This document shows positions 1 through 32,887 of a stretch of 32,887 nucleotides of DNA, piece by piece. The translations under genes and the position numbers were made by a program. Within the stretch, counting starts at the first letter, position 1; the number at the start of each line of letters is the position of its first letter. Below the pieces are notes generated by a model, which saw nothing but the letters and a program-made list of their open reading frames with translations, was not told the DNA's origin and ran no database searches. The DNA is from an uncultured Bacteroidota bacterium (lineage in GTDB: Bacteria; Bacteroidota; Bacteroidia; Bacteroidales; 4484-276): NCBI GenBank assembly GCA_903944895.1, contig CAJATL010000321.1, positions 1 to 32,887 of the forward strand. The letters run 5' to 3'.

Positions 1-22
1 CTACACGACGCTCTTCCGATCT
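1..22 (+). other. Illumina adapter remnant at contig end
   Basis: The first 22 bases, beginning CTACACGACGCTCTTCCGAT, match the 3' end of the Illumina TruSeq read-1 adapter. Genomic sequence probably begins at about position 23. This is an untrimmed library artefact, and any open frame running through it has no biological meaning. Confidence 0.97.
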
Positions 23-40
23 CTGTGACGGGTTGACTGG

Positions 41-79
41 GAGGGGAAAAGCGGACGCTTCGCGTCCGCTTTTCCCCTC
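41..79. repeat. 18-bp perfect inverted repeat (hairpin)
   Basis: Bases 41-58 (GAGGGGAAAAGCGGACGC) pair perfectly with 62-79 across a 3-nt loop. The hairpin lies 18 bases from the adapter remnant, so a fold-back or chimeric artefact cannot be excluded. There is no T-tract, so it is not a clear terminator. Confidence 0.6.
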
Positions 80-102
80 TCCAATCCCTGACCAAACATT
101 GT

Positions 103-131
103 TGTCATTTCGACCGTAGGGAGAAATCTAA
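103..131. repeat. Dispersed Bacteroidota-type intergenic repeat fragment
   Basis: The stretch containing GTCATTTCGACCGTAGGGAG followed by AAATCT resembles a short interspersed sequence (GTCATTTCGA..GAGAAATCT) that I recall from intergenic regions of many Bacteroidota genomes. The assignment rests on pattern recognition only. Only one copy is visible in this window. Confidence 0.4.
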
Positions 132-294
132 TTTCGATTTGCTTTTTGAGAAGCAAAAACTGGAACGAAAATGCCTGTTTTTCCAAAAATTTGTAAGTTG
201 TTGATAAATAGTAGTATGCGTTTTGTAAAAAAAATGAATATTTAACACCCCATCTGTGAGGTTTTACTGACAAAAGAATGCGTTAAATAGCAAA

Positions 295-331
295 CCCCCG
301 ACCGCGTTTTGAGCACTGTCGGGGGTGTTTT
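295..331 (+). terminator. Rho-independent terminator-like hairpin
   Basis: CCCCCGAC (295-302) pairs with GTCGGGGG (318-325), followed by TGTTTT. It would terminate transcription entering from the left edge on the + strand. No gene for it is visible, since upstream is only adapter and repeat sequence. Confidence 0.5.
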
Positions 332-429
332 AAAAAATCTTCCTAAACTCAGACTTCCTGATTCCACTTCTTGTACAAATTCATTTAAAAATATTTAGAA
401 AGGAAGGTATCGCAAATTTCAGGATGACC

Positions 430-572
430 TTATGAAAATTTCCGTAGTTTTCGAGGGAAGTCTCACCGAGAGGGCCTTTTAAAGCGATACAGAAGCCAGG
501 GTCGGCCTATGCGATGGCGCGGCTTGTATCGCGTGGCTGAGACAAACCGTAGAAAACAGGAAATTTTCATGA
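430..572. repeat. Nested ~140-nt inverted-repeat element (possible structured RNA or mobile palindrome)
   Basis: Four collinear helices nest inside each other: 432-443 with 559-570 (12 bp, ATGAAAATTTCC); 447-452 with 552-557 (6 bp); 460-465 with 538-543 (GTCTCA/TGAGAC); and 484-491 with 525-532 (GCGATACA/TGTATCGC). The last continues after a 2-nt bulge with 494-497/521-524. The strand is undetermined and no open frame explains it. It could be a structured RNA, or a palindromic repeat of the kind scattered in Bacteroidota genomes. Confidence 0.6.
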
Positions 573-591
573 AGTCTTGACCTTTTCTTTG

Positions 592-625
592 TTACTTTCT
601 TTTGCGTCAAGGCAAAAGAAAGTAA
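592..625. repeat. 14-bp inverted repeat
   Basis: TTACTTTCTTTTGC (592-605) pairs perfectly with 612-625 around a 6-nt loop. It lies about 20 bases beyond the larger nested element and may belong to the same repeat unit. It lacks a T-tract after the stem in the direction of lpdA transcription, so it is not a canonical terminator. Confidence 0.65.
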
Positions 626-714
626 ATCAAATGGTTTAAAAGATTAGGCAAATAAAAAGAATACAAATGCGACAATGTATGCTGAGAGAGGTCAGGATGT
701 CGGAATCTTAGTAA

Positions 715-2106
715 CTACAAATGTATCACCTCCCCATAAGCGGCGGCGGTAGCTTCCATCACAGCTTCCGACATGGTTGGATGCGGATGCACCGCTTTGA
801 TGATTTCTTCGCCGGTGGTTTCGAGTTTGCGGGCAACAACAACTTCGGCAATCATTTCGGTAACATTGTCGCCGATCATCTGGGCGCCAAGCCATTCGCC
901 ATATTTAGCATCAAAAACCACCTTTATAAATCCGTCCTTATTCCCGGCGGCGCTGGCTTTGCCTGATGCCGAGAACGGAAATTTTCCAACCTTAACTTCA
1001 TAACCCGCTTCAACGGCCTGTTTTTCGGTCATCCCAACCGAGGCAATCTCAGGATTGGTATATGTGCAGGCGGGAATATTGCCATAATCGATAGGTTCGA
1101 CATGTTTTCCGGCAATTTTCTCGACACAGCAGATGCCTTCGTGCGAAGCAACGTGAGCAAGCGCCGGACCACGGACGATATCGCCAATGGCATAATAGCC
1201 TTCGACGCTGGTCTTATAAAAATCGTCAACAACAACTTTTCCTTTTTCTGTTTTTATCCCGACCTCTTCCAGCCCAATGCCTTCGAGATTAGTGGCAATT
1301 CCTACGGCCGAAAGTACAACATCGCATTCAACGGTTTCTTCGCCCTTTTTTGTCCTGATCAGAACTTTGCATTGCTCGCCTGATAAATCAACCGATTCCA
1401 CCGAAGAACCTGTATAAATTTTCATGCCCGCCTTTTTAAAGGAACGTTCGAGTTGTTTCGAGACTTCCTCATCTTCGAGCGGCACAATGTTTGGCAGAAA
1501 TTCGACAAGTGTAACTTTTGTTCCCACCGAATTATAAAAATAGGCGAACTCCGACCCGATTGCTCCGGAACCAACCACAACCATCGAAGTGGGCTGTTTG
1601 TCAAGTGTCATCGCTTCGCGGTAGCCGATAATCCTTTTGCCGTCCTGCTTTAAATTATCAAGCTGGCGCGAACGTGCACCGGTGGCGATAATGATGTGGT
1701 TTGCTGTGTATTCGGTGGGTTTGCCATCTTCGGCAGTAACTTCGACTACTTTGCCCGGTTTTACTTTGCCGGTGCCGGCAAGGACTTCTATTTTATTTTT
1801 CTTAAACAGGAAATTTACGCCGTTGCTCATGCCTTTGGCTACGTCGCGGCTGCGTTTTACCATGGCTTCAAAATCGGGGGTTGCTTCGCCCGTAAGCTTA
1901 ATGCCGTAATCGCCGGCATGTTTGAGATAATTGAAAACCTGCGCACTTTTGAGCAGCGCTTTTGTTGGGATGCAGCCCCAGTTGAGGCAGACGCCGCCAA
2001 CGGATTCTTTTTCGACAACGGCTACTTTCATCCCGAGTTGCGATGCCCTGATGGCCGCCACGTAACCTCCGGGTCCGCTGCCTATTACTATCAAATCATA
2101 ATTCAT
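715..2106 (-). CDS. lpdA: Dihydrolipoyl dehydrogenase (E3)
   Basis: A 463-residue FAD flavoprotein that reoxidises dihydrolipoamide with NAD+ in 2-oxoacid dehydrogenase complexes and glycine cleavage; cytoplasmic. Visible motifs are the N-terminal FAD fold GSGPGG (9-14), the redox disulfide C40-LNWG-C45, a second Rossmann motif GSGAIG (179-184) for NAD, an AIGD FAD-contact motif, and the C-terminal active-site pair HPHPT (His442) with Glu447. The length is full for the family, and the ATG start fits directly before the FAD fold. No E1 or E2 gene is adjacent, so the partner complex cannot be named. A TATTTTTG box lies upstream. No clear terminator follows. Confidence 0.97.
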   Translation of the reverse strand: MNYDLIVIGSGPGGYVAAIRASQLGMKVAVVEKESVGGVCLNWGCIPTKALLKSAQVFNYLKHAGDYGIKLTGEATPDFEAMVKRSRDVAKGMSNGVNFLFKKNKIEVLAGTGKVKPGKVVEVTAEDGKPTEYTANHIIIATGARSRQLDNLKQDGKRIIGYREAMTLDKQPTSMVVVGSGAIGSEFAYFYNSVGTKVTLVEFLPNIVPLEDEEVSKQLERSFKKAGMKIYTGSSVESVDLSGEQCKVLIRTKKGEETVECDVVLSAVGIATNLEGIGLEEVGIKTEKGKVVVDDFYKTSVEGYYAIGDIVRGPALAHVASHEGICCVEKIAGKHVEPIDYGNIPACTYTNPEIASVGMTEKQAVEAGYEVKVGKFPFSASGKASAAGNKDGFIKVVFDAKYGEWLGAQMIGDNVTEMIAEVVVARKLETTGEEIIKAVHPHPTMSEAVMEATAAAYGEVIHL

Positions 2107-2122
2107 AAGATGGAATTTTATG

Positions 2123-2145
2123 TTTTTGCAAAAATATTAAAATTA
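2123..2145. repeat. 23-bp direct repeat, copy 1 (flanks toxin-antitoxin pair)
   Basis: Identical over 23 bases to 2743-2765 and in the same orientation; it begins TTTTTGCAAAAATATTAAAA. The two copies bracket the toxin-antitoxin pair and each supplies a TATTTTTG box on the minus strand. Confidence 0.75.
2129..2136 (-). promoter_or_regulatory. Bacteroidota -7 promoter box for lpdA
   Basis: On the minus strand this reads TATTTTTG, a match to the TAnnTTTG consensus, 23 nt before the lpdA ATG. No TTG -33 element is obvious at the usual distance. The box is inside a 23-bp sequence repeated exactly at 2743-2765. Confidence 0.5.
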
Positions 2146-2256
2146 ACGTTGGGGGTGCAGGAGAGCCAAATCTAAAAATTATTGAGCATTTTCATCATTG
2201 ACACCTTTTCCCAATGCAGAAATCAGGGAATTGAAACATACAAAGTCCTAACTCTT

Positions 2257-2514
2257 TTATAAATAAATGTCTTTCCTGTGACCAACTTTTAGGATTAATA
2301 TCACAAGGACTTTGTCCCTAATCTCATAAATAAAACGGTAATTCCCAGCTCTGACCCGAAATCCTACTCTTCCCTTCAGCTTTTTGCAATCAGTTGGCCG
2401 GGGATCATCCTCCAGTAAAAGCATTTTTTGCTCAAGTTAGTCTGCAATGTCATTCGGAAGATTTTTGAGTTGTTTTTGGACGGTTGTTGTGATAAATACT
2501 TCGTATTTAGCCAT
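2257..2514 (-). pseudogene. RelE/ParE-superfamily toxin interrupted by a stop codon
   Basis: Read from ATG 2514, the frame gives 85 residues plus a terminal stop, but codon 26 is TAA (2437-2439). The N-terminal part, MAKYEVFITTTVQKQLKNLP, and the C-terminal part are in the same frame. The C-terminal part carries typical RelE features: KKLKG, FRVRAGNYRFIYEI and a final GHRKDIY. The start overlaps the antitoxin stop by 8 bp (ATGGCTAA), the usual coupled arrangement. The toxin is therefore inactivated by one nonsense codon, or the assembly has a base error there. Change of a single base (for example CAA or GAA to TAA) would explain it. Confidence 0.8.
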
Positions 2515-2707
2515 TTTTTTGCTTTCTGAGTTTCACTGCTTCCTTCAATGGGATAAATTCCTCATTTTTAACTTTGGCAGCATCAAAATCCCGGATATCC
2601 TCAAGTTCCTCTAACTGGTCCATTATTTTTTCATAATCTTCATAGGGCATAAAAACGCCAATATTATTCCCGTTGTTATCTCTTAATATCTGTTGATGAA
2701 AAGCCAT
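2507..2707 (-). CDS. Type II antitoxin, Phd/YefM- or RelB-like
   Basis: A 66-residue acidic protein beginning MAFHQQILRDNNGNNIGVFM. The N-terminal half (D-x-x-G-N-x-x-G-V-F-M-P-Y-E-D-Y) resembles the DNA-binding part of small Bacteroidota antitoxins of the form 'GKPxGVFIPxEEW'. The C-terminal half is charged and likely wraps the toxin. It is immediately upstream of, and overlaps by 8 bp, a RelE-like toxin frame that now carries a stop codon. If the stop is real, this antitoxin is no longer needed against its own partner. A TATTTTTG box lies 42 nt upstream. The exact family is uncertain. Confidence 0.8.
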   Translation of the reverse strand: MAFHQQILRDNNGNNIGVFMPYEDYEKIMDQLEELEDIRDFDAAKVKNEEFIPLKEAVKLRKQKNG

Positions 2708-2742
2708 GATTTATTAAAAATTAATTTCTAAAACGGATTACA

Positions 2743-2765
2743 TTTTTGCAAAAATATTAAAATTA
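2743..2765. repeat. 23-bp direct repeat, copy 2
   Basis: Exact copy of 2123-2145, at the other side of the toxin-antitoxin pair. The TATTTTTG promoter box on the minus strand is 2749-2756 and would serve the antitoxin. Confidence 0.75.
2749..2756 (-). promoter_or_regulatory. -7 promoter box for the toxin-antitoxin pair
   Basis: Reads TATTTTTG on the minus strand, matching TAnnTTTG, 42 nt before the antitoxin ATG. It is part of the repeated 23-bp sequence shared with the lpdA upstream region. Confidence 0.45.
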
Positions 2766-2851
2766 GTGATGAGGCTTTTGAGTGGCGGTTAAATTATGTT
2801 AAGCGACGGTGAGGCTGGTTTTAAAGGCAAAACCAGGCAGGTGTGGGATTC

Positions 2852-3106
2852 TCACAATGAACGATCAAATAATTGATCAACTTTACGCATTACCTCGTCA
2901 TGAGGAATGCGTCCTCCGTTGTCTAACTGACTAATTCCATTATTAATCAAACTTATTTCTGTTTCGGAAAGGGCATCCCACCAATCATTTTGAGAATTTC
3001 TTAAAGTATCGAAAAATGCCTGAACCTTACTCAAAACAGATTCATCATCAGTTTCTAAAATAAGCTTGTGAAGATTATTTTTCAAAATCGCAGTATTTTT
3101 ATTCAT
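2852..3106 (-). CDS. Orphan antitoxin-like small protein
   Basis: 84 residues from ATG 3106. A longer frame from a TTG at 3133 is less likely because a TAATTTTG promoter box (3131-3138) overlaps that start. The sequence is acidic, with ETDDESVLSKVQAFF, then NDWWDALSETE and a C-terminal HDEVMRKVDQLF. The W-W-D..S..E....I..G....L..G..I.H.EVM pattern recalls Bacteroidota addiction-module components that normally precede a RelE/ParE toxin. No toxin frame follows in the ~90 bases downstream, so it appears solitary. The function is inferred only from this resemblance. Confidence 0.7.
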   Translation of the reverse strand: MNKNTAILKNNLHKLILETDDESVLSKVQAFFDTLRNSQNDWWDALSETEISLINNGISQLDNGGRIPHDEVMRKVDQLFDRSL

Positions 3107-3130
3107 CACTTTTGATGTTTTGGTTATTTG

Positions 3131-3138
3131 CAAAATTA
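3131..3138 (-). promoter_or_regulatory. -7 promoter box for the orphan antitoxin-like gene
   Basis: TAATTTTG on the minus strand matches TAnnTTTG and sits 24 nt before ATG 3106. This supports that ATG over the earlier TTG. No -33 element was recognised. Confidence 0.4.
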
Positions 3139-3191
3139 GCTCAAATTTAAAGTAATCGGGTATTCCTTTCCAGACTTAACAATGTACAGGT

Positions 3192-4649
3192 TTATTCCTT
3201 AACCAGCTTTTGATAATAGACTCCTGAAGAAGTTTTTATCTGAACAAAATAAATCCCACACTCAAGTTTCCGGATGTTAAGTTCGGCATGCGCTGAAAAT
3301 TCGATTAGCTTTAAACCTCTCACCGAAAATACCGAAACCTTCGTAACCGGCTCCTCAACCAGGATTTTGAATGGGCCTGAAGTGGGGTTTGGGCAAAGTG
3401 AAAAAACATTCTGAAGCTGATCATTTAAAGCTGTAGCTTCATCAAAAACCGCGTTGATGGTGTCCATCAATGGCGTGCCGGCAATGATTCCCGAGCCTGG
3501 CGAAGTTTCGATGTAATCGGCTGTAATTTCCCAGACAATTAAACCTTTTGCGTTTTTGGCGTTTACATAACGGGCTTTGTAACCCACCGATTCGCCATCG
3601 TCGTAAGTTACAAAAGTGTTGATGGAATTTCCAAGCAGATAAGGACATTTTACCTGGTCGTCCCAAAATCGGGTGAACTGGCCCATTCTTTTGGCAATAT
3701 TGAAATAAGTTGGCTGGCCTTCGTCTTCCCAGAATGTGGAACCATCGTAACCGCTGTGCGGCCCGTAAAGTTGGGTGCAGTTTGCCAGCGCTTTTCCACA
3801 AAAGGAAACGCCAAGATTTATTTTTTCAGCAGGAACGTTGTAAGTTTCGGTTAAGAGGTTGAATGCACCATCGAAGCACCAGTCAGGATCACCAACAGCC
3901 GGCGGATAAAGTGGGGTGTGGTGGTTGCTTTCGGGGTCCCAGGAGCCATGAAAATCATATGTCATCAGATTTATCATATCCAAGAGCGGCAAAACATTGG
4001 CCCATTCGATATTTTCCATTTTTTCCTGTGCGGCGCCAAAGCAGGAAGTGAGCAGGTATTCCTGTCCATTCTGGATTTCGAGTTCATCAAGGGCAGTTCT
4101 TAAATCCTGCAACAGCAAGGTAAAGTTTTGTTTATCGGCAGGAGTTCCGCCATTGGGCGCATAGCCGGGATATTCCCAATCCAGATCAATGCCATCAAAA
4201 TGGTAAAATTCGATGAGTTCCACACAGCTTTGGGCAAAGGTCTGTCGTTTGACGGGATCAGCAGCAATTCCCGGAAAATTGTACGACAATGTCCAGCCAC
4301 CAATCGAAGGCAGCACCTTTACACCTGCCTGATGGGCGAGAAAAGGAAGGCTTTTTGTTGAGTCGTGGGTTTGCACCGGCCACCAGATCGTTGGGCCAAG
4401 CAGCAGGTTTTCGTCGGCCCATGAATCGGTCGAAACGATGGTTCCATTGGCAGTCGGGTTAAAAAAAGCGTAATTGATGACGGTGTATTTTTCGTAAAAA
4501 ATAGCTTCCGGGTCAATAAGCCCGCTGCGGTCGTACCATTGCCAGTTGGGATAATAACCAACAATTTCCTTTGGAGTTTGGGCAAAAACGGTAAGTGAAA
4601 ACAGGCCGGAAAGCCCACAAAAAATGAGGTTACGTAAAGTTTGTTTCAT
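3192..4649 (-). CDS. Secreted GH18 chitinase-like glycoside hydrolase with T9SS sorting domain
   Basis: 485 residues from ATG 4649. An upstream TTG would add 14 residues ahead of an otherwise normal signal peptide, MKQTLRNLIFCGLSGLFSLT. The GH18 barrel shows the SxGG motif (PSIGGW) and the catalytic DGIDLDWE, with Glu159 as the acid/base. It has further family-typical segments INLMTYDFHG and VWEITADY. The last ~75 residues (CPNPTSGPF ... LKLIEF ... CGIYFVQI ... QKLVKE) form a type A T9SS sorting domain, so the enzyme should be exported and anchored or released at the cell surface. Chitin or a related beta-1,4-GlcNAc polymer is the likely substrate; GH18 also includes endo-beta-N-acetylglucosaminidases. 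Confidence 0.93.
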   Translation of the reverse strand: MKQTLRNLIFCGLSGLFSLTVFAQTPKEIVGYYPNWQWYDRSGLIDPEAIFYEKYTVINYAFFNPTANGTIVSTDSWADENLLLGPTIWWPVQTHDSTKSLPFLAHQAGVKVLPSIGGWTLSYNFPGIAADPVKRQTFAQSCVELIEFYHFDGIDLDWEYPGYAPNGGTPADKQNFTLLLQDLRTALDELEIQNGQEYLLTSCFGAAQEKMENIEWANVLPLLDMINLMTYDFHGSWDPESNHHTPLYPPAVGDPDWCFDGAFNLLTETYNVPAEKINLGVSFCGKALANCTQLYGPHSGYDGSTFWEDEGQPTYFNIAKRMGQFTRFWDDQVKCPYLLGNSINTFVTYDDGESVGYKARYVNAKNAKGLIVWEITADYIETSPGSGIIAGTPLMDTINAVFDEATALNDQLQNVFSLCPNPTSGPFKILVEEPVTKVSVFSVRGLKLIEFSAHAELNIRKLECGIYFVQIKTSSGVYYQKLVKE

Positions 4650-4842
4650 GGTTTTTATCAAATTGAAGTTTGGAAATCCAAATAAAAACAAGGTATTTTG
4701 AAAATCACGAAATTAGGAAATTTTCGTGGAGGAAGTTTATCCGTGAAAATAAGGTTTCCATTTCTCATCGAATCTCACTGGAAAACCTTCCGTGTACAAA
4801 TCTCAAAACCCCGGATTTTTAAAAAACCTTAAAGGCCGCGGT

Positions 4843-5607
4843 TTATAATTTGCCGTAATACTGCGATTTCAAATTATAGCTATAATCCGTCAGGACAGAT
4901 TCCAACTTTTGCCGGTTGTTACTGCTTTCGACGGTTTTTTGTCCGAGTTGGTCAACATAATCTTTGATGGCTGTTGTGATTCGGTATTTGTCGCCCTCCA
5001 CAACTTCGTCTTTTTCCTTTTGCTGTTTCTTCCTTTCCAGACTATCTTTTGCGATGGTTAAAACATCGTTGTCATGGTCGAACTGACCGAAAAGGTTGTC
5101 GATCAAAAGCTCGGGGATAATTTTTTCGGATGCAAGTTCGGCCGATAAAAGCCCGCGGATACAGTAAAATGTTTTTTTGTAGGTGAAATTTCTACCGGTC
5201 TCCATCAAATGGAAACTTCCTTTGGCAAGCGAAATATAATGATGAAAAAGTGCTTTAAAATCAATATTCCCGATTATGTTTTTTTGTAAGGCAGGCCATT
5301 CGGGAAGTTGGTTCAGATAAATGATGTTTGCCCTGATCCACTCAAAAACAGTGGGATTGCTTTTTGCCAGAAGACCAAACATCTTATCAATATCGTACGA
5401 AACAAAATCAAAATCGCCATCCATGATTTCGATGATGTCACGATGTTTCTTAAAGTCGAAATATTGTTTTTTGGTTTGGAGATGGAAACCACGAACATCA
5501 AAATCGCTGTCGGGGCTAGCGATTCCCCAGAGCCGGCTGCCACTTTCGACATAAAAAAGCGGGATTTCTTCGCTTTCGCTAAAAACCCGATCTATTTGTT
5601 TTCTCAT
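4843..5607 (-). CDS. Predicted nucleotidyltransferase (RlaP-like, polymerase-beta fold)
   Basis: 254 residues from ATG 5607. A TTG at 5637 would add 10 residues, but the ATG gives the usual distance to the catalytic motif. The N-terminal half has GSRLWG...SDFDVRGF, the G-S-x-(x)n-D-x-D nucleotidyltransferase signature, followed by K-K-x-Y-F-D. This matches proteins annotated as predicted nucleotidyltransferases or RNA-repair polymerase-beta family (PF10127). The substrate is unknown. It is downstream of, and nearly abuts, the AlgX/AlgJ-like gene, so the two are probably co-transcribed, although a functional link is not evident. No RNA ligase gene is next to it. Confidence 0.85.
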   Translation of the reverse strand: MRKQIDRVFSESEEIPLFYVESGSRLWGIASPDSDFDVRGFHLQTKKQYFDFKKHRDIIEIMDGDFDFVSYDIDKMFGLLAKSNPTVFEWIRANIIYLNQLPEWPALQKNIIGNIDFKALFHHYISLAKGSFHLMETGRNFTYKKTFYCIRGLLSAELASEKIIPELLIDNLFGQFDHDNDVLTIAKDSLERKKQQKEKDEVVEGDKYRITTAIKDYVDQLGQKTVESSNNRQKLESVLTDYSYNLKSQYYGKL

Positions 5608-5639
5608 TTCTTTTGGGGCATTTAGTGTAAAAATCAAAG

Positions 5640-7415
5640 CTATTTCTTCTCTTGATTGACCATAAATTCAGCATCTTCACGAATCATTTGGTCGAGAGAT
5701 TTCCCCTGATCGGCAGCTTTTTTGGTAACCAGTTCAAGCCATGCCGGGTCTTGCCGGATTTGTTTTTCGAGTGCCTGAATTTTGAGTTCATCCGCAGATA
5801 ATTTCCCAAGCTCCTGATTAGCCATATATTCGGCATCAATTTGAACCATTTCGAGTGTATCCATGAAATAAATACTGGCTTTTTCACCTACCACTTTCAG
5901 CCATTCGCGGTCTGATTTTATCGCATTAATATTTTTCTGAAGGAGGTGGTACTTTTGGTTGGCAGCCGGATGGTCGTTTTTAAAAGTATAATCGGCGTCG
6001 ATGGTCAGCATTTCATCAAATGATATTCCTTGTTCGGCAGCTTTTTTATTCACCGCTTCTTTCCATTCGGTGGCGTTAAGAATGATTTTTTTGTAATGAT
6101 CGAGGCCATACCATGAGAGGTAAGTCTCAAAATCTTCGGTGATGGCTCGGAAAGTGGCTTCATCAATAAGGGCATCTTCAAGCGGAATGCCTTGTTTTTG
6201 GGCTTTTTTCTGAATTTTCGAAAACCACGAGGCATCTGCTTTTATCCCGTTGGCAAAATCATAAATCAAATCGCCGGAACAGGATGGCGCATATAATTTA
6301 AAAACATCATCCACAAAACCCCAGTCGAATTTGTAAAGAAACCGCTCCGTTACCGAAAGCATGATGATGTCCTGCTTTTCGACTTCCTGGCGCAAATCAA
6401 CATCCCTAACCCATTTTGTCCCGAAATACGAATCAGGGTAAACCTTGGCATTAAAATACCAGAAAGCCTCGTTGGCAAAGAGGTTTTTAGGCAGGCGGGT
6501 ATTGAAGATGTTCCAGTAATAGCTGTCGGCGATGGTTAAAACCATCGGGCGGGTTTTGTTGCCACCGCCATCAAAACTATATTGCGGATAGGCAACCTCG
6601 GAATGAGGCAGCCGCCAGAGGAGGTTCATGGTTTTTCCAACGTCGTAATCGCTGTCTTCGAGGTGAGTGGTCACTTTCAGATTATCAAGTTTCATTTCGG
6701 GCAAATCGATCCCGCGAAGGTTTTCGAGATATTTAACCAGCGAATCAGCCACGAACGACATCCCATATTCGCTCCAGTGTATGCCCCATTTGGGATAAAG
6801 CGGGTAAGGTTTTGTGCCTTTGAGCTGATTGTAGTATTTGTTGTAATCGATAAACCTGACGCCGAGATTTTTGGCTTCCTGTGTAAAATATTCGTAGTTC
6901 GAAAGGCCCACCCCATCTGCAAGATAGTGGTCGGGGATTAATTCGGGATAGAACCTGGCTTTGCTGGGTTCGAAAATTATAACGAAATCAATATCAAAAT
7001 TTTCCTTCAGATATTTTTGAAGGAATTTTACGCGGTTCAGTTTTTTCCGGATGGTATTCTTTCCAATAAAATCCTTGCCGGTGTATGCCTGGATGTAGTC
7101 GTACTCAAAAAGCATCCTGTCCTTGCCAACAACCACCCCATCGGCATTGGCTTTACGGAACAGGCTGAAATCGGTTTGGTTATTAAGCCTTACAAAAAAA
7201 CTACGGAAACCGATGTGGTCTTCGATGTAGTTGTCGAATTGTGTCTGGAAATCTCCCGAAAGCCAACCTTTCCAGGTAATTGGAGGCCGTGGCGCTATTA
7301 CAAAATCGCCATCGAGCGGTTTAACGCTTACGAGTTTTGTAATATGCTGAAATGCCGGCAAAGCCAGTAAAATCAGGAGAACGACAAAGGCAATATTTTT
7401 GGATTTCTTAAACAT
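5640..7415 (-). CDS. AlgX/AlgJ-like SGNH-type O-acetyltransferase with four C-terminal 54-residue repeats
   Basis: 591 residues. An N-terminal signal anchor (about residues 8-22) leads into a periplasmic AlgX/AlgJ-type SGNH domain. The catalytic candidates are Ser298 in TIADSY and His213 in GIHWS; the Asp usual two residues before the His (DxHW) is Gly here. This family transfers acetyl groups to extracellular polysaccharides together with an MBOAT protein, which is encoded just upstream (7731-9155). The C-terminal third is unusual: Trp397, 451, 505 and 559 are exactly 54 apart. Each is followed by a basic/Ala segment (KKA), often QG, and a DA-x-(Y/F) or EA ending, so this is a tandem helical repeat. 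The gene is probably in one unit with the MBOAT gene, but a repeat array separates them. Confidence 0.85.
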   Translation of the reverse strand: MFKKSKNIAFVVLLILLALPAFQHITKLVSVKPLDGDFVIAPRPPITWKGWLSGDFQTQFDNYIEDHIGFRSFFVRLNNQTDFSLFRKANADGVVVGKDRMLFEYDYIQAYTGKDFIGKNTIRKKLNRVKFLQKYLKENFDIDFVIIFEPSKARFYPELIPDHYLADGVGLSNYEYFTQEAKNLGVRFIDYNKYYNQLKGTKPYPLYPKWGIHWSEYGMSFVADSLVKYLENLRGIDLPEMKLDNLKVTTHLEDSDYDVGKTMNLLWRLPHSEVAYPQYSFDGGGNKTRPMVLTIADSYYWNIFNTRLPKNLFANEAFWYFNAKVYPDSYFGTKWVRDVDLRQEVEKQDIIMLSVTERFLYKFDWGFVDDVFKLYAPSCSGDLIYDFANGIKADASWFSKIQKKAQKQGIPLEDALIDEATFRAITEDFETYLSWYGLDHYKKIILNATEWKEAVNKKAAEQGISFDEMLTIDADYTFKNDHPAANQKYHLLQKNINAIKSDREWLKVVGEKASIYFMDTLEMVQIDAEYMANQELGKLSADELKIQALEKQIRQDPAWLELVTKKAADQGKSLDQMIREDAEFMVNQEKK

Positions 7416-7432
7416 TTACAAGCTGGAAGAAG

Positions 7433-7733
7433 AATTTGTGATTTATGATTTGTGAAAGCTGCTTAGCGCTTAGCGCAGAGCGCTCTGCCATTTGTGATTT
7501 ATGATTTATGATTTATGAAATTCGCTTAGCGCTTAGCGCAGAGCGCTCTGCCATTTGTGATTTATGATTTATGATTTGTATTTTGTGAAAGCTGCTTAGC
7601 GCTTAGCGCTCTGCCCTATGTGATTTGTGATTTATGATTTGTGATTTGTAAAAGTCGCTTAGCGCTAAGCGCAGTGCGCTCTGCCCTTTGTGATTTGTGA
7701 TTTGTTATTTGAATTTTGTGATTTATGATTTTA
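7433..7733. repeat. Tandem repeat array of palindromic units and heptads
   Basis: Four copies of a palindromic core GCTTAGCGCTTAGCGCAGAG+CGCTCTGCC start at 7461, 7524, 7594 and 7657 (spacing 63, 70, 63). Copy 3 lacks 7 bp (CAGAGCG), and copy 4 has AAGCGCAGTG. Between them run heptads of the form GATTTRT (TTTGTGATTTATGATTTATG). The array fills the space between the MBOAT stop codon and the AlgX/AlgJ-like gene. No gene is present. The palindromic cores could form cruciforms or transcript hairpins that attenuate the downstream gene. Confidence 0.9.
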
Positions 7734-9155
7734 GAATCTGAAATAAATAAACGGGTTAAACCCGGATGAAGTGATGGATGCAACGCAAAGTACGGTTAAC
7801 AAAACCCCAACGGCGGTCATCGAAAGTAAAACCCCGGTTTTTTTATCGTTGCTTAAAAAATCCAACCACCATTTTTCGATATTTCCAAAAGCTGCAATCA
7901 ACCCGAAAATTGCACCCAACACCAGCATCGTCCTCACCTCAAGATCAAAATACAGTTGCTCACCCACGCCATCAAATGCAAACATGCGTCCCATAAAATC
8001 GAAGGCAAAACCCAATGTTTCCGACCTGAACAAAACCCATCCTATCAATGTAATAAAATAGGTGATGGCGATATTTGGGAATTTGCCCAACTTCGTTGTA
8101 AGCCTGATTAAAAACATGCGGTCGGCAACGAGGAAAAGCCCGTGAAAGGCGCCCCAGACAACAAAATTCCAGGCGGCTCCGTGCCACAAACCCGAGATGA
8201 GAAAAACCACCCAGAGGTTAAAATAAAGCCGGCCTTTGGTAACGCGGCTTCCGCCAAGCGGAATGTAGAGATAATCGCGCATCCAGCGGCCTAAAGTCAT
8301 GTGCCAGCGACGCCAGAATTCGGTGATATTTTGTGAAATGTACGGATTGTTGAAATTCTCGGGAAACTTAAAACCAATCATCCCGCCAAGGCCGATGGCC
8401 ATGTCGGAGTATCCTGAAAAGTCGTAATAAATCTGAAACGAATAAGCCACAATTCCAATCCAGGCAAGCGGTGTCGAAATATCACCGGCCTGCATGGCAA
8501 AAATTTTATCAACCTGCTCGCCAAGAACATTGGCAATAAAAACCTTTTTAGAAAGGCCAATCACAAACCTGAAAAAACCGAGCAACCTTGCTTCCACAGT
8601 TTCGTTTGCCCGCCGGTCTTCGATCTGATCGGCAACTTCGTTGAAGCGCACAATAGGCCCCGCGATAAGCTGAGGGAACATCAACAGGTAAAGCGCGTAA
8701 TCCCAGACTCTTTTGAGCGGAGCATGTACCTTGCGGTAAACATCCACCGAATAGGTTAGTTTTTGAAACGAAAAAAATGAAATGCCAATCGGCAAAGCAA
8801 CACCCGGCCATTTCAGATCATTAAATCCAAATCCGGCCAAAACAAAGTTGAGGTTTTCGATAAAGAAATTTGCGTATTTAAAATACGCCAGCATCCCGAT
8901 ATTCAAAACCACCGAAATCGCAATCAAAGCCCGTCGCGCCGACCTCGAGGTGGAATTATTCATGACCTCCACCAGGTAAAAATCGATAATAATGGAGCCA
9001 AGAACAATGAAAATAAAATCGGGAGCGCCCCAGCCATAAAAGAAAATACTGGCCAACAAGGCAAAAATATTCTTCAGCTTTACAGGAAGGAGGTAATAAA
9101 CGATCAAAAAGACCGGTAAAAAATAAAGAAGAAACAAGCTGCTGCTGAATACCAT
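7731..9155 (-). CDS. MBOAT family O-acyltransferase (AlgI/DltB-like)
   Basis: 474 residues, polytopic, with hydrophobic segments from residue 5 onward. The core shows FWRRWHMTLGRWMRDYLYIP (280-299) and SGLWHGAAWN (321-330). His325 is the expected catalytic histidine and His285 the conserved second one. MBOAT proteins of this kind pass acetyl or acyl groups across the inner membrane to a periplasmic acceptor transferase. The next gene downstream encodes an AlgX/AlgJ-like protein, the standard partner, so O-acetylation of an exopolysaccharide or envelope polymer is the likely job. The polymer is unknown, as no polymerase genes are present. A TACTTTTG box lies just upstream. Confidence 0.93.
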   Translation of the reverse strand: MVFSSSLFLLYFLPVFLIVYYLLPVKLKNIFALLASIFFYGWGAPDFIFIVLGSIIIDFYLVEVMNNSTSRSARRALIAISVVLNIGMLAYFKYANFFIENLNFVLAGFGFNDLKWPGVALPIGISFFSFQKLTYSVDVYRKVHAPLKRVWDYALYLLMFPQLIAGPIVRFNEVADQIEDRRANETVEARLLGFFRFVIGLSKKVFIANVLGEQVDKIFAMQAGDISTPLAWIGIVAYSFQIYYDFSGYSDMAIGLGGMIGFKFPENFNNPYISQNITEFWRRWHMTLGRWMRDYLYIPLGGSRVTKGRLYFNLWVVFLISGLWHGAAWNFVVWGAFHGLFLVADRMFLIRLTTKLGKFPNIAITYFITLIGWVLFRSETLGFAFDFMGRMFAFDGVGEQLYFDLEVRTMLVLGAIFGLIAAFGNIEKWWLDFLSNDKKTGVLLSMTAVGVLLTVLCVASITSSGFNPFIYFRF

Positions 9156-9179
9156 AATTTATTTTTGGAAAAACAGGGG

Positions 9180-9187
9180 CAAAAGTA
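9180..9187 (-). promoter_or_regulatory. -7 promoter box for MBOAT gene
   Basis: TACTTTTG on the minus strand matches TAnnTTTG. It lies 25 nt before the MBOAT ATG and 7 bp beyond the stop of the peptidase gene, suggesting an own promoter for the acetylation genes. Confidence 0.45.
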
Positions 9188-9194
9188 AATATTC

Positions 9195-12100
9195 TTAGCT
9201 ATCCAGCTTTATCATTTTTCCGGTTGTGATCGTTTCACCAATCCTGAGCTGATAAAAATAAATCCCGGCTGGTATTAGTTTTTGTTGGTCATCTTTTGAA
9301 AACCATTGCACAGCATAATCACCTTTTTCGAAATGCTGGCTATTTAAAGGTTTTGAGATGGTTTTTCCAAAAATATCAAAAATCGTAATTTCTACATCCG
9401 AACCTTTGATGACCGAAAATCTGATTTCTGTCTGATTTGAAAATGGGTTTGGAAAATTGCCTGCTTTTACTTCTCCTTTGGGTGTTCCAGCAACTTCCGG
9501 AATACTGGTGATGTAATCGGCAAGGCCGAAAAATTCGAGGTAATTTTTCATGAGTAATTCCCTGTCATCATTTGTGGCGCTGCTTTCGAGGCTTCCAAAC
9601 TCAGTAAATGAGCCGATGGTTTTATAAACTTCATTTTCGTAGGCTACCGCCGAATTTCGAAAACTGGAAGTATCTAACCTGAAAATCGAAAATGCAGGTT
9701 CTACGGGCTGAAAATAATAGTTGATGATTTTGTTCTGAGCATTTGAATTAAATAGTTTATCCTGGCAAAAAGTACCCTCAACACCCCGAATTTGCAGGTA
9801 ATTTGTCCAGCTTGAAGCGGTAATATTTATATAAAATTTTGGATGTACCTGAGTTTGCGGATCCTGTTTCCAGGTGATGGCTCCTTCCATGTAAAGTTTT
9901 CCACCATTATCGAGGTATGCAGCCAGGTCGCTGCCTTCGTCTGCAGAAAGCGGGGTATTTTGATAAAAGGTTCCGAGGCAGAGGAAAACTGAGCGGTACA
10001 ATTCGAGTTTTGTTGGAACCGAATCGGCAGTTCGAAACTCGATACCCACGCCCTGAAGTGCTGCAATCATGGCTGCGGAGGAAGTGGTGTTTTGCGCCAT
10101 GTTGATTACAAGCACCGGAATTTGACCGATAACTAAGCTAAAGGTTTCTTCCTGCTCAATTTCGGGGTCTGCTGAAATCACGAAGCTAAAATCGGCAACA
10201 TGCGAAATCGGAGTGCCAGCATCTGCGCTTATCGTAAAGCCAAGCTCACGGCTTTGCCCGGGGGCCAGGTTCCCAAAAGGCAGCGATCCGGTGGAAGAAA
10301 TGGTTATAAAAGGATCCGTAGTTGTCAAAAGCCCGCTTACATCGCCAGCTGCAGCCGAGCCATCGTTGGTGATGGTTATGTAAAGATCAACAGTTTCTCC
10401 GGGATCGAGCTTGTGGTTGTTGTTATCAATAATCTTGCGATTGGAGAGGTACAAACCGGGCACCGCTGTTTCAAACATCAGTTTTCCGGTCCAGGTTTTT
10501 TCGGTGGTGTACAAAGTCAGGTTCAGGATAAACGAATATTTATCGGGGCACGAATCGGCAACACACATGGTTAGCGCGTTGCTCATGGTAATTGTTTGCC
10601 CGGGGTTGATTGTGCCGATTGTTGCGCTGCCATCGATAATTTCGAGATAAGGATAATTGCCTGAAATGCTTATCTGGAGGTTATGAAAAGTATAAATCGA
10701 AATGTTTTTGATTTTCAGATCAGTTTTTATCGTGTCACCGATCTGAATTAACGAATCTCCACCGGCGTCGATCTGGTACGAAAATACCAGTCCATCGGAT
10801 AACTGGAAGGTTTTGGTTGCCGAAATATTCTTATCATCAGTAACTTTTACAGGGATATTTTTGATTTCGTTGTTCATGACCGGATTTCCGCTAAGCAGGC
10901 CATCGGTGCTGAGATAAATCTGTTGTGGCGGCAAATCGGGAATCAGGGCATATCCTCCCTTCCGGGGAAGGGTTTTTGTGTTCGACCAACCCAACATTTT
11001 GTATTCCTCCTTGTTGCCTTTTGAAACGCCTGCATACCAGAGCAAATCTTCATCGGCTTCGATATCGTTGTAAAAATAACGTATCGTGCCATCGGGGTAT
11101 AAAATTACTGCAAATTCGGCGTGGCCAATCACATCTTCAAAAGCCATGATGGGAATGCTCCATCTGAAAGCTGCCTGGTTTTCGTCACCTTCGTACCACA
11201 TTCCGTCGCTATCGGTTAGCGGCGGGTAATATTTGAGCGGCTCATTTAAGAAAACAGCGATATTCATTATGCTCTTAAAAAGCAGGAAAGCATCGTTGTA
11301 ATAAGGCCAGGGATAAAGGTCGCCTTCGAACATGATAAATCCATTTTGATGGATAAAGAGCTTGTTAAAGTTTTCGCCGTAACACGGAAAACTGAACTCA
11401 ATTTCCTGCTCGGCATATTGAACATCGCCGGATGCAGGGACTAAAGGCACTTCCCCGATGACTGGAAAGTCGGCCGGATAACTCTGCTGGTAATATTTTC
11501 CGGCAAGCTCCCATTTACCGGGCAGCGTGCCGCCTTCGGCAGTCAACTGGACATCGTAAGGCTGACCTTCGATAACGGCAGGAAGTTCGTCGTTTACGAT
11601 TTCAATCTTATCAAAATCAAGCGTATGATTTACTGCAAGACGGGTTGTGGCACTTTCGGCAATCGGGACATGCTCGTCGGGACAATGGATTTCGGTTACA
11701 CCATTGGAATAATCCATAATCGAATAGCTCACAATTTCGCCGGTTCCCTCGTTTTTAGGATCATTTTCATCAATCACCACAAAAAACCTGGCGGGTTTTC
11801 CGGGAGTCACGTAACTTAACAGTGGTGTAAGGTCAAGCCCGGCTTCGATTGTTTTTTTTGCTTCTTCATCGCGGTGCCCCTGCATGTACTGGTGGCCGCC
11901 AGCGTAATTAAAAAACGGAAAGCTAAGCAGGTGTTCCGGCAGCAGTGAGGCCGTATCGTTTGAAACGCCTGCCGTGATATTGATTTTCTCCCGCGAATCG
12001 TGTTTCACAGTTAATTTCATAGTCAATTCAGGGGCATATTCAGGTTTTACATCCAAAAGATGAACCGAATGATTCCAGATGCCTCCTTCGTGAAGCTCGT

Positions 12101-13034
12101 CGGCAATCACTTTGTACATCATGTAGCAAAAGCCCAGATCGCCCCAGGTATCGCCGTAGCTGTTGGCAAATTTTACACCGCCGATTTCCCAGTCTTTCAT
12201 ATCAACAACACCATCAAAATTGATATCGAGATGATTGGTAAACTGGCCATCAGCATTAAAATCGTACCTGATGCTGTCGTTGTAACCAACGATTGTCATG
12301 GCATGGGTTGCAACGGTTCCCTGGAAATTGGTCATCACAATTTTGCCTGCTTCCGGACTTTCGGGAGGCAAAAAATTATAACCCCACGGGCTTGCTGCAT
12401 AAAATCCGGCAACACCGCCCGTCTCAGAGACATCCAGATGATCGTTGAGCCAGTTTTTCAGTGTCAGCAGGCCGTCGGGTGTGTTTGCTTTAATCTGACT
12501 AACACCGGTTGTCCGGTTCTTCATGGCCTCGTAATACTTGTCGTAGCCTGTAATCCAGATAACCCCTTCGTCAATATACATCCCGCCGTAATCAAAAACA
12601 TTCGGGGTTCCTAGAGTCCGCAGGATTTCGAAACTATGAAAATAACTTACGCCGTACCAGCCATAGCCGCTATTGCCAAAATTCCATGCAAAATGTGTGG
12701 GATACTGGTTGATGGAGGTGTCGGCTGGAAGGTTACGGGCACGGTTAATTTCGTAAGTAAAAATATAGCCAATTCCGGCTGACTGGCCGCAGGAGGCGCT
12801 TTCCTGTGAAAATATCGGCCTGAACCAGGGCAGCGTGGAGTTATCCAACGAAGCAGGTAAATTGCGGTGACGGTAATTTTCGGGAAGCTTTATTTCGGGA
12901 AGATTGCTCATCCATACCGAATCGGCCTGATTGATAATATTTTCGGTGGAAAAAAATCTTACATCGATTTCCTGTGAAAAAAGACTGAATTGAAGGAAGA
13001 AGAAAATGATTGCAAAATGTACTTTATTTTTCAT
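9195..13034 (-). CDS. Large secreted papain-like (C1) cysteine peptidase with T9SS sorting domain
   Basis: 1279 residues with a signal peptide (MKNKVHFAIIFFFLQFSLFS). The catalytic domain is C1-like: oxyanion Gln77 and Cys82 in SQESASCGQS, His244 in THAMTIVGY, and Asn291 in FANSYGDTWGD. Inserted between His and Asn is a calcium-binding, dockerin-like stretch: DFNADG (258-263) and DINFDGVVDMKD (270-281). The middle contains beta-sandwich-type extracellular modules with repeated NDG and G-x-L-x-P-G-x-S segments (for example DPGETVDLYITITNDGSA). The C-terminus from about 1185 (GNFPNPFSNQTEIRFS ... AGIYFYQL ... GKMIKLDS) is a T9SS type A sorting domain. It is likely a surface or extracellular protease; the target is unknown. 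A TTTG-N16-TACCTTTG promoter lies upstream. Confidence 0.88.
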   Translation of the reverse strand: MKNKVHFAIIFFFLQFSLFSQEIDVRFFSTENIINQADSVWMSNLPEIKLPENYRHRNLPASLDNSTLPWFRPIFSQESASCGQSAGIGYIFTYEINRARNLPADTSINQYPTHFAWNFGNSGYGWYGVSYFHSFEILRTLGTPNVFDYGGMYIDEGVIWITGYDKYYEAMKNRTTGVSQIKANTPDGLLTLKNWLNDHLDVSETGGVAGFYAASPWGYNFLPPESPEAGKIVMTNFQGTVATHAMTIVGYNDSIRYDFNADGQFTNHLDINFDGVVDMKDWEIGGVKFANSYGDTWGDLGFCYMMYKVIADELHEGGIWNHSVHLLDVKPEYAPELTMKLTVKHDSREKINITAGVSNDTASLLPEHLLSFPFFNYAGGHQYMQGHRDEEAKKTIEAGLDLTPLLSYVTPGKPARFFVVIDENDPKNEGTGEIVSYSIMDYSNGVTEIHCPDEHVPIAESATTRLAVNHTLDFDKIEIVNDELPAVIEGQPYDVQLTAEGGTLPGKWELAGKYYQQSYPADFPVIGEVPLVPASGDVQYAEQEIEFSFPCYGENFNKLFIHQNGFIMFEGDLYPWPYYNDAFLLFKSIMNIAVFLNEPLKYYPPLTDSDGMWYEGDENQAAFRWSIPIMAFEDVIGHAEFAVILYPDGTIRYFYNDIEADEDLLWYAGVSKGNKEEYKMLGWSNTKTLPRKGGYALIPDLPPQQIYLSTDGLLSGNPVMNNEIKNIPVKVTDDKNISATKTFQLSDGLVFSYQIDAGGDSLIQIGDTIKTDLKIKNISIYTFHNLQISISGNYPYLEIIDGSATIGTINPGQTITMSNALTMCVADSCPDKYSFILNLTLYTTEKTWTGKLMFETAVPGLYLSNRKIIDNNNHKLDPGETVDLYITITNDGSAAAGDVSGLLTTTDPFITISSTGSLPFGNLAPGQSRELGFTISADAGTPISHVADFSFVISADPEIEQEETFSLVIGQIPVLVINMAQNTTSSAAMIAALQGVGIEFRTADSVPTKLELYRSVFLCLGTFYQNTPLSADEGSDLAAYLDNGGKLYMEGAITWKQDPQTQVHPKFYINITASSWTNYLQIRGVEGTFCQDKLFNSNAQNKIINYYFQPVEPAFSIFRLDTSSFRNSAVAYENEVYKTIGSFTEFGSLESSATNDDRELLMKNYLEFFGLADYITSIPEVAGTPKGEVKAGNFPNPFSNQTEIRFSVIKGSDVEITIFDIFGKTISKPLNSQHFEKGDYAVQWFSKDDQQKLIPAGIYFYQLRIGETITTGKMIKLDS

Positions 13035-13118
13035 ATCCTGCTAATTTGGAAAAATCCTTATTAAAACGGTGAAATTAAATCGGTTATCAAAAAATTAAAA
13101 GCACCAAAAAGATAGCGG

Positions 13119-13146
13119 CAAAGGTAAATCAGTAAACGGAAGCAAA
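13119..13146 (-). promoter_or_regulatory. Promoter for the C1 peptidase gene
   Basis: On the minus strand TTTG (13143-13146) is followed after 16 nt by TACCTTTG (13119-13126), a match to the Bacteroidota TTTG/TAnnTTTG pattern with slightly short spacing. The leader to the ATG would be about 80 nt. Confidence 0.5.
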
Positions 13147-13267
13147 GCGATAAAAACCAGAAATTATCAAAACATTCCCAAAAATTTAACCGCTAAATTT
13201 GCTATCATTGCAATCTTTTTTTTGAGGGGATTGTTTCAATGGGGCAATTAATTCTAAAGAACATAAA

Positions 13268-13693
13268 ATGGAAGAAATGGAATTTTCTTATCAGCAAAAA
13301 CCGACAGAAAAATTGAAGGCAGATTTTTCTCCGTGAAAGCAAAAAGGGAACAATTCTTTTGCTGACTACGAAGAATTTGAAATGTGGTATCGAAACCAAG
13401 ATAAAAACTGTCATTATTGTGGTTTGACAGAAGTAGAGTGTCAAAAAATTGTTAAAACTGGGTTATTAACATCTAAGAGATTCCCTAAAGATGGAATTTT
13501 AGGAAGGGGTCAAAGTCGCGGATTTTGGTTAGAGATTGACCGAGTAAATCCAAAAGAGAACTATTCTGTTCAAAACTGTGTACTCAGTTGTTATTTTTGT
13601 AATAATGACAAGAGTGATGTTTTTGACGGTGAAAATTATAAAGACTTTATGAAAAATAGAGTTGGTTTTTTACGAAAAATATTATCAAAATGA
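13268..13693 (+). pseudogene. HNH-type nuclease gene with in-frame stop
   Basis: The frame runs from ATG 13268 to TGA 13691-13693 (142 codons), but codon 23 is TGA (13334-13336). Both sides are in the same frame: PTEKLKADFSP before the stop and KQKGNNSFADYEEFEMWY after it. Together they look like the N-terminal region of Bacteroidota proteins I recall as ending in an HNH-like zinc core. That core is intact: CHYC at the front, then LEIDRVNPKENY, NCVLSCYFCNNDKSD (two C-x-x-C pairs plus NN-D-K). A shorter 103-residue version could start at ATG 13382. An Arg CGA to TGA change would explain the interruption, as would an assembly error. The gene ends with a 4-bp overlap (ATGA) into the next gene. 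Confidence 0.75.
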
Positions 13694-14556
13694 TTACAGA
13701 CCGCCAAACAAACTTTGTATTCCTTGCGGATACGCTCAGATTACAATTTCCAGATTTTGCAAGAAAACTGATTACAATTCTTAACGAAAACAATGTTCAG
13801 CATGATTTTTTACCTTTAACAAGAGATATTTGGGCAAGAGACTTTATGCCAATTCAAGTCTCAAAGGATAAATTCATTGAATACCGGTATGATCCTGACT
13901 ACCTGCAAGCAAAAAAATATCGAAAGCAAAAAACTTACCCGGACATTGTCTGTGATAAATTAGGGTTAAGAACAATCAAAACTGACCTGATTATTGATGG
14001 CGGAAACGTTATCAAATCATCCAATTGTGTTATCATGACTGATAAGGTTTTGGTTGAGAACAAGGATTTTTATAATCGGGATGGAGTAGTTGCTAAGTTA
14101 AAATTGATTTTTGAGGTTGATAAAATAGCCTTAATACCTTGGGATAAGGCGAACGAAGAGTATGGCCATGCAGATGGTATGGTTAGATTTATTGACGACA
14201 ACACAGTTTTGCTTCAAGGATATTTTGATGAATATGATGAAATTTTTAAGCAAAAACTCTATAGTTCTCTAGAACAAAACGGACTCCATTGGAAAAAATT
14301 AAATTATAATGTCATGAAACCAGATGAAGAAAATAACTGGGCGTACATGAATTTTCTGCAAACGAAAGATTTGATATTAATACCGGGTTTGGGCATTGAT
14401 GAAGATGAACAAGCATTGAAACAAATTAAGGAATACTTTCCGGAATATGCTAAAAATGATCGCGTTAAACAGATTGATGTGTCAGAAATTATTGGAGATG
14501 GTGGTGCTTTAAATTGCATTTCATGGACAATTTTCAAGGATGAATCCATAAAATGA
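13690..14556 (+). CDS. Agmatine deiminase/PAD-family protein
   Basis: 288 residues. The family (PF04371, agmatine deiminase and porphyromonas-type peptidylarginine deiminase) hydrolyses guanidino groups to ureido plus ammonia. Motifs seen: TRDIWARDFMPI (44-55), DGGN (103-106), YGHADGMVRFID (158-169) and GDGGALNCISW (269-279) with Cys276 as nucleophile and His160. At 288 residues it is clearly shorter than typical ~340-370 residue agmatine deiminases and has no signal peptide, so it is cytosolic and its substrate is uncertain. It starts within the stop of the HNH gene and ends within the start of the next (both ATGA), pointing to tight co-expression. Confidence 0.85.
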   Translation: MITDRQTNFVFLADTLRLQFPDFARKLITILNENNVQHDFLPLTRDIWARDFMPIQVSKDKFIEYRYDPDYLQAKKYRKQKTYPDIVCDKLGLRTIKTDLIIDGGNVIKSSNCVIMTDKVLVENKDFYNRDGVVAKLKLIFEVDKIALIPWDKANEEYGHADGMVRFIDDNTVLLQGYFDEYDEIFKQKLYSSLEQNGLHWKKLNYNVMKPDEENNWAYMNFLQTKDLILIPGLGIDEDEQALKQIKEYFPEYAKNDRVKQIDVSEIIGDGGALNCISWTIFKDESIK

Positions 14557-14864
14557 ACAAAGTAATAAAATTCAAATCCGACTTTAAGTCAACTCCGGAA
14601 TATAAAGAAGAGATCGAATTGATTCTTCGAAAAATTGCCGAATTTGAAGTTGAATTATCAACCATAATTGTTAATCTCGCTACAACCGGAAAATGGAAAG
14701 AATGGTCTGACAGCATTCAGGCAGGGGAATCGTTTGCATTTACCGAAGAAATGTTAAAAGACACCGGCGACGAAAACGTTGATGACCTGACTTTTTTGAT
14801 GGATGAACTTATCCGGGTAAAGACGAAAATTGAAACACGATTTGTAGGCAAAATTAGTTTTTAA
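14553..14864 (+). CDS. Hypothetical protein, 103 aa, third gene of the cassette
   Basis: I do not recognise this protein. It is acidic and largely helical in appearance: EYKEEIELILRKIAEFEVEL, then TTGKWKEW, then DVDDLTFLMDELIRV-like segments; it has no signal peptide, membrane segment or cysteine motif. It overlaps the deiminase stop by 4 bp (ATGA), so it belongs to the same transcript and is probably translationally coupled. A role as partner or modulator of the deiminase is inference from position only. Confidence 0.65.
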   Translation: MNKVIKFKSDFKSTPEYKEEIELILRKIAEFEVELSTIIVNLATTGKWKEWSDSIQAGESFAFTEEMLKDTGDENVDDLTFLMDELIRVKTKIETRFVGKISF

Positions 14865-15077
14865 AAACAAAAACTTAAAAGAAAGTAAAAGAACTTAAAA
14901 GAAATATTTCTCTAATTCATTGAAATACAAATTAATAACTGTGATAAGATTAAAAGAACTTCGGTTTTCGTTTACCCAATATTTTTAACGCTGATGAACG
15001 GAAAATAAGGTAACAAATTTTTTAGGTTCTTTTTTAATGAGACAAGTCTAAAAAGGCATCTAAAGTTAAAAATATTT

Positions 15078-15164
15078 GGCTAAAGCCCTGGATATCGCGG
15101 ACATCAATTGCCCCGACCTTAAGGTCGGGGCAATTGAAAACCTGACAGTATCCGGGCTTTAGCC
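15078..15164. repeat. Palindromic intergenic element, two nested stems
   Basis: Outer stem: GGCTAAAGCCC (15078-15088) with 15154-15164, continuing GGATA (15090-15094) with TATCC (15149-15153) past a one-base bulge. Inner stem: a perfect palindrome with 17-bp arms, 15104-15120 and 15121-15137, centred on CCCCGACCTTAAGGTCGGGG. Elements of this shape are, from memory, dispersed in Bacteroidota genomes. There is no T-tract, so it is not a simple terminator. Confidence 0.75.
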
Positions 15165-15246
15165 CAAAATCAACCATTTTTTAGACTTGATACAATAGCA
15201 GAAGGAAAAATTAAAACTTTCGGTTTTGGAACATGGATTCGGGTTT

Positions 15247-15286
15247 AAGAGAGTTTTTAAGAGAGTTCTAAGAGAGTTTAAGAGAG
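15247..15286. repeat. AAGAGAG short tandem repeat, 4 copies
   Basis: AAGAGAG begins at 15247, 15259, 15270 and 15280, spacing 12, 11 and 10 bases, each followed by a T-rich spacer. Confidence 0.75.
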
Positions 15287-15410
15287 ATTTGTATCTAAAT
15301 AATTGATATTTAGCAGAATAAATAGTGGTTTTTTAAATGCGTTTAAAGCAATTTCTCGAGAAAGATAATCGCGTAAAAATCATGTTTGAAAAAATGGCTC
15401 TATCGAATTT

Positions 15411-15450
15411 AGACGAACTTAGACGAACTCAGACGAACTCAGACGAACTT
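15411..15450. repeat. AGACGAACTY tandem repeat, 4 copies of 10 bp
   Basis: AGACGAACTT, AGACGAACTC, AGACGAACTC, AGACGAACTT follow each other without gaps, one helical turn per unit. A single further AGACGAACTT lies at about 15497-15506. Confidence 0.85.
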
Positions 15451-15662
15451 TTCTAATTAAAATACTGATAATTAATATAATAAGTCAAAACAGCTTTAGA
15501 CGAACTTAATTCTCCCGGGGCACAACGCATCCTTGAATGTAAAACAAAAATAAAGTGTCAGTTTTTATGTTTCATAACCACTGAATGAAAAATTGATGGT
15601 GCTGGGCTAATTAAAAATTTGTAGCCTGGTACATTTTAAAGTTTTGATGAAGGCAAAAAGTA

Positions 15663-18542
15663 ATGAACGAAAAAATAAATCATATTACCGATCTTTTAGA
15701 AGAGGATGAGATCGAAACCGGCATGCTCGAAGTTTATGGCGCCAGGGTTCATAATCTTAAAAATATCGACCTGAAAATCCCACGAAACAAACTCGTGGTA
15801 ATTACCGGATTGAGCGGCAGCGGCAAGTCCTCGCTTGCTTTCGATACAATTTATGCCGAAGGTCAGCGCCGCTACATGGAAACATTTTCGGCCTACGCCC
15901 GGCAGTTCATCGGCAACCTCGAGCGCCCGGATGTGGATAAAATTGACGGCCTCAGCCCTGTAATTTCGATCGAACAAAAAACCGTCAACAAAAACCCGCG
16001 CTCCACCGTCGGCACCATCACCGAAGTTTACGATTTTCTCAGACTACTCTATGCCCGCGTTGGTGACGCATATTCCTACAATACCGGCGAAAAAATGGTC
16101 AGGTACAACGAGCAGCAGATTATCACGCTCATCCTCGAAAATTATCCCGGCGAAAACATCACCGTCCTTGCCCCTGTTGTGAAAGCCCGCAAAGGACACT
16201 ACCGCGAATTGTTTGAACAGGTGCGCAAGCAGGGATTTTTAAAAGTGAGGATCGACAGCAAAATCGAAGACCTCACCTTTGGGATGAAACTCGACCGATA
16301 CAAAACCCACGACATCGAAATTGTGATCGACCGCATCAAAATTGATGACCAATCCAGGGAAAGGCTCACCAAATCGGTGCAAACAGCACTCAAATACGGC
16401 AAAGGCATTTTGATGGTCCTCGATCAGAAAGAAAATAAACTCAGGCATTACAGCAAGCTGCTCATGTGCCCAACAACAGGCCTTTCGTATGATGAACCCG
16501 AACCCAACACGTTTTCGTTCAACTCGCCGTATGGCGCCTGCCACCACTGCAACGGTCTGGGCGAAGTTTCCGAAATTGATTTTAAAAAAGTTATCCCCGA
16601 CGATAATGTCAGCATCAAAAATGGTGGTTTGGCGCCGTTGGGCGATTTTAAAAACAACTGGATTTTCAAGCAAATCGAGGCTATCGGCCATAAATACGGG
16701 TTCACCCTCGACACACCCATCAACGAAATTCCAGAAGACGGCCTCACAACCATCCTTTACGGTTCAGATGAAATCATTCATGTTAAAAACGACTACCTCG
16801 GAGTAACATCTTCGTACTCATTAAATTTTGAAGGCATCATCAGCTTCATCCAAAATCAGGATCAGGAAAGCGTTTCGAAAAACATCCAGAAATGGGTGGG
16901 CAGCTTTATGAATCATGTTACATGCCCCGAATGTGGCGGGACCAGACTTAAAAAGGAATCACTACATTTTAAAATTTTGGAGAAAAACATCTCCGAACTT
17001 GCCAATATGGATCTTATCCTTTTGAGGGAATGGATCGACACATTAACCGAAAAACTTGATGAACGCACTGCCAGAATTGCTAAAGAAATTTTACGGGAGA
17101 TCAGCACCAGGATTGGCTTTTTACTCGAAGTTGGTTTGGATTATATCACGCTAAACCGTCCCGCCAGAAGTCTTTCGGGAGGAGAATCGCAACGCATCAG
17201 GCTGGCCACTCAGATTGGATCGCAACTTACCGGCGTGCTTTACATCCTCGACGAGCCAAGTATCGGGCTTCATCAGCGCGACAACCTCCGCCTTATCGAA
17301 GCTTTGAAAGAACTGCGCGATGTCGGGAATTCGGTTATCGTGGTGGAACACGACAAAGACATGATTTTATCAGCCGACTATATTGTGGATATCGGCCCCG
17401 GAGCAGGCCTTCGCGGAGGCTACATTGTCGGCCAGGGAACGCCTGCCGACATGGTGAACTGCAGATCGATCACCTGCCAGTATCTTACCGGCGAAATGCA
17501 AATTGAGGTGCCACAAACCCGTCGGAGCGGAAATGGTGATTCCATTGTTTTGAAAGGTGCAACCGGCAACAACCTCAAAAATGTTGACCTCGTGATCCCA
17601 CTCGGAAAATTCGTGTGTATCACCGGCGTTTCGGGCAGCGGCAAATCCAGCCTGATCAACGAAACGCTCTACCCTATCCTGAGCAATTACTTTTATCGTT
17701 CCGAAAAAAAACCATTGCCTTACAAAGAATTTTCGGGGCTCGAATTTATCGATAAAGTTATCGAAATCGACCAGTCGCCTATTGGCCGTACCCCACGCTC
17801 AAATCCGGCAACTTACACCAAAGTTTTTGATGATATCCGCAAACTTTTTGGCGAAATCCCCGAATCAAAAATCAGGGGTTACCTGCCGGGAAGATTTTCG
17901 TTCAATGTCAAGGGCGGCCGCTGCGAAACCTGCCGGGGAGCCGGAGTTCGCATTATCGAGATGAACTTTTTGCCCGATGTACAGGTTCCATGCGAAGATT
18001 GCAACGGCAAACGCTATAACCGCGAAACCCTCGAGGTGCGCTTCAAGGGAAAATCCATCAACGATGTCCTCGACATGACGATAAACCAGGCTGTCGAATA
18101 TTTTGAAAGCATCCCTTCAATCATTCAAAAAATTAGGACATTAAAAGAAGTCGGGCTGGGTTATATCACGCTGGGGCAGCAATCGACAACACTTTCGGGA
18201 GGCGAAGCACAACGTGTAAAACTGGCCACCGAACTATCCAAACGCGACACCGGAAAAACGCTGTACATCCTTGATGAGCCAACAACCGGCCTTCATTTTG
18301 AAGATGTAAAAGTGCTGCTCGATGTTTTGCAGCGGTTGGTTGCCCGGGGAAATACCGTTTTGGTAATCGAACATAACATGGACGTCATCAAAGTTGCCGA
18401 TCACCTCATCGATCTTGGCCCTGAAGGCGGTTTCCGCGGTGGCCGGATTATCGCCGAAGGAACCCCCGAAGAAGTTTGTAAAAGCACCGAAAGCTACACG
18501 GCGGAGTTCCTTAAGAAGGAGTTAGGCATGAGGCGTGAGTAA
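15663..18542 (+). CDS. uvrA: Excinuclease ABC subunit A
   Basis: A 959-residue DNA-damage recognition ATPase of nucleotide excision repair, working with UvrB and UvrC in the cytoplasm. Both ABC modules are complete: Walker [10 protein letters not shown] (49-57) and GVSGSGKSS, signatures LSGGESQR and LSGGEAQR, Walker [11 protein letters not shown] and [10 protein letters not shown]. The C-terminal zinc module is intact (Cys754/757 and Cys777/780). The N-terminal zinc-finger position reads MCPTTG where many bacteria have CPxCG, so the first module probably lacks zinc; I recall this from other Bacteroidota UvrA proteins. The start at 15663 adds about 20 residues before [16 protein letters not shown] 15723 is an alternative. 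Confidence 0.97.
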
Positions 18543-18560
18543 AGATGAAAATATGATGAA

Positions 18561-18595
18561 GTGCCTAAAAATTGGAGTGCCTAAAATGCCTAAAG
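18561..18595. repeat. TGCCTAAA short repeats after uvrA
   Basis: GTGCCTAAAA occurs at 18561 and 18577, followed at once by TGCCTAAAG at 18587. Like the 10-bp repeats upstream of uvrA, these are short low-complexity direct repeats in an intergenic region. Confidence 0.6.
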
Positions 18596-18681
18596 TTCGT
18601 AAAATCAAAACGTTTTATGCCCCTTCCTCCCCTACACCTATCGCCTTAAGCCTGTATTATTAATCAAAAACCCAAATAAAA

Positions 18682-19416
18682 ATGACAGCAGAAGAAAAAG
18701 ATTTTTTAGCCGAACTACCCGATGAGCTGGTAAAAGAGGCAATTACACCAAAGAGTTGGAACGAAATTAAAACCAACGATTCATGGTCGGTTTTCAAAGT
18801 GATGTCAGAACTGGTGGATGGATTTGAGAAACTTGCACGGATTGGCCCCTGTGTTTCGGTTTTCGGTTCGGCAAGATTAAAAGAGAACGATCCAAATTAC
18901 CGGCTGGCAGAAGAGATTGCCTATCTTTTAACTAAAAAAGGATTTGGTATCATCACCGGCGGTGGCCCCGGAATTATGGAGGCAGCCAACAAAGGAGCGC
19001 ACTTTGCAGGAGGAAAATCTGTGGGACTCAACATTGATTTGCCAAATGAACAAAGGGCCAACCCATTTATCGACAACGATAAATTGTTGAGTTTCGACCA
19101 TTTTTATGTTCGCAAAGTCATGTTTATGAAGTATTCGCAGGGTTACATTGTTTTACCGGGTGGTTTTGGAACTCTCGACGAAATGTTCGAGGCCATCACG
19201 CTTATCCAGACCCACAAAATGGTCAGATTCCCGGTAGTTCTGGTAAAAACAGATTACTGGAAAGGCCTCATCGACTGGATTAATGATAAGTTGCTTGGCC
19301 ATGAGATGATAAAATCCGAAGATATGAAACTCTTCAGATTGGTGGATACTGCCGAAGAAGCCGTTGGTCACATCGAAAAATTTTACGCTAAATATCAAAT
19401 CAAACCAAATTTCTGA
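18682..19416 (+). CDS. LOG-family nucleotide 5'-monophosphate phosphoribohydrolase-like protein
   Basis: 244 residues with the LOG/Rossmann-fold signatures: SVFGSARLKE (59-68), GGGPGIMEAA (93-102), Arg144-Lys145 and PGGFGTLDE (159-167). Proteins of this fold cleave nucleoside 5'-monophosphates at the N-glycosidic bond, classically cytokinin riboside monophosphates. In bacteria they are often generically annotated 'TIGR00730 family' and may act on AMP-like substrates. Cytosolic. It is followed 5 bp later by the aspartic protease-like gene, so the two are probably co-transcribed. Confidence 0.92.
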   Translation: MTAEEKDFLAELPDELVKEAITPKSWNEIKTNDSWSVFKVMSELVDGFEKLARIGPCVSVFGSARLKENDPNYRLAEEIAYLLTKKGFGIITGGGPGIMEAANKGAHFAGGKSVGLNIDLPNEQRANPFIDNDKLLSFDHFYVRKVMFMKYSQGYIVLPGGFGTLDEMFEAITLIQTHKMVRFPVVLVKTDYWKGLIDWINDKLLGHEMIKSEDMKLFRLVDTAEEAVGHIEKFYAKYQIKPNF

Positions 19417-19421
19417 TATTG

Positions 19422-20273
19422 ATGATCAAATTACCTCTAAAACCTCATATCATTGATAGTGATGGTGTTCATCTTCATCTGGATGCCATTTTAAATGGAA
19501 ACCCCATAAACCTGTTGCTCGACACTGGTGCATCACGTTCGGCAATCAGTCGAAAAATTGCGTTGATTCTCGATTCCGGTTATGCCAATCCTGTTTCAAA
19601 TATCGAATCGTTTGGTTTTGGCGATAATTTCGACAGCTTTGTAGCTGAAGTCGCCTCTTTTGAGTTTTATGGAAAGCTTCTGGAAAACTACCAGATGGCC
19701 ATTTTTGATTTTGCGCCTTTAAACGAAATGATGGGCCGGATGGGATTTCCCGAAATTGATGGCATGCTTGGCGGCGATTTATTAAAAGCTGTTGATGCAA
19801 AACTTGACTACGGTGCCGGAAAAATCTTTTCAGGAACCATCGAACTTCCTGTCGAACTGGTGATTCCCGATGGTGTTGGAGTGGAGCTGATGGCAGAAAT
19901 AGACATTAACGGCCATGCTTTGATCGTTTTTATCGACACCGGCGCCAGTAAAAGTGTTTTCGGGATGGAAACCGCAAAACGCGTTTTTAACCTCCACGAG
20001 GATGACCTTCACGAAAATGAAAGAGCTGCTATCGGAATCGATCATCTTGGAATTGGAAATGAGTTGATTATGCTCGAAGAACTTAACCTTGGCGGGATTA
20101 TCTTAGAAAAAAACGGCGCAATAACCTTCGATTTCCAAAATATCAACGAAACCTATTCCATGTTCAACATTCCGGCTGTTGATGGAATTCTTGGCGGCGA
20201 CATTTTAAAAAAGCTTAATGCAGTTATTGATTATGAGACCTTTGAGCTGAGATTATCTGAGATACAAGAATAA
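19422..20273 (+). CDS. Retropepsin-like aspartic protease with two tandem copies
   Basis: 283 residues from ATG 19422 (a TTG three bases earlier is not preferred). Two copies of a clan AA aspartic protease module lie in one chain: catalytic DTGAS at Asp34 and at Asp172, and the later glycine motifs GMLGGDLL (114-121) and GILGGDIL (255-262). The ~140-residue spacing is the same for both motifs, showing an internal duplication. Retroviral proteases dimerise two single-motif chains; here the two halves are fused, giving a pepsin-like two-lobe layout in a very short protein. There is no signal peptide. Substrates are unknown. An early copy of DUF-type regulatory proteins cannot be excluded. Confidence 0.85.
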   Translation: MIKLPLKPHIIDSDGVHLHLDAILNGNPINLLLDTGASRSAISRKIALILDSGYANPVSNIESFGFGDNFDSFVAEVASFEFYGKLLENYQMAIFDFAPLNEMMGRMGFPEIDGMLGGDLLKAVDAKLDYGAGKIFSGTIELPVELVIPDGVGVELMAEIDINGHALIVFIDTGASKSVFGMETAKRVFNLHEDDLHENERAAIGIDHLGIGNELIMLEELNLGGIILEKNGAITFDFQNINETYSMFNIPAVDGILGGDILKKLNAVIDYETFELRLSEIQE

Positions 20274-20308
20274 ATTTTGGATGAAATTCAAAAAAAATGA
20301 AAAAAAAT

Positions 20309-20339
20309 TTTGGTAGAATCAAATTTGATTTTACTTTTG
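20309..20339 (+). promoter_or_regulatory. Promoter of the tRNA pair
   Basis: TTTG (20309-20312), then 19 nt, then TACTTTTG (20332-20339). This matches the Bacteroidota consensus TTTG-N19-TAnnTTTG at full spacing, with the tRNA-Gly 5' end 22 nt further. Confidence 0.7.
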
Positions 20340-20361
20340 CCAACCTAATCGACTAACAAAT

Positions 20362-20436
<75 letters not shown>

Positions 20437-20437
<1 letters not shown>

Positions 20438-20463
20438 AATCCCGAAACGCGGGATTTTTTTTT
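20437..20463 (+). terminator. Rho-independent terminator after tRNA-Gly
   Basis: AAATCCCG (20437-20444) pairs with CGGGATTT (20450-20457), followed by a T-run to 20463. It begins at the last base of the encoded CCA, so it can end the tRNA-Gly transcript or be processed from a common precursor. Confidence 0.7.
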
Positions 20464-20490
20464 AGACACTCGTTCTTTAAAGCGTTTTTT

Positions 20491-20575
20491 GCCCAGGTGG
20501 TGGAATTGGTAGACACGAAGGACTTAAAATCCTTTGACCATTGCGGTCGTGCGGGTTCAAGTCCCGCCCCGGGTA
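20491..20575 (+). tRNA. tRNA-Leu (UAA)
   Basis: 85 bases with a long variable arm typical of class II tRNAs. The anticodon stem AAGGA/TCCTT encloses a loop with TAA at 20525-20527, so it reads UUA and UUG. The T arm is GCGGG/CCCGC. The acceptor stem GCCCAGG/CCCGGGT has one A-C mismatch and a G-U end. CCA is not encoded; the discriminator is A (20575). Confidence 0.92.
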
Positions 20576-20581
20576 CTTTTT

Positions 20582-20617
20582 AAGCCTTGTAAATGATCGG
20601 TTTACAGGGCTTTTTTG
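20582..20617 (+). terminator. Strong rho-independent terminator after tRNA-Leu
   Basis: AAGCCTTGTAAA (20582-20593) pairs with TTTACAGGGCTT (20601-20612) with one G-U, 7-nt loop, then a run of T. It ends the tRNA transcript and insulates the FecI promoter region. Confidence 0.85.
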
Positions 20618-20704
20618 TTGTCACAAAGTATTGAATTCTGACAAAATTTACTGCTGCTACCAGCCTCACAAACCGGCACAGCAGCTGATATTTGTTAGTT
20701 GATG

Positions 20705-20731
20705 TTGATCAGAAAATTTTAAATATGTTTG
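20705..20731 (+). promoter_or_regulatory. Candidate promoter of the FecI-FecR-STN operon
   Basis: TTG (20705-20707), 16 nt, then TATGTTTG (20724-20731), matching TAnnTTTG. If it is used, transcription starts after the first candidate start codon (TTG 20729), which then favours the TTG at 20750 as the real start of the sigma factor. Confidence 0.45.
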
Positions 20732-21343
20732 TCCAAAATTAATTTTCCATTGGAAAATCAGGAAATAAAGGTTTGCGAAAGTATCCGGAATGGCGACAAA
20801 CATGCCTTTGAATCCGTGTTTAAAACCTATTATAAGATTTTATGTTCGTACGCAAATCAGATTATTGCCGATTCAGATAATTCCGAAGAAATTGTTCAGG
20901 AGATGTTTTTCCAGTTGTGGCAGAAAAAGGAATTTCTTTTTATCGAAACATCCTTAAAATCATACCTCTTCAGGGCTGTTCACAACAGTTGTCTCAACTT
21001 TATCAAGCACAACAAAATAAAATTGGCCTATTCCAGCAGTTACCTTCATCAAAATGAAACCTCAGGTTCTCAATATTTGCTTGACGAATCAGAGGAATTG
21101 CGGGTTCTGATTGGAAAAGCTGTTGAGAAATTGCCACCTGAACGGAAAAAAGTATTTATGATGATTCGTTACGAAGAGCGAAAATACCAGGAAGTTGCCG
21201 ATATTCTTGGCATTTCGGTAAAAACCGTCGAAAATCAGATGGGCAAAGCCATGCAGTTTCTCAGAGAAGCCCTTAAAGGGTATATTCCTGTTTTTATCAT
21301 GCTGATTTTTGTTGTCCTTCAAATTATTTTCAAATTCAAATAG
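20729..21343 (+). CDS. ECF sigma factor, FecI-like
   Basis: About 197-204 residues. Region 2 is IRNGDKHAFESVFKTYY...DNSEEIVQEMFFQLWQKKE and region 4 is LPPERKKVFMMIRYEERKYQ plus EVADILGISVKTVENQM, the helix-turn-helix. No in-frame ATG precedes region 2, so the start is a TTG, either 20729 or 20750; the promoter box over 20724-20731 favours the later one. The C-terminus is unusual: PVFIMLIFVVLQIIF is a strongly hydrophobic stretch ending in KFK, so the sigma factor may be membrane-tethered. It is followed by a FecR gene, so release by a surface signal is likely. Confidence 0.9.
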   Translation: MSKINFPLENQEIKVCESIRNGDKHAFESVFKTYYKILCSYANQIIADSDNSEEIVQEMFFQLWQKKEFLFIETSLKSYLFRAVHNSCLNFIKHNKIKLAYSSSYLHQNETSGSQYLLDESEELRVLIGKAVEKLPPERKKVFMMIRYEERKYQEVADILGISVKTVENQMGKAMQFLREALKGYIPVFIMLIFVVLQIIFKFK

Positions 21344-21376
21344 GTGAAACATGCGTTTAAATTGTCATAAAACAGA

Positions 21377-22408
21377 ATGAGAACATTTCCCGAAAATATG
21401 GACCCCGATCTTTTGGTGGCGTTTCTGAGCAAAGAGACAAGCCCGGAAGAAACAATCCTGGTAAAGGAATGGATTGCCTCATCTGAAGAAAACAATGCCC
21501 GTTTTGAAGCTTTAGAAAAAGTCTGGAATGCATCAGAAACTACTTTTCCGCAGGCAGCAGAAGTTGATACCGAAAAAGCCTGGCAACAATTGGCCGGCAA
21601 AATCGAAAAATATGAAACCGGAAAACCTCAAATCGGCAAAGTAAAGGCCTCACCTACCCTTTTCCTGAAATATGCACTCAGGGCTGCGGCAGTTTTTATC
21701 CCACTTCTGGTAGCTGGCTATCTGATTTTTTCGCATTATTCCAAACCTGAATTGTTGTCAATTGTAACCACAGATTCGATTTCAGAGAAGACGCTCACCG
21801 ATGGTTCCATGATTACATTAAATCAAAATTCAGAACTAAAATACCCCGAAAAGTTTGAAAATGAATCCCGTGAAGTTTCATTAACCGGTGAGGCATTTTT
21901 TAAGGTATCCTCAAATCCGGAAAAACCTTTCATCATTCATTCGGGCGTTGTTGATGTAAAAGTCGTCGGAACCTCCTTCAACGTAAGTAATTATAACGAA
22001 ATCAGTACAATTGAGGTTTTTGTAAAAGAGGGAAAAGTTATTGTTTTTGCGGTAAATCAAAATGGCGAAAAAACCGATTCCATTTTTCTGGAAGCCGGTA
22101 GCAAGGGAATTTTCGATAAGAAAACATCGCTTTTAAGAAAAGCTGTTCAGGCCGATGGCAGTGAACTTTTCTGGATAAACCAAACACTGATTTTTAATAA
22201 AACCCCGCTTGAAACCGTTTTTGATTTGGTTGCCGAAATATACAATGTCGAAATTATCATGAAAAACAGCGAAATCGGAAACCTCCGCCTCACCACAAGT
22301 TTTGTAGGCCAACCCATTGATAGCGTGATGAATGTTATTGCTGAGTCGTTTAAACTGAAAATATCCCGAAACGGGTCAACTTTTGAAATTGATGCAACCG
22401 AAAATTAG
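21377..22408 (+). CDS. FecR-family anti-sigma factor
   Basis: 343 residues. The cytoplasmic N-terminus (to about residue 97) includes a sigma-binding part. One membrane segment follows at about 98-119 (YALRAAAVFIPLLVAGYLIF), then the periplasmic FecR domain with LTDGSMITLNQNSELKYPEKF-like and LTGEAFFKVSSNPEKPF segments, and the C-terminal DUF4974-type part with TPLETVFDLVAEIYNVEI. It holds the FecI sigma factor inactive until an outer-membrane partner signals. It overlaps by 17 bp the STN-containing gene that follows and begins 33 bp after the sigma stop. Confidence 0.93.
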   Translation: MRTFPENMDPDLLVAFLSKETSPEETILVKEWIASSEENNARFEALEKVWNASETTFPQAAEVDTEKAWQQLAGKIEKYETGKPQIGKVKASPTLFLKYALRAAAVFIPLLVAGYLIFSHYSKPELLSIVTTDSISEKTLTDGSMITLNQNSELKYPEKFENESREVSLTGEAFFKVSSNPEKPFIIHSGVVDVKVVGTSFNVSNYNEISTIEVFVKEGKVIVFAVNQNGEKTDSIFLEAGSKGIFDKKTSLLRKAVQADGSELFWINQTLIFNKTPLETVFDLVAEIYNVEIIMKNSEIGNLRLTTSFVGQPIDSVMNVIAESFKLKISRNGSTFEIDATEN

Positions 22409-24116
22409 ACTTTTCAAATACTTACTTTTTTTTACCATAATCCTTTGGTTGCCTTGCCTGGCTTATGGACAAAACCGCTTGCTTGATAAAAAAATCACTA
22501 TTCAGGTTGCCGGTGAAAAAATTGAAAAGGTTCTAAATCGCATCGAAAAACTTTCCGGTGTTAGTTTTTCATACAACTCCGACATTATTCCCGGCGACTC
22601 TTTGGTTTCATTTTCTTGTGTTAACAAATCCATCGAAAAAACACTTCCAATTTTTTTGGGTAAAGATTTTTCCTTTAAAAGCACCGGCAAGTACATCATC
22701 ATTTTACAAAAGAATAACCGGCAGGAAATTAATCCGACCAAAAGTAAATTCAAAGTATCAGGTATTGTTTTAGATGCGCGAACCAACATCCCATTGCCTT
22801 TGGTGACGATTTACGATATGGGCAGCATGGTTTCAGCACAAAGCGACTTTTTTTTAGGCAATTTTGATTTAACCTTAGTACCCAAAACCAACTATCTCGC
22901 CATTCGTTGCAGCAAATCAGGTTACCATGATTCGGTAGTAATTATTAATCCCGCACTAAACCAACCACTTTGGTTCAGGCTTTTACCCATCGAAGAAACG
23001 CTGCAAAAGCTTAACGCTCTTTCTGTAAGTGAGGTTCCTCTCTCGGATTCTGCCGGCATCCGTATCATCGGAAAATTTGTGAATAAAGAATTGTTGGTGA
23101 ACAGCCGGAATGTGGTCATGTACGATAAACGTATTGCGCAACTATCCTTATTTCCAAAGGTCGGGACCAATCTGCACATGAGTGGCGCCGTGACAAATCA
23201 TTTTTCGATAAACCTGCTTGGAGGTTATTCTTATGGCGTAGCTGGTTTTGAAGCCGGTGGAATCGTAAATATCAACAAAAGCAATGTTGACGGTTTTCAG
23301 GTTTCCTGTTTGGTGAATTTATCCGGCAGGGATGTAAATGGTTTTCAGGCTTCGGGCTTGTTAAACCTCACCACAGGTAATGTAAAAGGTTGCCAACTGA
23401 GCGTTATCAGCAATTTTGGCGCTGATACCGTCAAAGGAGTTCAGGTAGCTGGAATCGTAAATGTTTGCGATAAAAAGCTAAGCGGACTTCAGTTATCACC
23501 CGTAGCTAATATTTCGCGGGGCGATGAAACCGGAGCACAGGTTGCCGGTTTAGTAAATTACGCAGCTAATCCCCGATTCCAGCTTGGTTTGATAAATATT
23601 GCCGATACTTCGGATGGCGCACCTTTGGGAGTAATAAATATCATCAGGCATGGATATTACGCCATTTCATTTAATGTTGATGAGTTACAAACAGGGTATT
23701 TCAATTTCAGCATGGGAACCCGAAAATTGTATAGTATTTTAGGAGTTTCAGGAAGCACGGCAAATGACCAGAATAGTTGGGGTTTCAACTACGGTTTAGG
23801 TTCACATTTCATGGATAAACGCCGGCTTGGAATAAATGTGGAGCTTCTCAATTCATTTATCAATGCTTTTGGAAGTTTCGATTCGACAACGATTAGTCGC
23901 GTAAGCCTTTCAACCCAGTTTTCGCTGCGCATGGGTAAGCATTTTTACCTGAGTGCCGGCCCATCAGTGAATACATTTATCGCTGATGCAGATAATGCTG
24001 ATGTTGATGAATTTATTTCGACATCCCTTCCCAAAAATAACTGGCATTATTCCTCTGCTAACACCCGTTATGATGCCTGGATTGGCGTTTATGCCGGGTT
24101 AAAGTACAGGTTTTGA
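22392..24116 (+). CDS. STN-domain surface protein with 16-residue GxQ repeats
   Basis: 574 residues from ATG 22392 (a TTG-start form three residues longer is less likely). Signal peptide: KYLLFFTIILWLPCLAYG. An STN domain (about 30-105) follows, which in TonB-linked transducers contacts FecR. Next comes a carboxypeptidase-regulatory/plug-like beta domain (about 120-200), and then seven perfect 16-residue repeats G-x-Q/E-x-(S/A)-x-(L/I)-(V/L/A)-N with glycines at 285, 301, 317, 333, 349, 365 and 381. The C-terminal ~150 residues look like outer-membrane beta strands ending in GLKYRF. No TonB-dependent receptor barrel is obvious. It resembles the leptospiral LA_2272-type surface repeats. Probable role: surface sensor for the FecIR pair. 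Confidence 0.75.
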   Translation: MQPKIRLFKYLLFFTIILWLPCLAYGQNRLLDKKITIQVAGEKIEKVLNRIEKLSGVSFSYNSDIIPGDSLVSFSCVNKSIEKTLPIFLGKDFSFKSTGKYIIILQKNNRQEINPTKSKFKVSGIVLDARTNIPLPLVTIYDMGSMVSAQSDFFLGNFDLTLVPKTNYLAIRCSKSGYHDSVVIINPALNQPLWFRLLPIEETLQKLNALSVSEVPLSDSAGIRIIGKFVNKELLVNSRNVVMYDKRIAQLSLFPKVGTNLHMSGAVTNHFSINLLGGYSYGVAGFEAGGIVNINKSNVDGFQVSCLVNLSGRDVNGFQASGLLNLTTGNVKGCQLSVISNFGADTVKGVQVAGIVNVCDKKLSGLQLSPVANISRGDETGAQVAGLVNYAANPRFQLGLINIADTSDGAPLGVINIIRHGYYAISFNVDELQTGYFNFSMGTRKLYSILGVSGSTANDQNSWGFNYGLGSHFMDKRRLGINVELLNSFINAFGSFDSTTISRVSLSTQFSLRMGKHFYLSAGPSVNTFIADADNADVDEFISTSLPKNNWHYSSANTRYDAWIGVYAGLKYRF

Positions 24117-24125
24117 TTCTGGTTT

Positions 24126-24139
24126 GGGATGCAAGCCCT
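24126..24139. repeat. GGGATGCAAGCCCT motif next to Rpn gene, copy 1
   Basis: GGGATGCAAGCCCT is matched at 12 of 14 positions by GGGATTTAAGCCCT at 25176-25189, on the same strand, flanking the Rpn gene. Weak evidence for a repeat. Confidence 0.25.
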
Positions 24140-24179
24140 GAAAGGGATGGCAGCCCTAAATTCAGTCCAACCAAAGTTT

Positions 24180-25085
24180 TTAAAGCACTTCTTCAAAGTG
24201 AGTTGAAGCATCCTGGCCATACTTTTCAAATAATTGCTTCAATTTTTCGAGCGTTGGAAGGGGTAATTCTGTTAATTTTAATAAATCATCAACAGAAATT
24301 TGTAATGCAAATCCAGTTATCGCTGTTTTGTATGCCTTTAATAATTCCCCCTCTACTATGCCCTCTGTCAAACCTTTATCGTAAGATTCCGATTGTAAGG
24401 TCAATTCCACCCGAATGTTATCCCAGTATTTGTCATAAGCATCCAGTTCGGCTTGCGTAAATGCAGAGGTTTTAAGATTTTCGAGGGCTTCGGTAATCTC
24501 GGTGTTTTCCAGTAGATCTCCAGGTGTCTCTATTGTACTTTCATCAATTTCGGTTAAAAAACGCAGCCACAACACCTGAAGTTTTTTTTCGGTTAGATTA
24601 CGGGCTTTGAATTTGGGCAATTCCACAAAAACAAACTCCAAACCTTCGATCTGCTGGTCTGTGTCTTCGATATTCACAATTTGATAATGATGATAGTACT
24701 CCGGCTTGTCAGGCTGAAAATTTTCATTAAGCAGGCTCAAGGCATAAACCGGTTGCAGGGATTTAAACTTGAACGACTTATCAAGTTGCCTCACATAAGC
24801 CTTAGAGGCATTGAATAAAACCCGCTGCATAAAACCTGTAGTCCAATGCATCTGCATTTCGACAATAAACTGTCTGCCGCGGTTATCCTTACAGCGTACA
24901 TCCACGATGGAATATTTCTGCAAAGGATTTTCGGGAGCCATATCAGCAGGCAAATACTCAAGGCTTTCGATAAATGAGCCTTCAGGTAATGGCAGGATTG
25001 CATTAAGGAAACTTTTGAGCAGATGCGGATGTTGCCCGAATACTTTCTTGAATGTCAAATCATTCTTTGGATCCAGATAATTCAT
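24180..25085 (-). CDS. Rpn-family recombination-promoting nuclease / PD-(D/E)XK transposase-like
   Basis: 301 residues from ATG 25085 (a TTG 72 bases further upstream is less likely). The N-terminus NYLDPKNDLTFKKVFG and following SFLNAIL are the hallmark of the Rpn/TIGR01784 family. The nuclease core shows VDVRCKDNRGRQFIVEMQ, with Asp62 and Glu76-x-Gln78. The C-terminal half (SYDKGLTEGIVEGELLKAY) matches the family's coiled region. Such proteins stimulate recombination or act as transposase-like nucleases and are commonly spread by transfer. Transcribed against the neighbouring operons. TATTTTTG and TTTG boxes lie upstream. Confidence 0.9.
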   Translation of the reverse strand: MNYLDPKNDLTFKKVFGQHPHLLKSFLNAILPLPEGSFIESLEYLPADMAPENPLQKYSIVDVRCKDNRGRQFIVEMQMHWTTGFMQRVLFNASKAYVRQLDKSFKFKSLQPVYALSLLNENFQPDKPEYYHHYQIVNIEDTDQQIEGLEFVFVELPKFKARNLTEKKLQVLWLRFLTEIDESTIETPGDLLENTEITEALENLKTSAFTQAELDAYDKYWDNIRVELTLQSESYDKGLTEGIVEGELLKAYKTAITGFALQISVDDLLKLTELPLPTLEKLKQLFEKYGQDASTHFEEVL

Positions 25086-25102
25086 AACAAATTTGTTTTG
25101 TG

Positions 25103-25130
25103 CAAAAATACTCAATTTTTTATCGCCAAA
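25103..25130 (-). promoter_or_regulatory. Promoter of the Rpn gene
   Basis: On the minus strand TTTG (25127-25130), 16 nt, TATTTTTG (25103-25110), with the ATG 18 nt further. This is the same architecture and spacing as upstream of the C1 peptidase gene. Confidence 0.5.
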
Positions 25131-25303
25131 TTTATAGGATGTTTTGGAAAATCTCAAGGGTTTCCATCCTCTGCGGGGATTTAAGCCCTTACCTTCCAGG
25201 TGTTTTCCAATTTCATTCCATACGATTCAAAAAAAAACTTTTCCCCGATAGGGGTAAATCCAGTTTCGGTTGCCTTTGAATTATAAACTTAAAAAATAAT
25301 TCT

Positions 25304-25936
25304 ATGGACGCATCTGATTTTAGAAATGTAAGTACAAGCTTGTTGGTGTTTGCATTGGTTTTTGCCGGTCATTTGATGGCCACCGAAAACTGGAAAAAAA
25401 TTGAAACCAAAGATGGTGTTGACCTTTACGAGAGATGGGTGAACGTAAACAGCCATTTGACCGTGAAGGAACGTAAAGCAGAAATGGTTATTAATGGCGA
25501 CATGCACTCCATTTTAAAAACATTGGGCGATCCTTCGCAAACCAGGCTGTGGATGGAAAACGTGAGCGATTCGTACCTTATCAAAAAAGAATCAGACAAA
25601 GTCTGGTCGTCGTACACCTATTTTTCGTTGCCCTGGCCTTTCGAAAATCGTGATCTGGTCTGTGTTTCCAACCTGAAGTGCTACGATTCCGGAAATGCAA
25701 CCATCGAAATGGCAAGCATCGAAAACCTGTTGCCAGTAAAGCAAAAGGTCGAAAGGTTAACCAACTACAAGGCTACCTGGAAAATTGCTGATCTGGGAAA
25801 CGGTCAGGTTTTTATTTCCTTTTCTGCCATGACGGCCACTCCAACACAGTATCCAAGGTTTGTAGTTGACCCGGTCGTTCGCGGCGCCTTCCTGCGTAAC
25901 CTGATAAAGCTAAGATTAGTATTGTCGAATAATTAA
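25304..25936 (+). CDS. START-domain (lipid-binding) protein
   Basis: 210 residues. A hydrophobic N-terminal segment (LLVFALVFAGHLMA) is a signal peptide or anchor. The remainder matches START/polyketide-cyclase-like proteins: ENWKKIETKDGVDLYERWV, WSSYTYFSLPWPFENRDLVC, and a C-terminal amphipathic helix GAFLRNLIKLRL. START folds bind a hydrophobic ligand such as a sterol or phospholipid. It opens a three-gene + strand run (12-bp gap to the next), so a lipid-related pathway is plausible. No clear promoter box was found. Confidence 0.85.
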   Translation: MDASDFRNVSTSLLVFALVFAGHLMATENWKKIETKDGVDLYERWVNVNSHLTVKERKAEMVINGDMHSILKTLGDPSQTRLWMENVSDSYLIKKESDKVWSSYTYFSLPWPFENRDLVCVSNLKCYDSGNATIEMASIENLLPVKQKVERLTNYKATWKIADLGNGQVFISFSAMTATPTQYPRFVVDPVVRGAFLRNLIKLRLVLSNN

Positions 25937-25948
25937 AACCGAAAAAGC

Positions 25949-27244
25949 ATGAATAAGTTAAAAAAGCAATTGACAGAAAAAATTCAAAAACTCACCGGTG
26001 AACCAAAAACCGTTGCACGGAGTTTTGCCATGGGTTCATTTATTGGCGTTTCGCCTTTGATTGGGATGCAAATTATGTTGAGCATCCTGTTGGCAGGGAT
26101 TTTTCGGCTCAGCAAAACGGCTGCTGTTGTGGGTGTTGTAAATACAAACTGGACAAAAGGGTTGTTTTTATACCCGTTCAATTACAAACTCGGAGCCTGG
26201 CTTCTTGGCATCAACCAAAGTATAAATATCGCCGGTTTATTTACGGGAAATGTTTTCAAAAACCTTTCAAATGCTGGATCAGAGGTTTTCATTTCGCTAC
26301 TGATTGGCGGATGTATCACCGGATCAATCATTGCAAGCATCTATTATTTCCTTATTCTTAAAATCCTGAAACAAAAAAAATCTTTAACCATTAAAACAGA
26401 AAAGACAATGAATAATTCAGAAAAAAAATATGCCCTATTAACCGGAGCCAGCCAGGGTATCGGAAAAGCTATGGCACACGAGCTTGCATCAAGAAAAATA
26501 AACTTGCTACTCGTTTCCTTAAAAGGAGAATGTTTAGCAGACTTTTGCCAGGAAATTCAGGAAAAATACGGTGTCGATGCCCGGTATTTTGAAACTGATT
26601 TCTCACAGTACAATTCTGTTTATGATGTTGCCAACTGGGCTATTCCGGATTATCCGGTTTACATTCTCATCAATAATGCCGGCATTGGCGGAACCAAGGC
26701 GTTCGACAGTGTTTCGCCTGAATATATCGATAACATTATCCAGGTAAATGTGAGGGCCACCTCGCTGCTCACACGATTGTTGCTGCCTGAACTGAAAAAA
26801 CAGGAAAGTGCATATATCCTGAATGTGGCCAGTATGGCTTCGTTTTCTCCTTTCGCATTTAAAACGGTTTACCCTGCATCGAAAGCATTTATTTACTCCT
26901 TTTCGCGTGGATTGCACGAAGAGCTTAAAGGCACCAATGTTTTCGTAAGCGTGATTCATCCCGGCCCTGTGAAAACAAATGCAGAAGTAACAGCAAGAAT
27001 CCTGAAACAAGGTGTTTTCGGGCGCATGGGTCAGGTTAGTCCTGAAAAATTGGCACGTATTGCAATCAGACAGTTGATGGTGAGAGATTCGCTGATTTTA
27101 CCCGGAGTTTTAAATAAAATCAACTGGCTTTTAATGGCAATCTTACCAAATGCCTGGAAACTGCCAATATTGTCGAGGGTTGTCAGAAAGGAAATTAATG
27201 CCTGCCAGCCGGCTGGTCTCAAGTTAAGCATCATAAAAAATTAA
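25949..27244 (+). CDS. DUF2062 membrane domain fused to a short-chain dehydrogenase
   Basis: 431 residues. Residues 1-140 are a DUF2062 domain (RSFAMGSFIGVSPLIGMQIM, then two or three membrane segments). Residues 154-431 are a classical SDR: TGASQGIG (165-172), NNAG (242-245), Ser295, Tyr308-x3-Lys312. The joining segment KQKKSLTIKTEKT looks like an untranslated leader. It depends on an A8 run (26373-26380): seven or nine As would stop the first protein within a few codons, and ATG 26408 would then start a separate SDR. So this may be two genes. NAD(P)-dependent oxidation or reduction of a lipid-like substrate is inferred from context. Confidence 0.85.
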   Translation: MNKLKKQLTEKIQKLTGEPKTVARSFAMGSFIGVSPLIGMQIMLSILLAGIFRLSKTAAVVGVVNTNWTKGLFLYPFNYKLGAWLLGINQSINIAGLFTGNVFKNLSNAGSEVFISLLIGGCITGSIIASIYYFLILKILKQKKSLTIKTEKTMNNSEKKYALLTGASQGIGKAMAHELASRKINLLLVSLKGECLADFCQEIQEKYGVDARYFETDFSQYNSVYDVANWAIPDYPVYILINNAGIGGTKAFDSVSPEYIDNIIQVNVRATSLLTRLLLPELKKQESAYILNVASMASFSPFAFKTVYPASKAFIYSFSRGLHEELKGTNVFVSVIHPGPVKTNAEVTARILKQGVFGRMGQVSPEKLARIAIRQLMVRDSLILPGVLNKINWLLMAILPNAWKLPILSRVVRKEINACQPAGLKLSIIKN

Positions 27245-27249
27245 ATTTA

Positions 27250-28227
27250 ATGAAAGTTTTAGTAACCGGAGCCAATGGCTTTTTATCAGGCCATATTATT
27301 AATGAACTCCTCAAATGTGGATACTCAGTTCGTGCTATGATGAGAACCGGAGCAAAAGCTCCGGCTCTTACTGGCCTGGATGTTGAGGTGGTTTATGGAA
27401 ATATCACCGACAAATCAGCTATTGAAAAAGCCGTTGCAGGTTGTGAAATTGTAATTCACGCTGCGGCTGATACCAATCAATCGTACCGAAAAATCGAGGA
27501 TTATTACCCGGCGAACATCCATGCAACTGCAAACATCATCGAAGCCATGTCGGGTTCTGAAGGCAAAAAGCTGATATTTGTCAGTACCGCCAACACCATG
27601 GGATTTGGAACACTGGCAAATCCGGGAAATGAAGATAAACCGGCTTCTCCCCTATTTTTAAAATCAGGTTATGCAAAAAGTAAATTTATAGCGCAGATTC
27701 TGGTTATCGAAGCCGTAAAAAACCAAAAAATTGATGCGGTGGTTGTAAATCCAACTTTTATGATCGGGCCATTTGACTACAATCCAAAATCGGGTAAAAT
27801 CTTTACGATGATTTTGGGTAAGAAAATTGTTTTCTACCCTCCGGGAGGTAAAAACTTTGTTGATGTAAGAGATGCCGCCAAAGGGATCGTAAATGCAATA
27901 AACTTCGGAAAATCAGGCGAATGTTATTTGATTGCCGGTGAAAACCTTTCCTTCCTTGATTTCTTTCTTAAAACAAAACTCCTTGCAAAGCAGAAAACCA
28001 GACTTGTTCCCATCCCTGGTAAAATTTTAGAATTAGCCGGCATTTTCGGAAGCATGCTCCGGTATTTTGGAATAACCACAGATTTAAACTTCACCAACGC
28101 AAGAATCCTTGCGACAAACAACTATTTCGACAACAGCAAAGCCGTCAACCAGCTTGGACTCCCGTGTTCAGGAACCGACAAGACTATCAATGATTACCTC
28201 GAATGGAAAAATGCTGAAACTGAATAG
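27250..28227 (+). CDS. Extended SDR, NAD-dependent epimerase/dihydroflavonol-reductase-like
   Basis: 325 residues starting directly at the Rossmann motif MKVLVTGANGFLSGH; the third glycine of GxxGxxG is Ser13. Thr113-containing VSTANTMG and Tyr141-x3-Lys145 (GYAKSK) form the catalytic set. The C-terminal part resembles 3-beta-hydroxysteroid or dihydroflavonol reductase-like proteins (NVRDAAKG, G-E-x-L-S-F-L-D). Only 5 bp separate it from the SDR gene, so it is co-transcribed. The substrate is unknown; with a START protein in the operon, a hydrophobic alcohol/ketone is the best guess. Confidence 0.9.
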   Translation: MKVLVTGANGFLSGHIINELLKCGYSVRAMMRTGAKAPALTGLDVEVVYGNITDKSAIEKAVAGCEIVIHAAADTNQSYRKIEDYYPANIHATANIIEAMSGSEGKKLIFVSTANTMGFGTLANPGNEDKPASPLFLKSGYAKSKFIAQILVIEAVKNQKIDAVVVNPTFMIGPFDYNPKSGKIFTMILGKKIVFYPPGGKNFVDVRDAAKGIVNAINFGKSGECYLIAGENLSFLDFFLKTKLLAKQKTRLVPIPGKILELAGIFGSMLRYFGITTDLNFTNARILATNNYFDNSKAVNQLGLPCSGTDKTINDYLEWKNAETE

Positions 28228-28293
28228 TTCACAGTTGGGTTTGCCCGATTTCGGAATTCTTTACATACTCAATTCAAAACCGCTGCAAACATG

Positions 28294-28328
28294 CTTCATT
28301 TTATCAGTGTTAAGCATGTAAAATGAAG
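28294..28328. repeat. 10-bp inverted repeat after the START/SDR operon
   Basis: CTTCATTTTA (28294-28303) pairs with 28319-28328 over a 15-nt loop. A second, mutually exclusive pairing is CATGCTT (28290-28296) with AAGCATG (28312-28318). It lies 67 bp after the SDR stop, but without a T-run; a terminator role is uncertain. Confidence 0.45.
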
Positions 28329-28445
28329 ACGGAAAATGATTGTAATAATTTTAAACTTTAGCTTTTTGTTTTCTGGTATGTGAAGGTGTTTCGATATTGT
28401 TTCTTCTTTTTCCAAAACTGAAAAATTCCAAAATAGTTAATCTGG

Positions 28446-31400
28446 TTAATCCTTCAAACAACGAACACTGTTCCCTTGCGCTGTGCTCCACCAGTTACGA
28501 TCAACCAAACCATCGTTATAACTCACGCCCCGATACCATGCCTGATATTGAACACCTGAAATAAGCGTGGATGTCCACCAGTGGCCACGGGAACCTTTGT
28601 GGTAGTATGGTCCTTCGCTATAATAGCCACCCGCCGGACCAGAAAACCCTGTTAAATTGTTTGCCGATGGATTATTACCAATTGCACACAGATTCGTTGA
28701 GGAATTCCAGAGGGTTGTTGTTGCCATCGATTTGGATATCCATGAGGTATTTGCATTGCATAAAAAATCAGCCTGGTTTTTTACGTAATTGGTTAAATTC
28801 TGCCACTCGGTATCGGTGGGAATGTGCCAACCAGGTGGACAAATTCCCCTGGCTCCCTGAATGTTTGTGTATTGCATCATTTCATCCCACCGGTAAAGGC
28901 CACCATACAGTGTACAATTCGATGGATCATTATCATAACAGTATTTATCGATAATTCCATTGTTGGAAGGGCCTTGCATTGTGCCGACATTAAGATTTTC
29001 TTTAAACCAGCATTGATCTCCTATCAAAATCGTATTGTAAGTTTGCCCCTCATAATCAACGGTCTCAAATCCCGGACAGGGAAGACCAAACTCCAAAAGT
29101 TCTGCATTTAGCTGCACGTTTGAATTTCCCATGTAAATCGATAATTCAATCAGACCAAAACCTTCTTTATAAAACCGGATTATTCTTGGCCCCTGCGGCA
29201 CCCCCGAAATCTGATAATATCCTGATAAATCGGATGTAACCATTAAATTTCCCGGAGTTCCGTTGGGATTTAAAACAACAACATTCACATCAGGAACTGC
29301 ATTACCGAACTGGTTGGTAATTATACCCGAAACCATGTGGGTGTAATTTCCTGTTGTCATTTCAATATCAAAAACAACTCCGCCTGTTATCACTTCGATG
29401 GTTTGGCTAAAAGGATCATAATTCGTTTTCGTAGCAATGATTGTCCGCATTCCAACCGGAACTCCGATTAGCTCATATAATCCATTGGATTGAGAGGTAC
29501 CGGCAATATCAGAAATCTGAACATTTACCCCTGAAATTGGAATTGTGGTTCCGGCGTAATAAATATGGCCGTTAACATTGGCAACATCCAGCGCAGTAAA
29601 TTCAAACTGATTTCCATAAGAAGTTCCAACGCCATTGACTGCATAGGCTCTTACAAAATAGGACGTGTTACTGTTTAATCCAGTCAGAAGGCTTATGAAA
29701 ACACCAGTTCCAAATCCATCTTCTGTATGATCATCATCAGTTGTCGGATTTTGTGCGATGCTCCAGCAAACACCTCTGAAGGTAACAGAGGTTCCACCAT
29801 CATTTGTAACTTCACCACCGCAGGTAGCCGTGTTTTGCGTAATATCAGTTACCGGATTTGTTACTACTGTTGGGATTGTTAAAGTAGTAAATGATAACTG
29901 GTTCCCGTAAGATGTTCCAACTTCATTTGTAGCAAAGGCTCTTAAATAATAGGTTACATTCTCAGATAATCCGGTTAAATAACTGACGAAATCACCCGTT
30001 CCACTGCCATCAACTGTGTGAAAATCACTAATGTCAGGTTCCTGCGTTGTACTCCAGCAAATACCTTTTATTGTAACTGATGCCCCACCATCGCTAATTA
30101 CATTACCACCACAGGTAGCTGTGTTCTGGGTAATATCTGTTATTAGATTTGTAATCACAGTTGGGATTGTTAAAGTAGTAAATGATTGCTGGTTCCCGTA
30201 TGATGTCCCAACTTCATTTGTAGCATAAGCTCTTAAATAATAGGTTGTATTCTCAGTTAATCCCGTTAAATAACTGACGAAATCACCCGTTCCACTGCCA
30301 TCAACTGTGTGAAAATCACTAATGTCAGGTTCCTGCGTTGTACTCCAGCAAACACCTTTTATAGTAACGGTTGCACCTCCATCATGAGTTACATTACCAC
30401 CACAGGTAGCTGTGTTTTGGGTAATTTCCGTTATCTGATTTGTAGTAACCGTCGGAATCGTTAAAGTACCAAACGACAACTGGTTTCCATAAGCAGTCCC
30501 AGCTTGGTTTGTAGCATAGGCTCTTAGATAATAGGTTGTATTCTCAATCAATCCGGTTAAATTACTGGTGAAGTTACCCATTCCGCTGCCATCAACGGTT
30601 TGATAATCATTAATAGTTGGATCAAGTGTGGTACTCCAGCAAACACCCCTGGCATTAACAGTTCCGTTACCATTGTTGGTGACATTGCCTCCGCTTGTGG
30701 CAGTATTTTGCCCAATTTCGGAAAGAGCCAAAGTTGTAACCGTTGGTAAGGTCACAATAATGTCGGCTTGCAGCTCAAACGTGTAGCTTGTATTTCCATC
30801 GGGATTATCATAAATGGTTTTTTCGGAATAGCCCGCTGCAATTGCTTTCAGCGCTAATTGATCCCCTGGAACAAAGCTAAAGAAATCGTTTAGTCCGGTA
30901 GTTTTGAAATCCGCCTGAAGATCTGATCCGATCTGCCAGATTTCATTTCTCCTGATAATTCCGGAATTCTGGCAAACGAGTTTCATTGTTTTTGAAAGTT
31001 CGCCATTACTTACCGTCAGAAAATAAAAACCACTGTTACCGGTAAAAACTTCAAAAGAATGAATCCCACCCGACAACTCAGTATTAAATTCTGATACAAC
31101 CGAGCCAAACACATTACTGATAATAATTTGTATGTTTTCGTGATTCCATAGCACCAAATTAAATTTAGTGTTGAATATATACGGGTTAGGAAAATTTGGC
31201 TTTAATATTATTCTGTCATTATTAACCCCAAATTCATCAATTGCCGAGGGCCATGATAAAAATAAATATGGTGCATCACCATAAATGGTGGTATCGCACG
31301 ACTTTGAAATATTTTGAATCAGCACACTTTCCAAAAGTACCGGAGTACCAGAATTCGCATCTTTAGCTTCAAAATTCAGAACCATATCGCCCTTTTGTGC

Positions 31401-31460
31401 GAAAATATTAAGTGCAAAAAGAAACGATAAAAACAAGAAAGGGAGCATCATTTTTTTCAT
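28446..31460 (-). CDS. Modular secreted FISUMP protein with four FN3-like repeats
   Basis: 1004 residues. Signal peptide: MKKMMLPFLFLSFLFALNIF. Residues 86-165 (LKPNFPNPYIFNTKF ... GFYFLTV) resemble a T9SS sorting-type domain, but near the N-terminus. Four extracellular beta-sandwich repeats of exactly 97 residues follow, starting IPTV..-like at 239, 336, 433 and 530 and containing GVCWST and TTYYLRAYATN. Next come two carboxypeptidase-regulatory-like domains (about 628-702 and 708-790) and a C-terminal FISUMP/Fib_succ_major domain (CPPGWHIPTDTEWQNL, WWTST, VRCLKD). It is probably a surface adhesin or binding protein; the ligand is unknown. Confidence 0.9.
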   Translation of the reverse strand: MKKMMLPFLFLSFLFALNIFAQKGDMVLNFEAKDANSGTPVLLESVLIQNISKSCDTTIYGDAPYLFLSWPSAIDEFGVNNDRIILKPNFPNPYIFNTKFNLVLWNHENIQIIISNVFGSVVSEFNTELSGGIHSFEVFTGNSGFYFLTVSNGELSKTMKLVCQNSGIIRRNEIWQIGSDLQADFKTTGLNDFFSFVPGDQLALKAIAAGYSEKTIYDNPDGNTSYTFELQADIIVTLPTVTTLALSEIGQNTATSGGNVTNNGNGTVNARGVCWSTTLDPTINDYQTVDGSGMGNFTSNLTGLIENTTYYLRAYATNQAGTAYGNQLSFGTLTIPTVTTNQITEITQNTATCGGNVTHDGGATVTIKGVCWSTTQEPDISDFHTVDGSGTGDFVSYLTGLTENTTYYLRAYATNEVGTSYGNQQSFTTLTIPTVITNLITDITQNTATCGGNVISDGGASVTIKGICWSTTQEPDISDFHTVDGSGTGDFVSYLTGLSENVTYYLRAFATNEVGTSYGNQLSFTTLTIPTVVTNPVTDITQNTATCGGEVTNDGGTSVTFRGVCWSIAQNPTTDDDHTEDGFGTGVFISLLTGLNSNTSYFVRAYAVNGVGTSYGNQFEFTALDVANVNGHIYYAGTTIPISGVNVQISDIAGTSQSNGLYELIGVPVGMRTIIATKTNYDPFSQTIEVITGGVVFDIEMTTGNYTHMVSGIITNQFGNAVPDVNVVVLNPNGTPGNLMVTSDLSGYYQISGVPQGPRIIRFYKEGFGLIELSIYMGNSNVQLNAELLEFGLPCPGFETVDYEGQTYNTILIGDQCWFKENLNVGTMQGPSNNGIIDKYCYDNDPSNCTLYGGLYRWDEMMQYTNIQGARGICPPGWHIPTDTEWQNLTNYVKNQADFLCNANTSWISKSMATTTLWNSSTNLCAIGNNPSANNLTGFSGPAGGYYSEGPYYHKGSRGHWWTSTLISGVQYQAWYRGVSYNDGLVDRNWWSTAQGNSVRCLKD
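29974..30360. repeat. Near-identical 291-bp repeat units inside the FISUMP gene
   Basis: Repeats 2 and 3 of the four FN3-like units are almost identical in DNA. The same text (AACTGACGAAATCACCCGTT ... CTCCAGCAAA) recurs at 29981 and 30272, 291 bp apart, i.e. 97 codons. Repeats 1 and 4 are more diverged. Confidence 0.85.
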
Positions 31461-31610
31461 GGCCGCAAATTATTTAGATTATTGTTTTTCAGATAAAAAG
31501 GTTCTCTTCCAGTATTTTAAACGGATAAATGAACATTAAAAATTTTCGGTGGAATAAAATTTGTATTTTCTTTCAAAATTGAATTAATTAGAAATATTCC
31601 TGGAGATGGT

Positions 31611-32684
31611 TTATTTTTGAATACTTTCTGTCTTTTCGTGATGCTTAAATACCCGCTTAATCCAGTTTGGAAGGACAATTGCACCAATAAAAATGTAAGG
31701 ATAATAGCTCACGATGCGCCAAAGCAAAGCCAGCGCGGCGGTAAGGCCAACCGGGATAAAATCGCCAAGGAAATCCGAAAAGACAAATTCGGCAATACCG
31801 GCGCCTCCGGGGGTTGGACTAATGAGCAAAATCACCCACATGATCAATTGGCGGGCATAAATCAGGAAATGATCTCCAACCGGCGTAATCGATAAAATCA
31901 GGAAATTGACTACCAGAAAACGAGCCGTCCATGAAGTAAATGTTGCAGCAATAGCTTTGAACCAGAAATTGGCAGGCTTCCCACGTAATTCGCGGGAAGT
32001 TGTGATAATGTCGTCACCGGCCTGCCCTGCCTGTATCCGCCATTTGCGCAGAAAAGGAATCTTAAATACCTTAAGTAAAATCCATTTAAAACCGCGAGGC
32101 TTGAAAAAAACGCCATAGCTGATAATGGAGGTCAAAACAACTATAAATACGTACCCGATGATGAAAATTCCCTGTATCCCGAGCTGGGTATTCATGAACA
32201 GGTAACTTGTCTGACTCCTGAAAAGCAGGTAAGTTCCGGCAAGTAAAATAACAATAGGAACCATGACGATGTAGAAAAATTCATCCAGCAGGGCCGTAAT
32301 GAGAACAATGGCCGTGGCCCGGCCTGGACTGATGCCCTCTTTGGTGATAATATAGAGCGCGGGGGCGGCTCCTCCGACAACACTTGGGGTTACTGCTGAT
32401 GAAAACTCCCAAAGCATGATAACATCAAATGCATGCCGCCAGCTTATTTGCTTTTCGGTTAACAGCCTGATGCGATACATGTAAGCGACATCACGGGTTA
32501 CCATGAGTAAAATGGCAACGAAAATCCAGATCCACGAATAAAATGTCCAGCGAATTTTATAGAAAGGCTCCGGATCAAAATTCCTGAAGACCAAAAAAGC
32601 AACAACACCTAACCCCAGAATTACCGGGATAATTACCCTTTTAAACTTAAAGATGTTCAGGATTTTTAGCTGATGCTCGCTCAT
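31611..32684 (-). CDS. LPG-synthase-type (UPF0104) integral membrane protein
   Basis: 357 residues, with roughly eight hydrophobic segments (for example VIIPVILGLGVVAFLVF, WIWIFVAILLMV, VVLTSIISYGVFF, YYPYIFIGAIVLP). It matches the N-terminal transmembrane domain family of lysylphosphatidylglycerol synthase (PF03706), with SSAVTPSVVGGAAPALY, LLDEFFYIV and the late TPGGAGIAEFVFS motif. There is no C-terminal aminoacyltransferase domain, so it is a stand-alone flippase-like membrane protein; substrate unknown. It is not clearly linked to its neighbours. Confidence 0.92.
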   Translation of the reverse strand: MSEHQLKILNIFKFKRVIIPVILGLGVVAFLVFRNFDPEPFYKIRWTFYSWIWIFVAILLMVTRDVAYMYRIRLLTEKQISWRHAFDVIMLWEFSSAVTPSVVGGAAPALYIITKEGISPGRATAIVLITALLDEFFYIVMVPIVILLAGTYLLFRSQTSYLFMNTQLGIQGIFIIGYVFIVVLTSIISYGVFFKPRGFKWILLKVFKIPFLRKWRIQAGQAGDDIITTSRELRGKPANFWFKAIAATFTSWTARFLVVNFLILSITPVGDHFLIYARQLIMWVILLISPTPGGAGIAEFVFSDFLGDFIPVGLTAALALLWRIVSYYPYIFIGAIVLPNWIKRVFKHHEKTESIQK

Positions 32685-32837
32685 ATTTTTAAAATAATAA
32701 CCGAAATGTTAAGGTACAAAAGTGTGAATAATTTTCCTATCACTCCAATTACTTTAAGAATTTATAATAAAAAGGATTGGACAGGCATTGATCGTTTGCT
32801 TTTCATCATTGTTTTTAGTTAGCACAAGAAATCTCTG

Positions 32838-32845
32838 TATTTTTG
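32838..32845 (+). promoter_or_regulatory. -7 promoter box for a gene cut by the window end
   Basis: TATTTTTG on the + strand matches TAnnTTTG, 25 nt before ATG 32871. A TTG further upstream (26 nt away) is too far to be a good -33 box. Confidence 0.4.
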
Positions 32846-32870
32846 GAAATATTTAATATTCTAATCAACG

Positions 32871-32887
32871 ATGAAAACCAATCATAA
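32871..32887 (+). CDS. Possible start of a truncated gene
   Basis: ATGAAAACCAATCATAA begins at 32871 (M-K-T-N-H-...) and runs off the end. With the -7 box 25 nt upstream, this looks like the start of a + strand gene. No function can be given, and it could be chance. Confidence 0.3.

What the first reader, a model, noticed from the sequence alone, without database searches (positions are those of the whole stretch)
13268..14864. Compact HNH-deiminase-unknown cassette with two ATGA overlaps
Three genes (HNH-like nuclease, PAD/agmatine deiminase-family enzyme, unknown 103-aa protein) are joined by stop-start overlaps, are visibly more AT-rich than their neighbours, and lie next to an 800-bp repeat-filled gap. 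Nuclease plus small-molecule or arginine-modifying enzyme plus small acidic protein is an unusual set; a mobile or defence-like unit is one reading, an ordinary metabolic insertion another. The association is seen directly; the function is inference.
Basis: partly seen in the sequence, partly recalled or inferred. Interest (0 to 1): 0.6.

Follow-up and report, generated by a model that had tools for sequence, protein, structure and literature searches.

The report
Deiminase paired with swappable DNA enzymes
A small gene cassette in a Bacteroidota genome pairs an arginine-type deiminase with a nuclease-like protein; related deiminases across the phylum sit beside, or are fused to, different DNA-cutting or base-removing enzymes, in several cases near anti-phage genes, which suggests an undescribed DNA-targeting defence module.

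Summary
The cassette is real: HNH-like, PAD/agmatine-deiminase-type and unknown 103-aa genes, joined by two ATGA overlaps, at 33% GC against about 46% on either side. One correction: the HNH frame starting at 13268 holds an in-frame TGA (13334-13336); the intact ORF starts at 13382.

The main result lies outside the window. In 27 of 41 related deiminase loci the deiminase is beside, or fused to, a DNA-processing enzyme: a divergent methylpurine-DNA-glycosylase relative (17), a hypoxanthine/uracil-type glycosylase (3), an HNH protein of the window's family (6) or a GIY-YIG protein (1). None of 22 AguA-type control loci shows this within 1.5 kb; 16 of the 22 carry aguB, found at none of 43 deiminase loci. 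Three kinds of fusion occur, one example each, and partners changed repeatedly on the tree. Two copies lie inside type I restriction operons.

So HNH-deiminase pairing recurs; the 103-aa protein is not a constant member. Best reading: a DNA-targeting defence or base-excision module in which a guanidine/amidine hydrolase works with an interchangeable DNA-attacking enzyme. Function and substrate are inferred. The window's copy may be crippled, and no defence gene was seen beside it.

The parts
13268..13381 (+). 5' stretch of the HNH frame, interrupted by an in-frame TGA at 13334-13336; corresponds to the N-terminal part of intact relatives
   Evidence: translation with stop; intact relatives
13382..13693 (+). 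HNH-like protein, 103-aa open frame with paired CxxC motifs; usual HNH His replaced by Arg
   Evidence: PHROG endonuclease VII 6.6e-8; motif alignment; no Pfam or NCBIfam hit
13690..14556 (+). Short PAD/agmatine-deiminase-fold (pentein) enzyme, 288 aa, catalytic Cys276, His160, Asp162 and Asp51 present
   Evidence: PF04371, 92.5 bits; motifs; model pLDDT 84; Z 24-26 to agmatine deiminases and PPAD
14553..14864 (+). 103-aa mildly acidic protein of unknown family; a rare small-protein family
   Evidence: (no family)
13690..13693 (+). ATGA stop-start overlap between HNH and deiminase genes
   Evidence: 8 of 22 partner-deiminase gene pairs, this one included, have a 4-base overlap
14553..14556 (+). 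ATGA stop-start overlap between deiminase and 103-aa gene
14865..15662 (.). AT-rich intergenic gap holding two short tandem arrays and a dispersed palindromic element (about 15035-15195); probably not part of the cassette's function

Best explanation
The cassette is one version of a sparse, horizontally moving two-part module of Bacteroidota: a short agmatine-deiminase-fold enzyme (constant part) and a DNA-processing enzyme (exchangeable part: MPG-like glycosylase, hypoxanthine/uracil-type glycosylase, HNH or GIY-YIG protein, or a type I RM complex). SHOWN by sequence: the adjacency, the fusions, the partner exchange, the preserved deiminase catalytic residues, and defence genes near a number of copies. 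INFERRED: the module acts on foreign DNA. The deiminase hydrolyses a guanidine or amidine group carried by, or bound to, that DNA (for example a hypermodified phage base), and the partner then excises the base or cuts. This would be analogous to BapA and Brig3, where one operon encodes a hydrolase that strips a sugar from a phage base and a glycosylase that excises it. In the window the partner is an HNH-like protein whose frame is interrupted, so this copy may be decaying. My split: the recurrent module about 0.95; a DNA-directed defence or conflict role about 0.6; the 'hydrolase uncovers the base for the partner' chemistry about 0.3.
For: Partner beside or fused in 27 of 41 deiminase loci (X 17, UDG-type 3, HNH 6, GIY-YIG 1) against 0 of 22 AguA-type loci, Fisher p 8e-8 (X beside L082 seen as L100). 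All 22 partner genes found by profile as separate ORFs lie on the deiminase's strand, 8 with a 4-base overlap. Fusions, one example each: X+deiminase, 514 aa, L091; HNH+deiminase, 398 aa, L179; UDG-type+deiminase, 492 aa, L178 (43.3 bits with the bias filter off, no hit with it on). X is MPG-related: hhalign probability 90.2, E 1.5e-6 over 146 columns against 15 MPGs from the phylum, while X against deiminase, HNH or UDG-type alignments gives 0.1-0.2; 1 of 6 X proteins sent hits PF02245 (3.7e-5); the X profile finds true MPGs L098 and L099. The UDG-type partner of L076 passes the DNA-deoxyinosine glycosylase model (94.5 bits, cut-off 80). On the tree the four partner kinds alone need 9 changes among 26 rows, 18 if 'none recognised' counts as a state; the HNH label needs 5, all forced by starred branches; the sister pair L076 (UDG-type) and L174 (HNH) is 100/100. 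Deiminase 3 bases after hsdR and before hsdM in L084, and in a type I RM operon with a GIY-YIG protein and a TmtA-like gene in L172. PADLOC hits in 12 of 14 loci sampled by eye, 0 of 10 AguA neighbours. No aguB at 43 deiminase loci, present at 16 of 22 AguA-type loci. Catalytic residues invariant. GC lower than the flanks in 28 of 35 loci. BapA-Brig3 precedent: abstract of PMC13160076.
Against: No function was measured. The neighbours sent to PADLOC were picked by eye, and some lie one or more genes away or on the other strand (L035, L078, L173, L175), so 12 of 14 is not an unbiased rate. In 14 of 41 loci no partner was recognised, including the own-genome second copy L032. The window's HNH frame is interrupted and the usual HNH His is absent in 15 of 16 aligned rows, so nuclease activity is uncertain. 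No defence gene was seen beside the window's copy. The residues that hold agmatine in agmatine iminohydrolase (passages of PMC6447857) have counterparts here, so plain agmatine hydrolysis is not excluded. Five of 6 X proteins have no Pfam MPG hit; the X structure model was poor (mean pLDDT 43.7) and gave no significant match. X also occurs without a deiminase within 1.5 kb (L095, L096, L097). Of the 13 proteins of the HNH cluster, 10 come from loci without a deiminase hit (L004-L006, identical, L047-L051, L055, L056), so HNH is not bound to the deiminase.
Confidence: 0.5

Rival explanations
1. Base deamination and excision: the deiminase itself deaminates a base in DNA (guanine holds a guanidine-like N-C(NH2)-N unit), and the partner excises or cuts at the deaminated base. 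This would explain why two unrelated glycosylase folds, both known for hypoxanthine-type substrates, are recruited.
For: The UDG-type partner of L076 passes the DNA-deoxyinosine glycosylase model and X is MPG-related; MPG/AAG also excises hypoxanthine (recalled). Fusions.
Against: No pentein is known to me to act on a nucleobase (recalled). The active-site residues match those that hold a small guanidine with a cationic tail. HNH and GIY-YIG partners do not need a deaminated base.
Confidence: 0.12
2. Ordinary agmatine deiminase (polyamine metabolism) that happens to be carried on accessory DNA.
For: PF04371 hit well over cut-off; best structural matches are agmatine deiminases, Z 24.5-26.1; guanidine- and amine-binding acids conserved.
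Against: TIGR03380 score 48.6 against cut-off 381.8, a cut-off no relative passes; no aguB at 43 loci against 16 of 22 for AguA-type loci; adjacency and fusion to DNA enzymes in 27 of 41 loci.
Confidence: 0.15
3. Effector model: the DNA enzyme is the sensor or targeting part and the deiminase is a toxic effector that citrullinates proteins or drains arginine or agmatine when foreign DNA is met.
For: One constant enzyme with several unrelated DNA-acting partners and fusions resembles exchange of sensors; defence context; the HNH partners mostly lack the usual catalytic His.
Against: The glycosylase partners keep catalytic features of their own (X: invariant Glu and Tyr of the ExEFY motif; the UDG-type of L076 passes a catalytic family model), which a mere sensor would not need.
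Confidence: 0.2
4. DNA-repair accessory: the module mends or removes a chemically altered base (such as a guanidine-type adduct) in the cell's own DNA; no conflict role.
For: Glycosylase partners; weakly matching relatives of the window's 103-aa protein lie beside UmuC-like and SRAP genes in G427.
Against: Patchy distribution, presence on plasmids and phage or viral contigs, defence neighbours and lower GC than flanks fit a mobile conflict module better.
Confidence: 0.13

Closest known systems
Brig3-BapA (5hmC DNA glycosylase plus deglucosylating hydrolase; abstract of PMC13160076)
   Same: One operon joins a hydrolase acting on a decorated base with a DNA glycosylase that excises the base; anti-phage role shown there.
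   Different: Here the hydrolase is a pentein (deiminase) and the partner is MPG-like, UDG-type, HNH or GIY-YIG. No sequence comparison with Brig3 or BapA was made and no function is shown.
Agmatine deiminase AguA / agmatine iminohydrolase (TIGR03380; PDB 2jer, 6nib, 6b10)
   Same: Fold and catalytic Cys/His/Asp residues.
   Different: Scores far below the AguA model, shorter, DGGN in place of EGG, no aguB neighbour, DNA-enzyme partners instead.
Porphyromonas-type peptidylarginine deiminase (PF04371; PPAD 4yt9, 5ak7)
   Same: Pfam family and fold; Z 24.0-24.4, hardly below the agmatine deiminases.
   Different: By sequence PPAD matches more weakly (27 bits against 62-87 for agmatine deiminases) and is longer; no sign that a peptide is the substrate.
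Methylpurine/alkyladenine DNA glycosylase (PF02245)
   Same: The usual partner X in relatives aligns colinearly with MPG, including the ExEFY / ETEAY motif.
   Different: X scores under Pfam's cut-off (best 23.6 of 27), and no X-profile hit was found in the window or its genome.
Restriction glycosylases (R.PabI, R.CcoLI) and HNH or GIY-YIG restriction enzymes (search listing; passage of PMC10273834)
   Same: Defence by base excision or strand cutting.
   Different: No deiminase partner seen: 'deiminase' has 0 occurrences in the main text of PMC10273834.

Membership tests
PF04371 PAD_porph (pentein) | Score over Pfam cut-off (25 bits) | tested here: met
   92.5 bits
PF04371 PAD_porph (pentein) | Catalytic Cys, His and guanidine-binding acids | tested here: met
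   D51, H160, D162, C276 invariant in the 11- and 8-row alignments; roles from passages of PMC6447857, residue mapping by motif spacing
PF04371 PAD_porph (pentein) | Pentein fold | tested here: met
   Model pLDDT 84, pTM 0.85; Z 24.5-26.1 over 269-278 residues to agmatine deiminases
Agmatine deiminase AguA (TIGR03380) | Score over the equivalog cut-off (381.8 bits) | tested here: not met
   48.6 bits. Caution: 0 of 148 relatives, full-length AguA-like proteins included, pass this cut-off, so it is strict for this phylum
Agmatine deiminase AguA (TIGR03380) | aguB in the neighbourhood | tested here: not met
   0 of 43 deiminase loci, window included; 16 of 22 AguA-type loci, 8 proteins of which seeded the profile
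Agmatine deiminase AguA (TIGR03380) | Hydrolyses agmatine | not testable with these tools
   needs an enzyme assay
HNH endonuclease | Zinc-binding CxxC pairs and C-terminal Asn of the HNH core | tested here: met
   CxYC and CxxCNN motifs in all 16 aligned rows, three of them identical; motif meaning recalled
HNH endonuclease | Catalytic His of the HNH motif | tested here: not met
   window has EIDR; His only in L179 of 16 rows; that this column is the catalytic His is recalled and inferred
HNH endonuclease | Curated Pfam or NCBIfam HNH model hit | tested here: not met
   0 families; PHROG endonuclease VII 6.6e-8
Septu (PtuA-PtuB) | PtuB HNH with PtuA ATPase neighbour | tested here: not met
   weak PtuB matches only, best 16.1 bits; neighbours are a deiminase, a T9SS protein and uvrA
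MPG/AAG glycosylase (partner X of relatives, not in the window) | Over PF02245 cut-off (27 bits) | tested here: not met
   best 23.6 bits, L039; 5 of the 6 X proteins sent have no hit to it
MPG/AAG glycosylase (partner X of relatives, not in the window) | Profile-level homology with catalytic Glu and stacking Tyr | tested here: met
   hhalign probability 90.2, E 1.5e-6; Glu and Tyr invariant in 12 X proteins; roles recalled
MPG/AAG glycosylase (partner X of relatives, not in the window) | AAG fold | tested here: inconclusive
   model pLDDT 43.7; AAG rows at Z 2.3-3.1 among unrelated rows
Anti-phage defence system | Protects against phage or plasmid | not testable with these tools
   only context tested

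The most novel reading that the evidence does not exclude
A previously undescribed immune module in which a pentein deiminase removes a guanidine or amidine decoration from phage DNA (or deaminates its bases) so that an exchangeable DNA glycosylase, HNH/GIY-YIG enzyme or type I RM complex can destroy it. This would be the first pentein acting on nucleic acid that I know of, and a new chemistry of base-directed restriction.
Probability: 0.3. Interest if true: 0.92.

Novelty: new variant of a known kind. Interest (0 to 1): 0.72.

Why it matters
Penteins are known to me for acting on arginine, agmatine and protein arginine, not on DNA (recalled). A family of them that is operonic with, and in single cases fused to, three unrelated kinds of DNA enzyme, and that sits in two restriction operons, gives a directly testable case of a guanidine hydrolase in DNA conflict. 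It would extend the BapA-Brig3 idea of uncovering and then excising a base to a new chemistry, and would point to guanidine- or amidine-bearing phage bases as its target. The name 'agmatine deiminase family protein' on such genes in Bacteroidota would then mislead.

Tried and rejected
Reading the cassette as a fixed three-gene unit: rejected. The 103-aa family occurs in 2 of 148 and 4 of 395 genomes, own genome included, and a profile of its 8 members finds only the window's own copy among all ORFs of the 43 deiminase loci.

Ordinary agmatine metabolism: disfavoured by the missing aguB and the DNA-enzyme partners, but not excluded.

Known defence system by model: P0001, P0002 and P0003 against PADLOC gave only weak PtuB matches for the HNH protein.

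Structure of X: the 3-row model was poor. Foldseek had no match with E<=0.001. VIA-align had human AAG rows at Z 2.3-3.1 among unrelated rows, which I count as no evidence.

X as 'always with a deiminase': rejected. Of 8 genomes hit by the X profile at phylum level, 3 are the deiminase-linked loci already known, 3 (G384, G539, G115) have X with no deiminase in the 1.5 kb fetched on each side, and 2 are true MPGs. In G034 (L045) an X-like gene stands divergently beside an AguA-length deiminase; it was not counted, though its X is one of the 12 rows of A4.

Rows dropped before the 27 of 41 count: L087 and L089 (no deiminase ORF called), the AguA-type or more distant loci L044, L045, L046 and L090, and the contig-end fragment L003. 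L168 and L169 have the contig lengths of the two Flammeovirga plasmids and were not counted again. The close pairs L085/L086 and L052/L053 are in the count as two loci each. L082's X was not called by my ORF script and rests on L100. L178's UDG-type part was missed by the default filter and found with the filter off, by a profile of only two sequences. L172's GIY-YIG partner rests on Pfam (DUF4357 over its cut-off; GIY-YIG at 21 against 22.6, just under) and on PADLOC PDC-S14.

Limits of the controls: the AguA-type loci come from one set of relatives and have 1.5-kb flanks (shorter at contig ends), 2 of 22 had no ORF that the deiminase profile finds, and none passes the TIGR03380 cut-off. All separate partner genes of the deiminase set lie within 401 bases. 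The aguB profile was built from 8 neighbours of the control loci themselves.

Tree: 38 deiminase rows and 3 AguA-type rows; L042, L043 and L086 left out; L179 has a long branch and an unsure place. Partner labels are hardly more clustered than shuffled ones (HNH 5 changes, shuffled mean 5.8, as low in 101 of 500; all groups 19 against 21.7, as low in 13 of 200). Counting only the four partner kinds, 9 changes on 26 rows.

PADLOC sampling: 19 neighbour proteins from 14 deiminase loci, chosen by eye, 17 hits; none at L041 and L080. The tenth protein (L071) is not from a deiminase locus and had no hit. Control: 10 of 20 listed AguA neighbours, 0 hits.

Insertion test at uvrA: 9 loci from 9 genomes of the window's family were examined. 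uvrA is followed by the window's next gene in 6 of 9 (L101, L104, L105, L106, L107, L108), and no ORF upstream of uvrA matches a window protein in any of the 9, within 1.5 kb. The same-genus genome G001 gave no uvrA match at the cut-off used.

Literature: 8 searches. No listed paper ties, by title or abstract start, agmatine deiminase or a pentein to DNA glycosylases or phage defence; most listings were cut (for example 15 of 205 and 15 of 4,826). PMC13092281, PMC13060105, PMC12458937 and PMC10273834 were searched for terms only; PMC13092281 has no 'deiminase' or 'agmatine', and one figure legend naming UDG beside base-modification domains. PMC6447857 was read by passages, PMC13160076 by abstract and outline. 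This covers the held library only.
Full report
WHAT IS IN THE WINDOW. The window is one contig of a 7.17-Mb assembly; that it is Bacteroidota is inferred from the type IX secretion tail of the flanking protein and from named relatives. Between a 1279-aa T9SS-sorted protein (9195-13034, minus strand) and uvrA (15663-18542, plus strand) lie three plus-strand ORFs: 13382-13693, 13690-14556 and 14553-14864, joined by two ATGA overlaps. GC over them is 0.33-0.34 against 0.46-0.47 on either side. Intact relatives (L004, L023, L174) have the corresponding N-terminal part, so the window's HNH gene is damaged, shortened or misassembled. The gap 14865-15662 holds two short tandem arrays and a nested palindrome that is a copy of a dispersed element: 108 candidates in this genome, 40 scored, 81 match rows, many copies listed on both strands.

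THE PROTEINS. The 288-aa protein is a PAD_porph-family enzyme (PF04371, 92.5 bits, cut-off 25). It reaches only 48.6 bits on the agmatine deiminase model, whose cut-off is 381.8; no relative passes that cut-off either. Its AlphaFold model is good (pLDDT 84, pTM 0.85) and is closest to agmatine deiminases (Z 24.5-26.1) and PPAD (24.0-24.4), well ahead of DDAH, amidinotransferases and human PADs (Z 17-19). D51, H160, D162 and C276 are invariant among relatives. They fall on the residues that bind and attack the guanidine in agmatine iminohydrolase (passages of PMC6447857; mapping by motif spacing is my inference). The acids that hold agmatine's amine also have counterparts (D46, E156), so an agmatine-like substrate is plausible. 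The HNH-like protein has no Pfam or NCBIfam hit, matches PHROG endonuclease VII at 6.6e-8, and has Arg where the HNH motif usually has its first His; in 16 aligned rows only L179 has His there (the motif is recalled). The last 103-aa protein belongs to no known family.

DO THEY TRAVEL TOGETHER? HNH and deiminase do. tblastn put both on two Flammeovirga plasmids, where the order is hypothetical gene, deiminase, HNH. In another order, G617 (L170) and G666 (L174) have HNH directly upstream of the deiminase, and in G563 (L179) the two are one 398-aa protein. HNH is not bound to the deiminase, however: 10 of 13 members of its cluster come from loci without one. The third protein does not travel with them. 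Its family was found in 2 of 148 relatives and 4 of 395 phylum genomes, own genome counted, and at none of the other 42 deiminase loci. In G076 it is directly followed by an HNH protein with a helix-hairpin-helix domain. In G427 weakly matching relatives (E 4e-8 to 9e-5) follow a UmuC-like gene and a SRAP gene. That fits a small accessory of DNA-repair or conflict genes, no more.

THE LARGER PATTERN. Clustering the neighbours showed that the deiminase's commonest neighbour is not HNH but a protein X. X is a divergent methylpurine-DNA-glycosylase relative. Of 6 X proteins sent to Pfam one hits PF02245, at 3.7e-5 and under the cut-off. hhalign against 15 MPGs from the phylum gives probability 90.2 and E 1.5e-6 over 146 colinear columns, while the same X profile against deiminase, HNH and UDG-type alignments gives 0.1-0.2. 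The X profile also picks up true MPGs. Glu and Tyr of the ExEFY motif are invariant in 12 X proteins and align with the ETEAY motif of MPG, which holds the catalytic Glu and a stacking Tyr in AAG (recalled). In L076 and L077 the neighbour is instead a UDG-superfamily protein; the one in L076 passes the DNA-deoxyinosine glycosylase model (94.5 bits, cut-off 80), the one in L077 matches it below cut-off (37.7). Over 41 loci with a called deiminase ORF, 27 have such a partner beside or fused: 17 X, 3 UDG-type, 6 HNH (two of them the Flammeovirga plasmids) and 1 GIY-YIG. Fourteen have none that I recognised. Of the 22 partner genes found by profile as separate ORFs all are on the deiminase's strand, 8 with a 4-base overlap. 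Three different fusions exist, one example each: X in L091 (514 aa), UDG-type in L178 (492 aa) and HNH in L179 (398 aa).

CONTROLS. Twenty-two AguA-type loci from 148 relatives show none of these partners within 1.5 kb (Fisher p 8e-8). Sixteen of the 22 carry aguB, which none of 43 deiminase loci does. On a tree of 38 deiminases the four partner kinds alone need 9 changes among 26 rows, and 18 if 'none recognised' is a state too. The HNH label needs 5, all forced by well-supported branches, and the sister pair L076/L174 (100/100) has a UDG-type partner in one and HNH in the other. The labels are hardly more clustered than shuffled ones. The window's copy groups with L033 (X), L172 (GIY-YIG) and the Flammeovirga copies (HNH). 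Partners have thus been exchanged again and again beside one enzyme. I read this as functional equivalence of the partners, which is an inference.

DEFENCE CONTEXT. In L084 the deiminase starts 3 bases after hsdR and is followed by hsdM. In L172 it lies in a type I RM operon with a GIY-YIG protein (PADLOC candidate PDC-S14) and a TmtA-like 1400-aa gene. PADLOC models matched neighbours at L033, L035, L036 (AriAB-like), L037, L040, L075, L078, L079, L173 and L175 as well: in all 12 of 14 loci sampled and 17 of 19 proteins. The sample was picked by eye, and at L035, L078, L173 and L175 the matched gene is further off or on the other strand, so it is suggestive only; 10 AguA neighbours gave 0 hits. 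Deiminase cassettes are lower in GC than their flanks in 28 of 35 loci of at least 10 kb (median -3 points, Wilcoxon p 1.3e-4), and relatives lie on plasmids and on phage or viral contigs. Against this, no defence gene was seen among the six proteins scanned around the window's copy.

HOW IT MAY WORK. A constant guanidine-type hydrolase with an exchangeable DNA-attacking enzyme recalls BapA-Brig3, where BapA strips glucose from a phage base and Brig3 excises it (abstract of PMC13160076). I therefore favour a module in which the deiminase hydrolyses a guanidine or amidine group on or at foreign DNA and the partner excises the base or cuts. A deoxyarchaeosine-type amidine base is one conceivable target; deoxyarchaeosine is known from phage 9g (search listing PMC5567051; that it is an amidine is recalled). 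Shown: adjacency, fusion, partner exchange, preserved catalytic residues, context. Inferred: substrate, order of action, defence role. Rivals are base deamination by the deiminase, a toxic-effector model, repair, and plain agmatine metabolism.

NOVELTY. Eight literature searches listed no paper that describes such a pairing, within the held library and with listings cut, and no PADLOC model matched the deiminase. I rate it a new variant of a known kind (hydrolase plus base-attacking enzyme), with a fair chance of being more than that.

Noticed in passing
window 15035-15195: Nested palindrome that is one copy of a dispersed element of about 150-160 bases; 108 candidates in the own genome, 40 scored, 81 match rows with many copies on both strands.
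   Followed up: partly
window 15244-15290 and 15404-15450: Two short tandem arrays (11- and 10-base units) in the gap before uvrA.
   Followed up: no
window 7434-7711: Tandem array of a 63-70-base unit with internal 7-base repeats, between the 591-aa AlgX-like gene and the MBOAT gene.
   Followed up: no
window 29761-30647: Three copies of a 291-base repeat inside the 1004-aa ORF 28446-31460.
   Followed up: no
L002 / L032 (G000:C70:2208-3065): A second deiminase in the same genome, 53% identical, without a recognised partner.
   Followed up: partly
L091 5335-6879: Human gut phage scaffold MT836602 encodes an MPG-like domain fused to the deiminase.
   Followed up: yes
L085 5268-6876, also L086 and L088: Viral contigs with a phosphatidylserine-decarboxylase gene (Pfam PF02666, tested in L085) overlapping a divergent deiminase of this family.
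   Followed up: no
L090 3704-4756 (Bacteroides phage DAC19): Six Bacteroides phages carry a distant deiminase, 26.6% identical, annotated hypothetical.
   Followed up: no
L069 4238-4522 and 8143-8430: Weakly matching relatives of the window's 103-aa protein directly after a UmuC-like gene and after a SRAP gene.
   Followed up: partly
L045 6183-6941 and 7181-8245: X-like gene divergently beside an AguA-length deiminase in G034 (deiminase).
   Followed up: no
L095, L096, L097: X-like MPG relatives with no deiminase within 1.5 kb; in L095 the ORF just downstream on the other strand looks like a transposase by eye.
   Followed up: no
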